NCBI RefSeq assembly: GCF_003862495.1 | Contig: NZ_RRCH01000008.1 | Span: forward strand, 1-64,000 | Direction of reading: 5' to 3' | DNA length: 64,000 nucleotides | Source: Halocatena pleomorpha | GTDB taxonomy: Archaea > Halobacteriota > Halobacteria > Halobacteriales > Haloarculaceae | Part shown: positions 1-64,000 of the stretch, piece after piece | Position numbering within the stretch: the first letter of the stretch is position 1 | Layout: every line of letters starts with the position of its first letter | Program-made: the position numbers and the translations under genes | The notes under the pieces: model-generated | Databases searched by the model: none | What the model saw: only the letters and a program-made list of their open reading frames with translations | What the model was told of the DNA's origin: nothing

Positions 1-24
1 CTACCCGAGCGGAAAAAAGGTGGG

Positions 25-171
25 TCATCGACGACCCTCCAGCAATGGACACCCCACCCGATGCGCGTGCCGCGACCGAATCGGACGGCCACAGTTTTGA
101 CAGCGCGTACGCTGTTCGTATTTCTGATACGATTCGACACCGTTACATGTCTCTGCTTCGTTCCCAGTCAT
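25..171 (-). CDS. Possible small zinc-binding protein (48 aa)
   Basis: The reading frame ends in a cluster of C-x2-C, two His and a further Cys, with the motif RCQNCGRP near residue 23. This resembles the very small zinc-finger proteins common in haloarchaea. The frame extends further upstream, but the ATG at 171 gives a compact product and the longer N-terminus looks non-coding. No convincing promoter was seen. It could be a fragment or a chance frame. Confidence 0.3.
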   Translation of the reverse strand: MTGNEAETCNGVESYQKYEQRTRCQNCGRPIRSRHAHRVGCPLLEGRR

Positions 172-574
172 GGGTTTCTCTGTCGTGAGAACCCTGCGTC
201 GGGTGGCCCAATCACCCGGCGCGTTCAACATGAACGCACACGCCCCATGGCGCACGCAAGCGTTCTCATCTATCGTTCCTTGCCCCATCACACATAAAGG
301 TACTGATGTAATGAATAATGTTGTGTCATACCAACAACTCGTTCGTCAGTAGATGCTCGTAGGATGACACTGAGTCACTGGCAGTAGCTGTTACCAATGC
401 GTCAGTAACTCATATCGTTCATCTGCGCGCCGGTCAAGTTTGTGCAACACCGGGGGGCACTTCTGTAAACACATCGTGCACGGTCGCGGAGCGTTACGGA
501 AGCGGAGGCGGTCGCGGAAGCGGAGCGGGCGAGGTCACTCACCGCGAGCGCCAGCGAGCGGCTTTTTCCCCATG
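172..574. other. Intergenic stretch without a convincing gene
   Basis: Short frames exist on both strands but none has a recognisable product. Bases 480-560 are rich in gcgga/gcgag-type words (repeated 'gcggaagcgg', 'gcgagcg'), a purine-skewed GC-rich pattern often seen in haloarchaeal non-coding DNA. It leads into the perfect hairpin at 575-619. Confidence 0.5.
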
Positions 575-619
575 TTTTTTGCGTGGGGGGTGCGCAAAGC
601 GCACCCCCCACGCAAAAAA
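575..619. terminator. Perfect 21-bp hairpin beyond gdh
   Basis: Bases 575-595 and 599-619 are perfectly complementary around an AAA loop. The stem carries a GC-rich core and T6/A6 ends, so it has a terminator shape read from either side. It lies 4 bases past the gdh stop codon, so it most likely ends gdh transcription. The stem is unusually long and perfect for an archaeal terminator, so it may instead be a mobile palindromic element. Confidence 0.6.
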
Positions 620-623
620 GTGG

Positions 624-1679
624 CTAGAACTCAACAGCCGTTTTGATGGTGTGGTCGTCGGCAGAGAAAGCGCGTTCAAAAGCGTCAACGCCGACCACAT
701 CGGTCACGAGATCGTCAAGGAACCACTCCGGAAGCGATTCGAGCGTTTCGACAGCGTGCTCGAAATGTGTTCGCCCGGAGTTGACAGTGCCAACGAGCGC
801 CTTATTGTGTAACACGAGTTCCTCGTGGAGCGTTCCGCCGTCAATCTCGAACTCGTGAGAGCTTGGAACACCGACGAGCGCGCCCACACCGTTGGGTGCG
901 AGTGCCTCAACAGTCTCGAAGGCGTGGGGCGCGTGGCCCGTCGCCTCAAACACCAGATCCATCGGCTCATACCCATCTGCAACGCGATCGACGGGCGTTT
1001 CTCGGGAATCGACGTACGTCGCGCCGAGCGACTCGATGATGTCGATCGTCGGATCGGGTCTGTCACGCCGGCCGAGACAGTACGTACGATCAAACCCGCT
1101 CTGATCTAACATAGCAAGCGTCAGCAGTCCGAGCGAGCCGTTGCCCAACACGAGCGCGCTTTCGGGCGTCCACTCGAACGCAGCCCGTGCGGCGAGCGCG
1201 TGTTCGAGCGCCTTCTCCGTGATGCTCACCGGTTCAATCAAAAATCCATACTGCGCCACCGTCTCGGGAACCGAAACGAGATACTCGGGACGACTCGTGA
1301 AATACTCACACATGTATCCGTGTGCGCCAACGATGCCCCGCTCGTGGTACTGCCCCGTCGGTGCCATGTCCGGCTCGTCGCGCTGGAAATACTCGTTTTC
1401 GGCTCCCGGTGGGCGTCGAACCATCGGGACGACCGTCTCACCCGCCGTAAGCTCAGTTCCGTTCGGATCCTCAACCACACCGACCGCTTCGTGTCCCAAC
1501 ACGAGATAGTCGTCGTCGTCGGGTGAAACACCGTGCTCACCGGCAATGACCTCGTGATCCGTCCCGTCAATCCCAGCGCGCAACACGCGGATGAGCGCCT
1601 CCTCCGACGCCGGTGTCGGCCGTGGAACGTCGATCAGTTCGGGCGCATCCCCATTATCGTACACCGCAATGGCATCCAT
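624..1679 (-). CDS. gdh: Glucose 1-dehydrogenase (NAD(P)+)
   Basis: Medium-chain zinc dehydrogenase of 351 aa, the usual length for haloarchaeal glucose dehydrogenase. It oxidises glucose to gluconolactone, the first step of the semi-phosphorylative Entner-Doudoroff pathway. Zinc-site residues fit the haloarchaeal pattern: D38 in place of the usual Cys, H63-E64 in a GHE motif, and E149 in an IEPVS motif. The Rossmann motif GNGSLG is at about 179-184, followed by R204-R205, which suits NADP binding. It is divergent from the KDG aldolase and gluconate dehydratase genes, which supply the next steps. The start ATG at 1679 follows an A/T-rich promoter region. Confidence 0.93.
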   Translation of the reverse strand: MDAIAVYDNGDAPELIDVPRPTPASEEALIRVLRAGIDGTDHEVIAGEHGVSPDDDDYLVLGHEAVGVVEDPNGTELTAGETVVPMVRRPPGAENEYFQRDEPDMAPTGQYHERGIVGAHGYMCEYFTSRPEYLVSVPETVAQYGFLIEPVSITEKALEHALAARAAFEWTPESALVLGNGSLGLLTLAMLDQSGFDRTYCLGRRDRPDPTIDIIESLGATYVDSRETPVDRVADGYEPMDLVFEATGHAPHAFETVEALAPNGVGALVGVPSSHEFEIDGGTLHEELVLHNKALVGTVNSGRTHFEHAVETLESLPEWFLDDLVTDVVGVDAFERAFSADDHTIKTAVEF

Positions 1680-1775
1680 CTGTCCGTCCTCCTTGAAAAT
1701 ACTTATTCTATTTCGAGTTAAAGCTTTGTGTGAAGACGGGAGGGCTTACATGCCTTCCCGAAGAGGGAACACACG
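1680..1775. promoter_or_regulatory. Divergent promoter region gdh / kdgA
   Basis: The 96-base space between two divergent starts contains A/T-rich segments (aatacttattctattt at about 1698-1713) in an otherwise GC-rich context. This suits back-to-back archaeal TATA elements. A shared sugar-responsive regulator site is plausible here, but no clear palindrome was identified. Confidence 0.45.
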
Positions 1776-2696
1776 ATGTCAGCACACGCACCAGCGCCCG
1801 GAGCGGACGATCCACTCGCGCTTCAGGGCGTCATCCCACCGACGATAACGGCGTTTACCGAGGACGAATCAGTCGATCCGAAGACGACGGCCGCCCACGC
1901 TCGGTTCGTCGTCGATCGTGGCGTACACGGCGTCTTTCCGCTCGGAACCAACGGGGAGTTCACCCTGTTGACGCCCGACGAACGCACGCGGGTGATCGAA
2001 GCAGTCGTCACCGAGATCGACGGCGAGGTTCCGGTGATCGCGGGAGTCGGTGCGCCAAGCACGCACGAGACCATCGATCACGCAAAGCAGGCCGCAAACG
2101 TAGGAGTAGACGGGCTGGTCGTCGTCACGCCCTACTACTACCCGATCGATGACGAAGGGGCCGTCGAACATTACCGACGGGTGGCACAGTCGACATCGCT
2201 ACCGGTGTACGTCTACCACATTCCGAGCAAAACTGGAAACGCCCTGTCACGGGAGACGCTCATCGAAATTGCCGAACTCGATGGGATCGCAGGCATAAAG
2301 GACTCCAGCAAAGACGTGCCGTTGCTCGGTCAAGTCGTCGCTGACGCACCGAACGCGAGCTTCTTCGCGGGGTCGGATTCCCTGCTCGTTCCGGGGCTGA
2401 ATCTTGGCTGTTGCGGGCTCGTCAGCGCCGTGGCGAACGCCTTCCCGGAACTCGTCGTTGAGTTGTACGACGCCTACGACGACGGCGACGAAGAGCGGGC
2501 GCAGGCGCTCCAAGAAACAGTGTTCGAAGTTCGGCGCGCATTCAAACAAGGGCCGTATCTCGCCGGTGTCAAAAGCGCGCTCTCGCTTCGCGGTTTCGAC
2601 AGCGGCCCGCTTCGCAGTCCGCTCCGCCGAATGAGCGACGCTGAGGAGACAACGCTGGCCGAAGAACTGGAGCGACTGGAACTCCTGAGCCGTTAA
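1776..2696 (+). CDS. kdgA: 2-keto-3-deoxygluconate aldolase (DHDPS/NAL family)
   Basis: Class I aldolase of the DapA/NanA superfamily (306 aa). Diagnostic features are GTNGEF at about 57-62, the active-site Tyr in YVYHIP (Y147) and the Schiff-base lysine K175 in GIKDSSKD. The family includes dihydrodipicolinate synthase. Placement directly between glucose dehydrogenase and gluconate dehydratase argues for cleavage of KDG (or its phosphate) to pyruvate and glyceraldehyde (phosphate). The next gene starts 37 bases downstream on the same strand, so the two are probably co-transcribed. Confidence 0.9.
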   Translation: MSAHAPAPGADDPLALQGVIPPTITAFTEDESVDPKTTAAHARFVVDRGVHGVFPLGTNGEFTLLTPDERTRVIEAVVTEIDGEVPVIAGVGAPSTHETIDHAKQAANVGVDGLVVVTPYYYPIDDEGAVEHYRRVAQSTSLPVYVYHIPSKTGNALSRETLIEIAELDGIAGIKDSSKDVPLLGQVVADAPNASFFAGSDSLLVPGLNLGCCGLVSAVANAFPELVVELYDAYDDGDEERAQALQETVFEVRRAFKQGPYLAGVKSALSLRGFDSGPLRSPLRRMSDAEETTLAEELERLELLSR

Positions 2697-2733
2697 TCAC
2701 AATAATTTACTACGGTACGAGTGAACGGGGGGT

Positions 2734-3972
2734 ATGGGAGGAAAGTACAACGCGCTCCGGGATCCGAACGCGGAGTATACGATGCGGGATCTGTCGGCGG
2801 AAACGATGGGTGTGACACGTTCGCGTGGTGGATCGCGCGACATCGAGATCACCGACGTGCAAACAGCGATGGTCGACGGCAATTTCCCGTGGACGCTCGT
2901 GCGCGTCTACACCGACGCGGGGATCGTCGGAACGGGTGAAGCGTACTGGGGAGCGGGTGTACCGGAACTGATCGAGCGGATGAAGCCGTTTCTCATCGGT
3001 GAAAATCCCTTAGACATCGACCGACTGTACGAGCATCTGGTTCAGAAGATGTCCGGCGAGGGATCGATCGCAGGCGTGACGGTGACAGCGATCTCCGGCA
3101 TCGAGATCGCGCTGCACGATCTCGCCGGGAAAGCGGTAGACCTGCCCGCCTACCAGCTACTGGGCGGGAAATACCGGGACGCGGTTCGGGTGTACTGTGA
3201 CTGTCACGCTGGCGATGAGTCTGAACCGGAGTCCTGCGCTGAGGAGGCAGAACGTGTCGTTGAAGAATTGGGATACGACGCGCTGAAGTTCGATCTCGAC
3301 GTTCCGAGCGGCCACGAGAAGGACCGCGCTAACCGGCATCTCAGTGATCCGGAAATCGAACACAAAGCCGAGATCGTTCGAACAGTCACCGAACGCGTTG
3401 GTGACCGGGCAGACGTGGCCTTCGACTGTCACTGGTCGTTTTCGGGAGGAAGCGCCAAGCGGCTTGCGCGCGCCATCGAAGACTGTGACGTGTGGTGGCT
3501 CGAAGATCCGGTCCCCCCCGAGAACCACGACGTTCAACGCACTGTAACACAGGACACGACAGTCCCGATCACAGCCGGAGAAAACGTCTACCGAAAGCAC
3601 GGACAGCGCCGACTCATCGAGGAGCAGGCGGTCGATATCCTCGCGCCGGATCTTCCCAAGGTGGGTGGTATGCGAGAAACCCGGAAGATCGCGGACCTAG
3701 CCGACACGTACTACGTTCCGATCGCCCTGCACAACGTCGCCTCACCAGTTGCGACGATGGCCGCTGCACACGTCGGCACGGCCATCCCGAACGCGCTCGC
3801 CGTCGAATACCACTCCTATGAACTCCCGTGGTGGTCGGAGATGGTCGAGGAGACCGTGATCGAGAACGGCGAGATCGAACTCAATGAACAGCCCGGTCTC
3901 GGCGTGACGCTGGATCTCGACGTGGTTGCTGACCATCTCGTCGAGGGTGAAACGATGTTTGACGAAGTGTAA
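2734..3972 (+). CDS. gad: Gluconate / galactonate dehydratase (enolase superfamily)
   Basis: A 412-aa mandelate racemase/muconate lactonizing-type enolase. It converts gluconate to 2-keto-3-deoxygluconate, between the flanking glucose dehydrogenase and KDG aldolase. Visible superfamily elements are the catalytic Lys region ALKFDLD, metal-ligand strands FDCHWSF, WWLEDPVPPENH and ITAGENVY, and the general-base His in IALHNVASP. It follows kdgA closely and is likely in the same operon. Substrate breadth (gluconate versus galactonate or xylonate) cannot be read from sequence. Confidence 0.9.
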   Translation: MGGKYNALRDPNAEYTMRDLSAETMGVTRSRGGSRDIEITDVQTAMVDGNFPWTLVRVYTDAGIVGTGEAYWGAGVPELIERMKPFLIGENPLDIDRLYEHLVQKMSGEGSIAGVTVTAISGIEIALHDLAGKAVDLPAYQLLGGKYRDAVRVYCDCHAGDESEPESCAEEAERVVEELGYDALKFDLDVPSGHEKDRANRHLSDPEIEHKAEIVRTVTERVGDRADVAFDCHWSFSGGSAKRLARAIEDCDVWWLEDPVPPENHDVQRTVTQDTTVPITAGENVYRKHGQRRLIEEQAVDILAPDLPKVGGMRETRKIADLADTYYVPIALHNVASPVATMAAAHVGTAIPNALAVEYHSYELPWWSEMVEETVIENGEIELNEQPGLGVTLDLDVVADHLVEGETMFDEV

Positions 3973-4086
3973 CGCCGAACAGATAGCCAGCACGACTGAC
4001 ACCTATCGCGTCTCACAGTTCCTCGGTCGGTGACGGGAGCCGTATCAGGCCGGAAAGAATTTGTATTATTCGAAATAAGTGGGCGT

Positions 4087-5331
4087 ATGGATTGTCGACC
4101 GCTGTTCATCGAACGGCGATCTCGGTTGGCGTGGTGGGCGTTCACACTCCTGTTGGGAGGGATTCTCGCGTATATTATCATCACATATCTCGGTGCGTTC
4201 GTGCTCGGGGTGTTCATCTACTACGCAACCCGACCGATCTACGAACAGTTCGCTGATCGGATGCCATATCCGAACGTCGGGGTAACGATCGCGCTGTTGA
4301 CGATCTCACTGCCGGTACTCGTGTTGATCGGCTACACCCTCGCGGTTGCGCTCAGCCAGTTCATCGGCGTTGCCCCGGACATCGGCCCGTACCGTGATTT
4401 GGTATCTCCGTATCTCAATCTTCCACCAGTGCAGTCGCCCCAAGACGTGATTTCTCTTGTCACGAGCGATCCCCAGCAACTGAGAGAGATCGTTTCAGTC
4501 GGGACTATCGAACAACTGCTCGGATCGATAGGGGCGTACCTCGGAATGATCGCTTCGGGACTGTTCAAAGCGTTCATCGCGCTTGCCGTCGCGTTCTATC
4601 TCCTTCGGGATGACCACAAGCTCGCCGGATGGGTACAGTCCGCACTGAGTCGAGACAACGATACACTCGTCGCATACGGGCAGGCTGTCGATCAGGATCT
4701 GAAGATCGTCTTTTTCGGTAACATTCTGAACGCGTTCGTGGTCGCCGTGACGGCGTTGTTCGCGTACAACGCACTCAATCTCATCGCTCCCCCCGGCGGA
4801 GCGATCCCCTCTCCGACGCTGCTCGGCCTGTTAACCGGTGCGGCGAGTCTGATTCCCGTTATCGGCATGAAAATCGTCTACGTCCCCGTCGCGGTGTATC
4901 TCGGTGTCGTCGCCGGCACGACCGAACTCCGACTCGTGTGGTTTCCGGCCGTATTCTTGCTTGTCTCAGTGCTCTTGCTCGATGGACTCACAGAGCTGAT
5001 ACTCCGGCCGTACATCTCCGGGCGAAACCTCCACGTCGGACTCGTGCTGTTCGCCTACATCCTCGGTCCCCTCATGTTCGGCTGGTATGGGTTGTTCTTC
5101 GGCCCGCTCATCCTCGTGTTGATCGTTCACCTCGCTCGGATCGTGTTGCCAGAGCTCATCCACGGTGAACCACTCACTCCCTCTGCCGTCGGGAGAGATC
5201 CCATTCCGAACCCCGATCCAGCGGGCAGTGGTCCGGACGCAACACCGAGCGAAGAATCAGGATCGGAGGAGCCAGTCACCGATTCCGATCAGTCCAGTGA
5301 ACCGGATAACAGCGACCACGAAAAAAGATAG
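4087..5331 (+). CDS. AI-2E family membrane transporter
   Basis: Integral membrane protein with the AI-2E/TqsA/PerM layout: paired N-terminal helices, a soluble middle region, then a block of hydrophobic helices with NILNAFVVAVTALFAY, GLIPV-like turns and FGPLILVL. The Asp/Glu/Pro/Ser-rich tail (SEESGSEEPVTDSDQSS) is cytoplasmic-type and acidic. An upstream GTG at 4030 is open, but a TATA-like tattatt at about 4062-4068 lies roughly 25 bases before ATG 4087, favouring a leaderless transcript from 4087. The substrate is unknown; family members export diverse solutes. Confidence 0.82.
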   Translation: MDCRPLFIERRSRLAWWAFTLLLGGILAYIIITYLGAFVLGVFIYYATRPIYEQFADRMPYPNVGVTIALLTISLPVLVLIGYTLAVALSQFIGVAPDIGPYRDLVSPYLNLPPVQSPQDVISLVTSDPQQLREIVSVGTIEQLLGSIGAYLGMIASGLFKAFIALAVAFYLLRDDHKLAGWVQSALSRDNDTLVAYGQAVDQDLKIVFFGNILNAFVVAVTALFAYNALNLIAPPGGAIPSPTLLGLLTGAASLIPVIGMKIVYVPVAVYLGVVAGTTELRLVWFPAVFLLVSVLLLDGLTELILRPYISGRNLHVGLVLFAYILGPLMFGWYGLFFGPLILVLIVHLARIVLPELIHGEPLTPSAVGRDPIPNPDPAGSGPDATPSEESGSEEPVTDSDQSSEPDNSDHEKR

Positions 5332-5345
5332 CGATCAGTCGCGGA

Positions 5346-7121
5346 TCAGCGAACGAGACACGGCTCGGTCCGTCGCAGGATGAGGGTGTACTGGTCGGGA
5401 CCGACTTCCTGTTCGTCACCGTACTGTGTGATCTGGGGCACGATTCCATTCCGAATGGCGTCCTTCACAGAGCCCGGATTCGATGGACGGGCCACGTAGT
5501 TGTCCGGTCGCTGGCCGAACTCGGCAACGATCTCGTATTGAGAGTCGGGAGAAAGCAGCGTTTGGAGGTACATCCTTCGGCTCGGGCTATTTCGGGCGTA
5601 CGTATCCGGATTGAGATAAAAGAGATCCCGGTAGCCAAGCTGGATGTACTCTGGACAGCGAATGTTTCGATCACGGATATCGTGTCCAGCAGCGACGGGG
5701 GAATAGATCTCCATCTCGTGTGGGACTGCTGTGTCTTGTAGATCGCGGCGGTACGTTTCCATCGTCGCGTTCTCGGGTGCGTTTTGCTCCAGCCACGCTG
5801 TCGCCTCATCACGGGGTTGTGTGGCGTAGCCGAGATCACCGACGACGGCGTAAGCACCGCCGGTCACCAGGAGAACGGCGATCACGGGACGGGCGATCCG
5901 TGGGGACCGGTCTGTCAAGCGCGAGAGGGTCACTCCGAGCAGGACCGCTAAGAACGAAAACGTCGGGAGAAGATGGTGAACACGCAGGTCATGCCACGTG
6001 GAAAACAGTAAGAGGTACGAACCGAGTCCGACCAACAGCAAGAGAGTTCCGCTGGATTCCATCGATCGCTTGCGCAGTCGGGGAAGACTCGCCACCACGC
6101 TGGAGGCGCTGGCGACAAACAACACGAGACCGAGTCCGTTGAGATAGTTCCGAAGATACCACCACAAGATCGATGCACCCGGTCCGTGGTAGCGCTGGGG
6201 ACCGACCGTTGCTCCATGCAACACCCGACCGGCGAGCGGACCCACGCCTGAGACGAGCACAATCGGGAAGCCAACGAGGACCGTCACCGCTCCCAGTGCT
6301 GCGCCGCCCACGAGCAATTTCGGCCGCGTGAGCACGTCAATCGCGTCATCCACGTGGCGCGCACGCAGAAGATACGCAGCGCCGATGAGGAGAACGATCG
6401 GGCCTGCCGTGAGCTTGAACGCGAGCGCTACGCCACCAGACACACAGCCGGACAGAAACGCCACAGTGTCCCCTGTTTCTACGTACCGGAGCACGAGATA
6501 GAGAGCGAGCAAAATGAAAAACAGCGCTGGCATGTCCTCACCGCCCTCGTGAGCGACGACGAGAAAGCCGTAGGTGAGCGTCAGCACTGTCGCTGACAGC
6601 CGACCGGCCAGTCGATCACGGAGGAGCGCCCCGATCCGATAGGTGAGATACACCGATCCGACTGCTAAAGCGACTGATGTCAACCGAACGATCGCCAACA
6701 CCAGTGTCCAGAACCATTCAGGCGTTTCGTGCCAAACGTTCCAGAAACCAAACGTCGGATCGGGATGATCGAACGCAACAACGATGTCGAGACCGCCGAC
6801 GAGTACCGTCACTACTATGACCGGCAGAAGAGCGATAGCGTACAGATAGAACGTCGCCGCGAACGGGACCCGGCCCCAACTGATCCCATCTCGCAGCGAC
6901 TCAATCCCAGGATCATTGAGAAACGTGCCGTACGCCACCAACACGTCAAAGACCCGATCACGTTCGTCTCGTGTAGCGAAGTTTGGAATGCGGTGCCAAA
7001 ACCAGAAGCCGGCTAAAACCGCTGCCACCCCTAAAATGTACAGGAGATGTGGATCCGACCGTATATCATCAACTACCTGTTGCTTCGCCCGAGCTGATAA
7101 CTCATAGAGAGACTGTAGCAT
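5346..7121 (-). CDS. Membrane glycosyltransferase, GT39/PMT-like
   Basis: About 591 aa with roughly ten hydrophobic segments and a short luminal C-terminal domain. The first external loop after the N-terminal helix carries the acidic ATRDERDR motif, like the catalytic acidic loop of ArnT/PMT enzymes using polyprenyl-phosphate sugars. It probably glycosylates a surface protein or lipid outside the membrane. The frame stays open to 7724 but would then overlap ilvA. The ATG at 7121, just ahead of LQSLYELSARAKQQ, fits the family N-terminus better. Confidence 0.78.
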   Translation of the reverse strand: MLQSLYELSARAKQQVVDDIRSDPHLLYILGVAAVLAGFWFWHRIPNFATRDERDRVFDVLVAYGTFLNDPGIESLRDGISWGRVPFAATFYLYAIALLPVIVVTVLVGGLDIVVAFDHPDPTFGFWNVWHETPEWFWTLVLAIVRLTSVALAVGSVYLTYRIGALLRDRLAGRLSATVLTLTYGFLVVAHEGGEDMPALFFILLALYLVLRYVETGDTVAFLSGCVSGGVALAFKLTAGPIVLLIGAAYLLRARHVDDAIDVLTRPKLLVGGAALGAVTVLVGFPIVLVSGVGPLAGRVLHGATVGPQRYHGPGASILWWYLRNYLNGLGLVLFVASASSVVASLPRLRKRSMESSGTLLLLVGLGSYLLLFSTWHDLRVHHLLPTFSFLAVLLGVTLSRLTDRSPRIARPVIAVLLVTGGAYAVVGDLGYATQPRDEATAWLEQNAPENATMETYRRDLQDTAVPHEMEIYSPVAAGHDIRDRNIRCPEYIQLGYRDLFYLNPDTYARNSPSRRMYLQTLLSPDSQYEIVAEFGQRPDNYVARPSNPGSVKDAIRNGIVPQITQYGDEQEVGPDQYTLILRRTEPCLVR

Positions 7122-7286
7122 ACGTCTGTATCGACCACAGGTTGAAACGTGACGAGGAGACATATCAATCATCGGTATCTGTCTCCGCTGCCGCGTTCTT
7201 TCTGTTAGCTGATATAGCTCGCCGTGTCCCATTTCGTTTCGAGCAATATTTGTTAGTGGGCGGCGGTGTGTTTCGTGTGCTATCCC

Positions 7287-8501
7287 ATGCCGACAGTGAC
7301 GCTCTCTGACGTTCGTGCAGCCCGCAAACGGTGTGGCGACGAGTCGGTCGTTCGTGAGACGCCGCTCGATCAGAGTCGCTCGTTGAGCGATCTGTCTGGG
7401 GCGGATGTCCATTTGAAGATGGAGCATCTCCAACGAACAGGGTCGTTCAAAACGCGCGGCGCGTACAACAAGCTCGTTCAGATCGCAGACAGTTGCGAGA
7501 AGGTGGTCGCGGCGAGCGCCGGCAACCACGCCCAAGGCGTCGCGCTGGCAGCGACAACGGTCGGACTGGACGCCACTATTGTGATGCCCGAAAACGCGCC
7601 CCAAACGAAGATCAATGCCACGCGAGGGTACGGGGCCGAAGTGGCACTTGAAGGCCGGGACTTCCAGGCAGCACTGGAACACGCCCAAACCCTGACCGAA
7701 GAAACCGACGCAGTGTTCATCCACGCCTACGACGATCCGGCCATCGTCGCCGGTCAGGGAACACTCGGATTAGAGATCCACGAGGCGCTTGCGGCGGTCG
7801 ATACGGTGATCGTGCCGATCGGTGGTGGTGGGCTGATCGGCGGCGTCGCAACGGCGTTGAAGGCACTCGATCCGGATATCCGCGTCGTCGGTGTCCAAGC
7901 CAAAGAGGCGGCTACCGTTCCCGAAAGCCTCGACAAGGGGCTTCCAGTCGATATCGACCATCCCCGAACGATTGCCGACGGGATCGCGACCGGCGGGATA
8001 TCAGAACTGACGCTGTCGCTCATCGAGGACCACGTCGATGAGATCGTGCTCGTCAACGACGAACAGATCGCAAACGCCACGCTTATTCTCCTCGAACGGA
8101 CCAAGCAGCTCGTTGAAGGAGCCGCAGCGGCTTCGGTCGCGGCACTGCTCTCGGACGATCTCGACGCGGCCGGCGAGACCGTCGTTCCGGTGTTGGGCGG
8201 GGGCAACATCGACATCTCCCTGCTCCAGACGGTACTCACCCACGCGCTGACCGATCGGTCACAGCTCCTCCGGTTTCGCGTGCGGATCGACGATCAGCCG
8301 GGGACGATGGGGGAACTGTCCTCGGTCATCGGGAACCTCGGTGCGAACATCAGATCCGTCCGCCACGACCGGGCTGTCGAGGATCTCCACGTCGGAGAGG
8401 CGTATCTCGTGTTCCAGATCACCACCAACGGGACTGGCCACGCGCAAAACATCATCGAAGCTATCGAAGACCGGGGCTACCCGGTCGAACGAATGGCATA
8501 A
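7287..8501 (+). CDS. ilvA: Threonine ammonia-lyase with ACT domain
   Basis: PLP-dependent fold type II enzyme (about 404 aa). The PLP lysine sits in GSFKTRGAYNK and the phosphate-binding glycine loop is IGGGGLIGG. A C-terminal ACT domain starts near RFRVRIDDQPGTMGELSSVIG. It deaminates threonine to 2-oxobutyrate for isoleucine synthesis or threonine catabolism; the ACT domain suggests allosteric amino acid control. A GTG at 7266 is also in frame. I prefer ATG 7287 because homologues begin near PTVTLSDV. It stands alone, with no ilv neighbours. Confidence 0.9.
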   Translation: MPTVTLSDVRAARKRCGDESVVRETPLDQSRSLSDLSGADVHLKMEHLQRTGSFKTRGAYNKLVQIADSCEKVVAASAGNHAQGVALAATTVGLDATIVMPENAPQTKINATRGYGAEVALEGRDFQAALEHAQTLTEETDAVFIHAYDDPAIVAGQGTLGLEIHEALAAVDTVIVPIGGGGLIGGVATALKALDPDIRVVGVQAKEAATVPESLDKGLPVDIDHPRTIADGIATGGISELTLSLIEDHVDEIVLVNDEQIANATLILLERTKQLVEGAAAASVAALLSDDLDAAGETVVPVLGGGNIDISLLQTVLTHALTDRSQLLRFRVRIDDQPGTMGELSSVIGNLGANIRSVRHDRAVEDLHVGEAYLVFQITTNGTGHAQNIIEAIEDRGYPVERMA

Positions 8502-8745
8502 GCAGCGATCGCTCGTCACGGTTTCGAGAGATCGGCCATGACGGTTATCACTGTATCTCCCCCACGTACAACTGCCCTGTACGCCCCGGACGATCCCCGT
8601 GGCCCCGAACGACTGGCCTGTCTGCATGGTCGATGCACACCGGATCACCACACCTCGGCCGCGCCTGATCTGATCTCCGAATCTGTACAGGGCGTCTATT
8701 TATCGAACCACCACAACACCGGGAGACGGAGCGAAAACGGAGCGG

Positions 8746-9276
8746 TTAGTGTTGTTGGACGTTCGTCTCGAACTGCTGTCTGACTTTCTCTACTTTTGGC
8801 TGTGCGTGCGCCTGGCAGTAGGCGTCAGAGGGATTCTTTTCGAAATAGTCCTGATGATACTCCTCTGCCGGCCAGAACTGTTCGAGCGGTTCCAGTTCGG
8901 TCACGACGTCGTCGTCGTGTTCGGCGTCGAGCGCATCGATGTACGCCTCGGCCGTCGTCCGCTGCTCCGCGTCGTGATACAGCACGATCGATCGATACTG
9001 GGTGCCGATATCTGGTCCCTGTCGGTTGCGCTGAGTCGGGTCGTGCGTCCGAAAGAACGCCTCAAGCAGCTCGTCGTACGAGCGCACACTCGGGTCGTAT
9101 TCGACTTGCACGACCTCGGCGTGGCCGGTCTCGCCGGAACAGACCGCTTCGTAAGTAGGATCGTCTACGTGTCCACCAGCGTATCCCGACGTGACCGACT
9201 CGACGCCGTCGAGTACTTTCATCGCGGCTTCAGTACACCAGAAACAGCCGCCACCGAACGTTGCATGGTCGGTCAT
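8746..9276 (-). CDS. msrA: Peptide methionine (S)-S-oxide reductase
   Basis: MsrA of 176 aa with the catalytic GGCFWCTE motif at residues 7-14, plus GYAGG and the E-V-V-Q-V-E-Y-D strand typical of the family. It repairs methionine-S-sulfoxide in oxidised proteins with thioredoxin-type reductants. The frame opens further upstream, but ATG 9276 places the catalytic Cys at the usual distance from the N-terminus. The aldo/keto reductase gene lies 46 bases upstream on the same strand. Confidence 0.93.
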   Translation of the reverse strand: MTDHATFGGGCFWCTEAAMKVLDGVESVTSGYAGGHVDDPTYEAVCSGETGHAEVVQVEYDPSVRSYDELLEAFFRTHDPTQRNRQGPDIGTQYRSIVLYHDAEQRTTAEAYIDALDAEHDDDVVTELEPLEQFWPAEEYHQDYFEKNPSDAYCQAHAQPKVEKVRQQFETNVQQH

Positions 9277-9322
9277 ACCGTTCGTAGTGCACCGAGCGGT
9301 ATGTATGTGGCGCGCGGGTGCG

Positions 9323-10168
9323 TCACTCACGCAACTGTCGCAGTTCTGTATCGGTCAGTTCGATCTCCGCAGCGGCGACGTTCTCTTCGAGGTGGTCGAC
9401 GCTCGCGGTACCGGGAATCGGAAGAATCACCGGCGAATGATGGAGCAACCACGCGAGCGCGATCTGGTGTGGTGTCGCGTCGTGTGCCTCGGCCACCGTT
9501 CGGAGCGCGTCGGTGTCCTCACCGACTGAGCCCGCGTCCATGGGTGCCCACGGGATGAATCCGATGCCCGCCTCCTCACAGGCGTTGAGGACGTCTTCGT
9601 CGTCGCGCGTCGTGATATTGTACTCGTTTTGGACGGTTGCGATCTCCGTGATCTCTCGCGCTTGATCGAGTTGTTCGACAGTGACGTTGCTCACGCCGAG
9701 ATGCTCGATTACGCCGTCATCGCGTAGTTCAGCGAGCGCCGTGATTGAATCCTCGAAAGACACGTCGGGATCCGGTCGGTGGTACTGGTACAGATCGATC
9801 GTCTCGACACCGAGACGGTCGCGGCTACACAACACCGCGTTGCGGAGGTAGTCTGGATCGCCACAAGGAAGCCAGTCGCCGTCCCGGTTCCGGAGGAGAC
9901 CGCCCTTCGTGGCGATCACAACCTCCTCAGGATACGGATGGAGCGTCTCGCGTATGAGCCGCTCGCTCACACCTGGTCCATACGAGTCGGCCGTATCGAT
10001 GAGATCGATACCGAGATCAATCGCGCGCCGAAGCACCGCCTTCGCGGCGTTCTCGTCCGTCGGCGGTCCAATGATCTTCTCACCTGTGAGTCGCATCGCA
10101 CCAAAGCCGAGTCGGTGAACGGTCAGTTCCCCACCGATGTCGAACGTCGTCGGAGTGGTATCAGCCAT
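9323..10168 (-). CDS. Aldo/keto reductase
   Basis: TIM-barrel oxidoreductase of 281 aa. Catalytic tetrad elements are visible: D in LIDTADSYG, Y in SYGPG, K in VIATKGG and H in YQYHRPD. The C-terminal LPIPGTASVDHLEEN is the NADP(H) phosphate-binding segment. It reduces carbonyl compounds; the substrate is unknown. The reading frame extends upstream into the neighbouring gene's region, but ATG 10168 (MADTTP) is the family-consistent start. It probably shares a transcript with msrA downstream, which would suit an oxidative or carbonyl stress role. Confidence 0.88.
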   Translation of the reverse strand: MADTTPTTFDIGGELTVHRLGFGAMRLTGEKIIGPPTDENAAKAVLRRAIDLGIDLIDTADSYGPGVSERLIRETLHPYPEEVVIATKGGLLRNRDGDWLPCGDPDYLRNAVLCSRDRLGVETIDLYQYHRPDPDVSFEDSITALAELRDDGVIEHLGVSNVTVEQLDQAREITEIATVQNEYNITTRDDEDVLNACEEAGIGFIPWAPMDAGSVGEDTDALRTVAEAHDATPHQIALAWLLHHSPVILPIPGTASVDHLEENVAAAEIELTDTELRQLRE

Positions 10169-10226
10169 ACCATGGGCAACGGCGGACACGAAGTAAGAGG
10201 TTGTGACATCATACTGAACGACAGGT

Positions 10227-11009
10227 TCATCGCCATTCGTTGAGTCGCGCACGGATCTCGTATCCCGTGATCGATCCGTTGGCTCCGGTCGTGATCCGTC
10301 GTAACCGCTCCCGTCGACCGCCGAGCTGTGTGACATCCTCGGCAGTGAGGCGCTCCCCTCGGTAGCGGTTGTAGCTGCCGATCCACGCGGGCTGGTCGAC
10401 GCCGCTCTCGTCGATGACGTGTTCGTAATCAAGCGCAACAACGTTTCCAGACTGTGAAACACCGATCTGACCCGCACCGTCAAGCCCGAGTCCCAACCCG
10501 GCGTCGTCGAGTTGTTGCTCAAACATCGAAACGCGGCGTTCGTACGCCTCCCGTTGTTGTGTCTGAGAGGGATCCGTCGAACCCTGCGGATGGTCGTATC
10601 CGATCGTCTCGACTTCCTCCATCACGAGCCACCGATAATCCTCAGCGTGAGCGATGACGGAAGCGAACAGATCCGTCACGCCCCGTTCTTCGGCCTGCTT
10701 CCAGATCGTTGCTTCGACCCAGTTTCCCATCTCCGTGTGAGGAGTGTCGGCGTCCACATCGAATTCGATCTTGAGAACGTAGTCACAGGACCCCTGAACG
10801 ATCGGCTCACCGTTTAACTGCGCTGGCAGCCGTCCAGCAACCCGGTTTCCCGACCCGACGCTCCACCCGAACCCATACAGGGCCGTGAGCCGCTTCCACT
10901 CCTCGTACGGACGGCTGTCCGTTGTGTATAACTCCTCGGTAAGGCGATCGCACAGTGCTCGTCCACGATCCGTGAGTATCGAGTTCGATTCCGACGATGG
11001 CACTGGCAT
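10227..11009 (-). CDS. Conserved haloarchaeal protein, kinase-like fold hints
   Basis: About 260 aa, soluble and acidic, not firmly recognised. The order of motifs YVLKIEF, RWLVMEEVE and VVALDYEHV loosely mimics the VAIK lysine, hinge and DFG aspartate of a protein-kinase fold, but there is no clear HRD loop. The function is therefore open. ATG 11009 is preferred over 11042 because the first eleven residues of the longer form look non-coding. It lies upstream of the aldo/keto reductase on the same strand with a 58-base gap. Confidence 0.6.
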   Translation of the reverse strand: MPVPSSESNSILTDRGRALCDRLTEELYTTDSRPYEEWKRLTALYGFGWSVGSGNRVAGRLPAQLNGEPIVQGSCDYVLKIEFDVDADTPHTEMGNWVEATIWKQAEERGVTDLFASVIAHAEDYRWLVMEEVETIGYDHPQGSTDPSQTQQREAYERRVSMFEQQLDDAGLGLGLDGAGQIGVSQSGNVVALDYEHVIDESGVDQPAWIGSYNRYRGERLTAEDVTQLGGRRERLRRITTGANGSITGYEIRARLNEWR

Positions 11010-11302
11010 CGGTGATAACAACCCAGATGTCCTGTTGACCATCTATCGTATCAATGAATCGGTTTACGAGCGAGACAGATCCGCCAACCGCCGTCAGAAA
11101 CCATTACCCGCCAGAAACCGTCACAGCTTCGAATACGCTACATGGGGAGTGTTGGAAACGGATACCATCAAGTTCCTCCGGATTAGCTACGAGTCGTTAG
11201 GCAGAAGGCTTATACCAGCACCATTCCTATCTTTAGATACGATCATCAGGATAGTATTTACAGTACACAAACTATCTGGTGATCAGATCGAGGGGATCCA
11301 GG

Positions 11303-11476
11303 ATGAGCGTTATCGATCGAATCAGTGATGCTTTTTTCGATAAAGAGCACCGTCAGGGTCCCTATGCCTGTCAGAGTTGCGATCGTCGGTTTTCACTTCA
11401 GTACCAGGTTTGTCCCGAATGTGGTGGCTACGCGATCGAGCGCGTCGATTGGTCGGAGCATATTAAAAATAAGTGA
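11303..11476 (+). CDS. Small zinc-ribbon protein (57 aa)
   Basis: A 57-aa product with two zinc knuckles, CQSC and CPECGG, spaced as in a rubredoxin-like ribbon (C-x2-C ... C-x2-C). It has the haloarchaeal small-protein pattern of an N-terminal helix followed by the ribbon. Such proteins usually mediate nucleic acid or protein contacts, and no specific function can be assigned. The start is ATG 11303; the longer frame from 11279 adds a basic segment that looks like leader DNA. Confidence 0.65.
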   Translation: MSVIDRISDAFFDKEHRQGPYACQSCDRRFSLQYQVCPECGGYAIERVDWSEHIKNK

Positions 11477-11569
11477 CACCCGTCTCGCCGGTTCGTTCTT
11501 CTCCAACCGGTGGCGGACTCGACCAGAACGGTAGAAACGATTATGCCGATCGCTGTGGTATAGAAGGAC

Positions 11570-11731
11570 ATGGTGGAGGAACCCATGCTAAAAGAGATGC
11601 CGCGATGTCTCAACTGTGGCTTTGAAGCCCCACACGATGGTGGAGAATGGGACTCCGCCCAAGTCCCCCCACTCGGTGATCTCATGCGTTGCCCCAAATG
11701 TGGTAGTACCAACATTCTTGGGAGCTGGTGA
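11570..11731 (+). CDS. Small zinc-finger protein (53 aa)
   Basis: The short frame carries two CPxCG-like knuckles, CLNCGF and CPKCGS, separated by about 30 residues, ending in NILGSW. Haloarchaea encode many such single-domain zinc proteins. Two in-frame ATGs exist, 11570 and 11585. A TATA-like gattatg about 28 bases upstream favours a leaderless start at 11570. It follows another small zinc-ribbon gene on the same strand. Confidence 0.6.
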   Translation: MVEEPMLKEMPRCLNCGFEAPHDGGEWDSAQVPPLGDLMRCPKCGSTNILGSW

Positions 11732-11847
11732 CACCGGGCGAACACTATCGACCCGTAGGCACAACTACTGTACTCGTTTTCGCAGGTCCCAAACACCGTG
11801 AGACGTGAGTTCAATCGCCGTTTGCTGCCGTATGTTACGACAGGTGG

Positions 11848-12591
11848 TTAATTGCCTTGGATACGGGGGGCAAGCACGAAAGTAACGGACCCGTCTCCAG
11901 CCGCGATATCGAAATGGAGATTGACGGGAAATTCTTCACCGAGTTCGACGCTCACTTCGGCGTCGTTCGGAATCGCCTTGTTCATCTCTTTGAGGTAATC
12001 GAGGCTGAATAGCGAGTGGGCGTCTCCAGCAGAGAGCGTAATGAGTTCGTCGCGGTCAAGTTCGAAATGCACGTCATCGGTGTCGCCCTCTGCGTCAACG
12101 TAGAAATACTCCGCGTCGGCGTCGACGCCGAGTGCGATGTGGTCGGACACCATATCCGCGGCTGTCACCGCCCGGTCAATATCCCGGCCTTCGACACCGA
12201 TCGTGGCGGGCAGATCAAGATCCGGAAGATCTGGCTCCTGTCGAATGGAATCGGGATCGATGAGCGCCAGCGTGTACTCCAATCCATCGATCTGGATGTG
12301 GAGCTTTCGCGTCGTCTCATCGAGTTCCAAGTGGATCAGGTCATCCGCGTTGGCCATGCCAGCGATGTCCTCAAGCCGGGTGAGGTTGACTCCGATCGTC
12401 TCTCCGTCCGTCTCGTAGGATTCGAACGCGCTCGTATCGAGCCGTAGGTTCACCATCCCGGCGTTAGCGGGATCGACCGCACGGATGGTAGCGCCCTCCT
12501 CGTCGAGTCGGATCTTACACTCATCAACCAACACGCTCACCGAGTCGAGTGCTGCCAACAGCGTCCCCGAACTCACGATAGCCGTGAACAT
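11848..12591 (-). CDS. pcn: DNA polymerase sliding clamp (PCNA)
   Basis: PCNA of 247 aa, the standard archaeal length, with the typical start [19 protein letters not shown] and a C-terminal [10 protein letters not shown]. The homotrimer encircles DNA and tethers replicative polymerases, FEN1 and ligase. Surface residues are strongly acidic, as in Haloferax PCNA. An upstream in-frame ATG at 12630 would add an Arg-rich leader absent from the family, so 12591 is chosen. Confidence 0.95.
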
Positions 12592-12711
12592 GGATGGCGA
12601 TTCACCTCGACGGGTTAAAAAACGATTCATTCGACCAATTCAGGAAGGCTGACCGACATCCCGACAGTCGGTGTCCTCCCATCGTTTCACGATGATTTAA
12701 TCAGCACACTA

Positions 12712-13686
12712 TTAAGAAGAGACCGTTTCAAGCACCCGGCGCTCCTGCGTTCGGTCAGGACCTTGGTCGATCGTCTGGGCGGTAGCGACAACGCGATCAA
12801 CAGTAGTCGTAACCGTCTTCGGGATCGGTGTCGCCTCCCAGCCGATCGATTCGAGTTTGTGGGTGTCGAGAACGTGTGGATACTCGCGGTAGAGCGGGAA
12901 ATCTGACGGTTCGAGAGAGACCGTGGCGAGTTCGCGCTCGCTTACTTCAACCGATTCGACACTCGTTCCGAGCGTGTCAGCGATGAGTTCAATCCATTCT
13001 GTGAGCACCGGAAGCGTGTGGGTGCCGACGTTGTAGGCGGTGCCAGCGTCGCCGCGTTCGGCGATCGCTCTGATGGCACTAGCCACATCGCCCACGTATA
13101 CGAGATGCCGCAGCGCGGTGTAGGGGACGACGATGCGGTCGTACGCCTGAACCCGGTCGATCCAGTACGCAAAACGGTTGGTGTAGTCGTATGGACCGTA
13201 GACGATCGGCGGCCGGACGCTCATCGCACGAACACCTCGGTCGCCGGCCGCAAAGACAGCTCGATCTCCCTGTGCCTTCCGGGGACCGTACGTCTCCCAA
13301 GAATCGTCAGTCGCCTGTTCAGGAGTGCACGCACACAGCGGTGTCTCATCCTCGCGCTTGGGGATTACCTCCTCACCGTACGCTGCGCCGCTCGAAACGT
13401 ACACGTACGCGTCGGTGTTGGCGAAGATCTCCGTCGCTGACCGAACATTTTCCGGATGGTAGGCCGCACAGTCAACCACCACGTCTGGTTTGATCTGTCT
13501 GCGCGCACGGTCGAGTGCGTCCTGGTCTGTCCGGTCGCCGGTGACGTGAACGACATCCTCCGTAATGAACGGGTTGTCGTGGCGGCCCCGGTTGAAGATC
13601 GCAACGTCGTATCCGTGATCTCGAAACTCACGAACGGTGTGACGACCGATGAACCGCGTTCCACCGATGATGAGCGCTGTATCCAT
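12712..13686 (-). CDS. NAD-dependent epimerase/dehydratase
   Basis: Extended short-chain dehydrogenase (324 aa) with the N-terminal cofactor motif GGTRFIGRH (GGTxFIG), the YVSSGAAYG strand and a downstream YGPRKAQGD in which Tyr and Lys fit the YxxxK catalytic pair. The 'GGTRFIGRHT' start is typical of the sugar-nucleotide epimerase-like branch, which also contains chloroplast stem-loop-binding proteins. The substrate is unknown. It is divergent from the CobA gene. Confidence 0.82.
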   Translation of the reverse strand: MDTALIIGGTRFIGRHTVREFRDHGYDVAIFNRGRHDNPFITEDVVHVTGDRTDQDALDRARRQIKPDVVVDCAAYHPENVRSATEIFANTDAYVYVSSGAAYGEEVIPKREDETPLCACTPEQATDDSWETYGPRKAQGDRAVFAAGDRGVRAMSVRPPIVYGPYDYTNRFAYWIDRVQAYDRIVVPYTALRHLVYVGDVASAIRAIAERGDAGTAYNVGTHTLPVLTEWIELIADTLGTSVESVEVSERELATVSLEPSDFPLYREYPHVLDTHKLESIGWEATPIPKTVTTTVDRVVATAQTIDQGPDRTQERRVLETVSS

Positions 13687-13763
13687 GGTCTACGTATCAC
13701 CGCCCAGCCAATGGATGTACTGATGTGCGGTACACATTTCTTTGATCACGACCGACCACAGCC

Positions 13764-14438
13764 ATGTCCGACGATCAACTGTCACGCACCCCCGGCGAAG
13801 GGAAAAAACCGACGGCACAGCCGATCGAGGCCGATGCTCCCGCGGAGTTCGGACTTGTTCAGGCGTGGTGGGGTGACGGCAAGGGAAAAACGACCGCTGC
13901 GCTCGGGATGGGACTGCGCGCCATCGGCCACGGCTACCGGGTTCACGTCCTCCAGTTCATGAAAGGCGGCGTCTCTAGCGTTGAATCTGTTCGTGGTGAG
14001 TACAATGCCATCGCTGCGCTGCCCGGCTTCAGCTACGAAAACCTCGGTCACTACGGTTGGCACGCCCTGAACGACGGCACCGACGACCGCGACCACGAAA
14101 CGGAGGCCGTCGCCGGTTACGAACGCGCAACTGAGCTGATCGAGACGATCCGCGAAGCGAACCTCTCCCAACCGCTCGAACTCGACGCTCCACCAGAACA
14201 GGGCGTTCACATGCTCGTGCTCGACGAACTACTGTACGCCACGGAGCGTGACCTCGTCGCAGCCGCGGACGTGATAGAGCTCATCGAAACCAAACCTGAC
14301 GACCTCGAACTCGTGCTCACCGGTGGCCACGAACGTCCCGACTTCCTCGAAACCCACGCAGACCTGATCACCCATGTCGAGAAAGATATTCATCCGTTTG
14401 ATTCTGGATACAGAGGACGACAAGGAACCGAATATTAA
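13764..14438 (+). CDS. cobA: Cob(I)alamin adenosyltransferase (CobA/CobO type)
   Basis: P-loop corrinoid adenosyltransferase of 224 aa. Walker A is GDGKGKTTAALG, characteristic of the CobA/CobO family, with LVLDELLYA as the Walker B region. It transfers the 5'-deoxyadenosyl group from ATP to cob(I)alamin or corrinoid precursors. It precedes cbiP on the same strand, separated by about 176 A/T-rich bases, so cbiP may have its own promoter. It works with the salvage operon at 39.8-44.5 kb. Confidence 0.93.
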   Translation: MSDDQLSRTPGEGKKPTAQPIEADAPAEFGLVQAWWGDGKGKTTAALGMGLRAIGHGYRVHVLQFMKGGVSSVESVRGEYNAIAALPGFSYENLGHYGWHALNDGTDDRDHETEAVAGYERATELIETIREANLSQPLELDAPPEQGVHMLVLDELLYATERDLVAAADVIELIETKPDDLELVLTGGHERPDFLETHADLITHVEKDIHPFDSGYRGRQGTEY

Positions 14439-14614
14439 TAAATAAATTTGTATAATACAGTCGAAAATTTATATACTACACATAACGATCGGATAGAAAA
14501 CGAAACATTAATTGTGGCAGCGTTAACGAATTGCGGTGGAGGACAAGGCGGCGCACGCTCCCTTTGTTCCTCTCGCGCCCGGTCTAGGGTACGGGGCGAC
14601 GCACGCTCAACCCC

Positions 14615-16144
14615 ATGACTCACACGCTCCTCGTCGCGGGAACAGCGAGCCACGTTGGAAAGACGACTATCGTGGTAGGGCTTTGTCGCCTGTTCGCATC
14701 CTTCGACACCCCCGTCGCTCCGTTCAAGGCCCAAAACATGTCGAACAACGCCCACGTAGTGCCAACGCCGTCGGGGGGGATGGGAGAGATCGGTGTTTCT
14801 CAGTACGTACAAGCACGCGCAGGCGATGTACACCCGACGACGGACGTGAATCCCGTGTTGTTAAAGCCACGCGGAGATGGGGATTCACAGCTGGTGATCA
14901 ACGGACAGGCGGTCGGCCATTATGAGGCGGGTGAGTATTACGCCGAGCACTGGGACCGCGCTCGGTCGGCGGCACGAACGTCATGGGAACGATTGTCCGA
15001 GGAACACGAGTACGTTGTCGCGGAGGGAGCCGGATCGATCGCGGAGATCAACCTCCATCACCGTGATCTTGCGAACGTCGAGACCGCCCGGTTCGCTGAC
15101 GCTGACATTCTTCTCGTCGGGGATATCGAACGCGGCGGCGTCTTTGGCAGCCTCGTGGGAACGCTATCGCTGTTGCCCGATGATCTTCGAGAGCGGGTCG
15201 TCGGCTGTCTTATCACGAAATTCCGAGGGGATCGGTCGCTGCTCGCGCCGGGGATCGAAGCGTTTGAACAACGAACGGGCGTCCCTGTTCTCGGTGTGCT
15301 CCCCTACGACGATCCGGGGCTTCCCGAGGAAGACAGCGTGGCGTTACCCCCAGAAACCGAGCGCGCCACGGTCGGGACCGACGACGGCGTCCCAGAGACG
15401 GAATCAGTTACGATCGCCGTTCCCCGCCTCCCTCGGATTTCGAACTTCACCGACCTCACGCCGTTAGAACGCACGCCGGGCGTTCGAGTGACGTATCTCC
15501 CGCTTTCGGCGGGCAAACAGCTCGCAGCTGCCGATGGAGTCGTCGTTCCGGGGACCAAAAACACGGTCGATGACTGTCTCGCGCTCCGGTCGAATGGATT
15601 TGACGCGTCACTCCGCGCGTTCGATGGACCGGTCGTCGGGATCTGTGGCGGATATCAGCTCTTAGGCGAACGGCTCACGAACGCCGCGGTTGAGGCAACT
15701 GGTTCCATCGATGTGGTTGAGGGGGTCGGGATGCTTCCCACTGAAACGCGGTTTTCGACCGAAAAACACGTCGAGCCAGTGAACCGAACGATCCATGGCT
15801 GTGGCCCGCTTGACGGAGCCACCGGAACGATCACCGGTTACGAGATCCACATGGGAGAGACGACGCTGCTTTCCCCCGTCGATCGACCGTTCGACGGCGC
15901 GGGAGCGGCAACCGATCGGGTGCTCGGAACGTACGTCCACGGACTGTTCGAGAACCGATCGGTTCGGGCGGCGTTTCTCGACAGCGTGTTCACCCACGCC
16001 GACCTTGATCGGTCTGAAGCCGACGAACCAGTGAGACGGGTGGATCTGGAGGCGGCGTGCGACCGGGCAGCCGATCTCATCCGTGAGTACGTTGATCTCG
16101 AACCGCTCGGCCTTCCCACCAGAGGACCGAACGATGTGTATTAA
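14615..16144 (+). CDS. cbiP: Adenosylcobyric acid synthase, glutamine-hydrolysing
   Basis: CbiP/CobQ of 509 aa. The N-terminal dethiobiotin-synthetase-like ATPase domain has P-loop [10 protein letters not shown]. The C-terminal class I glutamine amidotransferase has the nucleophile Cys in [10 protein letters not shown] and a catalytic His in GTYVHGLF. It amidates four corrin side chains of adenosylcobyrinic acid a,c-diamide. It pairs with CobA upstream. Corrin-ring genes are not in this window. Confidence 0.94.
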
Positions 16145-16147
16145 CGG

Positions 16148-16894
16148 CTACAGATACGCGTCGTCCCAGTCGTCTGGTCGGTGAACGTTTCCACATTCCG
16201 TACACTTGATCCGGTCCAGTTCATCAGCCGCCTGGGCGGTCGAACCACAGTTTGAGCAGTAGTAGCCGTACTGTTCGTCGTAGCTCTCGTCGTTGTACAA
16301 CGGGTAGAAGGGAGCAGCGTCACCTGGAATCGCTTCGTCTGCAAGGAACCGTTCCTCGCCGTCCGCTTCGATCGTCGAGGGAACATCTCGGGGTTCGGCT
16401 GGAGCCGTCGCACCCGTATCTTCAGCGATCGGCGCGTAGATGTGCTCTCGCCAGCTCTCGCCACCGAACTCGGTATCTCGCTGATCGATTCGTTCGTAGC
16501 CAAACCGTTCAGCGAAGCCGTCACCTTCGGTGTTGCTGGCAAGGATTCGAACGTGCACGTCGGTTGCCCCTCGATCGAGAAGCGTCTCGCGCGTCCATTC
16601 GAACAGCTCCGTACCCGCATGTTGTCCGCGCTCTTCGGGATGAACGTGGAGCCACAACAGTTCCCCCGTGTCGTCCGTGATCGTTCCCTCTGCAAATCCC
16701 ACGACGGATTCGTCGGTCTCAGCAACCCCGATCACGTGCTCATCGAGTCGATCTTCTAGCACCCCCACATCGAACCACTCTTCCACGATAATGTCGATTG
16801 CGGTTGGACTAACCGCGTATGACGCCTGTGTCGACTGTTGTGCGATGTCGTAGATCTTCGTGGTGTCTGCCTCGGTTGCGGTGCGGATATTCAT
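16148..16894 (-). CDS. GNAT N-acetyltransferase with C-terminal zinc ribbon
   Basis: A 248-aa fusion. Residues 1-150 are a GNAT domain; HPEERGQHAGTELFEW holds the acetyl-CoA pyrophosphate loop. A linker of about 40 residues leads to a zinc ribbon, YYCSNCGS ... KCTECGN. The substrate is unknown; the ribbon may bring it to a protein or nucleic acid target. ATG 16894 (MNIRTATEADTTKIYD) gives the normal GNAT N-terminus; the open frame further upstream overlaps the ComA gene. Confidence 0.8.
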   Translation of the reverse strand: MNIRTATEADTTKIYDIAQQSTQASYAVSPTAIDIIVEEWFDVGVLEDRLDEHVIGVAETDESVVGFAEGTITDDTGELLWLHVHPEERGQHAGTELFEWTRETLLDRGATDVHVRILASNTEGDGFAERFGYERIDQRDTEFGGESWREHIYAPIAEDTGATAPAEPRDVPSTIEADGEERFLADEAIPGDAAPFYPLYNDESYDEQYGYYCSNCGSTAQAADELDRIKCTECGNVHRPDDWDDAYL

Positions 16895-16949
16895 AGTGAC
16901 TTTGGACAGCAGCGGGAATAAGCGTACACTCGATCTGACGCTCAACGCG

Positions 16950-17783
16950 TTAGGCCCCACTATCGTAGGACGTGACACGTCCCCACGTCGATTTTTTACC
17001 CCACAGTCCGGATCGGAGGCACTCACACTCGACAATCTGAGAGTTGTCGATGAACATGTTCACGTTGGGACCGAAGTTCTTGATGTACCATTCGAACATC
17101 TCCGGACCGGGCGCTTCGAACACGCAGTTTTCAAGCCCTAGCTCGGTGGCGATCTGATAGGCAACATCAGTCCGCCAATCGGTCACGTTCTCGGTAATAC
17201 CCTCGGCTTCAACCATCAACTTGTACGCGCCGGCATCAAGGTGACGCTTCCCTTCTTCGATCGCCAGCGCGGGATCTTGCTGGGTCTCTTCTAACAGTTC
17301 TTCCTCGCTGGAGGCACCGCCAGCACCGAACTGAACGTTGATCTCGGGTTTGGCCTTCAGTCCGTGATCAACGACCAGTTCGGTGAGCGCAACCACGTCG
17401 TCGACATCGATGGCGAGAAAGCCCGAGGAGATCTCCACGATGTCGAAGCCGAGTTCCCCTGCCTCCGCAACGTAGTCCTCAACGTGGGCGTTGTCCGCGA
17501 CGAGCACGTGTTCGATGAACCCACCAGTCGAGACCTCGACATCGAACTCGTGGCACGTCTCGATCAGTTCGGTTACTGCGTCTTCGGGCATCAACGCGAA
17601 CGAACCGCCCGAAAACTTGTAGATATCCACGTAGTGCCCCATCGTTTCGAGGATGTCGCGCAACTCGCGTGGTCCCATCGGATCGTAGTACGGCCCACGG
17701 ATCTCCGTGATGCCGTTCTCTCGGGGCTTGTCGGGACGGTCGTTCACCCGGAGAAAATCGAACGCTCGGTTGTCTACTGGCAT
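16950..17783 (-). CDS. comA: Phosphosulfolactate synthase (ComA family)
   Basis: TIM-barrel protein of 277 aa. Segments such as VDIYKFSGGSFALM, STGGFIEHVL, FDIVEISSGFLAI and KLMVEAEGITE are typical of ComA. The family adds sulfite to phosphoenolpyruvate to give phosphosulfolactate, step one of coenzyme M biosynthesis in methanogens; Bacillus homologues make sulfolactate. Haloarchaea are not methanogenic and no comB or comC is visible nearby, so the end product here is uncertain. It sits 55 bases upstream of the GNAT gene on the same strand. The start ATG at 17783 is clear. Confidence 0.85.
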   Translation of the reverse strand: MPVDNRAFDFLRVNDRPDKPRENGITEIRGPYYDPMGPRELRDILETMGHYVDIYKFSGGSFALMPEDAVTELIETCHEFDVEVSTGGFIEHVLVADNAHVEDYVAEAGELGFDIVEISSGFLAIDVDDVVALTELVVDHGLKAKPEINVQFGAGGASSEEELLEETQQDPALAIEEGKRHLDAGAYKLMVEAEGITENVTDWRTDVAYQIATELGLENCVFEAPGPEMFEWYIKNFGPNVNMFIDNSQIVECECLRSGLWGKKSTWGRVTSYDSGA

Positions 17784-17933
17784 GCAAACAGTAGCCACAG
17801 TTGCCAGCCACTTATCGGTTGACCGGGAGTACGCAAGCAGAGATGACCCTGTTCGAACAAAGGGCCTTGCTGTTGTCACAGCGGTCACTGTCTCCGAACG
17901 GAATGACGGCGTTCACGCATGACAGCAGCTGTA

Positions 17934-19289
17934 TTATCGCTCTAACAATCGAGTGAGATCGCGTACGTCGTGTTCCTCAAGCGTTCGTACGGTGTCGATG
18001 ATCTCCTGTTGCCGAGACTGGTCGTACCGACCGTCAGTCATAGTGGTGAATTTCTCTTCGATCTGCTCCCACGACATCGGGTTGTTCGGGTGACCGCTGA
18101 AATCGCCCGTTTCGGCGCGGTGAGTGGTGCCATCCTCCAGTTCCACAGCAATCCGAGCGGGCATCTCCCCCCGTTCGAAGCGCTCTGTGAATTCCTCATC
18201 TTCTTCGACTGTAACGGTTCGCAACAGCGTTTGGACATCGTCACGGGTGATGCGCTCGGACTCGTACGCGTCATTGGTCAACTGGCGATCAATGAGCGCA
18301 GCAGCGAGCATGTACGGCAGCGAGTGATCGGCCTGAGCTTTCGTTTCGACTTCATAGCGCGATCCCTCACCACCGCCGATGATGAGCTTCGCACCCGCGA
18401 ACGTGTCGAGGTGGATAGATTCGACCGTTTCCGGGTCGATATCATGGCTCTCAGCGAGTTCGATGATCGCCTCGACAGCGGATTGGGCGTACGTTTCTGC
18501 CACGTAGCGTTTGGTCATCGTGTCGAAGACGCGTTCACACTCCGGATCGAGAGAGACATCGAACGCGCCGCTAATGATCTGCTTCCACCCTTTTTGGCCT
18601 TCGAACAGGTTCGTCGGACCCTCCATCCCGTGGGCCGCGAGCACCACCGAGTACACCGCGTTCCGGGCGGCGTTCGCGCTGGCGATCCCTTTCCACTCGT
18701 TGATGCCGCCGGTTCTGGTCACCCGGAGCGCGTTGTGTGCGGTACCAGCGATCCCGATGGCGTTGCGTAACTGTTCCCGATTGAGCTCCCGAACCACGCC
18801 CGCGCCCGTCGCCGCCGACAACACTGTATGGGTCACGTGGTCGTAGCCACGGTCCCGAACAGGGGCGTTCCACGCCAGTTCGCCCTGCACCTCGTAGGCG
18901 ACGCCGATGCCCGCGAGCAGCTCGCGGCCGGTGCGATCGGCAGCTTCAGCACACGCGATCACGCTGCCGATGTTATCACTGGGATGAGGTGTCTCCCCCG
19001 GCGCGAGAAACGAATCCATGTAATCGAGATACCGGGTGAGTGCGGTGTTGTACATCGCGGCTCCGACCGGCGAGGCGGTACGGTCGGTCCCCCACAGCCG
19101 GCACGGTCCGTCGGACTCCAGTTCGGTGCAGGTCGCACGCACGCTGTCGATCGCGTCGGCCCCCAACGCACCAACCGCGATCCCGATCGAATCGAGCACG
19201 CGCTTTTTCAACTCCTCGCGCACGTCCTCGGACAGCTCCTTGTAGCTGACAGACAGCGCAAAATCAGCGAGCTCCGCGGTTGTCGTCAT
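17934..19289 (-). CDS. MmgE/PrpD family dehydratase
   Basis: About 451 aa of the 2-methylcitrate dehydratase / cis-aconitate decarboxylase family, with VLDSIGIAVGALG near the N-terminus, HPSDNIG and GHPNNPMSWEQIEEKF at the C-terminal end. Family members dehydrate 2-methylcitrate or decarboxylate cis-aconitate. No prpC or prpB neighbours are visible, so the pathway is uncertain. ATG 19289 (MTTTAELADFAL) is preferred to an upstream frame extension carrying a stretch unlike the family. Confidence 0.85.
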   Translation of the reverse strand: MTTTAELADFALSVSYKELSEDVREELKKRVLDSIGIAVGALGADAIDSVRATCTELESDGPCRLWGTDRTASPVGAAMYNTALTRYLDYMDSFLAPGETPHPSDNIGSVIACAEAADRTGRELLAGIGVAYEVQGELAWNAPVRDRGYDHVTHTVLSAATGAGVVRELNREQLRNAIGIAGTAHNALRVTRTGGINEWKGIASANAARNAVYSVVLAAHGMEGPTNLFEGQKGWKQIISGAFDVSLDPECERVFDTMTKRYVAETYAQSAVEAIIELAESHDIDPETVESIHLDTFAGAKLIIGGGEGSRYEVETKAQADHSLPYMLAAALIDRQLTNDAYESERITRDDVQTLLRTVTVEEDEEFTERFERGEMPARIAVELEDGTTHRAETGDFSGHPNNPMSWEQIEEKFTTMTDGRYDQSRQQEIIDTVRTLEEHDVRDLTRLLER

Positions 19290-19529
19290 ACACGATACGT
19301 TACGTGGACACCGGATAAGCGCGTGGCCGGCATACTCACAGGCGCTCTGAGCCAAGACCGAAACCGAACAGTATCAGACACCTTCTGTCCGAAATCGTTT
19401 GCACGTCACACCAATCGGGGATGCATCGAGATCGTCGTCTGTCCGTGTTGGGATATTTCAATCACAGCCGATTCTCTCGTGGTGCCGGGCATCTGCCGTA
19501 TACCGGACCCACTATCACTTTAATGGTCG

Positions 19530-20897
19530 TCAGGTTCCGTGTTGCCAGCTACTCACGTACTCCCGTTGTTCTTCAGAGAGATCGTCAGTAGTGATGTTTT
19601 CGGCGTCGAGTTTGATGCTGGCGACTTCCCGATCGAGCACGTCGGGCACCTCGTGAACGCCAGCATCGTAGCTGTGGTTGGCGACGGCCTGCGAGCCGTT
19701 AGCGCGTCCGAACCGGTCCCGGATCGCTGTCAGCAACCGATCGGGAAGCCCGGTTTCGTGTGCACCGACGAGTTCTCGGACACAGACCGCTTGGACGCCG
19801 AAACTCTGATCCATCACTTCAGCCGGATGGCCGAGCGCGCGCGGACCAGCGAGATTGACGAGCCGACCTTCCGCGAGCACGTTCAGTCGGCGGCCGTCCG
19901 GTAGCTCGTACTCCTGAACCCCATCTCGAACGTCGGTTACCGAGGTGGCCAACTCGGAAAGATCATCGAGGTTCACTTCCACGTCGAAATGGCCTGCGTT
20001 GGCGAGCACAACGCCGTCGTTCATCCGCTCGAAATGCTCGTGCGTGATAACGTCCGTATTGCCCGTTGCGGTGAGGAACACGTCGCCCTTCGGCGCGGCT
20101 TCACGCATCGACATAACGTCGTACCCCTCCATGTGCGCTTCGAGCGCACGGCGGGGATCGACTTCACAAACGATGACGTGTGCGTTCTGGCCCGCAGCTT
20201 TTTTCGCAAGCCCGCGGCCACAGTCGCCGTATCCCGCGACGACGACGGTTTTCCCGGCAAACGAGAGGTTGGTGGTCATGGCGATGTTCGCTAGTGAAGA
20301 CTCACCCGTCCCGTGGACGTTGTCGAACAGCCGTTTCATCGGCGTGTCGTTCACCGCAAACACCGGATAGTCGAGCGCGTCGTCTGCGTCCATCGCACGC
20401 AGTCGGTTGACGCCTGTCGTCGTCTCCTCACACCCGCCGATGATGCCATCGATCAGTTCCGGATGCTCTTCGTGGATACGGAACACGAGGTCGCCACCGT
20501 CGTCAACGGTGATCGTCGGTTCGAGATCAATGACGGATTCGATGGCCGCGTAATAGTCCTCTTCAGGGAGATCGTGTTTCGCATACGACGTGATGTTTTG
20601 TTGGGCGTCGAGCGCGGCACTCACGTCGTCGTGGGTCGACAGCGGATTACACCCCGTGATGGCGATCTCCGCACCGCCTGCAGCGAGCGTTTCGACAAGC
20701 ACGGCCGTTTTGGCCTCGACGTGCATCGCCATCCCGATCCGCTGATCGTCGAACGGTTGGGACGCCTCGAACTCCTCTCGAAGCGTCGCACAGATGGGCA
20801 TGTGCTGGCGCGCCCAGTCGATCTTCTGGCGTCCGGACTCGACAGCCGCTTCGGGATCGTCGAGCTGGTCGGTGATCTGAGAATATGTCGCGCTCAT
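19530..20897 (-). CDS. ahcY: Adenosylhomocysteinase
   Basis: S-adenosylhomocysteine hydrolase of 455 aa with NAD-binding motif VVAGYGDCGRGLAKKA and the substrate-binding segment TGCNPLSTHDD near the N-terminus. It splits SAH into adenosine and homocysteine, relieving product inhibition of methyltransferases. An internal GTGESSLANI loop and C-terminal EQREYVSSW match archaeal forms. It appears to be monocistronic. Confidence 0.95.
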   Translation of the reverse strand: MSATYSQITDQLDDPEAAVESGRQKIDWARQHMPICATLREEFEASQPFDDQRIGMAMHVEAKTAVLVETLAAGGAEIAITGCNPLSTHDDVSAALDAQQNITSYAKHDLPEEDYYAAIESVIDLEPTITVDDGGDLVFRIHEEHPELIDGIIGGCEETTTGVNRLRAMDADDALDYPVFAVNDTPMKRLFDNVHGTGESSLANIAMTTNLSFAGKTVVVAGYGDCGRGLAKKAAGQNAHVIVCEVDPRRALEAHMEGYDVMSMREAAPKGDVFLTATGNTDVITHEHFERMNDGVVLANAGHFDVEVNLDDLSELATSVTDVRDGVQEYELPDGRRLNVLAEGRLVNLAGPRALGHPAEVMDQSFGVQAVCVRELVGAHETGLPDRLLTAIRDRFGRANGSQAVANHSYDAGVHEVPDVLDREVASIKLDAENITTDDLSEEQREYVSSWQHGT

Positions 20898-21132
20898 TGG
20901 TGGCCGTTGATTGAGCGGTGGGAAAACGGTATCGAAGCGTGAACTGCACCCGAGGTCAAATCAAAGGAAGGCTTCGATTTCTCGTATCCAGCACATTCGC
21001 TCTGCGGCGTGCGAGACCCCGAGGCACTCAGCCCGTTTTTACTGTAGCCGTTTCGAAGCAGTGAGTATACTCGGATCACGTATTGGATGTGAATTCGATC
21101 AGCACGAGTTCTACGTTTGTACGGTAGCTCCG

Positions 21133-22548
21133 CTATCTTCCATGGGTCGTCGTGAGGCTGGTGACGATTTCCTTAGGCGTAAATAGCCGGACATCGTCGC
21201 GGTTTTCTGCAAGTTGCGTGAGATCCTCAGAGAACCCGGAGCGACAGAAACAGCAGTACTGATACGTTGGCTCGCCGCCATCAGGTGGTGTCCACTCAAT
21301 GGTGGCTGCCGTCCGCTCAAGCCGGGCGAGATCACCTTCGGTCATACGACGAGACGTGTACTTACACTCGCCAGCGACGATCGTGCCGTCGGCAGCGAGT
21401 CCGACGGCGTCCAGCTCATGCTGTTTGTGCCACCAGTATCCGACTCCCTGGTAGGTTTTCGGGACGAGTTGTGGGAGTGCACGCTGACAGGCGCTCTCGA
21501 AGAGTGCACCCATATAGTCAGTGAATTCCGGGGCGACGAGTTGTTCGTAGGCTGTTTCGCCGAGCTGTGCGATCGTTCCTTCTTGGCCGTAGACGAAGCG
21601 GAACCAAAACCGGAAGAGTGGTTCGCTCAATCGATAGCGACTTTTCCGGGTGGCATTCGGACTCTCGGTGACCGGGATATCACGGACGATAAGGCGGAGA
21701 CGGCGAAGCTTCGTCAGATATGATCCGAGACTGTTCGAGTCAACCCCGGCGAAGCCCGCGATTTCATTCGTCTCGCGTTTTCCCTGTGCGAGCGCCCGAA
21801 GAATGGTGTAGTAGGTTTGTGGTTCACGGATTCCGAACTCCGTCCGCACGAGAAACTCTGGTTCATCGTGTAACACACCGTGTTCTGAGAGAATGAGAGA
21901 CTGGATATTCTCCGCTAATGAGCACGTCTGATCGATTGCACGGAGGTAGTAAGGTGTCCCACCGAACACGCTCCACGCCTGTAGAATCGTATCCGCATCA
22001 TCAGCCGGATAGAAGTGGATCGCGTCACCGATCTGAAGCGGTGGAAGATCGATCGAGTGCGTTCTGCGACCGTACAGTGGACTCCCTCCTCCAAGGACTT
22101 TCTCTTCCATAATACTGATCGACGACCCGACGAGAACGAGCGTCGTCGATGTCTCTTCTAAGTGAGTGTCCCAAACGCGTTGGATCTTTGATGGAACTGC
22201 ATCGTCCGATTGGATGAGATACGGAAACTCGTCAAGGACGACAACCGCATCCTCCCGCCCAAGCGCTCGCAAGAGCGGCTCCCAGTCGTGGCGGATGTCC
22301 GCGACATGCGGATACGTTTCGCTTGCTGCGGTCACGAAATCATCGAGTTGTACCTCCGGTGTCTCCTCGGTCGCCTGCCAGTAGACTGCATCATCACGAT
22401 CACGGATTGACTCACGTGCAAGCGTGCTTTTTCCTAGCCGTCGTCGCCCGTACATCACGATACAGTCCGCTTGATCACGCTCATAGCGAGAGCGAAGTTC
22501 CGCAAGATGCTCCGTACGGTTAATGAATGCCGTGTCGGCTCCGGTCAT
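21133..22548 (-). CDS. Archaeal AAA ATPase with C-terminal nuclease-like (DUF234) domain
   Basis: A 471-aa STAND-like archaeal ATPase (PF01637/DUF234 layout). Walker A is GRRRLGKSTLA and Walker B VVVLDEFPYL. A winged-helix domain follows at NEIAGFAGVDSNSLGSYLTKL, then a C-terminal PD-(D/E)xK-like core ELDAVGLAADGTIVAGECKY in which D and E-x-K are preserved. Such proteins are patchily distributed and often lie near mobile DNA. A TATA-like tttatc about 26 bases before ATG 22548 suggests a leaderless mRNA, and operator-like repeats lie just upstream, so autoregulation by the winged helix is plausible. Confidence 0.82.
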   Translation of the reverse strand: MTGADTAFINRTEHLAELRSRYERDQADCIVMYGRRRLGKSTLARESIRDRDDAVYWQATEETPEVQLDDFVTAASETYPHVADIRHDWEPLLRALGREDAVVVLDEFPYLIQSDDAVPSKIQRVWDTHLEETSTTLVLVGSSISIMEEKVLGGGSPLYGRRTHSIDLPPLQIGDAIHFYPADDADTILQAWSVFGGTPYYLRAIDQTCSLAENIQSLILSEHGVLHDEPEFLVRTEFGIREPQTYYTILRALAQGKRETNEIAGFAGVDSNSLGSYLTKLRRLRLIVRDIPVTESPNATRKSRYRLSEPLFRFWFRFVYGQEGTIAQLGETAYEQLVAPEFTDYMGALFESACQRALPQLVPKTYQGVGYWWHKQHELDAVGLAADGTIVAGECKYTSRRMTEGDLARLERTAATIEWTPPDGGEPTYQYCCFCRSGFSEDLTQLAENRDDVRLFTPKEIVTSLTTTHGR

Positions 22549-22586
22549 ACATCGATCTACACACGCATCAGATAAAACGAGTCCGA

Positions 22587-22635
22587 TAGTAAAATCGTAA
22601 TTTTACTAATCACGATTTTGCTAATCACGATTTTG
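22587..22635. promoter_or_regulatory. Operator-like repeats upstream of the AAA ATPase
   Basis: A 9-bp inverted repeat (TAGTAAAAT / ATTTTACTA, 22587-22608, CGTA between) runs into two exact tandem copies of CTAATCACGATTTTG at 22606-22620 and 22621-22635. The block is strikingly A/T-rich and lies about 10-60 bases upstream of the ATPase TATA-like element. It looks like a multi-site binding region for a regulator, possibly the ATPase's own winged-helix domain. Confidence 0.6.
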
Positions 22636-22804
22636 GAGCTGGACGGGTAATACATGAAGCGGCTGCATCGCTGAGTGCAGTTTTACGTACAACAGATTCG
22701 GTATGAATCCACTCAGACCCCAACACAACCGCTCACAATCGGGTATAATAAAATGGGGACGGAGGGATTTGAACCCCCGATCGACTGATATCTCCGGTTT
22801 CGCC

Positions 22805-22880
22805 TCGGTACTCCAGAGGGTCGTCATCGCGGACGGTGATCAGCCGACCGCTCGGTATATCAGTTCTGGAGTTTCGTCAC
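22805..22880 (-). ncRNA. Intron-encoded box C/D methylation guide RNA
   Basis: Reading the intron 5' to 3': box C GTGACGA (22874-22880), guide ACTGATAT (22857-22864), D' CCGA (22852-22855), C' ATGACGA (22821-22827), guide CCTCTGGAGT (22810-22819), D CCGA (22805-22808). The D' guide is complementary to the intron/exon 2 junction and its fifth base from the box falls on U39. The D guide covers the exon 1/intron junction and its fifth base falls on C34. These are the two 2'-O-methyl sites known for haloarchaeal tRNA-Trp. Confidence 0.82.
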
Positions 22881-22969
22881 CGGCCTTCGGCCGGTTGCTT
22901 GCGGAACGTTGTTCCGCTCTGTCACCGGACTACGTCCGGTTGCCAACTGAGCTTTGCTCAGCTCAGTCA
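22880..22969. repeat. Tandem hairpin array inside the tRNA-Trp intron
   Basis: Four short perfect hairpins occur in a row: CCGGCC/GGCCGG (22880-22894), GCGGAAC/GTTCCGC (22901-22917), CCGGAC/GTCCGG (22925-22939) and CTGAGC/GCTCAG (22947-22961), each with a 3-nt loop. The linkers alternate, TTGCTT or TTGCCA after one hairpin and TCTGTCA or CTCAGTCA after the next. Stem sequences differ while spacing and linkers persist. The array accounts for the excess length of this intron. Confidence 0.85.
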
Positions 22970-23098
22970 CCGGGCGTGTGACCTCTGGAGTCAGTCGCCA
23001 TGCCTGGCTTGGCCACGTCCCCGTACCCCCAAGAAGGGCCATCTTCCCTAAAGCGGTTTCGGTTCAGTAGGTGAGTACGTGATCCGACTCGAACGTCG

Positions 23099-23332
23099 TC
23101 ACTCCCGATCTGTCGCCTTCCAATCGCAGTCCTGACATTTATAGCCAGTTACGAATTCCATCACTGACGGCATGTATCCAACCGAAACGACGGGACCGCC
23201 ACACTCCGGACACTCTCGGTCGGCATCCACAATGGCCTCCGCGTCCATCACTGAGCCGTCTTCGATGCGTTCAGCGAGCGATTTCGGCGTCACCATTCGG
23301 CCTTGGACAACGCGGTTCTCTTTCTCGGTCAT
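23099..23332 (-). CDS. Small haloarchaeal zinc-ribbon protein (77 aa)
   Basis: Pattern NRVVQGRMVTPKSLAERI, then CPECGGPVVSVGYMPSV and KCQDCDW: a single zinc ribbon after a short helical N-terminus. This matches from memory a conserved haloarchaeal family I know as DUF5795 (not verified). The function is unknown. ATG 23332 gives the compact family-length protein; the in-frame extension to 23422 looks like untranslated sequence. Confidence 0.7.
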   Translation of the reverse strand: MTEKENRVVQGRMVTPKSLAERIEDGSVMDAEAIVDADRECPECGGPVVSVGYMPSVMEFVTGYKCQDCDWKATDRE

Positions 23333-23471
23333 ACCAGCACCGTTCGAACTGCTGAAACTAAACCATGTCCGTCCCCCAGAGGCGATCGATCGTGCTGAAA
23401 GAACGAGACCCAAATAAATCACCAGCCATCCAAGCCCGTATCCTCATGCCAGTCGCTCACAGAGCACGTCC

Positions 23472-24173
23472 ATGACGAACTGGTTTCCGTCACGCGAATG
23501 GCTGACGGCCTACCGCAAGCGACTGAACGAAAACGAGACGTATGAGAAACAAAGCGAAGGGTGGGGCGTCGACTTCGATGGCGGATTCGTCTTCGAGATC
23601 ACTGATCTTCCCGTCACTGAGACGACCATCGGTGATCTCCCACCGGAGCTTTCGGCTGCGTTTCGTGAACGGCTCGAATCTGTCTCTGCAGCCCGGATCG
23701 AGGAGCTAATCGAGGCAGCACCACCCGAGCTTGCCGAGCGGATGAGCGACGTAGCTGCCGACAGTCCGCGAGAGCGATTCATCACCGCGCTGCTAGAGAC
23801 CGAAATCGAGGACGCACCGGCCGTGACGTGGCCCGATCTCTGTACGGAGATGCCCGACGATCTTGATGATCTCCTTGACCAACTGGAACGATACGTCCAC
23901 AAGGATACGGTGTATGCGTCGATCGATCTCCATGATGGCGAGTGCCGTGCAACAGAAGTGCTCGAAACGCCGCCCACGGAGGCGACTGGATTCGTTCTCA
24001 CTGCCCCCTACGGGAAATGGACTGAACTCATCGAAGGCGCTGACGTGATCGAAGCTGTCATGTCACAAGATATGGATCTCGACGGAGATATCACCAACGT
24101 CATCATCTATCCCGAAGCCGCACAGGAGATGGGCGACACCGCCGGCAGAATGGAAACGACGTTCCTGTTCTGA
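23472..24173 (+). CDS. SCP2-like sterol/lipid-carrier domain protein
   Basis: A 233-aa acidic protein. The C-terminal third (FVLTAPYGKWTELIEGAD, AVMSQDMDLDGDI, YPEAAQEMGDTA) follows the SCP2 pattern of a strand, a 'pyxxW' turn, and M-x-G-x-(hydrophobic)-x-G-D before a final helix. SCP2 domains bind fatty acyl chains or sterols in a hydrophobic tunnel. The next gene, on the same strand 160 bases on, is an R2lox-like oxidase whose family binds long-chain fatty acids, so a shared lipid substrate is possible. Confidence 0.68.
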   Translation: MTNWFPSREWLTAYRKRLNENETYEKQSEGWGVDFDGGFVFEITDLPVTETTIGDLPPELSAAFRERLESVSAARIEELIEAAPPELAERMSDVAADSPRERFITALLETEIEDAPAVTWPDLCTEMPDDLDDLLDQLERYVHKDTVYASIDLHDGECRATEVLETPPTEATGFVLTAPYGKWTELIEGADVIEAVMSQDMDLDGDITNVIIYPEAAQEMGDTAGRMETTFLF

Positions 24174-24270
24174 TACCTTTAAAATATGAATTATCCGTAC
24201 ACGAAACCGCCCCCGTTGAGAGATTATCTAACTGTTCGTCTAAATTAATAACCATAGTATATCCATAACA

Positions 24271-24328
24271 GTTTAAATTACCCCGTATGCGCGGCCGAAC
24301 CCTGATACGGATTTGACGACGATGGGAG
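24271..24328 (+). promoter_or_regulatory. Promoter and ribosome-binding site of the R2lox operon
   Basis: A TATA-like gtttaaatta lies at 24271-24280, placing transcription start near 24300. A GGGAG at 24324-24328 sits 5 bases before ATG 24334 and decides that start over TTG 24313 and ATG 24322. This separates the oxidase transcript from the SCP2-like gene, although read-through cannot be excluded. Confidence 0.55.
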
Positions 24329-24333
24329 TGTGT

Positions 24334-25380
24334 ATGTCACAGGTGCTCCAGTCACAATACTCGGGCCAACGGGTGGACACCGGGAGCAAGTGGTACACCC
24401 TGTTTCAGAAGGGTGTCGAACTCGGGACGTGGAACGTCGAAAAGCTGTTCGAGGAGATCGGATTCGAACAGGATCGGGAATCCTGGCAAAAGTTGTCTCA
24501 AGACGAGCGGGACCAGATTCGGTATTTAATTTCGGGGTTTTTAGACGGTGAGCGCGAGGTCGCAGGCGATGCAGCGACGAACCTCCAGCGCATTATGGGC
24601 GCGCCGTGTCTCGATGGGAACACGGAAAAGGAGATGTACATGACGATGCTCACGCTGACCGAGCACAAACACACCCAATTTCTAGACGTGTATATGCAGG
24701 AAGTGATGGACGATCGAGACAATTACAACGATCTCGATCCCCGGCGTGGGACGCGGATTCCGGTCGTGCAAGCGACGGGACTCGGAGAGGTATTCGAACA
24801 CCAGGGACTGTTAACGGCGAAAGCCGCGAACACCTTAGATCCGGTCGACATCGCCAAGGCCGCGACAAACTACCACCTGAACGTAGAGGGGATCCTCGCA
24901 CGCGTCGGAGCGAGCGCAATCAGTCGGTTCCCCGAGCGGGCCGATTTCCCGCTGTTGAACTACGCGTTCAAGTTCGTCAGCACGGACGAGGGACGCCACA
25001 TCACCCACGGGATCGAACTGCTAAAAGAACTCATCGAAAAGGAGGAGGCTGGCAACCCGCAGTTCCAAGGGGTAAAACAAGGGATCGTCGAAACGCTGTA
25101 CCAAGACGTGCCGTATATGGCTGATTTCGGTTACATGTTCACTGACGCCCTCGATGATCCGCTCGAACTCGATTTCAATGAGGTGCTGATGCGTGGGGGC
25201 AATCTCATCGACGGCATGTACAACGAGACGCTCGGACTCGACATCGACTACATGGAAGTACTCAACGTTGTCCGCGACCGGTATCTGGAGATCAACGAGT
25301 GGGACCTCAAACAGCGGGTTCACGAACAGGAACAGCATTACCAACGAAAGCGCGGGGTTACCACCGACGGGGGGATCTGA
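24334..25380 (+). CDS. R2-like ligand-binding oxidase (R2lox-type, class I RNR small-subunit fold)
   Basis: A 348-aa ferritin-like di-metal protein. The ligands read E73 (DGERE), E110-x2-H113 (TEHKH), E185 (NVEGIL) and E219-x2-H222 (DEGRH). A glutamate at the first position and the VEG context are R2lox-like rather than NrdB-like. The residues that form the Val-Tyr ether cross-link in R2lox are present at the right spacing: V76 (E+3) and Y180 (E-5). The C-terminus lacks the usual NrdB tail that docks with NrdA. It begins a three-gene unit with a helical protein and a ferredoxin. It may be annotated elsewhere as a ribonucleotide reductase beta subunit. Confidence 0.8.
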   Translation: MSQVLQSQYSGQRVDTGSKWYTLFQKGVELGTWNVEKLFEEIGFEQDRESWQKLSQDERDQIRYLISGFLDGEREVAGDAATNLQRIMGAPCLDGNTEKEMYMTMLTLTEHKHTQFLDVYMQEVMDDRDNYNDLDPRRGTRIPVVQATGLGEVFEHQGLLTAKAANTLDPVDIAKAATNYHLNVEGILARVGASAISRFPERADFPLLNYAFKFVSTDEGRHITHGIELLKELIEKEEAGNPQFQGVKQGIVETLYQDVPYMADFGYMFTDALDDPLELDFNEVLMRGGNLIDGMYNETLGLDIDYMEVLNVVRDRYLEINEWDLKQRVHEQEQHYQRKRGVTTDGGI

Positions 25381-25381
25381 G

Positions 25382-25669
25382 ATGGCACTTGACAGAGAAC
25401 TCAGGGAACTCGCTCGCGGCGCGGAGTTCACCGCAACCGACGAGGAAGTCGAACAGGCGATCGAGGAAGCGGCCGAGGAGTTGGGCGAATCCTCCGAGAA
25501 GGTCCGCGAGAACGTTGCCTACATCATGGATTCGACGTTCGAAGAGGAAGGTGTGAGCACCTCGTTTAACGAGATGGTGAGCGGTGCGAGTCTCGATGAC
25601 GACGTTTCGAGCACCGGCGACCCGCGTCTCGAAGCGCTCGAAATGTACAAACTCCGACAGCGGCTCTAA
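25382..25669 (+). CDS. Small acidic helical protein of the R2lox operon (95 aa)
   Basis: Starts 1 base after the oxidase stop codon and is predicted almost wholly helical, with heptad-like EVEQAIEEAAEELGESSEKV. There are no cysteines and no recognised domain. The C-terminal LEALEMYKLRQRL is amphipathic. Position between the oxidase and its ferredoxin suggests an adaptor or assembly partner. I do not recognise the family. Confidence 0.75.
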   Translation: MALDRELRELARGAEFTATDEEVEQAIEEAAEELGESSEKVRENVAYIMDSTFEEEGVSTSFNEMVSGASLDDDVSSTGDPRLEALEMYKLRQRL

Positions 25670-25675
25670 CGAAGC

Positions 25676-25993
25676 GTGAGCACCGATTACGAGGTCACCT
25701 TCGAATTCGACGGTGACACGACGACAGTAACGGTGTCCGACGATGAGTACATCCTTGACGCGGGTCACGAGGCGGGGCTTGATCTCCCGTTTTCCTGTCG
25801 TAACGGGAACTGTACGAGCTGTGTCGGAAAACTACTCGATGGTGATATTGACCAGAGCGACGGACTGGCGCTCGAATCCGACCAGAAAGAGGATGGGTAT
25901 GCCCTACTGTGTAGTTCCTATCCTCGGACGGACTGTCATATCGAAGCTGGTGACGGCATCCAACAGGAACTACTCGGTCTCGACATGTTATGA
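25676..25993 (+). CDS. [2Fe-2S] ferredoxin, plant type
   Basis: About 105 aa with the cluster motif C-x4-C-x2-C (SCRNGNCTSC) and the fourth Cys in YALLCSSYP. It lacks the long N-terminal insertion of the major haloarchaeal ferredoxin, so it is a dedicated small ferredoxin. A GTG start at 25676 follows the previous stop by 6 bases, indicating co-transcription with the R2lox-type oxidase. It probably delivers electrons to reduce the di-metal centre. Confidence 0.88.
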   Translation: MSTDYEVTFEFDGDTTTVTVSDDEYILDAGHEAGLDLPFSCRNGNCTSCVGKLLDGDIDQSDGLALESDQKEDGYALLCSSYPRTDCHIEAGDGIQQELLGLDML

Positions 25994-26004
25994 GATCCGG
26001 ATGA

Positions 26005-27279
26005 TCACTCGGTGGTCCCCGTGAGCGCAGTGAGTCCTTGTCCGCCGACGTACACACGTCCACCAGCGACGGCACTCAGTTCCCGACCGTAGCCAGCGAC
26101 CGGGAGGGGATGTTTCCACACGGTGGATCCGTCGGTCGGATCGACCGCTGCTCCGCCGACGTACAGGAGATCGCCAACCCGTGCCATGCCATCGGTTGGG
26201 ACGTGCTTCCGGTCGGGCTGGTCGATGGCTGCTCGCCAGCGCTCGCTGCCGTCCGCTCGGTCGAGTGCGATGACATCGTCGTCGACTGCTCCCATCTGGA
26301 GATACACCCGTTCGTTGTCAACCGTCCCGATCCCCGTCGAGTAGCGGGCATCCGGAGCGTATGCGGTACGCCAGTGTTCGTTACCGGTCGCCGCATCGAG
26401 TGCGATGAACGTCACCCCCGGCTCGGCCGTCTCAGCAACGAACACCGTTCCATCCGAAACGAGTGGCGCGGCAGCAGGCTGGAACTGTACCTGTGGAAGT
26501 GCCGTCCAGACGGTACTCCCGGTCTGCAGATCGAGCGTTCGGACACCGCTCGCTGTCGGGATGTACACGCGGTTCTCAGAAACAGGGAGCGATCCTGAGT
26601 ACGGATTATCGAGCCACGTCTGCCAACGCAGGGTGCCATCGAGATCGAGAGCGGTGACCATTCGACCGTCGCCGTATCCCTCGCCTTGGGGCATCGTCGT
26701 TAGAACTGTGTCGTCAGTGACCGTCGGTGGAGCAAACGACCGAGAGGAAGCCCCGCCGGTATCGATCCGCCACTGACGCTCACCGGTGTTCGCATCGACC
26801 GCGATGAACGCCGTATCGTACGTTCCGCCATCGTAAGGGCCGAACCAAACGTTTGCGTAAACAGTGCCGTCGATCACGGCCGGGGAACCGACATCTGGAA
26901 TCAGCGGCTCGCCGGGGTCGTCGATATCCGGAAGGGCCGGCTCAAACGACCACTGAGCAGTGCCGTTCTGTGCGTTCAGTGCGACAAGAGTCTTTCCACC
27001 GACGTACACCGTTTGGTTGACGACCGCCACACCGTCGTGAATGCGATCGTGGGACACCGTCCACGCCTCTTGGATACCACCAGTGGGACCAATGCCAGCC
27101 GGAAGTCGAGCAGACTGGCCCGCATCGGCCTTGTACTGCGACCACACACTCCCCGACTGCTGATCGGGAGCCGCTGTCGCCCGATCCAAACCGCGTCCGA
27201 CGACACCGATCCCGACAGAGCCGACGACAACACGTTTCAGAAACGAACGGCGACTGAACATCGATGCGTTACCTTTCAT
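26005..27279 (-). CDS. Tat-exported PQQ-type beta-propeller protein
   Basis: About 424 aa. A twin-arginine signal (SRRSFLKRVVVGSVGIG) precedes repeated PQQ-enzyme blades with the motif DAxTGxxxW (VDANTGERQWRI, LDAATGNEHWRT, LDRADGSERWRA). Seven to eight blades resemble BamB or the propeller of quinoprotein dehydrogenases, but the catalytic residues of a dehydrogenase are not evident. It is likely an extracellular scaffold or binding protein. Starts at 27297, 27279 and 27261 are all possible; the last would place the RR signal at the extreme N-terminus. Confidence 0.82.
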   Translation of the reverse strand: MKGNASMFSRRSFLKRVVVGSVGIGVVGRGLDRATAAPDQQSGSVWSQYKADAGQSARLPAGIGPTGGIQEAWTVSHDRIHDGVAVVNQTVYVGGKTLVALNAQNGTAQWSFEPALPDIDDPGEPLIPDVGSPAVIDGTVYANVWFGPYDGGTYDTAFIAVDANTGERQWRIDTGGASSRSFAPPTVTDDTVLTTMPQGEGYGDGRMVTALDLDGTLRWQTWLDNPYSGSLPVSENRVYIPTASGVRTLDLQTGSTVWTALPQVQFQPAAAPLVSDGTVFVAETAEPGVTFIALDAATGNEHWRTAYAPDARYSTGIGTVDNERVYLQMGAVDDDVIALDRADGSERWRAAIDQPDRKHVPTDGMARVGDLLYVGGAAVDPTDGSTVWKHPLPVAGYGRELSAVAGGRVYVGGQGLTALTGTTE

Positions 27280-27297
27280 CACGGATACAAAAAACAT

Positions 27298-28090
27298 CGT
27301 ATGTTACAAGTGCCTTCTGGCCATTGTGAATACAGAAGCCGGATCGAGGACAGACAGATCCGGGGCGGCCCACGAGCGGCTCAGTACTGTGTAATTGTTC
27401 GACGACCGAGAAAAAATGACCGACCAGCCGAAACCACCGGTGACCGAGAGTGGCAATGAGACGACACTGGGGTAGGTCCGGCGATGACGAATGGGGTCAC
27501 CACTGGTAGACGAACCCCGTAGTCGGGCCGGAGACCACGGGTGCGACAACGCTGGTCGGACTATGCCAGATTGGGACGCCGGGGGATTGCTTCGATTGGA
27601 TGAAACCGTCACGCCGCGTTGTTGCACGTCCGACGTCCACATGATACTCAGTGCCACATAGGTATGAGTCTTGTGCCCCCTAAGTTCATATGGAGGGTTA
27701 GACATATTTTATATCTCCACTAATTGTATTCATGTGTGTCGGGGTAGAATTCGATATTGAATTCTCGAAATGGAGGGGATCGCGATTACAGGTCAGTACC
27801 ATCACAGCCATAATCGGTTGTAGACGTCGGCAATCATCTCCACCGGAACTGGACGGTCAGGAGAGAAAAGAGAAATTAAAAATGTATGTACATATGTAAA
27901 ACTGAGCGCAACGTCCCTGTGTTGCTGCTCCTACTGGATCAAAGAGCGCGAGTGATATTGTGGTCTCGGAGTTCCAGTTGAAATATAGGGGGGGTGAGCT
28001 ACCCGCACGAATCGACGCCAGTCTGCCATTACGCTGTACAGCCGTGTGAACGAGTGACATTCATTTATCGCTCCGGGCCATACTCGTCGT
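27298..28090. other. Long intergenic region with no convincing gene
   Basis: About 790 bases. A minus-strand frame (27304-27705, 133 codons) is Ser/Arg/Pro-rich with no recognised motif and its TATA-like tatttta lies too close to its ATG, so I do not call it. A 7-bp inverted repeat AGAATTC/GAATTCT lies at 27746-27765. The segment 27870-27900 is A/T-rich. The TATA-like atttatcg near 28062 is placed for a leaderless start of the next gene at 28091. Confidence 0.55.
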
Positions 28091-28729
28091 ATGATAGTCG
28101 TTGAAGTCCGAATGGAGTCACCAATCCTCCAAGAAAGCCTCGCTCACGCCCCAGAGATGATCATCAATTATGAGGAGATGTACCAAACTGGCAACGAAAT
28201 CCTGTTTCTGTTTTGGACAACGGAAGGTGATTTGGCAGCGTTTGAAGACGGTCTCGATGCTGACCCAACAGTGGCGAATCCGACGCAGTTGGCTGAAACC
28301 CAGACGCGACGCTTGTATCGAGTGACGTTCACTAAGTATGGAAAGAGCGTTGCTACCTACCCGGCCTGGCCTGAATTGGATATGAGCTTACTCGATGCAA
28401 CAACCGCAACAACACACGGGGGATGGATCCTCCGGATACAAATGTCCAATCGAGAGACGCTCCAACAGTTTCAGGAGATATGTGCGGAGAACGGTATCGA
28501 CATTTTCCTCAAGACAGTGCACAAAGTGAGAGAAAACACCACCGAAGCCGACACCCAGCTCACGAGCAGTCAACGAGAGGCGTTACTTACTGCACGCGAG
28601 CTTGGCTACTTCCAAGTTCCACGACGGGTCCCCTTGGCAACTGTTGCGGACCATTGCGGGATCTCTTCGCAGGCGCTCTCAGAACGACTCCGCCGAGGAA
28701 CAGCCACCGTGATTGATACAGCACTGTGA
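28091..28729 (+). CDS. Bat-type HTH transcriptional regulator
   Basis: A 212-aa regulator of the bacterioopsin-activator (HTH_10) class. The N-terminal about 150 residues are the Bat-associated sensor-like region, and the C-terminal helix-turn-helix is LTSSQREALLTARELGYFQVPRR ... VADHCGISSQALSERLRRG. Haloarchaea hold many paralogues controlling redox, light or metabolic genes, and the target is unknown. A TATA-like box about 25 bases before ATG 28091 supports a leaderless start. Confidence 0.88.
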   Translation: MIVVEVRMESPILQESLAHAPEMIINYEEMYQTGNEILFLFWTTEGDLAAFEDGLDADPTVANPTQLAETQTRRLYRVTFTKYGKSVATYPAWPELDMSLLDATTATTHGGWILRIQMSNRETLQQFQEICAENGIDIFLKTVHKVRENTTEADTQLTSSQREALLTARELGYFQVPRRVPLATVADHCGISSQALSERLRRGTATVIDTAL

Positions 28730-28802
28730 GCGGAGCCGACTTAAATGGGTGAATATTCACGCAGCGGAGGGATTGCTGATAGAGCAAGTACAGAGTGATG
28801 CC

Positions 28803-29150
28803 ATGGAAAAGTATTATGAAAGCGACTTCAACTCATTCGATCCTCACCGCGAAATGCAGGCCGATCGGCGTCGACACTGTGCTCTTCATTGTCTGCATCA
28901 ATTCGAGGACCCGTTGGCACTAGCCGACTTAGCCGAGGAAGTTGCCGTCCGAGAACACGACGCGTCTATTGCTGAGATTTCTGCCGAAGAGGTGAAACGA
29001 GTTTATATGTCTCTCTATCACGACCACATCTCAGAGTTGGAAGATAAGAGCGTTATTCACTACAACCAAGACCGAGACGTTGTGGCACTGGCGGAGAACG
29101 GAGCGCAACTCGCACAGTACCTAGACCATCAGTACACATCGACTCAGTGA
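28803..29150 (+). CDS. DUF7344-like winged-helix protein (115 aa)
   Basis: A compact acidic wHTH domain with RRHCALHCLHQFEDPLALADLAEEVAVRE, and VKRVYMSLYHDHISELEDKSVIHYNQDRDVV as the recognition helix and wing. This is the pattern of a haloarchaeal regulator family often found beside Bat-type genes. ATG 28803 is chosen over the earlier in-frame start at 28713, which would overlap the upstream gene. It may be co-transcribed with the Bat-like gene 73 bases upstream. Confidence 0.75.
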   Translation: MEKYYESDFNSFDPHREMQADRRRHCALHCLHQFEDPLALADLAEEVAVREHDASIAEISAEEVKRVYMSLYHDHISELEDKSVIHYNQDRDVVALAENGAQLAQYLDHQYTSTQ

Positions 29151-29160
29151 AACGTACAGT

Positions 29161-30351
29161 TCACGTCGTGCTGACGACCTTGATCACGTCACCCTCTGTG
29201 AGTTCGTGGTCATCGCTCACGCGGCGGCCGTCCCGTGCATCGACAGCGTGGAGGTATCCATCACCGATGTCGGAGTGGACGGCGTAGGCGAGATCGGTCG
29301 GGGTTGCGCCGTGAGGAAGAAGCACAGCGTCGGGGAGAACAGTGCCCTGTCCGTCGGTCCAGTTGGTCTCGTTTTGGACGGGATAAACGGTAATGTAGTC
29401 GAGACGGTCGTAGACGGCCGTATCCAGCGCGCTTTGGACACCTGTCCCGTCCCACTCGTGCATGACCGACTGGATGCGTTCGAGACCCTCATCCTGTTCG
29501 GCAGTGAGTTCCTCGACGATGGTAAACTCGGGATCACCGGGTTCGTACTCGATAGCGCCTGCGTCACTGGCCTGTCGGAGGGCCAGTTCGCCCTCTGCCG
29601 TCGTGGGAACGACATCGCTCGCCGCGTTTCGGAGTTGGTCAATGGTGTCCGTATCCGCGACATCGGCTTTGTTGCCGACAACGAGAATCGGCTTCGTCCG
29701 CGCTCGGAGCTCACGGGCAAGCCGTTCGCGGTCCTCGTCGGTCCACGATCTGGGATCGTCGGGATACGCAACGCTCCGGAGCGTGGCCGCAACCGACGGC
29801 TCGCTCGCACCAAAACCGGTCAACAGCTCCGTGAGCGCGTCCTCAAGGTCGAAATCGGGGGACCGAGATTGACGTTCGACGGTTTCCCAGTTCCGATCAA
29901 CGATTCCCGCCAGCCAGAGATCCATTTCCTCTCGGACGAAATCAACGTCTTGAACGGGATCATACGCGCCGACTTCGACAGGTTCGCCCTCGGCGTTTGT
30001 CCCGCCGCTGGCGTCGACAACATTGAGAACGGCATCGGCGTTCGAGAGCGCGTCTAGAAACTGGTTGCCGAGACCGCGTCCTTCGTGTGCACCAGGAACC
30101 AACCCGGCTACATCGAGCAGTTCTACCGGCACGAACCGAATCCCGTCGTGGCAGTTCTCGCTGTCACACCGCTCGTCACGATCAAGACACGGGCAATCGG
30201 TACGCACGTGAGTGACACCGCGATTGGCGTCAATCGTCGTAAACGGGTAGTTCCCAATCTCGACATCGGCCAGCGTCGCCGCACGGAAAAAGGTCGATTT
30301 CCCCGCATTGGGCTTTCCGGCGAGTGCGAGCGAAAGAGAGCCGGCGGTCAT
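29161..30351 (-). CDS. YchF/Obg-type GTP-binding protein with TGS domain
   Basis: A 396-aa P-loop GTPase. G1 is AGKPNAGKS, the G2 region YPFTTIDANRG, G3 LLDVAGLVPGAHEGRG and G4 GNKADV. The insert CPCLDRDERCDSENCHDG holds four Cys, as in archaeal members. The C-terminal TGS domain is LPHGATPTDLAYAVHSDIGDGYLHA. It is ribosome-associated in the family. ATG 30351 gives the conserved MTAGSLSLALAGKPN start. Confidence 0.9.
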   Translation of the reverse strand: MTAGSLSLALAGKPNAGKSTFFRAATLADVEIGNYPFTTIDANRGVTHVRTDCPCLDRDERCDSENCHDGIRFVPVELLDVAGLVPGAHEGRGLGNQFLDALSNADAVLNVVDASGGTNAEGEPVEVGAYDPVQDVDFVREEMDLWLAGIVDRNWETVERQSRSPDFDLEDALTELLTGFGASEPSVAATLRSVAYPDDPRSWTDEDRERLARELRARTKPILVVGNKADVADTDTIDQLRNAASDVVPTTAEGELALRQASDAGAIEYEPGDPEFTIVEELTAEQDEGLERIQSVMHEWDGTGVQSALDTAVYDRLDYITVYPVQNETNWTDGQGTVLPDAVLLPHGATPTDLAYAVHSDIGDGYLHAVDARDGRRVSDDHELTEGDVIKVVSTT

Positions 30352-30477
30352 ACGCCTACAGGGTGACCGAGCGGAGTGTGCCTTTCGGTTCCGTGTAGCC
30401 ATCCTGTTCTCGGAACTGCAGACACGCTTGTTACAGCTGCTAGTAAACGTAGAATAAGCGGAGAGAATCGTTCCGCA

Positions 30478-31356
30478 CTACGCGGGATCGATATCGGGAC
30501 CGACATCAACATCGACCAGCGCCTCGTTCGTGATCGACATCTCACCGCTGGCGCGGATCGAGCCGTCGATGTGGGCGTTTTCGTGGAGATCGAGATCGCC
30601 ACAGCTCACGTCACCCCGTATCTCGGCCCCTTCAGCGATAGTGACCGTCCCGTGACGGGTGGTCACATCACCGTGAATACAGGTGTTCTGTCCGATCGTG
30701 ATACACCGTTTCGTACGGAGGCTTCCGAACACCTCGTTGTTCGCACCGATATCGAGACTGGTGGCTCGGATGTTGCCGTGCAATCGACAGTCGTCACCGA
30801 TCTCACCGCGAGTGGAAACTCGCCACGTATCGTCGTTGACACGCGAACCTCGGGGGATGACGAGCGGATCCGGTGCGTCGTCGTCCTCGTTCAGCAACTC
30901 GGAAGCGACGGTTTGAGCGGCTTCTTCCTCACCGATCCGGAGTAGATGAGAGAGATAGATGAACAGGAACACGATTGAGGGCATCGGATTCCGGATGACG
31001 ATCCATCCGCTGGCTTCGAACCCCTCTTCGATAGTCACTTCATCACCGATGTCGAGATCACCTGAGACCATCAGCTGGCCGCCGACGTGGGCCCGTTCAC
31101 CGATGTAAGCGTCGGCACCAACTAGAACGTTGCCCTGAATTTCACACCACATGTCGAGTCGACAGTCCGCTCTGGACTCGATCGACCCATCAAAGACAGT
31201 GCGCTCACCGGCGATGACAGTTCGTCCTCGCACCCCGAACTCGACCGTGCTCTGTCCACCGATGATCACGTCGCCATCGGTCACGAGGTCGCGTTCCTCA
31301 ACCGTCGTTCCATCGGGAATGACGAGCCGGTCAAGCGCTTCGCCGCGAATCGACAC
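30478..31356 (-). CDS. Bactofilin-like polymer-forming protein with hydrophobic insert
   Basis: A 292-aa protein dominated by hexapeptide-like strands, such as IGDDCRLHGNIRATSLDIGANNEV and RGDVSCGDLDLHENAHIDGSI, typical of the right-handed beta-helix of bactofilins. Two beta-helical blocks (about 25-118 and 165-285) flank a hydrophobic segment, PSIVFLFIYLSHLL at about 127-140, which could be a membrane anchor. The halofilins of Haloferax are bactofilin-related shape proteins; this could be a relative but cannot be assigned to one. It is predicted to polymerise near the membrane. Confidence 0.72.
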   Translation of the reverse strand: MSIRGEALDRLVIPDGTTVEERDLVTDGDVIIGGQSTVEFGVRGRTVIAGERTVFDGSIESRADCRLDMWCEIQGNVLVGADAYIGERAHVGGQLMVSGDLDIGDEVTIEEGFEASGWIVIRNPMPSIVFLFIYLSHLLRIGEEEAAQTVASELLNEDDDAPDPLVIPRGSRVNDDTWRVSTRGEIGDDCRLHGNIRATSLDIGANNEVFGSLRTKRCITIGQNTCIHGDVTTRHGTVTIAEGAEIRGDVSCGDLDLHENAHIDGSIRASGEMSITNEALVDVDVGPDIDPA

Positions 31357-31466
31357 GCCGTATGGTTACCACGACGGGGCTATAACCTCTTGGGAACGTC
31401 TGACGCGTGGCAGACGTTGGGCATGTGAGCGGCGAGATTTTTATTTCGCCGCGAATAACTCCTCGT

Positions 31467-31664
31467 ATGACCGTTCTTTCGTTCGACGAGCACGGTGTCG
31501 ATGTCGTCTATCAAGGGACCGAATTTCGACTTGAACGCCAGCTCATCGAAGACGCGATCGAAAAATCGTATCCGAACGTCACCGACCACGAGGTGTTGCA
31601 AATCATCGAAGAGAACCCCGCGCTCGAAGGCGAACCCCGACGGATTCAGGACATCATTCGGTGA
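31467..31664 (+). CDS. Small conserved haloarchaeal protein (65 aa)
   Basis: MTVLSFDEHGVDVVYQGTEF followed by an amphipathic helix and VTDHEVLQIIEENPAL...IQDIIR. This matches from memory a haloarchaeal family I know as DUF5800 (not verified). Function unknown. ATG 31467 with gaataactcctcgt upstream is the sensible start; the longer frame from 31407 overlaps the divergent promoter region. Confidence 0.7.
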   Translation: MTVLSFDEHGVDVVYQGTEFRLERQLIEDAIEKSYPNVTDHEVLQIIEENPALEGEPRRIQDIIR

Positions 31665-31739
31665 GTAGCACTGATCGACGACCGGCGATGAGCGTCGACA
31701 CCGACAGGTCTATTGGTTGAGCGGTCGATCCATGGGGTA

Positions 31740-31886
31740 ATGAGCAAGTTCGTCTCCCTGAGCGACGCCGGGTTCAATCATCCATCGTGGCTGACCGCGG
31801 TCGGAACCCTTGCAGGGTACGGTCTCGTACTGCTGGTGCTGTTTGTCGCGTTGTTCGTCCTGCCATACCTGTTGTTCACACTGTGA
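31740..31886 (+). CDS. Single-helix small membrane protein (48 aa)
   Basis: A short frame of 49 codons. The N-terminal amphipathic MSKFVSLSDAGFNHPSW is followed by one long hydrophobic helix, LAGYGLVLLVLFVALFVLPY, and ends LLFTL. It is convergent with the Orc1/Cdc6-like gene, whose stop is 10 bases beyond. The function is unknown; conservation next to orc-like genes would be worth noting. Confidence 0.6.
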   Translation: MSKFVSLSDAGFNHPSWLTAVGTLAGYGLVLLVLFVALFVLPYLLFTL

Positions 31887-31895
31887 ACGCTGCGT

Positions 31896-33062
31896 TCATT
31901 CGCGCTTGAGATCGTACACGTGACGAAATACCCGCGTCGGAAACCGCGGTTCGATTCGACTCGGTGGGCGCCCGATAGAACGTTCGCCGGTGTCGTTCGT
32001 GACCCGCTCGATAACACCGGTTTCAGCAAGCTCGTACAGGAATCGTTTGACCGTCGCCTCCGACAGTTCGATGGTGGACGACGCGGCGATTGCCTTCGTC
32101 GTCGTTCCGACGGATGACCGTTGTGACTCCGCAAGATCGACGAGCTCTCGGAGCACGGACTGACGGCTGTCGGCCAGAGACAGCACGCGGGCAAGCGACA
32201 CCGACGGACGTGGGACGACCGCCATTCCGGTCTGGAGGTTCTGTTCGCTGATCCGCGATCGATCGTGTTCGATCGCGTCGATCGCCGCGCCGAACAACGC
32301 CGCGATCGCGTCGTGAGCGTTTCCATCGGCCCATCCGACGAGGCGGCGCAGTTGTTCATGAGAGACAGCACGTTGGGCGAGACCGTTTGACGCCCGTTCG
32401 GTGAGAACATCGACGAGCACGTGATCGTCGTACGCTGGAATCTCGATGCGTTCCGATGGAACGCGTTCCAGTTCATCCGGTGGTTGCTGACCGACGGCAA
32501 CCCACGATAATCCATCGAACTGCTCCAGCATCGAAGCGAGCTCCAAGACGGAGTACGTTCCGGACTCACCGACGTGATCAACGGCGACGAGCGTCCGATT
32601 GTCAGTGAGGAACTCGTTGAGCCACGACTGGATCGAATCGATGCCGACGCCGTGCTCGGGCACCGACTCTACGACCACGCTGTCGAGAATCGTCTGGTGT
32701 AATCCGAACTCGCTCGTTGACCGGCGTGCGTCCACATAGACGAACGACGGCGTGCCGTCCGGATGCGTACGGGTGGCCGTGTGAATCGCCTCCCGCGAGC
32801 GGTGAAGAAGTCGCTCAAGACGGTCAAATAGGGCGGTGATGATGGCTGATTTCCCCGCTCCGGGCGCGCCCCAAACGTAGGCGTTTGGCGGAAGCTCACC
32901 ATCGAACGCCGATTCCATGTAGTCCAGTAGTCGCTCTACTACAGGTCCTCGTCCGATCGGCTCCTCGACGTGAACTGCCGGACTGATGGCGTCGTACTCG
33001 ACAATGAGTCGAGTGGTGGGCCCGGAGCGTTGGCGGCGACGGATGCGGGCTGTCAGATTCAT
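31896..33062 (-). CDS. Orc1/Cdc6-like AAA+ ATPase
   Basis: A 388-aa initiator-like protein. The N-terminal IGRGPVVERLLDYM and YVWGAPGAGKSAII (Walker A) are Orc1/Cdc6-like. The expected Walker B D-E pair reads TLVAVDHVGE, so the catalytic glutamate is missing. A C-terminal winged helix is visible (STIELSEATVKRFLYELAETGVIERV). Haloarchaea have many orc paralogues, often without an adjacent origin, and I found no convincing origin-recognition boxes in the flanks. It may act as a regulator or dormant initiator. Confidence 0.8.
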   Translation of the reverse strand: MNLTARIRRRQRSGPTTRLIVEYDAISPAVHVEEPIGRGPVVERLLDYMESAFDGELPPNAYVWGAPGAGKSAIITALFDRLERLLHRSREAIHTATRTHPDGTPSFVYVDARRSTSEFGLHQTILDSVVVESVPEHGVGIDSIQSWLNEFLTDNRTLVAVDHVGESGTYSVLELASMLEQFDGLSWVAVGQQPPDELERVPSERIEIPAYDDHVLVDVLTERASNGLAQRAVSHEQLRRLVGWADGNAHDAIAALFGAAIDAIEHDRSRISEQNLQTGMAVVPRPSVSLARVLSLADSRQSVLRELVDLAESQRSSVGTTTKAIAASSTIELSEATVKRFLYELAETGVIERVTNDTGERSIGRPPSRIEPRFPTRVFRHVYDLKRE

Positions 33063-33193
33063 CGTGGAAGCACGTGCGTCGGAAGCATGTATCTCGCTCT
33101 AATCAATACGTGCGTTGTAATTGGAACTACGGTAATGGGATGGGAAAACCGCTTCGTCTTCCGGGGTGAAATAGCGTGGTACTCGCTGTTCGG

Positions 33194-34282
33194 TCACAGC
33201 GGTAACCATGAGAAGCCCGGGAAGAGACCCACGTAGTACAACACAGCGATGAAAAACGTGTTGAGTGCGATCGCGGCCGCGGGTGGATCGAAGTGGGTGT
33301 CACCGTGGGCATAGAAGACGCGCTGGACGATCTCGCCGGACAGCGCACCGCTGAGACCGAACACAGCGGCGATTGCCAGTGCTGGCAGCATCGCCATATC
33401 TGTGGTTCCACCGGCTAACGCCACTGCCGCGGTCGACGCCGGCAGCGTGATGTGGTGGGTCACGGGAATCTGCTCTACGCCACAGGCTAAAAAGAAGAGC
33501 GTGGCCGCACTGATGCCGAACCCGAGAAACACGCTTCCGGTAACGACCACGAGATACCCCCCTAGGAGACCGACGACGAGTCCCAGCATCGCCACGTTGC
33601 CCCATCGGTACTGCTGGGGAAGCCACGGCTCAACGACGAGTCGCTGTGAACCGTCCTCGCGATCGGTGGCTGCCTTCTCGGCTGTTTCACCCCCATCGGC
33701 AACGATCTCACCGCCTTCGGCGGTCGTGTGCATCTCCTCGCTCTCGAACGGTGTCATATCCCAGAGGCTATCGACGTGAACGGAACCGATCAGCGAGTAG
33801 CCAAAGATCAGTCGGTGGGCAACCGCGGAGATAACGACCCCCATTGCGATCGGATCCCACGGCATGCCTAGCCCGCCTGATGTCTGCCGAACGATCATCC
33901 CAAACACGCCGAACACGCCGCCGACAGCGAGTACGTCGTACCTCGTCCCGAGCGCGTGCGAGATGTTTTTCGCCTCGTGATAATCGAAGCCAGTGTCCAT
34001 ATACCCCTTCCGTGCCGCGTACGCGGCCGCAGCAGCACCACCAGCGAACGAGATGTGCGGGCCGAACACGGGACCGAACGCGATGCTGTCCGTAATAGCG
34101 ATCTGGGCTTCAACCCCAACCGCTTCGGTAACGACGTTTGCCGTCTCACCAGCGATAACGATGATTCCCATGAAGGCGAACGCCGGCAGCGCGCCGAGGG
34201 CCGCTCCGAACGCGCCGCCCGCAAAGGCAGCGAGCCACAACCCCGGATCGCTGAGTGCGCTAATGACTGCTCCGACGCTCAC
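33194..34282 (-). CDS. Polytopic membrane protein partnered with glycerol kinase
   Basis: About 362 aa with roughly eight to ten hydrophobic segments and one acidic cytoplasmic loop (FESEEMHTTAEGGEIVADGG). The GTG at 34282 lies 2 bases after the glycerol kinase stop, indicating translational coupling. In some haloarchaea a similar membrane gene sits beside glpK, so glycerol uptake or efflux is a reasonable guess, but it is not an aquaglyceroporin by sequence (no NPA motifs). It is Gly/Ala-rich with paired halves, suggesting internal duplication. Confidence 0.72.
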   Translation of the reverse strand: MSVGAVISALSDPGLWLAAFAGGAFGAALGALPAFAFMGIIVIAGETANVVTEAVGVEAQIAITDSIAFGPVFGPHISFAGGAAAAAYAARKGYMDTGFDYHEAKNISHALGTRYDVLAVGGVFGVFGMIVRQTSGGLGMPWDPIAMGVVISAVAHRLIFGYSLIGSVHVDSLWDMTPFESEEMHTTAEGGEIVADGGETAEKAATDREDGSQRLVVEPWLPQQYRWGNVAMLGLVVGLLGGYLVVVTGSVFLGFGISAATLFFLACGVEQIPVTHHITLPASTAAVALAGGTTDMAMLPALAIAAVFGLSGALSGEIVQRVFYAHGDTHFDPPAAAIALNTFFIAVLYYVGLFPGFSWLPL

Positions 34283-34284
34283 GA

Positions 34285-35823
34285 TCAGACATCCCCCTCC
34301 TGTGCCCAATCGAGCGAGCGATCGACAGCGTCGTTCCAGCGGCTGTACATCGCGTCAGCCTTCTCGCTATCCATCTCTGGGGTAAACTCCCGGTCGGCCT
34401 GCCAGTTGCTCCGGAGTTCGTCGGGGCTGTCCCAGTAGTCCACGGCAAGCCCGGCCGCGTACGCTGATCCCAAGGCGGTCGTCTCGTCGACTTCCGGCCG
34501 GACGATGGTCGCCTCGATGATGTCGGCCTGCTGCTGACAAAGGAAGTTGTTTTTCACCGCGCCGCCGTCGACTTTCAAGTCGGTTATCTTGATGCCAGCG
34601 TCGGCTTCCATCGCTTCTGCAACGTCCCGCGTTTGGAAGGCGATCGATTCGAGCGCCGCCCGAACGATGTGAGCGCGGGTAGTTCCACGGGTCATCCCGA
34701 CGATCGTCCCGCGTGCGCGGCCGTCCCAGTGGGGTGCCCCGAGACCGGTGAACGCAGGGACGAGATACACGCCGTCAGTCGACTCGACGCTGCGAGCGAT
34801 CTCTTCGGTGTCGAGCGCGTTGTCGATCAGATCGACATCTTCGAGCCACTCGATCGCCGCGCCTGTGATGAAGATCGACCCTTCGAGTGCGTACTGTACT
34901 GGCTCGCCCGAACGCTGAAATCCGATCGTCGTCAACAGTCCGTGGTCGCTCTCAACCGCTTCCTCACCGGTGTTGGCGAGGAAGAACGATCCCGTACCGT
35001 AGGTGTTTTTCGCCTCTCCCGGCTCGAAACACGTCTGGCCGAACAGCGCTGCCTGCTGATCACCAAACGCTCCTGCGACCGGTATTTCGGCTTCCAAAAA
35101 GCCAGACGGATCGGTGTAGCCGTAGTATTCGTCGTCGCTCGATGGCCGAACCTCCGGTAACATCGGCCGTGGAACCCCAAACTCCTCAAGGAGATCCTCA
35201 TCCCACGCGAGATCGTGGATGTTGTACAGCATCGTTCGAGAGGCATTGGTTATCTCCGTGATGTGATTGCCAGTGAGGTTGTGGATGAGCCACGAATCGA
35301 TCGTTCCAAAACGGATCTCGCCGTCCGCTGCGCGCTCGCGGAGATCAGCAGGTCGGGCGCGTTGGGTTTTGATGGGCTCAGCGTTGTCTAACAGCCACTC
35401 CGCTTTCGTGGCCGAAAAGTACGCGTCTGCCTGTAGCCCTGTCTTTGCACGGATCTCTTCGGTCTTGCCCGCCGCCTCTAACTCCTCGATACGGCTGGTT
35501 GTCCGTCGGTCCTGCCACACGATGGCGTTGTGGATCGGTGAACCCGTATCCCGGTCCCACAGCACCGTAGTTTCGCGCTGATTCGTCACCCCAAGCGCCG
35601 CCAACTGCTCCGCATCGATCCCTGCATCCGTTAGCGCCTGTGTGATAACCGCCTTCGTGTTCTCCCAGATCTCGATGGGATCGTGCTCGACCCAACCCGG
35701 CTCGGGATAGAACTGCTCGTGTTTCTCATACGCGCTGGCGACGACCCGACCGCCCTGATCGAACACCATGAATCGGGTGCCGGTCGTCCCCTGATCGATC
35801 GCGCCGACGTACGTCTCAGTCAT
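34285..35823 (-). CDS. glpK: Glycerol kinase
   Basis: FGGY kinase of 512 aa with GAIDQGTTGTRFMVFD at the N-terminus, DSWLIHNLTG, TYGTGSFFLANTG and KVDGGAVKNNFLCQQQADI. It phosphorylates glycerol to sn-glycerol 3-phosphate, the main entry of glycerol from Dunaliella into haloarchaeal metabolism. It is first in a two-gene unit with the membrane protein. ATG 35823 is chosen over the in-frame extension to 35895. No glycerol-3-phosphate dehydrogenase genes are adjacent. Confidence 0.95.
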   Translation of the reverse strand: MTETYVGAIDQGTTGTRFMVFDQGGRVVASAYEKHEQFYPEPGWVEHDPIEIWENTKAVITQALTDAGIDAEQLAALGVTNQRETTVLWDRDTGSPIHNAIVWQDRRTTSRIEELEAAGKTEEIRAKTGLQADAYFSATKAEWLLDNAEPIKTQRARPADLRERAADGEIRFGTIDSWLIHNLTGNHITEITNASRTMLYNIHDLAWDEDLLEEFGVPRPMLPEVRPSSDDEYYGYTDPSGFLEAEIPVAGAFGDQQAALFGQTCFEPGEAKNTYGTGSFFLANTGEEAVESDHGLLTTIGFQRSGEPVQYALEGSIFITGAAIEWLEDVDLIDNALDTEEIARSVESTDGVYLVPAFTGLGAPHWDGRARGTIVGMTRGTTRAHIVRAALESIAFQTRDVAEAMEADAGIKITDLKVDGGAVKNNFLCQQQADIIEATIVRPEVDETTALGSAYAAGLAVDYWDSPDELRSNWQADREFTPEMDSEKADAMYSRWNDAVDRSLDWAQEGDV

Positions 35824-36336
35824 AGCTGTCCTCTCCTGTGGTCCAAACAGCGTGGTCGATTTGTTTATCCATGATTCTGATCTACTGGTAAACAATTGAG
35901 TCGTCCATTATAAATCTACCGACGGATTTCAATCACTTTCCGTTTGAAGTTCGTCAAAACAGGGCAGATGTTCCGGACGATCGATATGGTGGGATCAGCG
36001 ATTTATCGGTGGCAGGAGTACAGAGATAAAGTACACTGCTGTCGAGTGGTCGCGTTCAGTCGATCGCCCTCTATGAATTCTGGCGTCCCGGAGGTTTGTG
36101 CAGCGGATCCAGTTCTAGTCGAAGTCGAATCGATACACCAGTAGATTATAGATGTATTTGTAGTAGTTGGTATGTATTAGACAGGATTATTTAGATAGTG
36201 TAAATGTATAATATGTTAACTGGTTGTTAAACGAAGTGAACAGTGCGAACAATGGTTTCAAGCTGGGCTTGAAGATCTTCAAGCACACCAATACAAAGTA
36301 CCCAAGGGCCATGGGGTGGTGTAGAGCCAGTCATCA
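35824..36336. other. A/T-rich intergenic region at the edge of an insertion
   Basis: About 510 bases. The first part contains the glpK promoter: a TATA-like ttataaat is at about 35909-35916. From 36140 to 36230 the DNA becomes strongly A/T-rich (tagattatagatgtatttgt). No reliable gene was found. The compositional change marks the left flank of the surface-protein locus that follows. Confidence 0.5.
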
Positions 36337-38214
36337 ATGCGTCGGGTACGTCGTCTTGCGATCGTGTTGGTTGCCATCGGTCTCGTGACAAGCGCCATCT
36401 ACGCGACAGGCGCGTTTTCGAATTTGACGACATCACGCGAGACGAGCGTAGACGTGGTTGGTGATAAGGCAGGATATCTCGGACTCACGCCGGGTGAGAA
36501 CGGTGAGTACACCACCTACCAGAACGGGAAACTCCAACTCCAATTAAACGGTGCACGCAAAGGCGAGGACGCGCCATCCGGGAGCGGTGTCAACCACGGA
36601 GCCAAAACCAGTATTGGGGGTGTCGTCAACATCACCAATCAAGGCACCCAATCAGTGGGTGTCTGGTTGCAGGACACCGACGACAGTATCGAATTCCAGC
36701 GGGGGAATGGTGACACACTCGAAGGAAAAGGCAACGCCGTCACACTGACACCGGGCGATACCGTCCGCGTCGGGCTTGCTATCGATACGACCGACACCAG
36801 TGCTGAGGATCTCAGCACACAGCTCACCATCAACGCTGCTAGCGATGTGGGGGGAACGACTGCGCCCAGGGATAAAACTGGAACCTCAAGTAGTGGGCAG
36901 CCCGCTACACCACCAGAGGACACATCTGACGATTCACAGCCGCAAAATGATAGCGGCGAGTCCACGAAGGACAGAGGAAAGGATAAGATGGAAACTACTC
37001 CCTCAAAGGATAAGAAAAGCGAAGACTTCAAAGCAGGGACAGCAGTGAAAGCAACCATAGAGGGTGCCCTGTATGGGAACGCTGGGATGCCCGGTGGTCT
37101 CTTTAATTTTACAGCATCAGAAGTCTCCTCACCGTTTTATCTTTTAGGACAGCTGATCAATGCGTTTGCACCGCCGGCGATAAGTGTCGTCTCTGATCTC
37201 CGAGATCTCGGATCGAACTTGGCTGATGGGAAGATAGTCACGATAGAAAACGTTCTCATCGGATTAGGACTGATCCCTGTTGTCGGGAATCTACAGAAGG
37301 TGACTGAACTGCGGAAAATCACCACCAAGTGGATGGACGAATTCCCCTCAAAGGCTGATGAGGCGGTCTCATTCCTTTCAAACGGATTGATCAAACATCT
37401 TCCGAGCGGAGTGGGAGCGAAATTACTCGGTGCTGTCTCCGATGCACCGGTGAAAAAACTCACAAAGGAGAAGGTGCCAGTGGACGATATCATAAAATAC
37501 CAAGATGAGAATGTCAATTTCGATCGGGTGCTCGAACTCCGCTCAAAGGGTGTCTCAGTTGAGGATATCAGATTCTACGTCGATGAGGGCATCAATCTTG
37601 GACTTGTGAAACAGCTCCGAGACGAGGGAATGAAGCCTAACCGTATCAGGTTCCGGCTCGGAGACGGATCGAAGAAATCGATCAGCACACTCCGCTCACA
37701 AAACTACAACCGCAAGGAAATCGTCGAACTCATCGATATGGGCGCTGATCTGAAAAAGGCAAGCGAACTCAGCTCCCAAGGCTTCAGAAAAGAGGAGATC
37801 AAACACTTTGTTGATAAAGGAGCTGATCTAGAGAAAGTCAGCAAACTCAAGTCCCAACGGGTACCGCATTCGGATATCAACTACTACGTCGATAACGATA
37901 TGTGGCTCGGAGGGGTCAGTATGCTGCAAGAAAATGGAGTCCCACCGGATACAACCAAGAACCTCATAACGAAAATAAATCAGATGGACGAATTAGATAA
38001 ATATCCAACAAAAAAGCAAGTAGAAATACTAAATAGAGAGATCAGTGGATGGACTGTTAAAAGATCAACACTTGAAATTGCGAAAGCAGTAGTAGCGCAT
38101 AATAGTTGGGAAGGTGCAAGATCAGATTCGCAAACCAAAGACAAGAATAATCAGGGAAATAAACGATCGAAGGCACTAATACAAGAAAATATTTACCACA
38201 TAAATAGATATTGA
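36337..38214 (+). CDS. Surface-anchored protein with toxin-like modular layout and six 26-residue repeats
   Basis: A 625-aa protein. An N-terminal signal/anchor (residues 7-25) is followed by a DUF1102-like surface domain (about 36-165; VVGDKAGYLGL, NITNQGTQSVGVWLQ) and a Ser/Asp/Lys-rich linker (170-235). A hydrophobic pretoxin-like segment follows (about 262-325; NVLIGLGLIPVVGNLQKVTE). Then come six tandem 25-26-residue helical repeats (about 380-534; consensus xxxEIxxYVDxGxxLxxVxxLRSxG) and a short Lys/Asn-rich C-terminus (about 545-625). Codon use turns A/T-rich from about 37980, as if the C-terminus were acquired. Polymorphic toxins share this order; no catalytic motif is recognised. Confidence 0.7.
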   Translation: MRRVRRLAIVLVAIGLVTSAIYATGAFSNLTTSRETSVDVVGDKAGYLGLTPGENGEYTTYQNGKLQLQLNGARKGEDAPSGSGVNHGAKTSIGGVVNITNQGTQSVGVWLQDTDDSIEFQRGNGDTLEGKGNAVTLTPGDTVRVGLAIDTTDTSAEDLSTQLTINAASDVGGTTAPRDKTGTSSSGQPATPPEDTSDDSQPQNDSGESTKDRGKDKMETTPSKDKKSEDFKAGTAVKATIEGALYGNAGMPGGLFNFTASEVSSPFYLLGQLINAFAPPAISVVSDLRDLGSNLADGKIVTIENVLIGLGLIPVVGNLQKVTELRKITTKWMDEFPSKADEAVSFLSNGLIKHLPSGVGAKLLGAVSDAPVKKLTKEKVPVDDIIKYQDENVNFDRVLELRSKGVSVEDIRFYVDEGINLGLVKQLRDEGMKPNRIRFRLGDGSKKSISTLRSQNYNRKEIVELIDMGADLKKASELSSQGFRKEEIKHFVDKGADLEKVSKLKSQRVPHSDINYYVDNDMWLGGVSMLQENGVPPDTTKNLITKINQMDELDKYPTKKQVEILNREISGWTVKRSTLEIAKAVVAHNSWEGARSDSQTKDKNNQGNKRSKALIQENIYHINRY

Positions 38215-38222
38215 AGAATATG

Positions 38223-38612
38223 AGTGATTTTGAGGATAACTTACCCAGTGCACTTTGGGTATTAGTTGGTGGACTAGTTACTCTCGCAATCGTTTGGCAG
38301 GTGTTTTGGGAATTTATTCATCCTGCTTTGATGAGCCTCCATCCAGTTTTCACGTACAACCCAGACAGCCGTGTCGGCCGCTATCCCGATAGTCCAGCCC
38401 AGCTAGCGCTATTCGTGACCATTCTACTTGGATTATTTGTATACTATATTATAATGATACTCATATTTGATGATAATACTAAATCAACAGATATATTATT
38501 GATGGTTTATGCAATTATTATTATAATTCCCATCGGAGTTGTTAAAAATAACATACTACCGTTATTCGGAATAGATCGTTGGGAATACGATCCATACGAA
38601 GACGATTCCTAG
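38223..38612 (+). CDS. Small membrane protein, possible immunity partner
   Basis: About 130 aa with three hydrophobic segments (ALWVLVGGLVTLAIVWQVFW, LALFVTILLGLFVYYIIMIL, LMVYAIIIIIPIGVV) and an acidic tail YDPYEDDS. It begins essentially at the stop of the preceding gene; ATG 38211 is also in frame and overlaps it. It shares the A/T-rich composition of the upstream gene's 3' end. Small membrane proteins directly downstream of toxin-like C-termini are often immunity proteins, but no family is recognised. Confidence 0.62.
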   Translation, partial: SDFEDNLPSALWVLVGGLVTLAIVWQVFWEFIHPALMSLHPVFTYNPDSRVGRYPDSPAQLALFVTILLGLFVYYIIMILIFDDNTKSTDILLMVYAIIIIIPIGVVKNNILPLFGIDRWEYDPYEDDS

Positions 38613-38680
38613 GAATAAAAATACTTTGTTCCAATACGGATCGACAACCCAGAGCATCCCCCAACCGACTCACGACGCGT

Positions 38681-39505
38681 TCACACCGTCTTTTGGTCTC
38701 GTTCGATCGAGTCAGCGACGGATTCGAACAGCCGCGCGTCACAGCCATCACACGAGATGGCGAGCACAGTGTGTTCCCGACAGCACGATTCGACGGTTTC
38801 CGTCATCGGCGTGACTTGCCCCTCACAGTTCGGGCACAGATCGATAAACACGCGGAGACCCCGGATGAGCGTCCCTTGCTCGGCCACATCGAGACGGTCC
38901 CACTGATCGATCCACTGCGGCAGCTCCCGCGCAGCCGCAAGATCCGCGACGAACGCGGCGTGGGATTCCCACTGCCCGATCGATCGACCGTTAATGTGGG
39001 CGGTAAACGCTTCCCCGTGATCAAGAAAGGCGATCTCGCCGTCCGTATCGAGCGTCTCCGACAGCGCTTCGCGTTCGGTCTCGGAAGTGGTGATCTGCTC
39101 CATCCGTCCGTACCACGACTCCCGAAACTGCGGGGTGAGACAGAGATCATCGAACTCCTCACACGGTTTGAGTGGTCCCGATTCAACGAGCAACCGCTCG
39201 GTGTTGGCCGCAACCGTCTCCTCAGTCGTCATCGGTTCGTCTCCCCAGGTCTCGAACACTGAGACCACACGGTCGGGGAGATACCGCTTCGTCAACGTCG
39301 GTGTACCCGGCACAAGGTACCCCCGAAAAACGATGCTCGCGAGCGCCACCGCGCCAAACACCATCGCGCCCGGCCACCACATGACCCACAGCCAGATACA
39401 CACAACGGCGGCGACAGCGAGATTATTTATCGTACATGGAACACATCGGTTATCACCAGTGTATTCTGGTCGACGAAGCGCGTCGAAAACGGACTGTACA
39501 TGCAT
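38681..39505 (-). CDS. Haloarchaeal membrane protein with C-terminal zinc ribbon
   Basis: A 274-aa protein. Two adjacent N-terminal hydrophobic helices (about 28-64) anchor it in the membrane, followed by a long acidic soluble domain. A C-terminal pair of cysteine knuckles, CPNCEG and CDGCDA, forms a likely zinc ribbon. No enzyme motif was seen. It appears monocistronic and marks a return to ordinary GC-rich composition after the A/T-rich insertion. Confidence 0.65.
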   Translation of the reverse strand: MHVQSVFDALRRPEYTGDNRCVPCTINNLAVAAVVCIWLWVMWWPGAMVFGAVALASIVFRGYLVPGTPTLTKRYLPDRVVSVFETWGDEPMTTEETVAANTERLLVESGPLKPCEEFDDLCLTPQFRESWYGRMEQITTSETEREALSETLDTDGEIAFLDHGEAFTAHINGRSIGQWESHAAFVADLAAARELPQWIDQWDRLDVAEQGTLIRGLRVFIDLCPNCEGQVTPMTETVESCCREHTVLAISCDGCDARLFESVADSIERDQKTV

Positions 39506-39694
39506 AGAGGGTTCACTTCACGACAGGAAATATATCTATCGGTGTTTGAATAAATAATGGCAATCGATTAAGGTGTGTATACGTCTGATATTTCAGGCAT
39601 CCCTAGGGAACACGACTGGTACGAAACTGATTCAGGCAAGAAATGATAAACCATGTACCTTTATGATCTTCCATGATGAATACGTGGATGTACC

Positions 39695-39862
39695 ATGATC
39701 GACGACCGACCCACAGACGAAATCGAACCGCTGGTGCCGGTGATGCCACAATCCCACATTTGGACGGACGGTGGCGTACTCAGAGAGGCCCAGCGGGGTC
39801 CGGACGTGTTGCCGGCAGAGGAGCGTTACGCCATCGATCCGCTCGTTCCGGATCTTTCCTAA
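39695..39862 (+). CDS. Small acidic protein convergent with cbiZ (55 aa)
   Basis: A frame of 56 codons starting MIDDRPTDEIEPLVPVMPQS and ending IDPLVPDLS. It has typical haloarchaeal acidic composition and codon use, and a TATA-like tttatga about 30 bases upstream suggests a leaderless mRNA. Its TAA overlaps the cbiZ stop on the other strand. No motif was recognised. It may be a genuine microprotein because the whole intergenic space is used. Confidence 0.5.
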   Translation: MIDDRPTDEIEPLVPVMPQSHIWTDGGVLREAQRGPDVLPAEERYAIDPLVPDLS

Positions 39863-40584
39863 ACCTCGAAGACGGTCGCTCGTCGGGTCGTCGTGACGCC
39901 GTGTTCAGTTTCGTCGGGCGACGGCGTCTCTGCGTACCGGGAAGAAAGACTCGCATGGACACTTTCTCGGACACACGCCCGAGCCGCAGTACCGACTGTG
40001 GTTGCACTGCCAGCAAACGGCTGTCGTTTATCGTCGCCGGACTGCGTCCGATCGTCTGAGGAACGATGTCCGTCACAGCCGACGACGATCGCGTCCGATG
40101 TGGTGCCAGTAATACCGGACTCAGCGAGCAGCGTTGCGGTTTTGGCTTCAACGGCGGTTCCGAGCAGTGTCGCAAGCGCACCATCAGTGAGCGGTTCGGA
40201 GGCAGAGAGGATGATATTGACAGTGCCGGGATGAAACCCGATCGAGGATTCGGATGTGGCCGCCTGTCGGTCGGGGACCATCGGAAGGATTGCCGGATTC
40301 GAGATTCCGGCGGTCGTGACGGCCTCAACGGAACCACACCGCGCGCCCCGTGCGTGTTCAAGATCGACCCCGGTGAACAGCGTTGGACCGGGCGCGTCGA
40401 ATCCCGCCCGGTCGCGCCGCCGACTCCCGTACGCGTCCAGATCGACGTGGTCCCACTCCTCGGGAACAGAGACGTTGTACACAGCCGGATCAGTCCGATA
40501 TCCCCCTCGCCACCCACTTGAGAGCCAGCGCGTGCCCGGTCGGCAGTACTGGAGGACCTCGTCTTCGATACTGATCTCAGACAT
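39859..40584 (-). CDS. cbiZ: Adenosylcobinamide amidohydrolase
   Basis: CbiZ of about 241 aa. Diagnostic segments are SSGWRGGYRTDPAVYNVSVP, GVDLEHARGA, VEAVTTAGISNPA, GTVNIILSASEPLTDGAL and ATLLAESGITGTTSDAIVV. It removes the aminopropanol side chain of scavenged cobinamide to give adenosylcobyric acid, which CbiB then rebuilds. It is the last gene of the operon. ATG 40584 overlaps the upstream stop (ATGTCTGA), indicating translational coupling; the open frame upstream to 40764 is inside the preceding gene. Confidence 0.9.
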   Translation of the reverse strand: MSEISIEDEVLQYCRPGTRWLSSGWRGGYRTDPAVYNVSVPEEWDHVDLDAYGSRRRDRAGFDAPGPTLFTGVDLEHARGARCGSVEAVTTAGISNPAILPMVPDRQAATSESSIGFHPGTVNIILSASEPLTDGALATLLGTAVEAKTATLLAESGITGTTSDAIVVGCDGHRSSDDRTQSGDDKRQPFAGSATTVGTAARACVRESVHASLSSRYAETPSPDETEHGVTTTRRATVFEV

Positions 40585-41587
40585 CGAGAAGCGCATCAAT
40601 GAGCCGTGTGTTTTCCTCGGATGTTCGAACCGCAATCCGGATGTGCGTATCGAGTCCACGGAACGTCGTCCCGTCTCGAACGGCGATACCGGCTGCACGG
40701 AGAGAGCGGCGGATCGAATCCGGCCCGGGATCATCACCAACATCGACCAGCAAAAACGGGGCACGAGAGGGAGCCACCTCGAAACGGACAGAAAGCGCCT
40801 CAGTCAGCCGTTTACGTTCGCGTCGGACACGTTCGCGCGTTCGCGTCACGAACTCCGAGGCCGCGAGACAGTGCGCACCGACAGCAGCACTCGGGACGCC
40901 CATTGCCCACGGTTCGACGGCGTTGTGAAGCTGCTCGTTCATCCCGCCGGTCGCCACGGCGTACCCCATTCGAAGACCGGGCAATCCGAACAGTTTCGTC
41001 AGAGAGCGAGCGACCACAACGCCGGGAGTGCCAGCGAGCGAGGACTGATCAGTGAATCCGAGAAACGCTTCATCAACGAGCACCACAGTTCCGGCAGATC
41101 GACAGCGGTCCACGAACGCGAGCAGTTCGTCACGGCCGGGCAAGCCGCCGGTCGGATTGTTCGGGGTGGGGACGACGACGAGGGCATGGTCACCCGGATC
41201 AGAGGTAAGCAACTCCTCGAACGGAACAAACACAGGGGTTGCGTCCTGAAGGTGCACCTCACGGGCGTACTCACCGAACGACGGCGTCGGAACGAGCACT
41301 GACGACGAAGCGGTTACGGTCGTTTCAATCGTGAGTCGAATGGCAGCCATGCCGCCTGCCGTGGGTATCACCTGCTGTGGAGCACAGCCGACGAACGCCG
41401 CTGCCGCCCGTCGAAACGCGTCGTATCCACCGGGGTAGGAACGTGCCCGCTCGAAGGCCGCCCGGTACACATCACGCGTCCCATCGGGAATGCGTGGATT
41501 ACAGTTCGCGCTGAAATCATACCTAACAGCGGTGTCGCTGCCGTGTTCGACGCGATCGACAGAGCCGACGGCGTCAGGCTCCATCAT
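40577..41587 (-). CDS. cobD: Threonine-phosphate decarboxylase-like aminotransferase (CobD type)
   Basis: A 336-aa PLP fold type I enzyme. It has FSANCNPRIPDG near the N-terminus, PTPNNPTGG, LVDEAFLGFTD and the PLP lysine in VVARSLTKLFGLPGLRMGY. It resembles histidinol-phosphate aminotransferase, but its place in a cobalamin operon points to decarboxylation of threonine phosphate to aminopropanol phosphate, the substrate of CbiB. Starts at 41587 and 41584 are both possible and overlap cobY by about a dozen bases. Confidence 0.88.
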   Translation of the reverse strand: MMEPDAVGSVDRVEHGSDTAVRYDFSANCNPRIPDGTRDVYRAAFERARSYPGGYDAFRRAAAAFVGCAPQQVIPTAGGMAAIRLTIETTVTASSSVLVPTPSFGEYAREVHLQDATPVFVPFEELLTSDPGDHALVVVPTPNNPTGGLPGRDELLAFVDRCRSAGTVVLVDEAFLGFTDQSSLAGTPGVVVARSLTKLFGLPGLRMGYAVATGGMNEQLHNAVEPWAMGVPSAAVGAHCLAASEFVTRTRERVRRERKRLTEALSVRFEVAPSRAPFLLVDVGDDPGPDSIRRSLRAAGIAVRDGTTFRGLDTHIRIAVRTSEENTRLIDALLDV

Positions 41588-42152
41588 TCGCCTCCGCCAG
41601 CAGCGTTTGAGCGATCCATGCGTCTCTCGGTCGGTTCACGTTCACTGCGAGTCGGGCGTCGTCCCTGATCATGTATTCTTCGGAATCAGTGTCCGCAACC
41701 ACGTTTACGCCGGTTGGAGCGAGCGATTCGTCGCCGTCGAGGGTGGCATCGACGCTCGTTCCCAGCGCGTGTTTTCGTTCGATGGGAACGCAGACGGTGA
41801 GCGAGCCGGTGCCGTGTCGATCGAGTACGGCATCGATTATCGGTCCGTCAAGCAGTGGGAGATCGGCCGCGACGGTCAGCACCGGCGACGCGACGCGATC
41901 GAGTGCTCGTCCGAGGTCAGAAACGTATCCCGCACCCGGCGTCTCGATCGTCGACGTGTCGAGCACTCCCTCGATCCGGGTGGCCGTCCGTGGTGTGTTC
42001 GGAGAGACGACGGCATGCACCGTATCAATCCGGGCGGCAACGAGCGCATCGATCACGCGGTCGATCATCGGGCGACCATCGACCGACACAAGGGGTTTTT
42101 CACCACAGCCAAGCCGCGTTCCAGCACCGCCACACATCACGAGAGCGTCCAT
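41574..42152 (-). CDS. cobY: GTP:adenosylcobinamide-phosphate guanylyltransferase
   Basis: Archaeal CobY of 192 aa, a nucleotidyltransferase unrelated to bacterial CobU. The N-terminal MDALVMCGGAGTRLGCGEKPL carries the GGxGTR-x-KP nucleotide-binding motif, and VAADLPLLDG carries the metal-binding DxP. It attaches GMP to adenosylcobinamide phosphate before CobS adds the lower ligand. It overlaps cobS by 16 bases and cobD by 14. Confidence 0.92.
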   Translation of the reverse strand: MDALVMCGGAGTRLGCGEKPLVSVDGRPMIDRVIDALVAARIDTVHAVVSPNTPRTATRIEGVLDTSTIETPGAGYVSDLGRALDRVASPVLTVAADLPLLDGPIIDAVLDRHGTGSLTVCVPIERKHALGTSVDATLDGDESLAPTGVNVVADTDSEEYMIRDDARLAVNVNRPRDAWIAQTLLAEANDGA

Positions 42153-42898
42153 GCGATCACCCCCGCGTGCAGCGCGAGAACGCGCCCGAGTTCGTTTGCG
42201 CCACCAAACACGTCGCCACTCACACCCCCGAGCGTTCGGCGTGCCCACACCAACACGGCAAGCCCGGTACACAACCCGGTCACCGCAGCGGTCGCCCCGC
42301 CCAGCGATCGACCAGTCAGTCCGCAGGCAACCAGCGCCACGATTAACGGCCCGAACAGCTCTCGTGGAGTGGCTGCCGTCGTGACCGCCGATCCGAGTCC
42401 CTCGTGGGCCGCAGTGCCGAGACAGGCGATCGCGGCCAGCCCGAGTTTCGTGCCGACCTCCGCAGCGACTATGAGTCCGACGGCGACGAGCGGAGGACAG
42501 TTTGCAAGCGCCAGTCCCGCAAGCGCCAACCCAATCAGTGTGCTCGTGAGCGCGAGCACGGCCCCAACACCGACGGTCGTGTCTTTCATCACCGCGCGCC
42601 TGCGCTCACGGTCGCCGTGGACAACCGCTGCGTCACCGAGGTCCGCGATCCCGTCGGCGTGATTAACGCCGGTGAGACCGATCACGCCACCCATCAACAG
42701 TGCCGCAATCGACCCCTCGACACCGGGGACGAGCCACACGCCGACGCCGACAGGGAGCGCGATGATCACACCGATCGGGTAGGCGGCGAGCACGAACGAA
42801 ACGGGAGTCCGACGGAACGCCGTCCACGCCGCCTCGTCGGTGCCGATCGGTAGTCGTGTCAGAAATCCAATCGCACCCCAGACAGCCCTCAGAACCAT
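42137..42898 (-). CDS. cobS: Adenosylcobinamide-GDP ribazoletransferase
   Basis: Cobalamin synthase CobS, about 253 aa, with multiple membrane helices. Residues typical of the family include the N-terminal AIGFLTRLPIG and the acidic cluster VNHADGIADLGDAAVVHGDRERR, which holds the DGxxD-type metal-binding motif. It joins adenosylcobinamide-GDP and alpha-ribazole in the membrane. ATG 42898 overlaps the cbiB end by 10 bases. Confidence 0.92.
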   Translation of the reverse strand: MVLRAVWGAIGFLTRLPIGTDEAAWTAFRRTPVSFVLAAYPIGVIIALPVGVGVWLVPGVEGSIAALLMGGVIGLTGVNHADGIADLGDAAVVHGDRERRRAVMKDTTVGVGAVLALTSTLIGLALAGLALANCPPLVAVGLIVAAEVGTKLGLAAIACLGTAAHEGLGSAVTTAATPRELFGPLIVALVACGLTGRSLGGATAAVTGLCTGLAVLVWARRTLGGVSGDVFGGANELGRVLALHAGVIAWTLS

Positions 42899-43833
42899 GG
42901 TTTCATCCCTCCAGCCACACAGATCCGAAGCCCGGTCACGAGAACCGCCCCGAGCACGAATGCCAGCAGACTTACGCGGCTGACGCGCTGGATGGCCCTG
43001 TGTGCGACCGTAACTGATGGGAGCGGGCGGTCTGGGTTGAGCGTGTACACGTCCGGTTTCTCCAGTCGACAGTCGACGACAGCAGCGAGCGTGCCCATCG
43101 GCCAGCCCGCATTGGGCGAGGGAACAGTGGCCAACCACGCCCGCTGGGTCGAGAGCGCAGACGGAGATCCGACGGCCAACAGCAGGGCGCTCACCCGAGC
43201 AGGGATCCACATCACGAGATCATCAAGGCGAGCGCTGACCGTTCCGACCGGCTTGTGCTCATAGCCCAGCATCGAATCCAGCGTGTTGACCGCCTTCACC
43301 GCTGTGGCACCCGCCGCACCGAGCGCAAGCGAGACAGGTGCGAGCACCACGAACGCACACAGGGGTGCAACCAGTCCATCAGAAAGGTTCTCTGCGGCGC
43401 TCTCGACAGCACCACTTCTGATCTGCCCAGCCGACAGAGCGGTGGCGTCACGGCCGGCCAGCGCCCGAAGTCGTGTGCGTGCGTCCGGCACATCCGTCGC
43501 TGTGTGCGTGACGACCGATCGAGCCGTATCGAGCAACAAGCGGCGGCTCGTCGTTACGAACAACACGAGACCAGCAGCGAAAACACCACTCCACGGATGG
43601 ATCCGGCTGACGAGAACGACCACGCCGCCAGCGCTACCGGCTGCGAGGAGCGAAACAGAGCCTCCGACGATTCCGCCGACAACCAACGGTCGAGACCACT
43701 CACGATCGAAGGGGGCGATCATTCGACCTAGCCACGACACGGGATGCACACGCTCGGGAAACTCCCCGACAGTGGTGTCGAGCACCAACGCAAGCGCGAT
43801 CGATGCCGCGGGTGCTAGCGTGCCGGTAATCAT
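42889..43833 (-). CDS. cbiB: Adenosylcobinamide-phosphate synthase
   Basis: CbiB/CobD1-type integral membrane protein of 314 aa, with FPERVHPVSWLGRMIAPFD near the N-terminus, GAVESAAENLSDGLVAPL and VNTLDSMLGYEHKP. It couples adenosylcobyric acid to aminopropanol phosphate, closing the CbiZ salvage loop. Its ATG overlaps the HAD gene stop (ATGA). Confidence 0.93.
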   Translation of the reverse strand: MITGTLAPAASIALALVLDTTVGEFPERVHPVSWLGRMIAPFDREWSRPLVVGGIVGGSVSLLAAGSAGGVVVLVSRIHPWSGVFAAGLVLFVTTSRRLLLDTARSVVTHTATDVPDARTRLRALAGRDATALSAGQIRSGAVESAAENLSDGLVAPLCAFVVLAPVSLALGAAGATAVKAVNTLDSMLGYEHKPVGTVSARLDDLVMWIPARVSALLLAVGSPSALSTQRAWLATVPSPNAGWPMGTLAAVVDCRLEKPDVYTLNPDRPLPSVTVAHRAIQRVSRVSLLAFVLGAVLVTGLRICVAGGMKPWF

Positions 43834-44453
43834 CCCTCAATCTCCTGCAATCGCGCCGGAATCGTTTCGAGTGGACACTCATTCACGTCGATGAACGTTC
43901 CACCGATCGTTTCGATCCCGCCGTCCGTGTCGGGGTTGTCACCAACGTGAACGAGAGCGTCTCCGCTCGTCCCGAATCGTTCGGCAACGGCTTCGAACGC
44001 GCGTGGATGTGGCTTTCGCCACCCACAGCCGACGCTCGTGATGACTGCGTCGAACGACCGATCAACCGCCGAACGGGCGAGCGCCCGCTCGACAAGTCCA
44101 GACACACTGCAGTTCGAACAGACAGCGATCTGTCCTTTATGAGCGGCCGCCGCGAGCGCTATCCGCGCACCCCGGCGAGTCCGTACGTCAGGCGCAAACG
44201 CCGTAGCAACGGCGCGAGCACACCGGTCGCGATCCGGCTCAACGCCACGACTCTCCAGCGCGTGAACCACGTGCTCGGTGAGTGATGTCTCTCCACCGCT
44301 CGGGACGGGCGTATGGGACTCACCGTACGCGACCGACCAATCCGTCGGCACCGACACCCCTCGGTTCGACAGTTCCACGGCCACAGCGCTAGCAGGATCG
44401 GCTGGAGTCTGAACCGCGAGAAGCGTGCCAAAACAATCGAACGAAACGACCAC
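43830..44453 (-). CDS. HAD-family phosphatase at the head of the cobalamin operon
   Basis: About 207 aa from GTG 44453. HAD motif I is SFDCFGTL, motif II VCSNCS, motif III near CGWRKPHPRAFE and motif IV HVGDNPDTDGG. The frame is open to a GTG at 44531, but HAD proteins start just before motif I, so the shorter form is preferred. Fixed linkage to cbiB-cobS-cobY-cobD-cbiZ makes it a candidate for a missing phosphatase step, such as adenosylcobalamin 5'-phosphate or alpha-ribazole phosphate hydrolysis. A general phosphatase or dehalogenase-like role is also possible. Confidence 0.8.
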   Translation of the reverse strand: MVVSFDCFGTLLAVQTPADPASAVAVELSNRGVSVPTDWSVAYGESHTPVPSGGETSLTEHVVHALESRGVEPDRDRCARAVATAFAPDVRTRRGARIALAAAAHKGQIAVCSNCSVSGLVERALARSAVDRSFDAVITSVGCGWRKPHPRAFEAVAERFGTSGDALVHVGDNPDTDGGIETIGGTFIDVNECPLETIPARLQEIEG

Positions 44454-44672
44454 TTCTGTGGTATTAGTCCAAGCAGACTTGAACGTCCCGGTCTTCCCTA
44501 AACGTTCCGGATCACATGGTAGATGAGTCACGTTAGTTGATGAGATTCTTCAAAAGTTAAATACCACAATTATTGACATAGTAAACTGGTGTAGAAGACA
44601 CTTGGCTGGGAAAATAAAAGACAATTCCTGACTTGCGAAAGCTGTTTGTTTGACTACCACATATAAATACAT

Positions 44673-45134
44673 ATGGGAGATGATGGGAATCGTTTCAGCT
44701 CGTTACTTGGGGGTGATTCGTCGGGGGGTGGATACGAGTGGGACAGCAGGGCTCTGTACGAGTTGTCTCCGGCGGCGTTCGAGCGAGTGGTGGGTGCCTT
44801 GTACACCGCCGACGGATTCGATGTCGAGGGGGCAGGACCCACTGTCGAAGGGGGAATCGATCTCATCGCAAAGAAATCGGGATTTATCCGGTCAAAGACG
44901 ATCGTTATCTCAGTCATTCCTCCTGGAGGCACCGTCTCGTTACCAACAGTCAACCAGTTAGAGCGTGGCCGAGGAATCAACGGAGCCAGTCAGGGCATAC
45001 TCGCACGACCGAAGCCGTTCAGAGACGCGATTCGGAACGCTGCCGTCGACAACGGCACCATTGAACTGCTCGACGGGCAACAGCTCATCACAAGACTCAC
45101 GAACAACGGTGTCGTTCATCCGGGCTGGCGGTAA
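44673..45134 (+). CDS. Mrr-like restriction endonuclease-fold protein, probably catalytically degenerate
   Basis: A 153-aa protein with LYELSPAAFERVVGALYTADGFDVEGAG and GGIDLIAKKSG, the helix and D-strand of an Mrr-type PD-(D/E)xK domain. The following strand, where Mrr has (Q/E)-x-K, reads TIVISVIPPGG, so catalytic residues are lost. C-terminal GTIELLDGQQLITRL is as in Mrr domains. It may bind DNA without cutting. TATA-like tataaata at 44661-44668 is close to ATG 44673, so the start is uncertain. Confidence 0.72.
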   Translation: MGDDGNRFSSLLGGDSSGGGYEWDSRALYELSPAAFERVVGALYTADGFDVEGAGPTVEGGIDLIAKKSGFIRSKTIVISVIPPGGTVSLPTVNQLERGRGINGASQGILARPKPFRDAIRNAAVDNGTIELLDGQQLITRLTNNGVVHPGWR

Positions 45135-45177
45135 TCGAAGCCGTACGCTTTTGCGCGTGCTTCTCGATAGGTGATGT

Positions 45178-45438
45178 ATGACACGAGAGGAGCTTATGAC
45201 GGCGAGCAAAGCGCTCAATCAGGCCACCACGGGCGCGGACGACCGTCACCGCCAGCGAATCGAAGACCAGTCCGAACAGCTCAAGCAGTTGGCCGAACGG
45301 GAACAAGATCCCGATCACGGCCGGTTGGATCGACACATGAACGTTCTCAGAGAACTCCACGATGAGACCAATGATCCCGATATCGAGCGCGCCTACGAGC
45401 GACTCCAAGCATATCGACAGGGCGTGAGCGGCGTATGA
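45178..45438 (+). CDS. Small coiled-coil haloarchaeal protein (86 aa)
   Basis: Highly charged and helical, with MTREELMTASKALNQAT, ESQ-like QRIEDQSEQLKQLAEREQDPDHGRLDRHMNVL and IERAYERLQAYR. It resembles a conserved haloarchaeal family of unknown function. ATG 45178 follows the Mrr-like gene by 43 bases. Confidence 0.68.
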   Translation: MTREELMTASKALNQATTGADDRHRQRIEDQSEQLKQLAEREQDPDHGRLDRHMNVLRELHDETNDPDIERAYERLQAYRQGVSGV

Positions 45439-45457
45439 GCTGAAAAGCAACCGTTTT

Positions 45458-45667
45458 ATGGACGTATTCCAAGATTCAGATATGCAACGACGAGCAGCCG
45501 CGACGTATTTGCTGTTCTTTCTCGTGATCGGAATCGGGGCGTACGCGATCCGAACAATGGCTAACGTTCCAGCAGGACGTGCTGGAGGACTCGGGGCTGT
45601 AGCAGTAATGAGTCTGCTCGCCGGGATCCTTATAATCGGATTGTCGTATCTCCCCGTTCGCGGATAG
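45458..45667 (+). CDS. Small membrane protein (69 aa)
   Basis: Two hydrophobic helices, AAATYLLFFLVIGIGAYAI and GAVAVMSLLAGILIIGLSYL, after an N-terminal basic QRRA. ATG 45482 is an alternative start giving 61 aa. The function is unknown. It ends 12 bases before the tRNA-Lys gene on the opposite strand. Confidence 0.65.
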   Translation: MDVFQDSDMQRRAAATYLLFFLVIGIGAYAIRTMANVPAGRAGGLGAVAVMSLLAGILIIGLSYLPVRG

Positions 45668-45679
45668 GAACACCAAAAA

Positions 45680-45753
45680 CGGGCTGGGAGGGACTTGAAC
45701 CCCCGGCCATCTGGTTAAAAGCCAGACGCTCTGCCAGACTGAGCTACCAGCCC
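45680..45753 (-). tRNA. tRNA-Lys (TTT anticodon)
   Basis: A 74-nt cloverleaf: acceptor GGGCTGG/CCAGCCC, D-arm with AGCTCAGTCTGGCAGAGC, anticodon stem TCTGG/CCAGA with loop CTTTTAA, T-arm GGGGGTTCAAGTCCCTC. The anticodon TTT reads lysine AAA/AAG. No intron is present and CCA is not encoded. Confidence 0.95.
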
Positions 45754-45845
45754 TCATCTGCACGTTTACCGTCCCCCGGCTAAACCGTTACGGAATACGT
45801 TTCCCGTGAGCTACTTGGGGTAGTGGAGAGCGATATCAAACCTTG

Positions 45846-46511
45846 TTACCGTCTCTGGTTGGTGGTCTGTTCAAGCGCGTCGGTGACGATTGTTTCAGGA
45901 TCAGTGTCGTTGATGGCAGCGACACGCCGGAGTTCGAGATACGTTTGCGATGGCAGAGACAGCGTGAGCCGACCGAGTTCAAGCCCGCGTTTTTCGAGCG
46001 CAGCTCCGAGTGAGCGGCCATCGTTCACGTCGCTTGCGATCGCCCGAACCTCTCTGACAGTGAGATCGTGGTCAAGCACAGTCCACGCGAGTTGGTACCG
46101 GGTTTCTCCGTGAACGCGAGCGATGTGTTTGGCCGCGGTGGGCGCGATCCGACCCGTGGCAACGTATTTTCGTACCGGCCGAGGAAGATCGTGAACCCGC
46201 GCCCACTTCCGGATGAACGACACCGTTACCCCATCACCGGCGCGCTCAGCAGCGCTCTTGTACGACCCTTCGCCACGGACCAAAGCAGCACACGCCGCCG
46301 CGCCGCGGAGCATGTAGATGTTGTCTTCGGCTCCGGCCGTGTTGTCTGCGAACGCTCGCACTGTTTCTGCCGCCGCTGACAGACTCTCGGGATCAGACGG
46401 ATCGAACTGAACCGCTTGTGGGGCCCGTTCACCCGCCAACTCCGGATTGCCACGAATCACTGGCTGGCCGACGGGAGATTCACGGTCTGTCGGCGGTGGA
46501 TTACCACTCAT
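45846..46511 (-). CDS. Conserved haloarchaeal HTH protein (ParB/KorB-like helix)
   Basis: A 221-aa acidic protein. A central region, MLRGAAACAALVRGEGSYKSAAERAGDGVTVSFIRKWARVHDLPRPVRKYVATGRIAPTAAKHIARV, has the layout of a ParB-type HTH (helix, turn, then 'G-x-(I/L)-x-x-x-x-A-x-x-(I/L)'). This matches from memory a family I know as DUF7119. The role is unknown, though DNA binding is likely. It lies downstream of two very small genes on the same strand. Confidence 0.75.
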   Translation of the reverse strand: MSGNPPPTDRESPVGQPVIRGNPELAGERAPQAVQFDPSDPESLSAAAETVRAFADNTAGAEDNIYMLRGAAACAALVRGEGSYKSAAERAGDGVTVSFIRKWARVHDLPRPVRKYVATGRIAPTAAKHIARVHGETRYQLAWTVLDHDLTVREVRAIASDVNDGRSLGAALEKRGLELGRLTLSLPSQTYLELRRVAAINDTDPETIVTDALEQTTNQRR

Positions 46512-46568
46512 TATTCACGGAAACGAAGGCAATGATGAAAAACGTCTCGGGAAACAAATCTGGGACAC

Positions 46569-46748
46569 TCACCCGTCCCGCTGTTCGGAGAGATGTTCCC
46601 AGATCTCCGTACATCCACAGCCGTCCTCGACTCCTTCGAGATGCGACCGATCGGTCTCTTGGTCGGTGTCCTCACCACTGTCGAATCGACACGCATCGGT
46701 CTCCGAATCCACATCCACGTTCGACGTCATGCTGTCGGCGTTGCTCAT
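46569..46748 (-). CDS. Small acidic Cys-containing protein (59 aa)
   Basis: An Asp/Glu/Ser-rich N-terminus is followed by the conserved-looking VEDGCGCTEIWEHLSEQRDG. I recall similar CTEIWEHLSE tails in other haloarchaeal microproteins. ATG 46748 overlaps the stop of an upstream 30-codon gene (ATGA), so the pair is translationally coupled. Function unknown. Confidence 0.6.
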   Translation of the reverse strand: MSNADSMTSNVDVDSETDACRFDSGEDTDQETDRSHLEGVEDGCGCTEIWEHLSEQRDG

Positions 46749-46837
46749 CTGAAACACACCTCAGGATCTTCGTAAAGTTCCGGCGCGACATCTGCCGACG
46801 TGTGCTGGCGCACTTCACTCAGTTCCGCGTCTGTCAT
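46745..46837 (-). CDS. Microprotein of 30 aa coupled to the next gene
   Basis: The frame encodes MTDAELSEVRQHTSADVAPE and a further ten residues ending CFR. Its TGA overlaps the ATG of the 59-aa gene (ATGA). Upstream on the same strand are a TATA-like ttataca about 27 bases before the ATG and a GGAG 5 bases before it. Both signals and the acidic composition argue that this very short gene is real. Confidence 0.5.
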   Translation of the reverse strand: MTDAELSEVRQHTSADVAPELYEDPEVCFR

Positions 46838-47101
46838 CACTCCTCTTACGATGCTATCATGTATAAGCCCATGTCCCGCTGTAAGGCTGGCCCGTGCTAT
46901 CGTTTTGAGGAATTATTTGCCCGTATCTGTGCCGGCGTATATCTGACCATTCGGGTTCTGTCCAGTGGTTATGTCCGTTCGAAGCGTCACCAGAGTTGGT
47001 GACGAGAGCGAAAGCGAAGTTCCCATGTTATACATAATAGATAATTGATGTTTTCGTGTAGCCTGTGACTGCTTCCGATCGTCGGGATTACTACTGTCGG
47101 G

Positions 47102-47437
47102 ATGGAACAACTAGGTGTGACGACCTCGGTTCATCAACTCGACGACGGGGCGTGGATCAGCGTGAACGACCGTCGCGTTATGCCTGTGAGCGATCTGTGG
47201 CAGTTACGAGATCACGAGTTCTGTGAGTGTGAGGTGGCTGACGTACTCGCTGAAGGGTTCGTCGAGGTCGGCACCGATCGCTTGAACGTCGAAGCGCGGA
47301 TTGCAGGCCAGTGTATCGTCTGTGGCTCCGACGGCGTGACTGGATGGCTCCAGATGGGCACCGTCGACCCGGAAACCGGCCAGTTCCGCCCCGTCGTTCC
47401 TGAGAGCGTTCACCGGCCACATCCTGTCACGAGATAG
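47102..47437 (+). CDS. Hypothetical haloarchaeal protein (111 aa)
   Basis: An acidic protein with four cysteines, including the pair CEC (residues 42-44) and CIVC (about 71-74), that may bind a metal. Other notable segments are GAWISVNDRRVMPVSDLWQLRDHEF and RIAGQCIVCGSDGVTGWLQM. No known family is assigned. It lies 85 bases upstream of the nitrite/sulfite reductase gene on the same strand. Confidence 0.6.
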   Translation: MEQLGVTTSVHQLDDGAWISVNDRRVMPVSDLWQLRDHEFCECEVADVLAEGFVEVGTDRLNVEARIAGQCIVCGSDGVTGWLQMGTVDPETGQFRPVVPESVHRPHPVTR

Positions 47438-47522
47438 CGGACATATTTTCCTGATAGCTGATGAGGGAGGGAGCCTTGTCGGAATACGTGAAGATTTAGG
47501 CGCAGGACTGTTGGGCGTTGAT

Positions 47523-49268
47523 ATGCCGAGTAAGGTCGAGGGATGGAAAGACGAGGTGTACGGAGCCGAAATCCGTGAACATCTCTTTCAGTTCGCTGAA
47601 GAAGGGTGGGACTCGATTCCAGAGGACGAACACGATGCGTGGTTCGAGCGGTTCAAATGGTGGGGGTTGTACCACCAGCGCAAGGGTCAAGAAGGCAATT
47701 TCATGATGCGTGTCGGAGTGCCTGGTGGCCGTCTCACACCCGACCAACTCCGCACTATCGGGGAAATCGCTGCAGAGTACGCCCATGGCCCGGTCGATAA
47801 CCCCGAATTCGGAGACGGATTCGTCGATTTTACTACTCGCCAATCGATTCAGCTACACTGGATTCAGATTGAAGACATTCCGGAAATCTTCGAGAAACTC
47901 GACGCACACGGACTGTCGACGATTCAGGCGTGTGGTGACTCTTGGCGCAACATCGTCGGGAGTCCCGTCGCCGGTCGGGACGCTGACGAGCACATGAACG
48001 TGTGGCCGGTCATCGAAGGATTGAACGAGGAGTTCAAGAACAATCCCGATCACGCTAACCTTCCTCGCAAGTGGAAGGTGTCGGTAACGGGAGACACTCG
48101 CGGCGCAGGTCAGGGAGACATCAACGATCTCGCGTTTGAGCCGGCGGTCAAGGAGATCGACGGTGAAACGGTCTCGGGCTTTAACGTCCGCGTTGGGGGT
48201 GGACTCGCTCGGAAAGAGCCCCGGTTCGCCCGTGATATTGACGTGTTCTGCACGCCCGAGACGATTTACGACGTGGCTGGGGCCGTGTCGGCCCTGTTCA
48301 GAGATCACGGCGACCGCGACGATCGCTTCAGCGCTCGGGTCAAGTTCTTGATGGACGAGTGGGGTCCAGCGAAGTTCCGGCGGGTTCTCGACGAGGAGTA
48401 CGTCGACTACGAGCTACCGACCGCGGGTGAGGACCTCCGTGATGAGTACGATTACAACGCAGGGCGCGCCGACGCCCCTGGCGATTATATTGGGGTCCAC
48501 GAGCAACACGACGGGCAGCATTTCGTCGGGTTGAGCGTGCTCGTGGGTCGAATGGGGGCAGAAGAAGTCATCGAACTCGCTGACACTGCTGGGGCGTACG
48601 GCTCCGAACTCATCGGCGTCACCCAGCGCCAGAACCTCATCGTCGCTGATATCGACGAGTCGGATCTCGATGACTTCCTCGCAGAACCGCTGTTGACGGA
48701 GTACAGCCCCGATCCCCATCCGTTCATGCGTGGTTCGATCGCGTGTACGGGCACGGAGTTCTGCTCGCTGTCGATCGTTGAAACGAAAAACCGAATGGTG
48801 CGGTACGCCCGCTGGCTCCGAAACAACGTTTCGGTACCGGACGGCGTAGAAGACTTCCACATTCACCTGTCGGGCTGTACGGCGTCGTGTGCTCAGCCAC
48901 AGATCGCTGACATCAGCCTTCGCGGGATGAAAACCAGAAAGAACGGTGAGCCGGTCGAAGCATTCGATATCGGTCTTGGCGGCGGTCTCGGAGAAGAACC
49001 CCAGTTTGCCGACTGGATCGAGATGCGCGTCGCGGCCGACGAGGTGCCGGGCTACATCGAAAATCTACTCGGAACGTACGAGGACCAGCGCGACGGTGAG
49101 AGCTTCCGGGAGTTCATCGCGGCCCACGATGAGGAGGAACTCCAAGAACTCGCTGACCCCGAGGAGACGAGTTACGAGGATCCCTACATGCACAACACGA
49201 AAATGACGTGGTACCCATACGCCGAGGACGACGCGATGGCGAGTTCACCCGCTCCGGCCGACGATTAA
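47523..49268 (+). CDS. Ferredoxin-dependent nitrite/sulfite reductase
   Basis: About 581 aa with two ferredoxin-like half-repeats and the siroheme/[4Fe-4S] ligand cysteines in ACTGTEFC (about 408-414) and GCTASC (about 452-456). N-terminal KWWGLYHQRKGQEGNFMMRV and DFTTRQSIQLHW are characteristic of the family. It performs six-electron reduction of nitrite to ammonia or sulfite to sulfide. The two activities cannot be told apart with confidence here, since no nasA or APS reductase genes are adjacent. ATG 47523 is preferred to the earlier in-frame start at 47511. Confidence 0.9.
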   Translation: MPSKVEGWKDEVYGAEIREHLFQFAEEGWDSIPEDEHDAWFERFKWWGLYHQRKGQEGNFMMRVGVPGGRLTPDQLRTIGEIAAEYAHGPVDNPEFGDGFVDFTTRQSIQLHWIQIEDIPEIFEKLDAHGLSTIQACGDSWRNIVGSPVAGRDADEHMNVWPVIEGLNEEFKNNPDHANLPRKWKVSVTGDTRGAGQGDINDLAFEPAVKEIDGETVSGFNVRVGGGLARKEPRFARDIDVFCTPETIYDVAGAVSALFRDHGDRDDRFSARVKFLMDEWGPAKFRRVLDEEYVDYELPTAGEDLRDEYDYNAGRADAPGDYIGVHEQHDGQHFVGLSVLVGRMGAEEVIELADTAGAYGSELIGVTQRQNLIVADIDESDLDDFLAEPLLTEYSPDPHPFMRGSIACTGTEFCSLSIVETKNRMVRYARWLRNNVSVPDGVEDFHIHLSGCTASCAQPQIADISLRGMKTRKNGEPVEAFDIGLGGGLGEEPQFADWIEMRVAADEVPGYIENLLGTYEDQRDGESFREFIAAHDEEELQELADPEETSYEDPYMHNTKMTWYPYAEDDAMASSPAPADD

Positions 49269-49311
49269 CGCGAACGGTCAGGTTTACCGTTCTCAGGCGT
49301 GTTCGTCCGGT

Positions 49312-49593
49312 ATGGCCGACCGAATCATGACGGTCAACGCGTACACCACGCTCGATCTCCTCGTGGGCCACGCAGAGGGACACGGGTTCGAGGAGGACGC
49401 AATGGCGACACTCAACGTTCGTACGCCTCGTACGGAGCCAGACCACGTCACACTCGAACTCGAATTGGACAACACCGAACTCGACCACCTGCCAGCACAC
49501 GCCGACTCGGTGACGCTGACCGCCGGTCAGGCGCGGACACTGGCTCAAGAGCTTACCGAGTGCGCAAAACAGATCGAATCAGAATCTGAGTAA
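49312..49593 (+). CDS. Small haloarchaeal protein (93 aa)
   Basis: MADRIMTVNAYTTLDLLVGHAEGHGFEEDAMATLNV followed by acidic beta strands and a C-terminal helix. This matches from memory a conserved family I know as DUF6360. Function unknown. It lies 43 bases after the reductase and may share its transcript. Confidence 0.68.
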   Translation: MADRIMTVNAYTTLDLLVGHAEGHGFEEDAMATLNVRTPRTEPDHVTLELELDNTELDHLPAHADSVTLTAGQARTLAQELTECAKQIESESE

Positions 49594-49596
49594 GGA

Positions 49597-50118
49597 TTAC
49601 AGTCGAAGCGACATTTCGAATTCGAAGTTCTGGGTGTTACTCGGTTCGAACCCAACCTTTCGGTAGAGCGTGCGCGCGGCGGTGTTCCACCGTTCGACCG
49701 ATAGCCAGACCTGTTCGATGCCCTGCTCCTGTCCGGCCCCCAACAGCGCCGTGATGAGTTTCGTTCCGATTCCGAGTTCCTGGAACTCACCCAAAACGAA
49801 AATGGCGAGTTCGTACTCCTCGGTTCCGTCGGGGACGAGCGTCGCGTGGCCAACAAGTCGATCCTCCGTCGAGGCGATGACGTTGACAGCGTCGTCGGTG
49901 AGGATGCGATCGAGCCACTCCTGGATGCGGTCGTCGGTCGTCGGAGGAATTCCCTGTGCCCGATCCGTCGGATCGAACGCGCGGTACATCTCAAGGAAGG
50001 CATCGAAATCGCCACCGGTGTACTCGTGGATACGCACGGTGTGACCGGCAGCGTCCTCGAACGGTATCGGCGGGGACTCGAACGACCCGGCCGGTTCGGA
50101 TGGATAGACACGCGTCAT
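49597..50118 (-). CDS. GNAT N-acetyltransferase
   Basis: A 173-aa acetyltransferase. GNAT motif A is LAIFVLGEFQELGIGTKLITALLGAG (acetyl-CoA loop Q-x-x-G-I-G), followed by EQVWLSVERWNTAARTLYRKVGFEPS. The substrate is unknown. Its ATG (50118) overlaps the end of the upstream UspA-type gene by 4 bases, so the two are co-translated. Confidence 0.85.
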   Translation of the reverse strand: MTRVYPSEPAGSFESPPIPFEDAAGHTVRIHEYTGGDFDAFLEMYRAFDPTDRAQGIPPTTDDRIQEWLDRILTDDAVNVIASTEDRLVGHATLVPDGTEEYELAIFVLGEFQELGIGTKLITALLGAGQEQGIEQVWLSVERWNTAARTLYRKVGFEPSNTQNFEFEMSLRL

Positions 50119-50480
50119 CGTACTAGCGTGACCGTCATTGTTGCGTTCAAGAGAACGAACTCCGCAACGTCCGTGAGTTGGATCTTCCCGAGTGGACTCC
50201 GTCGTCCGCCATCGATGATGACTCGATCGAAATCCTCGCGCTCCGCGAGTTCAACGAGTTCACTGCCAGCGTGCCCGGTAAGCGATCTGATCGAAACATC
50301 GATGGAACATTCAGAAAAGAACTCTTCAACCTCCGCTTCGAGCAGATCAGCTGGTGGACCGTTATCGGTTTCCACGATGGCGACGGTGATCTCGTCCCCC
50401 ATGGCTGTGGCGCGCTTGAGAGCCGTCTCAAGCACTGCCTGCGTTCGATCGCTGCGATCGATCCCGACGAGCAGTTTCAT
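50115..50480 (-). CDS. UspA-type universal stress protein
   Basis: A single UspA domain of 121 aa, starting MKLLVGIDRSDRTQAVLETALKRA. The C-terminal ATP loop normally reads G-x2-G-x9-G-(S/T); here RVIIDGGRRSPLGKIQLTDVAEFVL keeps a shortened version. It is coupled to the acetyltransferase downstream, a common pairing. It probably acts in stress physiology or acetylation control. Confidence 0.82.
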   Translation of the reverse strand: MKLLVGIDRSDRTQAVLETALKRATAMGDEITVAIVETDNGPPADLLEAEVEEFFSECSIDVSIRSLTGHAGSELVELAEREDFDRVIIDGGRRSPLGKIQLTDVAEFVLLNATMTVTLVR

Positions 50481-50526
50481 AGCGATCGATTGCTCGCGCG
50501 AGCTAAAAGTCTCTCGGCGGCGTTAT

Positions 50527-50680
50527 CGGAACGCTTCGTGTTCCGGTTAGCAGCCAGAAATCAAAGATTTCTGGCGACATCGCCAGAACCGAATGTTCTG
50601 GCTAGCAGCCGAGCGTCGCTCGGCGACATCACCGGAATGGAAAGCGTTCCGGTTAGCAGCCAGAAATCAAAGATTTCTGG
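50527..50680. repeat. Tandem hairpin array with alternating linkers
   Basis: Six hairpins occur in about 155 bases: 50527-50545 (CGGAAC), 50554-50574 (CCAGAAATC, AAA loop), 50583-50601 (CCAGAAC), 50609-50623 (CCGAGC), 50632-50652 (CCGGAA) and 50660-50680 (exact copy of the second). Linkers alternate between TTAGCAG-type (GTTAGCAG, CTAGCAG, TTAGCAG) and CGACATC-type (CGACATCG, CGACATCA, CGACACG). Stems differ but complement within each unit. It lies between the UspA gene and the divergent acidic-protein gene at 50712. Confidence 0.88.
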
Positions 50681-50711
50681 CGACACGCTTTTTCATCGCC
50701 CAGTACCCAGT

Positions 50712-51332
50712 ATGCGTATGACCGACGATTCTGTAGGTAACGGGGAATCATCCGCAGTTCCTCCAATCGAATCTGACGACACCCCCGACGATGACAACGC
50801 GAACGCGGAATCAGAAACCGAACAGGAAGGCGAGATGCCCGATGACATCCGCCAATACGATCGGTTTAAGAAGATCGACGGCAGCGAGTACGAGCGGGCG
50901 AACGAGTTCCTCCGTGATCGGACGTACATCACGGCGCGCGAGTGGGCCATCGCCCGACTGTGTTCAGATTTCCGGACCGAGACCGGCGTTGAGATGACGA
51001 AAATCGGGGAAAATCTCCCAGATCTCGTGCCGTTCATGGAAGACACCTACACCCCGCAGGCGGTCAATCAGGCCCGGTCGGCGTTCGAAGAGAAGATCAG
51101 GACGGCGGGAGCGACATTTCTCTACGGCGCGATGTGCGATTTCTTCACTGCTGAAGAATTGGACGACATCATGTACGAATCTACGGAGGTTGCGAAGTTC
51201 CTACTGGAAGTCGAGGGCGTCGATCTCTCTGTCGAACAGGAACTTGAAGCCGAAGAGCGCGTTTCGAACATGATGCGAGAAGTGCGTGAAGCCAGTGCTG
51301 AACTCCGAGCGGACGAACGCGAAGAGGAGTAG
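50712..51332 (+). CDS. Conserved acidic haloarchaeal protein (206 aa)
   Basis: A disordered acidic N-terminus of about 45 residues is followed by a helical domain (YERANEFLRDRTYITAREWAIARLCSDFRTETGVEMTKIGENLPDLVPF) and a C-terminal coiled coil. This matches from memory a family I know as DUF5806. The function is unknown; the helical core looks like a nucleic acid or protein-binding fold. ATGs at 50712 and 50718 are both possible. The long in-frame extension upstream runs through the hairpin array and is not coding. Its stop abuts the next gene's stop on the other strand. Confidence 0.75.
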   Translation: MRMTDDSVGNGESSAVPPIESDDTPDDDNANAESETEQEGEMPDDIRQYDRFKKIDGSEYERANEFLRDRTYITAREWAIARLCSDFRTETGVEMTKIGENLPDLVPFMEDTYTPQAVNQARSAFEEKIRTAGATFLYGAMCDFFTAEELDDIMYESTEVAKFLLEVEGVDLSVEQELEAEERVSNMMREVREASAELRADEREEE

Positions 51333-51794
51333 CTACGCCGACGGGGACCCGGTCTCGAAGAGGTCGAAGTCGTCGTAGTCGATGGTGATTGTCTGGTCGC
51401 CCGTGAGTGTTCTGATGGAGGCAATGAGTCCGTCGTCGGCTTGTTCGGCCAGTTCCATTGCCGCTTGGTGGTCGTAGTACAACGGACAACAGACAGCAAT
51501 TTCGCGCTCGGCGTCGCGAGTGACCGCGAGCACGAACATGACGCCACCGTCCTCGGCCCGGTACAGTTCGGTGGCGTCGAACGCTGCCTCCGCCACAGCC
51601 GTCCGTAGCTGGGAGAATTCGTTATCAGGAACGAGCACGTCGAAGCCCGGTGGCTCGCCCGGAAGCGGCGTCACGTCGCCGGGATGGAGTTCGATGACCG
51701 TCCAGCCGGCAGCTCGGTAGTCGTTCGCCGTCGCTTCCATGTCGTCGATTACGGCGTCCCACTGTTCGGAGACTGATTCGATCGGTACATCCAT
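51333..51794 (-). CDS. Haloarchaeal DUF-type protein (153 aa)
   Basis: A soluble alpha/beta acidic protein, with AGWTVIELHPGDVTPLPGEPPGFDVLVPDNEF, MFVLAVTRDAEREIAVCCPLYYDHQAAMELAEQA and DQTITIDYDDFDLFETG. No catalytic motif was seen. It is common in haloarchaea but unnamed to me. ATG 51794 is preferred over 51806. It is tail-to-tail with the preceding gene with no spacer. Confidence 0.65.
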   Translation of the reverse strand: MDVPIESVSEQWDAVIDDMEATANDYRAAGWTVIELHPGDVTPLPGEPPGFDVLVPDNEFSQLRTAVAEAAFDATELYRAEDGGVMFVLAVTRDAEREIAVCCPLYYDHQAAMELAEQADDGLIASIRTLTGDQTITIDYDDFDLFETGSPSA

Positions 51795-51915
51795 ACTCCG
51801 TTTCACAGAGCAACGCGCATAGGGATTATCTTCTGCTGGGTGTCTGACTGTCGAGCAGAGGAGGCGAAGATTGATATGGGAAACAGAAGGGCTGTTCTGG
51901 CCGTCCGAACACAGA

Positions 51916-53265
51916 CTACGGTTTCGGGTCGAAGTAGCGGGCGAACTCGGTGCCGAACTCCTCGGCGAGCGTCGCGGTTCGTGGACCGATCATGATCTCG
52001 TAGTTCTCATTGAGCGCGTCCTCGATATCCACACCAAGCGCGATCGAAAACAGTTGTTCTTCGAGCACCGAACGGACGCTCGTGCGTTCACGGGAACGCT
52101 CGACCACGTACCGATTGCCGTCGATGAACGGACCGTACGCGTCGCTGTCGGCGTATTTCTCGTAGAAGCTGCTCGCGTGCTCACCGGCGTCAACGGGCGG
52201 ACCGACGTGGCGTTCAACTGCCGGTCGAGCAGGCACTTCACATTCGACGAACAACACAGCATGATCATTCGCGACAGTGGTTGCTCGGAGAGGATCGAAG
52301 CCGCGTCGATCCAGTTCGTCACGAAGCCCGCGGAGTGATCGATCGAGTTGGGGGTACAGCTGGTCGTCGACCAGATCGGGAGCGTCGAATCGCACCGCGA
52401 CCGGCGTCGTTTCACGGTCGGACAACTGAGCGCGCATTGCTTCTTGAGAGAGCGGTTCGGGATCGTCCGGCACGAACCGATCAACCGTCGGATCGTCCTG
52501 GAACGCACGGGCGTGGTGGATCAGCCGGGCGACGTTGCGCTCCGAGCAGACAGCCGCGACGTTGCGCTCGGGATCGGTTGGATCGATCACGACCAACGGC
52601 GCGTCGAATGAGCGTTCCCCGTGTCCTTCGGGATCGATCGTGACGGGAAGTTTCCACTCCGCAACCGACTCGATGAGCGAGCGAAAACAACCGTATTCGA
52701 GCACGAGTAACTCCGTCAGATACCCAGAAAAGCCCCGCGTTCTGAGATCGCTACCGTAGGCACCGATCCCTCGCAGAAAGCCTTTGGCGAGACGAACCGC
52801 CCCCGCAGTCTCGGAATCGAGACGCGTTGCAACGTATTCGGTGTGAAACGGCGTTCGATCGACCGCTGATTGGATCGCGCCCGCACTCTCGACCGCGAAA
52901 CACGGCACGATATCTACGCCAAATCCCGATCGTTCGCCCGTCACGTAGGGGTGTTCTGCGAACTCTTCACGGCCGTCGGGAAGCACCTCCCACCCGACCC
53001 GCAACCCGTATCGTTCGAGTTGTTCGCGCGACAGTTTAGGAGGAAACCGAACGAATACGTCGATGTCTCGGTTACCACTGGTCCACGTGTTCCGCGCGGT
53101 CGAACCGACCTGTAACACGTCTGCCGAGACGGGGAGCTCCTCGACTGCAGTCTCCGCACGCGCGATAAGCGTCTCCGCGACCGCTCCCAATCGTTCCCGT
53201 TCGGTCGGATCGGGATCGACGCGCGAACGAGCCCGATCAGTGACTGCATCGAACGCATCGCCCAT
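51916..53265 (-). CDS. cca: CCA tRNA nucleotidyltransferase (archaeal class I)
   Basis: A 449-aa enzyme with the class I nucleotidyltransferase core QVGSTARNTWTSGNRDIDVFVRF (G-S-T ... D-x-D), plus CCA-specific helices and a tail domain. It adds CCA to tRNA 3' ends, needed here because the three tRNA genes in this window lack encoded CCA. ATG 53265 is preferred; the upstream extension is Arg-rich and non-family. A divergent tRNA-Asn begins about 95 bases upstream. Confidence 0.93.
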   Translation of the reverse strand: MGDAFDAVTDRARSRVDPDPTERERLGAVAETLIARAETAVEELPVSADVLQVGSTARNTWTSGNRDIDVFVRFPPKLSREQLERYGLRVGWEVLPDGREEFAEHPYVTGERSGFGVDIVPCFAVESAGAIQSAVDRTPFHTEYVATRLDSETAGAVRLAKGFLRGIGAYGSDLRTRGFSGYLTELLVLEYGCFRSLIESVAEWKLPVTIDPEGHGERSFDAPLVVIDPTDPERNVAAVCSERNVARLIHHARAFQDDPTVDRFVPDDPEPLSQEAMRAQLSDRETTPVAVRFDAPDLVDDQLYPQLDRSLRGLRDELDRRGFDPLRATTVANDHAVLFVECEVPARPAVERHVGPPVDAGEHASSFYEKYADSDAYGPFIDGNRYVVERSRERTSVRSVLEEQLFSIALGVDIEDALNENYEIMIGPRTATLAEEFGTEFARYFDPKP

Positions 53266-53360
53266 AGCACGGCGGACGGCCCTCCGGCGGTAAAGGATAT
53301 CGGACCGCGAAAGCGAAAAGGATTTCAAGCGAATGCGACTACCAGTTACTACGACGACGG

Positions 53361-53433
53361 GCCGCCATAGCTCAGCTGGTAGAGCACCTCGCTGTTAACG
53401 AGGTTGTCCCAGGTTCGAGCCCTGGTGGTGGCG
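53361..53433 (+). tRNA. tRNA-Asn (GTT anticodon)
   Basis: A 73-nt cloverleaf: acceptor GCCGCCA/TGGTGGC, D-arm AGCTCAGCTGGTAGAGC, anticodon stem CCTCG/CGAGG with loop CTGTTAA, T-arm CCAGGTTCGAGCCCTGG. The anticodon GTT reads AAC/AAU. No intron and no encoded CCA. Confidence 0.95.
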
Positions 53434-53448
53434 TTTTCTACTACCGCA

Positions 53449-54633
53449 TCACCACGCGCTTTCGAGGACGGCTTCGATCTCCGATTCCGTCGGATCGAAT
53501 CCCTCCGGCGTGTTCCCCAGCAGTCCGTCAGTGATGACCGCGTTTGCGACCATCGTCAGCTCTTCTCGTGAGAGATCCGGGATCGACCGGAGACGAGCGG
53601 GTAGTCCGAGCGAATCTCGAATGTCAGTGACCGCGTTAACGACGGCCGTAGCTGGGTCATCGCCCGCCCCAGCGCCGAGCGCAGCAGCGATCTCCTCGCG
53701 CCGACCGTCGACCTGATCGAACAGCAGTTCGAGCGCGTGGGGCGCGATGATGGCGTGCGCAGTACCCTGCTGGATGTCATACCCACGAGAGATGCCGTGG
53801 CCGAACGCGTGAATCAGTGACAGCGTCGATCCAGTGTTCCGGGAAACGCCGTACTGTACCAGTATCGTCCCCACAATCGCGTCGTGCAGTGAGTTGTCGT
53901 GCGCACCGGAGCCCAGTCGCGGAAGGCCTTCGGCAAGCAACGCTAGCCCACGCGTTGCCGTCGCGTCCGTGATTGGTGTCCGGTTTCGTGCGTACAGTGA
54001 TTCAAGTCCTTTATCGAAACCGTTCATCGCGGAGGCACACAGGATCTCATGCGGGGTCGTCTCGATCAGCGCCGGATCGTACACGAGCGCGTCGGGCATG
54101 AGCCGCTCATCGAACACACCACCGTGGATCGGTGCCCGATTACCGCGATCGGCAGTGAGTCCAGCAGCAATCGAGAGATCCGCACCGGCCAACGTTGTCG
54201 GCACCGCGAACACGGGCGGCAGCTCCGCGTCGGGGACTGAGACGGTTCCCGTGTCGAGGAACTCGGTTCTGATCGTCTCTCGCGGGCGATCATCGACTGC
54301 GAGCACACTCATAACTGTCGCTACGTCTAGACTACTCCCGCCACCGAGACACACCAACGCGTCGGCGTCGATCGCGCGCAACTGTTCGACACCATCAAGT
54401 GCGGTGGCTAGTCGCTTTTCGGGCGTCGTCTCCGCGAATACGCCAGCCAACCGGTCGCCAATCCCTGCTCGAACCGGGTCCATGACGCTCGGGGTGGACC
54501 CAACTGTGGATCCGGTGACGAGGAGCGCGCGATCGATACCCTGCTGGGCGAGTTCCTCACCCATGGTAGCAACACTCTCACGGCCGTACGCGATCGTTCC
54601 CGGTGTGTACTCGAATCTGAACGAACCAGTCAT
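53449..54633 (-). CDS. Iron-containing alcohol dehydrogenase-fold protein lacking most metal ligands
   Basis: A 394-aa protein. The NAD-binding LCLGGGSSLDVATV motif and the C-terminal helical domain follow the Fe-ADH/maleylacetate reductase family. By eye alignment, the four metal ligands (D, H, H, H in FucO) read N204, K208, H275 and Q289, so three are replaced. It therefore resembles metal-independent maleylacetate reductase-like members, or has lost activity. It starts 42 bases after the dicarboxylate symporter gene on the same strand. A TTG at 54663 is possible but ATG 54633 is preferred. Confidence 0.8.
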   Translation of the reverse strand: MTGSFRFEYTPGTIAYGRESVATMGEELAQQGIDRALLVTGSTVGSTPSVMDPVRAGIGDRLAGVFAETTPEKRLATALDGVEQLRAIDADALVCLGGGSSLDVATVMSVLAVDDRPRETIRTEFLDTGTVSVPDAELPPVFAVPTTLAGADLSIAAGLTADRGNRAPIHGGVFDERLMPDALVYDPALIETTPHEILCASAMNGFDKGLESLYARNRTPITDATATRGLALLAEGLPRLGSGAHDNSLHDAIVGTILVQYGVSRNTGSTLSLIHAFGHGISRGYDIQQGTAHAIIAPHALELLFDQVDGRREEIAAALGAGAGDDPATAVVNAVTDIRDSLGLPARLRSIPDLSREELTMVANAVITDGLLGNTPEGFDPTESEIEAVLESAW

Positions 54634-54674
54634 CGTGCCCAGCTGTTCGGATGGAGCTGACAACGGTCTTTGGG

Positions 54675-55994
54675 TTACTCATCAGCCACAGAGGGTGGCG
54701 AGGATCCCGTTTCGGTGGTAGTCCAGACGCCGTCCTGAAGATCGATCGCACCGGTCCACTTGGCAGCGATCGTCGACACAGCAAGGTCGCCAGTGACGTT
54801 GTTCATCGTTGCTATCCGACCGAGCACTGGATCGACGGCAGCGACGAACCCGACGACAGTTAACGGGAGTCCGGCTTGTTGAAGCACGATCGTCAGCATG
54901 ATCAACCCTGCTCCAGGAACGCCAGCGGTGCCGATGCTGATCAACACTGTGACGAGGAGGATCGCTACCTGATCGCCAAGACCGAGCGGTTGGCCGACGA
55001 CGTTGGCGGCGAAGACGACTGTCACTGCCTGCCGGATCGCTGCACCGTCCATGTTGGCTGTCGACCCAAGCGGGAGTGAGAAGCCATAGACGCTTTCGTC
55101 GATGCGCAACCGCTCTTCAGCGTCGGTCATCGTCACGGGCAGCGTGGCGCTCGATGAGCGAATGCTGAACGCCGTGATCATCGCGTTCTTCGCGCCGCGC
55201 AGGAACGCCAGTGGGGATTCTCCGACTAGTCCCCCAACGATGACGGCAAGATACGTAACGGTGATGTGGATGAGCACACCGACGAACACCACTGCGACGA
55301 GTGATCCGAGCGCAAGGATGGCACCCACGTCCTTGCCCGCCAGTTCGGAGGCGACGAGCGCAAAGACGCCGATCACACCGTACTCCATAACGCCCCAGAC
55401 AAGGATGAACACCGCGTTCATCCCTGCCTCGGCCAACTCGAAGAACGTCTCAGCACCGTTCTGTACTACTGCCTCATCAGCGCGATCCCGAGCAATGGCG
55501 AGCGCGATCCCAAAGACAATCACGAAGAAGATGATGGATAGGAGATCGCCGTTCGCCAACGCACTAACGGGATTAGTCGGAACGATACCGAGAAGCACCT
55601 CGTTGATGCTCGGTGGCTGAGCAGATTGGGCTTCACCGCCAGTGAAAACGACGCCCTGTCCGGGGCTAAGCAGATTCGCAACTGCGAGACCGATGCTTGC
55701 CGCGACTGCCGTCGTTACCGCGTACAATCCGAGAACGATACCACCGACGCGTCCCATCTGTCTCGGTGACAGCCGTCGGACCCCGGCGAGTAAACTGAAT
55801 ATAACGACTGGCACTACGATCATCTCCAATAGATTCAAAAAGAGATCGCCCAATGGGGCGAGCCGCGAGGCTGGGGCACCGACGGAGAAAGCGACGACTG
55901 TGCCGAGAACGAACGAAATCGCAAGTCGGTAGACGATCGGTACCGCGTGATACCGGTGCCATAGACGAAAGACCAGAAACTCAGAGTCCGACAT
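54675..55994 (-). CDS. Dicarboxylate/amino acid:cation symporter (SDF/DAACS family)
   Basis: A 439-aa glutamate transporter homologue of the GltPh fold. Hairpin HP1 has SIRSSSATLPVTM, TM7 has STANMDGAAI (NMDG sodium-site motif) and HP2 has GTAGVPGAGLIML. It probably takes up a dicarboxylate or acidic amino acid with Na+. Its likely co-transcription with the Fe-ADH-fold protein suggests uptake and processing of one acid substrate. Confidence 0.92.
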   Translation of the reverse strand: MSDSEFLVFRLWHRYHAVPIVYRLAISFVLGTVVAFSVGAPASRLAPLGDLFLNLLEMIVVPVVIFSLLAGVRRLSPRQMGRVGGIVLGLYAVTTAVAASIGLAVANLLSPGQGVVFTGGEAQSAQPPSINEVLLGIVPTNPVSALANGDLLSIIFFVIVFGIALAIARDRADEAVVQNGAETFFELAEAGMNAVFILVWGVMEYGVIGVFALVASELAGKDVGAILALGSLVAVVFVGVLIHITVTYLAVIVGGLVGESPLAFLRGAKNAMITAFSIRSSSATLPVTMTDAEERLRIDESVYGFSLPLGSTANMDGAAIRQAVTVVFAANVVGQPLGLGDQVAILLVTVLISIGTAGVPGAGLIMLTIVLQQAGLPLTVVGFVAAVDPVLGRIATMNNVTGDLAVSTIAAKWTGAIDLQDGVWTTTETGSSPPSVADE

Positions 55995-56449
55995 CGATAC
56001 TCGGTAGTTGCTTGACGTTGCTATGGCTGTCGGAGTTGACTCGCCGTGTGAAACAGCAAGGAAAGTCCTGTCAAACCGTATTCAGCCACGGAACGCCCTC
56101 AACAGTCTCTCCGAACGAAGCAACTGCACGGCACCGAGCCGTTGTGATCACGGCGATCCAATCGAGTCGAGAGAGGTGGGTCCTGTGGAGTGAACTGCAC
56201 GAACGGAAACGCGTGATTGACAAACGAAGACAGAATTCGTGTCAGGTGTGAAAGAGCTAATCGAAGCCACGGACGGCTTTAGGGCTAAGGGTTGAAGCCC
56301 AGAAAATCAACATATAAGCACAGATCCATCAAGAATGTGAGGATATTCTCAACTACGATCTGCCGTGGAATCCCATGTGCGTTGAGCAGGGTGATGTAGC
56401 GACGCTGCTGTGAATTATATGTGATCGGAACGTCGGACTGAGGAGTCTC
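55995..56449. other. Intergenic region at the start of the accessory island
   Basis: About 455 bases without a convincing gene. The stretch 56285-56420 is A/T-richer and precedes the decayed nuclease gene. No repeats of the hairpin-array type were seen here. Confidence 0.45.
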
Positions 56450-56940
56450 ATGTATGCGTTGGCTGCTGGGTCGATGACACTCGCAGAGGTGAGTGAACAG
56501 CAACTCGATACGCATCCCGCGTTAGGGTGGAGCCGTGGAGAGACAGATATGGCGAAGCAGCGGGTGAATTGGCTGCGGACCATGGGCCTCGTTGAGAAGC
56601 GCGGCGATGAGTATGCGTTGACGAATGACGGATTTCGGTTCGTTGAGAGTGCGGTGGAGAAGTGAGCGGATTCGGATTGGACACCGTCGGTGAGCGATGC
56701 TGGGATGCGTGCTGGGACGTGCGAAACGACTGTCCACGCACGGTTGGTTGATCCGGAGTTCTGCGCAACAGTACTGTCCCGGCACGACCGAACGTGCTGG
56801 CGCTCAGTAAGACGCATCACGCGGCGCTTGCGTGGGTGTGAGTCAGTTCACAGCGGACGGAATCTCGCTCGCACGCAGCGAGTCGCTGTCAGGACGGTGG
56901 AGTTTGACGAAATTCCTCGACTGCTACCAATTTGACCGCT
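56450..56940 (+). pseudogene. Decayed HNH endonuclease gene
   Basis: The first 71 codons encode a winged-helix segment (MAKQRVNWLRTMGLVEKRGDEYALTNDGFRFVESAVEK). An in-frame TGA at 56663, where Trp would fit, is followed in the same frame by the continuation ADSDWTPSVSDAGM ... VDPEFCATVLSRHDRTC. At about 56795 the frame breaks and a second frame supplies LSKTHHAA (56803-56826), the H-x-x-A tail of haloarchaeal HNH domains. The segment between DRTC and LSKTHHAA, normally about 40 residues including catalytic His, is missing. One nonsense change plus one deletion/frameshift make it non-functional. Confidence 0.7.
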
Positions 56941-56975
56941 GGGTTTATGTTAATCTCTTCAGACGTGGTTATCAG

Positions 56976-58262
56976 ATGGCAACAGTAGAGGTTCTGTGTG
57001 TAGCGGATATTCATATCGGGCGTCGTCCAAGTCGGCTCCCAGATAGGTTCGATCCGGCTGATTATTCTCCCCGGACGATCTGGGCTGATCTCGCGGAATC
57101 GGCTGTTACTCAGGGAGTGGATGCGGTAGTCGTTGCGGGTGACCTTGTTGACCGAGAAAACAGGTACGCGGAGGCGTTCGGTGCCGTTGAGTCCGTAGCG
57201 ACCGCACTCGCAGAGGCTGGTATTCCTCTCGTTGCTGTCGCTGGTAACCACGACGCTGACGTTCTCCCAGACTTGGCTGAGGCAATCGATAATCTCCAGT
57301 TGCTCGGCCGGAATGGATACTGGGAGCGAACAGCCCTCACTGACGCCAACGGTGAGCCGTCCCTCCACGTCGATGGGTGGTCGTTCCCAAGCCGGTACCA
57401 CCACGAAAGTCCATTAGCTACGTACGACCTGACCGACGAGGGGGTGCCGCGCCTTGGCGTCGTCCACGCAGACGTTAGTAGTGAGGATCGGTACGCACCG
57501 GTCGCCGTGGACGACTTGGCAACGAGCGGGCACGCGGCGTGGATTCTTGGCCACCTCCACGTCCCAGGGCCCCGCAACGAGAACCCGCTAATCCTCTATC
57601 CGGGATCGCTGCAACCGTTGGACACGAACGAGACCGGAGGTCATGGTGCGTGGCTCGTCTCGGTCGAGACTGACGGGACAGTAGAGAAAGAGCCACTTAG
57701 GTCAGCGACGCTGCAGTACGAGGAGGTTGTCGTCTCAATGGATCCCGACAGTGGATTCCACGATATCGTCGATGCTACCCACGAGCAGCTACATGAGACA
57801 GCCACAAAGTGCAGTCCCAGGACCGAGCTCCTTGCCGTCACTGTAACGATCTCGGGACGAACGGACGCGCACACTGATCTACGCAGCCGACGTAGGGAGC
57901 TTGAACAGGTCGAACTCACGGACGGCGGGACGACAGTGCGTGTTACCGACGTGACTGTCGATACAAAACCGTCGATCAATCTCGCTGATCGTGCTGGCGA
58001 TGATGATCCGATCGGGTACTTGGCTGGATTGTTGCGTGCACTCGACGGTGACGAACCGCTGGACCCGTACCGGTGTGTCATTGAGGCCGCTCACACGAGT
58101 GTCCGCGAGACCCACGACTCGAACGCGTATCGGGAGCTCAAGAGCCATGACGAGTCGTACACTCGCCCGACGGAAGCTGAAACGAAGGAGGTACTCCGCC
58201 GACAGGCTCGGAAACTCGTCGACGCTTTCGTTGAGCAGCAGGGGGTGCCCGCTGATGAGTGA
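56976..58262 (+). CDS. Mre11/SbcD-like metallophosphoesterase (YhaO-like)
   Basis: About 428 aa. All phosphoesterase motifs are present: ADIHIG (D-x-H), VVAGDLVDR, VAGNHDAD, VVHADVSS and LGHLHVPGP. A C-terminal helical region follows, as in exonuclease partners of SMC-like ATPases. A TATA-like tttatgtta about 30 bases before ATG 56976 suggests a leaderless start. The next gene, encoding the ATPase partner, overlaps this stop by 8 bases (ATGAGTGA). It probably processes DNA ends as a complex with that ATPase. Confidence 0.85.
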   Translation: MATVEVLCVADIHIGRRPSRLPDRFDPADYSPRTIWADLAESAVTQGVDAVVVAGDLVDRENRYAEAFGAVESVATALAEAGIPLVAVAGNHDADVLPDLAEAIDNLQLLGRNGYWERTALTDANGEPSLHVDGWSFPSRYHHESPLATYDLTDEGVPRLGVVHADVSSEDRYAPVAVDDLATSGHAAWILGHLHVPGPRNENPLILYPGSLQPLDTNETGGHGAWLVSVETDGTVEKEPLRSATLQYEEVVVSMDPDSGFHDIVDATHEQLHETATKCSPRTELLAVTVTISGRTDAHTDLRSRRRELEQVELTDGGTTVRVTDVTVDTKPSINLADRAGDDDPIGYLAGLLRALDGDEPLDPYRCVIEAAHTSVRETHDSNAYRELKSHDESYTRPTEAETKEVLRRQARKLVDAFVEQQGVPADE

Positions 58263-61200
58263 GCCGGCCCCGGCTGAGGCTGATCAGCCCGATACTGACC
58301 ATGACACAGAAGGAAGCCGAGAGACTCCGGTCGCCATTAACACTGTTACTCTCGACCGTGCACCGGGGTTTGAGACGGCTGGCTTCTCGCTTGATGGGTT
58401 TTCGCAAGGAGTCAATGTTGTGTACGGCGCGAATGCGGCTGGCAAATCGACGCTTGCGGAGGCGATCCGCTGGTCATTGTGGCCTGATGAGGCACCGTCC
58501 TCCGCGACTGTTCGGACTGAGCTTATCTATGATGGGGAGTCGCGGCGGATCGAACTGCACGGTGGCGTCAGCGAGCACTTTCGTGATGGCGAACCCGCTG
58601 ACGCGATCCCGGTTCCGTCACTGGATGGTGGTCGTCGGTACGCATTGTCGTTGCACGACATGTTGCAGGATGAAACGGACGGCGGCGAGTTTGCAAGCGT
58701 CATTCAGCGTGAGTCGACTGGCGGGTTCAATATCGACGCGATCCAGAACGAGTTCGGCCTGACTGACGGGGCCAGCCCCGCTACACGAGGGATTAGTGCC
58801 ACGAAAGAGGTGGCGGCAGCCATCGAGCAAGTTGAAGAACTACGGCGGGACGCGCCGGATCTGGAAGCAGAACGGACCCGTCTCAGTCAACTCGAAGAGG
58901 ACCTCGCGGCCGCCGCTGATGCGAGTGAGCGCGTCGATCTGCTTGAGACGGCAATCGAGTACCGGAAGGCGCAAGACGCCCACGACCAGCGGGCCGAAAA
59001 AGTAGCCTCATTCCCGAACGAGCTGGCGTCGTTCGACGGTGATGAACTGAACCAACTCGATGACCTTGGCGAGCAAATAGCACAACAGAAGCGCCTTGAA
59101 CAGGAGGCAGCCGAAAAACACCGTGAGGCCGCTGACAAACTGGCCGGGACGGAACTCCCGGAGGACGGCGTTACCGAGGGGGTGTTACAGACGCTTCGAG
59201 AGTACCGGGATGAACTCGATGACGCTGAAGACGATCAGGATCGGTTAAAGCGGGAAGTGGCTGAGGCAAACGCTGAGCGCGGCGAGGTTCGGGAGAAGAT
59301 CCCTCTGAATCTTGACGGCGAAACCCTCAGCGAGGTTGATACGGACGACCTTGCCGAACTTCGCTCGTTCGTCACGATGGTGGCGGAAGTCGAAGGGAAG
59401 GCGCAGGTCGAAGCTGCCATCGACGAGTGGCTCGCTAGGGAGTCGAAGGAATCAGCGGATCGTGGAACGCTCGAAAGCGGCCGGAACGCGCTTGAGAACT
59501 GGCTCGCAGCCCCGCCAGAACAGGATACTAACGAGCCGAGTAGTCGAGGCCCTGTCGCAGCGGCCATCACGGCGGGGATCCTGACGGCGCTGTCAGGCGT
59601 TGTGATCGCGTTGGCAGTAAATCCGGCTGGGGGCCTGCTGACTGTCCTCGGGCTCGCCCTCGCTGGCTACGCGGCTCTCTCCGCGAGGAGTAACGATGCT
59701 GGAACTGACAATACTGCCAGAGCAACCCATGCGGAGACGTTCAGGCAGACTGGGCTTGCGGAGCCGACTGCGTGGGAATCTGATGCCGTCAGGGACCGGG
59801 TAGCTGATCTTCGTGAGCGACTACGGGTCATCGAAGTTGACGAGCAGGAGGCTCAGAAACGGGATGAGCTCCATGCGCAGTTTGACATCGATGCCGTCAG
59901 GGATGAACTGGAGACGGCGCGTGAGCGACTTCGGGACCGGTTCGACACGGAGGTTGAGGACGACCTTGAACTGGCGGTGACAGTTGAACGTGTCGAGCGC
60001 TGGCAAGCTGCTGATGAAACCGTCACTGGGAAACAGGCGGCATTACGGGAAGCAAGCGACCAGGTTAAGACGTATCGGGAGCAGTTCCGCGCGACGATCG
60101 AGCCTTACACGACCGACGCGTACTCCTACACGGTCGAAACGAGTGCGGACGCAACAGCTGCCGTTACGAGTCTCGAACAGCGACAGCGCGACTACGAGAA
60201 TGCGACCCAGCGACTCGTAGAGGTAGATGGGAACGTCGCTGCGGCCCACGAGGAACTCGACCAGTATAGGACCGAACGAGAGTTACTATTCACCGAGCGT
60301 GGCTTGGAGCGTGGCGACCGGGAGCTGCTTGCAACGCTGTGTGAGCAACACTCGGAGTACGAAGCAGCCGTTGAGGCAAAAGGAACTGCTGCGACCACCC
60401 TTGAGAATCGGCATTCAGACCTTCGTGACCACGATGCTTACGAGGAAGTGGTCGAAGAGCGAGAAAGGGACGACTTGGAAAAAGAGTTAGACGAAAAACG
60501 GGAGATTGCGGGGCGGTACGACGAGCTGTTACGGGAGAAAACGACGCTGGCGAAGGAAATCGAGGACGCGAAGGCGTCGACGGAGATTGCTGACGCTGTT
60601 CAAGAACGAGGTGAAGCCATGCGAGCTCTTGAGAAAGTGCTTGAAGCGGACGTGGCCGACGCGGTCACGGATACACTCCTTGAGTTCGTCGGGGTGGAGA
60701 CGGTTTCCAGCAATCAGGAGCCGGTGTTTCAGCGTGCGGATGATCTCTTGCGGCGGATTACTGATGGGCAGTTTGAGCTCAGACTCGATGATGGTACGTT
60801 CAGGGCGTACGATACGGGTGAACAGCGGCGCGTTGACTTGAATGATTTGTCAAGTGGGACGCGCGTGCAGGTCCTGCTCGCGGTTCGGGTTGCTTTCGTC
60901 GAACATAGAGAGCAGGAGACTGCGCCCCCGTTATTGCTTGACGAGACGCTGGCACCGTTCGATGACCAACGAGCCGAAACGGTCCTTGACACCGTAGTTG
61001 ACCTAGCCCAGGCAGGACGGCAAGTATTCTACTTCACGGCCCGGCACGACGAACGCGCGCGGTGGGAGACTCGTCTTGAAGAGTCGGATGTCGAGTACAG
61101 TCTCCAGCAGTTGACGGCGAGCGACGGACGCGATCCCGTCGCGGAGCCCCCAGCGGTTGAGACCGCCGATGCGATCAACGTCCCAGTCCCGGACAGCGAC

Positions 61201-61815
61201 GATCACTGGTCGTACCGTGAGCGACTGGATGTGCCCACGTTCGACGCACGACAAGGAGCGGCGTCGGCACCGCTCTGGTACGTGACCGAGGATCCAGAAG
61301 TATTGTACCGACTGCGGTCAACAGGTGTCGAACGCTGGGGGCATCTCAGATCGTTACTGGAGGTCGGTGCCGTTGATGGCCTCCTGTCGCAGTCGGCCCG
61401 GCAACAAGTCCGCCGACACGGTGCGGCAATAGAATCGTTCGTCGAGGCGTACACGGTCGGACGCGGGAAGGCGGTTGACCGCGATGTCTTGGAAGCTAGT
61501 GGTGCCATCAGCAATACGTTCATCGACAAGGTGAGTGAGTTGGCAGAGAGTGTCGACGGGGATCCAGAGGAGATCCTTGATGGTCTACCGGATGTCAGCC
61601 ACTTCCGCCAAGATAAAATTGAGGAACTGCGAGAGTACTTCCGCGATAAGAACTACCTTGATCCGCGCCCGACGCGACCGGACGAACAGATCCGATCAAC
61701 AGTAGTCGACACGTACTGTCAGCACGGACTCGAACCATCCACAGCAGCAACGACCGCAGATAGACTCCTTGATCGGATTTCAGCAGTCCCCGACCCGAGT
61801 AAGAAAGCGGACTGA
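58255..61815 (+). CDS. YhaN/SbcC-like SMC-type ATPase with midcoil membrane segments and C-terminal extension
   Basis: A 1186-aa protein. Walker A GANAAGKST is at 58-66, a long coiled coil follows, and two hydrophobic helices (about 436-478; AAITAGILTALSGVVIAL, LLTVLGLALAGYAAL) interrupt it, as in bacterial YhaN rather than Rad50. The ABC signature DLSSGTRVQ (about 862) and Walker B PPLLLDETLAPFDD (about 890) complete the head. A further 200 residues beyond the D/H-loop form an unrecognised C-terminal domain. It overlaps the nuclease gene, so the pair is a nuclease-ATPase complex, possibly membrane-tethered. A link to defence or DNA repair is inferred from context only. Confidence 0.82.
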   Translation: MSEPAPAEADQPDTDHDTEGSRETPVAINTVTLDRAPGFETAGFSLDGFSQGVNVVYGANAAGKSTLAEAIRWSLWPDEAPSSATVRTELIYDGESRRIELHGGVSEHFRDGEPADAIPVPSLDGGRRYALSLHDMLQDETDGGEFASVIQRESTGGFNIDAIQNEFGLTDGASPATRGISATKEVAAAIEQVEELRRDAPDLEAERTRLSQLEEDLAAAADASERVDLLETAIEYRKAQDAHDQRAEKVASFPNELASFDGDELNQLDDLGEQIAQQKRLEQEAAEKHREAADKLAGTELPEDGVTEGVLQTLREYRDELDDAEDDQDRLKREVAEANAERGEVREKIPLNLDGETLSEVDTDDLAELRSFVTMVAEVEGKAQVEAAIDEWLARESKESADRGTLESGRNALENWLAAPPEQDTNEPSSRGPVAAAITAGILTALSGVVIALAVNPAGGLLTVLGLALAGYAALSARSNDAGTDNTARATHAETFRQTGLAEPTAWESDAVRDRVADLRERLRVIEVDEQEAQKRDELHAQFDIDAVRDELETARERLRDRFDTEVEDDLELAVTVERVERWQAADETVTGKQAALREASDQVKTYREQFRATIEPYTTDAYSYTVETSADATAAVTSLEQRQRDYENATQRLVEVDGNVAAAHEELDQYRTERELLFTERGLERGDRELLATLCEQHSEYEAAVEAKGTAATTLENRHSDLRDHDAYEEVVEERERDDLEKELDEKREIAGRYDELLREKTTLAKEIEDAKASTEIADAVQERGEAMRALEKVLEADVADAVTDTLLEFVGVETVSSNQEPVFQRADDLLRRITDGQFELRLDDGTFRAYDTGEQRRVDLNDLSSGTRVQVLLAVRVAFVEHREQETAPPLLLDETLAPFDDQRAETVLDTVVDLAQAGRQVFYFTARHDERARWETRLEESDVEYSLQQLTASDGRDPVAEPPAVETADAINVPVPDSDDHWSYRERLDVPTFDARQGAASAPLWYVTEDPEVLYRLRSTGVERWGHLRSLLEVGAVDGLLSQSARQQVRRHGAAIESFVEAYTVGRGKAVDRDVLEASGAISNTFIDKVSELAESVDGDPEEILDGLPDVSHFRQDKIEELREYFRDKNYLDPRPTRPDEQIRSTVVDTYCQHGLEPSTAATTADRLLDRISAVPDPSKKAD

Positions 61816-61838
61816 GAGCACCCCCAGTTCAAAACTAT

Positions 61839-61867
61839 CCCGTTATCCTGATCATTAGGATAACGGG
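61839..61867. terminator. Convergent terminator hairpin
   Basis: Perfect 11-bp stem CCCGTTATCCT/AGGATAACGGG with a 7-nt loop, placed 24 bases after the ATPase stop and 12 bases before the stop of the opposing small gene. Its symmetry and location suggest bidirectional termination. Confidence 0.65.
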
Positions 61868-61878
61868 AAGAATAAGGA

Positions 61879-62115
61879 TCAGACGATGTCGGTGGCGGGC
61901 CGGCGGTAGGTATCGTCCAATCTGAGACCACCGAGTGCGGTGCAAAGGTTGATGAGATCTGTGACGTCGCTACTGCAGTAGTCTTCGAGGAGTTGTGTGA
62001 GTTCGCGGTGGACGCTGGTATGTCCGATGCCGGCTTCGACGTTTTGCACGTATTTGTCGCCGAGGACTTCCCCGATGTGCTTGCCTTGGACAGCTTTTCC
62101 GTCTATTACCGCCAC
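61879..62115 (-). CDS. Small protein of unknown function (78 aa)
   Basis: Starts with GTG 62115 and encodes MAVIDGKAVQGKHIGEVLGD, VEAGIGHTSVHRELTQLLEDYC and a C-terminal LGGLRLDDTYRRPATDIV. A TATA-like ttatta about 25 bases upstream suggests a leaderless mRNA. No domain is recognised; the helix-turn-helix-sized core could bind DNA. It lies just downstream of the DUF4143-like ATPase on the same strand, 65 bases apart. Confidence 0.55.
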   Translation of the reverse strand: MAVIDGKAVQGKHIGEVLGDKYVQNVEAGIGHTSVHRELTQLLEDYCSSDVTDLINLCTALGGLRLDDTYRRPATDIV

Positions 62116-62180
62116 ATCATGTCATATATCCGTAATAAGTACTTTGTCCTCCGTCAGCTATCCCATAGAGCCTCCCGAAG

Positions 62181-63854
62181 TCAACAGATGAGCAAGAACA
62201 ACCAATATGGCAGATAGCAGACACTGATACCATCGTTCTCAACGGTCAATGATCTGTCCTCTCTGACTTCCTTCGATAAGCTGTCGGTGATGATGAACCG
62301 GTACGGTGCTCGGTAGTCTAATTCTCGGAGATCTTCAGTGTCGGAGTCGGTATGTTGGCCGGAGTCGGGGTCGAAGTCTTCAGCGATTGTTTCGGCGTTA
62401 CCAGTGTGTGGGTGGTAGGAGAGGATGAAAGGAAGGACGTGTCCGTTGCGGTGGAGGATGTAGTCAATGAGGCCGGATTCGGTTTCTGTGTATTCGACGT
62501 CGTATGCTCCGACGGTGTATGCGAGACGTTTAGCGTGGTCGAAGGCGACAGTGCGGGCGAGTTTGTACTCGAATTCGTGGTTGAGCGTATCTTGCTGTTC
62601 GTAGCCTTCGAAGCCGTGGTGTTCCTGTCGTTGGGAGAGGAGGACGAGATGACGTGGATTGCGTAGATACAGGCGGGTGCGGCGGTAGCGGCGGAGAGAG
62701 TAGTCGTGCGATTCAGTGACAGCGATCCCCTCATCAAGAACATCAAGGTAACTATCGACGGTTCGCCTGTCGACACCAATCTGGTCGCTCAGGGCTGTGT
62801 ACTGGAGTTCTTCACCGGCGTTGGTGGCAGCGATGGCGCTGAGGCGGTGGAGATTTTCGGGTTGTTGGACGGATCGGTACTTGGCGAGCCCTTTGTAGAG
62901 GAAGAGAAGGAAGTGAGATTTGGAGAGTTCGTTCCGGATCGACGGGTCGTCTGTCTGATGGAGGGTGCCGCCTGTTCGCAGGTATGCGCGCGCGGCGTCG
63001 TGGAGGTTGTCTCGGTTGTTCGTGTCGAAAATGTCGAAGCAGAGTTCTGAGAGTGTCTCGACAGCAGTGTCGAGACTGGTTTCGGAATCTCTTCCAGACA
63101 GCCCGGCTCGAATCGTCTTGATCGGTGACGGGCCGTCTAAGTCAGGTGATTGGTATTGTTCGAGCTGGATTCGGAATTCGTCATCGAAATTGACGCCGAG
63201 GCCTTCACCGATTTGAATGGTGTCAACAAATTTCATCGGGAGAATCGGCCACAGTTCGAATTCCTCAACGGTGTCGTCGGATTCGGTAGTGGAGAGATGG
63301 ACTTGAGATGCGACAATGCCGGTCAGGAATACGTACGTGTTCTCGTCAACGAAGTCGAGTAGCTCCGCTTTCCGATCCTCGTCGAGGTCAAGGGCTTGGA
63401 CATCGTCGAGGAGGATGAACTTTTGTCCTTGACGGGGTGCGACGTGCGTCTGGAAGTAATCGATGACCTGACTGAGACGTTTGATGCCGTCGCCTGCGCG
63501 TTCGAGTTGGTATAGGGAATCTTCTAAGGAAATATAAAGTATTTGCCGCGGTTCGATTGCGGAGGCTAGTTCGAGGTCTGTGTTTTGGTGTGGGAAGTCC
63601 GTCGTGTTGAGGAGCGCTGCGACGAGTTGGTGGAGAAGGGTGGTTTTGCCGATGCCGGTCTGACCGTGAATTGCGTAGACGAGGCGCTCGACGCCGTCAG
63701 TGTAGTGGGTGTTCGTCGTTTTGAGAACACGGTGGAAATCAGATCGAGGGGTAAGGTCTGTGGCTTGCGATAGTTTTGGAGAGGTACCGTTATTCCACCA
63801 CTGGTTGTGGTGTTCGGCGTCGTCGATGAACTCTTCTGCGCTCCCTGCAAGCAT
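62181..63854 (-). CDS. AAA ATPase with degenerate nuclease-like C-terminus (DUF4143-style)
   Basis: A 557-aa protein. Walker A is HGQTGIGKTTLLHQL and Walker B KFILLDDVQALD. A winged-helix-like middle region (YTALSDQIGVDRRTVDSYLDVL) precedes a C-terminal core, GLIDYILHRNGHVLPFILSYHP, that resembles the PD-(D/E)xK strand pattern D-(F/Y)-(V/I)-L ... P-(F/I)-x-(V)-K. The E-x-K catalytic pair is replaced by I-L-S. Such ATPases are variable accessory genes of unknown function. The second such ATPase in this window (21133-22548) keeps E-x-K. Start ATG 63854. Confidence 0.75.
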   Translation of the reverse strand: MLAGSAEEFIDDAEHHNQWWNNGTSPKLSQATDLTPRSDFHRVLKTTNTHYTDGVERLVYAIHGQTGIGKTTLLHQLVAALLNTTDFPHQNTDLELASAIEPRQILYISLEDSLYQLERAGDGIKRLSQVIDYFQTHVAPRQGQKFILLDDVQALDLDEDRKAELLDFVDENTYVFLTGIVASQVHLSTTESDDTVEEFELWPILPMKFVDTIQIGEGLGVNFDDEFRIQLEQYQSPDLDGPSPIKTIRAGLSGRDSETSLDTAVETLSELCFDIFDTNNRDNLHDAARAYLRTGGTLHQTDDPSIRNELSKSHFLLFLYKGLAKYRSVQQPENLHRLSAIAATNAGEELQYTALSDQIGVDRRTVDSYLDVLDEGIAVTESHDYSLRRYRRTRLYLRNPRHLVLLSQRQEHHGFEGYEQQDTLNHEFEYKLARTVAFDHAKRLAYTVGAYDVEYTETESGLIDYILHRNGHVLPFILSYHPHTGNAETIAEDFDPDSGQHTDSDTEDLRELDYRAPYRFIITDSLSKEVREDRSLTVENDGISVCYLPYWLFLLIC

Positions 63855-64000
63855 AGAGACGATTATTATGGGCTAGTACAAATATTCACGCATCTCAATG
63901 TCCCTATTCATATTCTACTGTAGTCCCGCTGTCTATTAGGCCCGGTATAGCAGATTTTCGACCCTGGATGTCGTTCGATACTCCATCAGAAGTGTCTCAT

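Follow-up and report, generated by a model that had tools for sequence, protein, structure and literature searches.

The window analysed here, a 64,000-nucleotide stretch of Halocatena pleomorpha DNA (contig NZ_RRCH01000008.1, positions 1–64,000), carries a gene for an R2lox-type di-metal oxidase, which we call OX, in the company of genes for an SCP2-like lipid-binding protein, a small helical protein (HEL) and a ferredoxin (FDX). To our knowledge, the questions of what reaction R2lox proteins perform in the cell and where their electrons come from have had no answer for over a decade. The locus thus raises the question of whether the neighbors of OX point to its substrate, its partner and its electron donor. 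The original prediction, made from the DNA alone, was that the four genes form a complete ferredoxin-driven lipid oxidation system.

Organization of the Locus

The four open reading frames were located at 23472–25993 as originally predicted, all on the forward strand. They encode the SCP2-like lipid-binding protein (23472..24173, 233 aa), OX (24334..25380, 348 aa), the helical accessory protein HEL (25382..25669, 95 aa), which bears an invariant DPRLEA motif at its C-terminus, and the plant-type [2Fe-2S] ferredoxin FDX (25676..25993, 105 aa, GTG start). OX was read from the ATG at 24334, and an alternative TTG start upstream would give a protein of 355 aa. All four genes are under purifying selection (dN/dS 0.03–0.18).

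Only 1 base separates OX from HEL and 6 bases separate HEL from FDX, and because of these short gaps OX-HEL-FDX is very likely a single transcript. Between the end of the SCP2-like gene and the start of OX lie 160 bases. Upstream conservation within this region marked a probable promoter/operator of OX-HEL-FDX at 24272..24306 (forward strand), a TTTAAATTA box with a partly palindromic element behind it; this arrangement is kept in four Halocatena-group genomes with one match per genome. The 160-base gap, together with this conserved element, suggests that OX probably has a promoter of its own. A similar box and palindrome were seen by eye upstream of OX in other lineages; in most of them a TATA-like box precedes a palindrome-like element, to which Halorientalis adds an adjoining divergent regulator of the HTH_10 (Bat) type. 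The repeat search did not recover a suspected long inverted repeat, TAACTGTT...AACAGTTA, upstream of OX.

Assignment of OX to the R2lox Family

An alignment of 31 OX sequences, with 43–100% identity to the OX of the window, showed that the metal ligands E73, E110, H113, E185, E219 and H222 and the cross-link residues V76 and Y180 are invariant, as they are in every R2lox group. Their codons lie, on the forward strand, at 24550..24561 (E73 and V76, which are invariant in the other R2lox groups as well), 24661..24672 (E110 and H113), 24871..24888 (Y180 and E185, the Tyr being missing from the two NrdB sequences) and 24988..24999 (E219 and H222). All six ligands and the Val-Tyr pair named in the original prediction are therefore present, and its numbering is correct for the ATG start. 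The first ligand is Glu in OX, as in every R2lox group, versus Asp in the two NrdB sequences, and V76 and Y180 align with the Val-Tyr pair of the Mycobacterium tuberculosis and Geobacillus kaustophilus R2lox proteins. Also invariant in the 31 sequences is the tunnel alanine A189, four residues past E185. An alanine (A171 in GkR2lox) lines the fatty-acid tunnel of R2lox where the R2 subunit of ribonucleotide reductase (RNR) has Phe, a free fatty acid is bound in the tunnel of characterised R2lox proteins, and R2lox proteins self-process through formation of the cross-link (PMC6399176).

The best matches of OX among the PDB sequences were all R2lox proteins, with RNR R2 far weaker. Among the NCBIfam R2lox models, NF006200 scored best (100.5 bits, E 1e-28), below its 194-bit cut-off, which is an annotation threshold and not a mechanistic definition. 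Because the R2lox models match, but below their cut-offs, OX is, judged by its sequence, a divergent R2lox member outside the present equivalog models. Folding was done without plasmid sequences in the alignment, and the AlphaFold model of OX had a pLDDT of 89.9. A fold search with this model ranked R2lox structures best by E-value and gave similar TM-scores for Chlamydia R2c, so the fold by itself is not decisive; the residues are.

In a tree of 81 sequences, all OX proteins formed one clade (SH-aLRT 99) on a long stem, which sat on the R2lox side of the branch leading to NrdB (branch support 95), apart from the two NrdB sequences, the bacterial and Sulfolobus R2lox proteins and 39 ordinary haloarchaeal R2lox-like rows. 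This tree came from a quick search with long branches and only two NrdB rows, and it does not fix the branching order among the R2lox groups. The ligands, the V76/Y180 pair, A189, the PDB matches and the tree agree on the R2lox identity first proposed for OX. A pattern-based scan of other prokaryotes, which distant relatives could escape, found members of the OX clade in haloarchaea only.

OX has the fold, the six ligands, the Val-Tyr pair and the tunnel alanine in common with the known R2lox proteins of M. tuberculosis (3ee4/4ac8), G. kaustophilus (4hr0) and S. acidocaldarius (6qrz). It differs from known R2lox in its low identity (~20–24%), its separate deep clade, its obligate HEL and usual FDX, and the clade-typical residues D71, Q157, R190 and F212; D71 and R190 are otherwise found only in one haloarchaeal R2lox-like lineage (L068/L150). 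The ordinary haloarchaeal R2lox-like proteins have the same ligands and Val-Tyr pair as OX, but they fall into a separate clade, and in the alignment ES, not EG, follows their cross-link Tyr. One of them, used as a query against phages, gave no match.

It is very improbable that OX is the R2 subunit of an RNR (NrdB), the annotation that many such genes carry. OX does match Pfam PF00268 weakly (32 bits, just under the cut-off), which speaks for NrdB, but it has the R2lox-type ligand E73, the V76/Y180 pair and A189, it is separate from NrdB in the tree, and the genome encodes a class II NrdJ (702 bits) and no other protein of the R2 family (PF00268). The residues, the tree position and the NrdJ rule against NrdB, and this assignment was rejected. 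In the public annotation of haloarchaeal plasmids, many R2lox-like genes are labelled ribonucleotide-diphosphate reductase subunit beta. Mislabelled genes of this kind probably lead to overcounting of class I RNR among haloarchaea.

HEL and FDX as Partners of OX

The distribution of OX and HEL was determined in 391 sampled haloarchaeal genomes. A HEL profile search of these genomes gave 32 copies in 28 genomes, exactly the 28 with OX, and every copy lay directly downstream of OX, as had been noted for the window. The p value of this co-occurrence is about 2e-43 when genomes are treated as independent; the OX genomes share ancestry, so this value overstates the number of independent observations. 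The association nevertheless exceeds chance. The 32 copies in 28 genomes, together with a dN/dS of 0.05–0.11, demonstrate that HEL is a real gene, and it is the tightest partner of OX. The three loci that have no FDX next to OX (L051, L060 and L061) all retain HEL, which accordingly seems to work with OX, not with FDX. HEL was not found at the eight ordinary haloarchaeal R2lox loci that were checked.

FDX passed the TIGR02008 model (102 bits versus a cut-off of 81), its four cluster Cys residues are invariant, and it adjoins OX in 29 of the 32 loci. By the same motif search, a ferredoxin within 1.5 kb of an ordinary haloarchaeal R2lox gene was found as one doubtful match in 38 loci. The comparison of haloarchaeal R2lox neighborhoods, 29/32 versus about 0/38, and the presence of HEL in 32/32 OX loci thus bore out the predicted linkage of oxidase, helical protein and ferredoxin.

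Could the four genes simply adjoin by chance? The 160-bp gap after the SCP2-like gene and the apparent promoter of OX would fit such a reading, but the linkage is kept across many genera despite rearrangement, and this conservation, together with the HEL/OX co-occurrence, makes it extremely improbable.

No Pfam or NCBIfam model matched HEL at cut-off, PHROGs gave no hit, and neither the PDB sequences nor the fold search returned anything significant. Weak matches to the trigger factor C-terminus, DnaN and other proteins were sub-cut-off and mutually inconsistent, and were discarded. The model of HEL (pLDDT 65, moderate) has three helices, a poorly predicted stretch at residues 54–77 and a C-terminal helix at 81–94 that bears the DPRLEA motif. 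HEL would act as a docking subunit.

The main rival on mechanism is cofactor maintenance, in which FDX would only assemble or repair the cofactor, as YfaE does for E. coli NrdB, HEL would be a metallation chaperone, and OX would make few turnovers or a single one, acting for instance as a sensor that needs O2 or as a modifier of proteins. We consider this unlikely. It is consistent with the E. coli gene order, in which the ferredoxin gene yfaE comes immediately after nrdB, with the self-processing of R2lox by its cross-link (PMC6399176), and with the three OX loci that have HEL but no adjacent FDX. The class Ia RNR beta subunit NrdB and its maintenance ferredoxin YfaE do resemble the OX locus in that an R2-fold gene precedes a small [2Fe-2S] ferredoxin. 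The OX locus differs, however, in having no large RNR subunit, in its R2lox residues, in the placement of HEL between oxidase and ferredoxin, in its lipid context and in its ferredoxin, as the plant-type FDX scores only 23.6 bits against the YfaE model (cut-off 75). Repair alone would also leave unexplained the lipid catabolic neighbors of OX and a Rhodococcus R2lox locus with a ferredoxin, an FAD oxidoreductase and an alcohol dehydrogenase (ADH).

Lipid-Gene Neighborhood of OX

The SCP2-like protein of the window matched no Pfam family; 10 of the 15 members of its family match PF02036, some homologues above the cut-off, and for this reason the SCP2-like label appears right at the family level. 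Its gene has a dN/dS of 0.11–0.18, and the protein shows profile similarity to a second SCP2 family, SCP190. Genes in the fetched loci were called with a codon-usage script, not a standard gene finder, and missed HEL and FDX genes were recovered by tblastn. Near the 32 OX loci we counted the SCP2-like gene (SCP) 26 times, an acyl-CoA dehydrogenase (ACAD) 19 times, SCP190 18 times, an acyl-CoA ligase 10 times, an aldehyde dehydrogenase (ALDH) 6 times and an ADH 5 times. The predicted lipid context is thus seen in relatives, most of which keep the SCP2-like gene (26/32) and the ferredoxin alike. The identification of HEL as the tightest partner and the ligase, ACAD, ALDH and ADH genes added by relatives go beyond the original prediction. 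Its inclusion of the SCP2-like gene in the set holds in so far as this gene is near 26 of the loci, but its tie is looser than that of HEL and FDX, and OX seems to have its own promoter.

In several Natrialbaceae (L039, L044 and L047, together with L043 and L046 of Natrialba, whose HEL and FDX genes were placed with tblastn), the genes run ligase, SCP190, ACAD, membrane protein (MEM), SCP, OX, HEL, FDX, ALDH and ADH. Halorientalis has the same core genes in another order, with SCP, SCP190 and ACAD downstream. Between the two groups, gene order has changed and gene content has been kept. In the Halocatena group, ACAD (about 79% identical to the ACAD of L035) and SCP190 share a second locus with an SDR-like gene and further SCP2-like genes, and in the genome of the window ACAD and a second SCP2 gene are on another contig. 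The claim of a complete system accordingly stands for the linked oxidase, ferredoxin and lipid genes, but not for its completeness, given the separate contig and the lack of a ferredoxin reductase gene in the OX cluster. In haloarchaea, ferredoxin is reduced by 2-oxoacid oxidoreductases.

Genome G175 (L164) has the ligase-SCP190-ACAD-MEM-SCP cluster without OX, HEL and FDX, which makes the OX-HEL-FDX cassette look like an addition to a cluster for acyl-CoA catabolism. As a strain for comparison, G175 is a natural choice to show what the cassette contributes. Our literature search on SCP2/ACAD lipid catabolism in haloarchaea and on the degradation of archaeal lipids found nothing usable.

It is possible, though we lean against it, that the substrate is CoA-activated or branched, for instance an acyl-CoA or else an isoprenoid acid of archaeal lipids, and that OX comes into play once the ligase has acted, to hydroxylate or desaturate this substrate, instead of attacking an alkane at the outset. 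Such a substrate would suit the nearby ligase, ACAD and two SCP2 families, an acyl-CoA thioesterase in one MAG, the isoprenoid nature of haloarchaeal membranes, and the presence of ALDH and ADH near only 5–6 of the 32 loci. The downstream ADH and ALDH of the Natrialba and Natronococcus loci, by contrast, accord with a hydrocarbon or alcohol being hydroxylated at its terminal position, and known R2lox tunnels hold a free fatty acid. As this alternative differs from ferredoxin-driven hydroxylation of a long chain in the substrate only, the two overlap, and our confidence in one does not exclude the other.

The MAG in question, Euryarchaeota archaeon Ods02 (L051), has OX-HEL immediately behind SCP190 and ACAD, with a 4HBT-type thioesterase after it in place of FDX, hinting at an acyl-CoA substrate. 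The two second OX-HEL copies of Halorientalis (L060 and L061) are without FDX and lie downstream of the cobalt-transporter genes CbtA/CbtB and a large chelatase-type AAA-like gene. Some OX copies may have a second role.

Proposed Mechanism

The residues, clade, linkage, co-occurrence and lipid context described above are established at the level of sequence. The best-supported mechanism, to which we assign a probability of about 0.58, is that OX-HEL-FDX is a ferredoxin-driven R2lox-type monooxygenase that hydroxylates a long chain; its metals, cross-link, chemistry and substrate, and the role of HEL, are what we infer. OX would hold a Mn/Fe (or Fe/Fe) site, and the V76-Y180 ether cross-link would probably form at the first O2 activation, as in characterised R2lox. 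FDX would supply two electrons per turnover, and HEL, as an obligate small subunit docked on OX, would have its part in gating or coupling turnover or in assembly of the site. A long alkyl or acyl chain would be presented by the SCP2-like protein, and the hydroxylated product could pass through alcohol and aldehyde dehydrogenases, where present, to the acyl-CoA ligase, ACAD and beta-oxidation.

Within our data, this mechanism draws on the invariant R2lox residues, the coincidence of HEL and OX in 28/28 genomes, the frequency of adjacent FDX and the lipid neighbors. An independent locus on Rhodococcus plasmid pRB11 also favors it, with an NDMA-dependent ADH, an FAD oxidoreductase and a ferredoxin upstream of R2lox and an ALDH further downstream. 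On Mycobacterium pMyong1, R2lox has an ACAD, an ADH and a fatty acid-CoA ligase in its vicinity, and the lipid and ADH/ALDH neighbors of known bacterial R2lox loci are like those of OX. From the literature, crude lysates with GkR2loxI consume alkanes (PMC10867098), and hexadecane upregulates an R2lox gene in Halorientalis hydrocarbonoclasticus, a report that we take from its citation in PMC10867098 and whose gene may or may not be of the OX clade; the genus Halorientalis carries this clade. Against monooxygenase action stand the 3 of 32 OX loci without adjacent FDX and the cobalt-uptake genes adjoining two of them, the minority of loci with ALDH and ADH, and the Geobacillus alkane assay itself, which used crude lysate and in which a ligand double mutant was only modestly less active.

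The bacterial multicomponent monooxygenases of the sMMO type, which combine a di-metal oxygenase, a small accessory protein and a [2Fe-2S] donor, are a works-like analogy only; the OX system has a single R2lox-type oxygenase chain and no fused reductase. Neither by sequence nor by fold does HEL match a solved protein, and it is not classed with the MmoB/DmpM-type effectors, so that no known effector backs the role assigned to it. We suggest only tentatively, and with considerable doubt, that HEL founds a new kind of activator subunit, which would make of the self-processing R2lox scaffold a multi-turnover, multicomponent Mn/Fe monooxygenase, driven by ferredoxin and with hydrocarbon chains or archaeal isoprenoids as substrates.

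R2lox proteins as such are known, and a lipid role and alkane oxidation have been proposed earlier by others; what looks new is the OX subfamily, with a partner exclusive to it, HEL, and an FDX of its own. HEL and FDX are named missing components for reconstituting R2lox turnover, and the cassette, which occurs in culturable haloarchaea (Natrinema, Natrialba, Haladaptatus and Halorientalis), is a candidate for the hydroxylation of hydrocarbons or lipids in this group. Outside the OX clade, an ordinary R2lox-like gene of Haloferax mediterranei pHME505 (L152:3929-4780), annotated as 'hypothetical', lies between phaC (PHA synthase) and a fatty-acid-synthase-like gene set.
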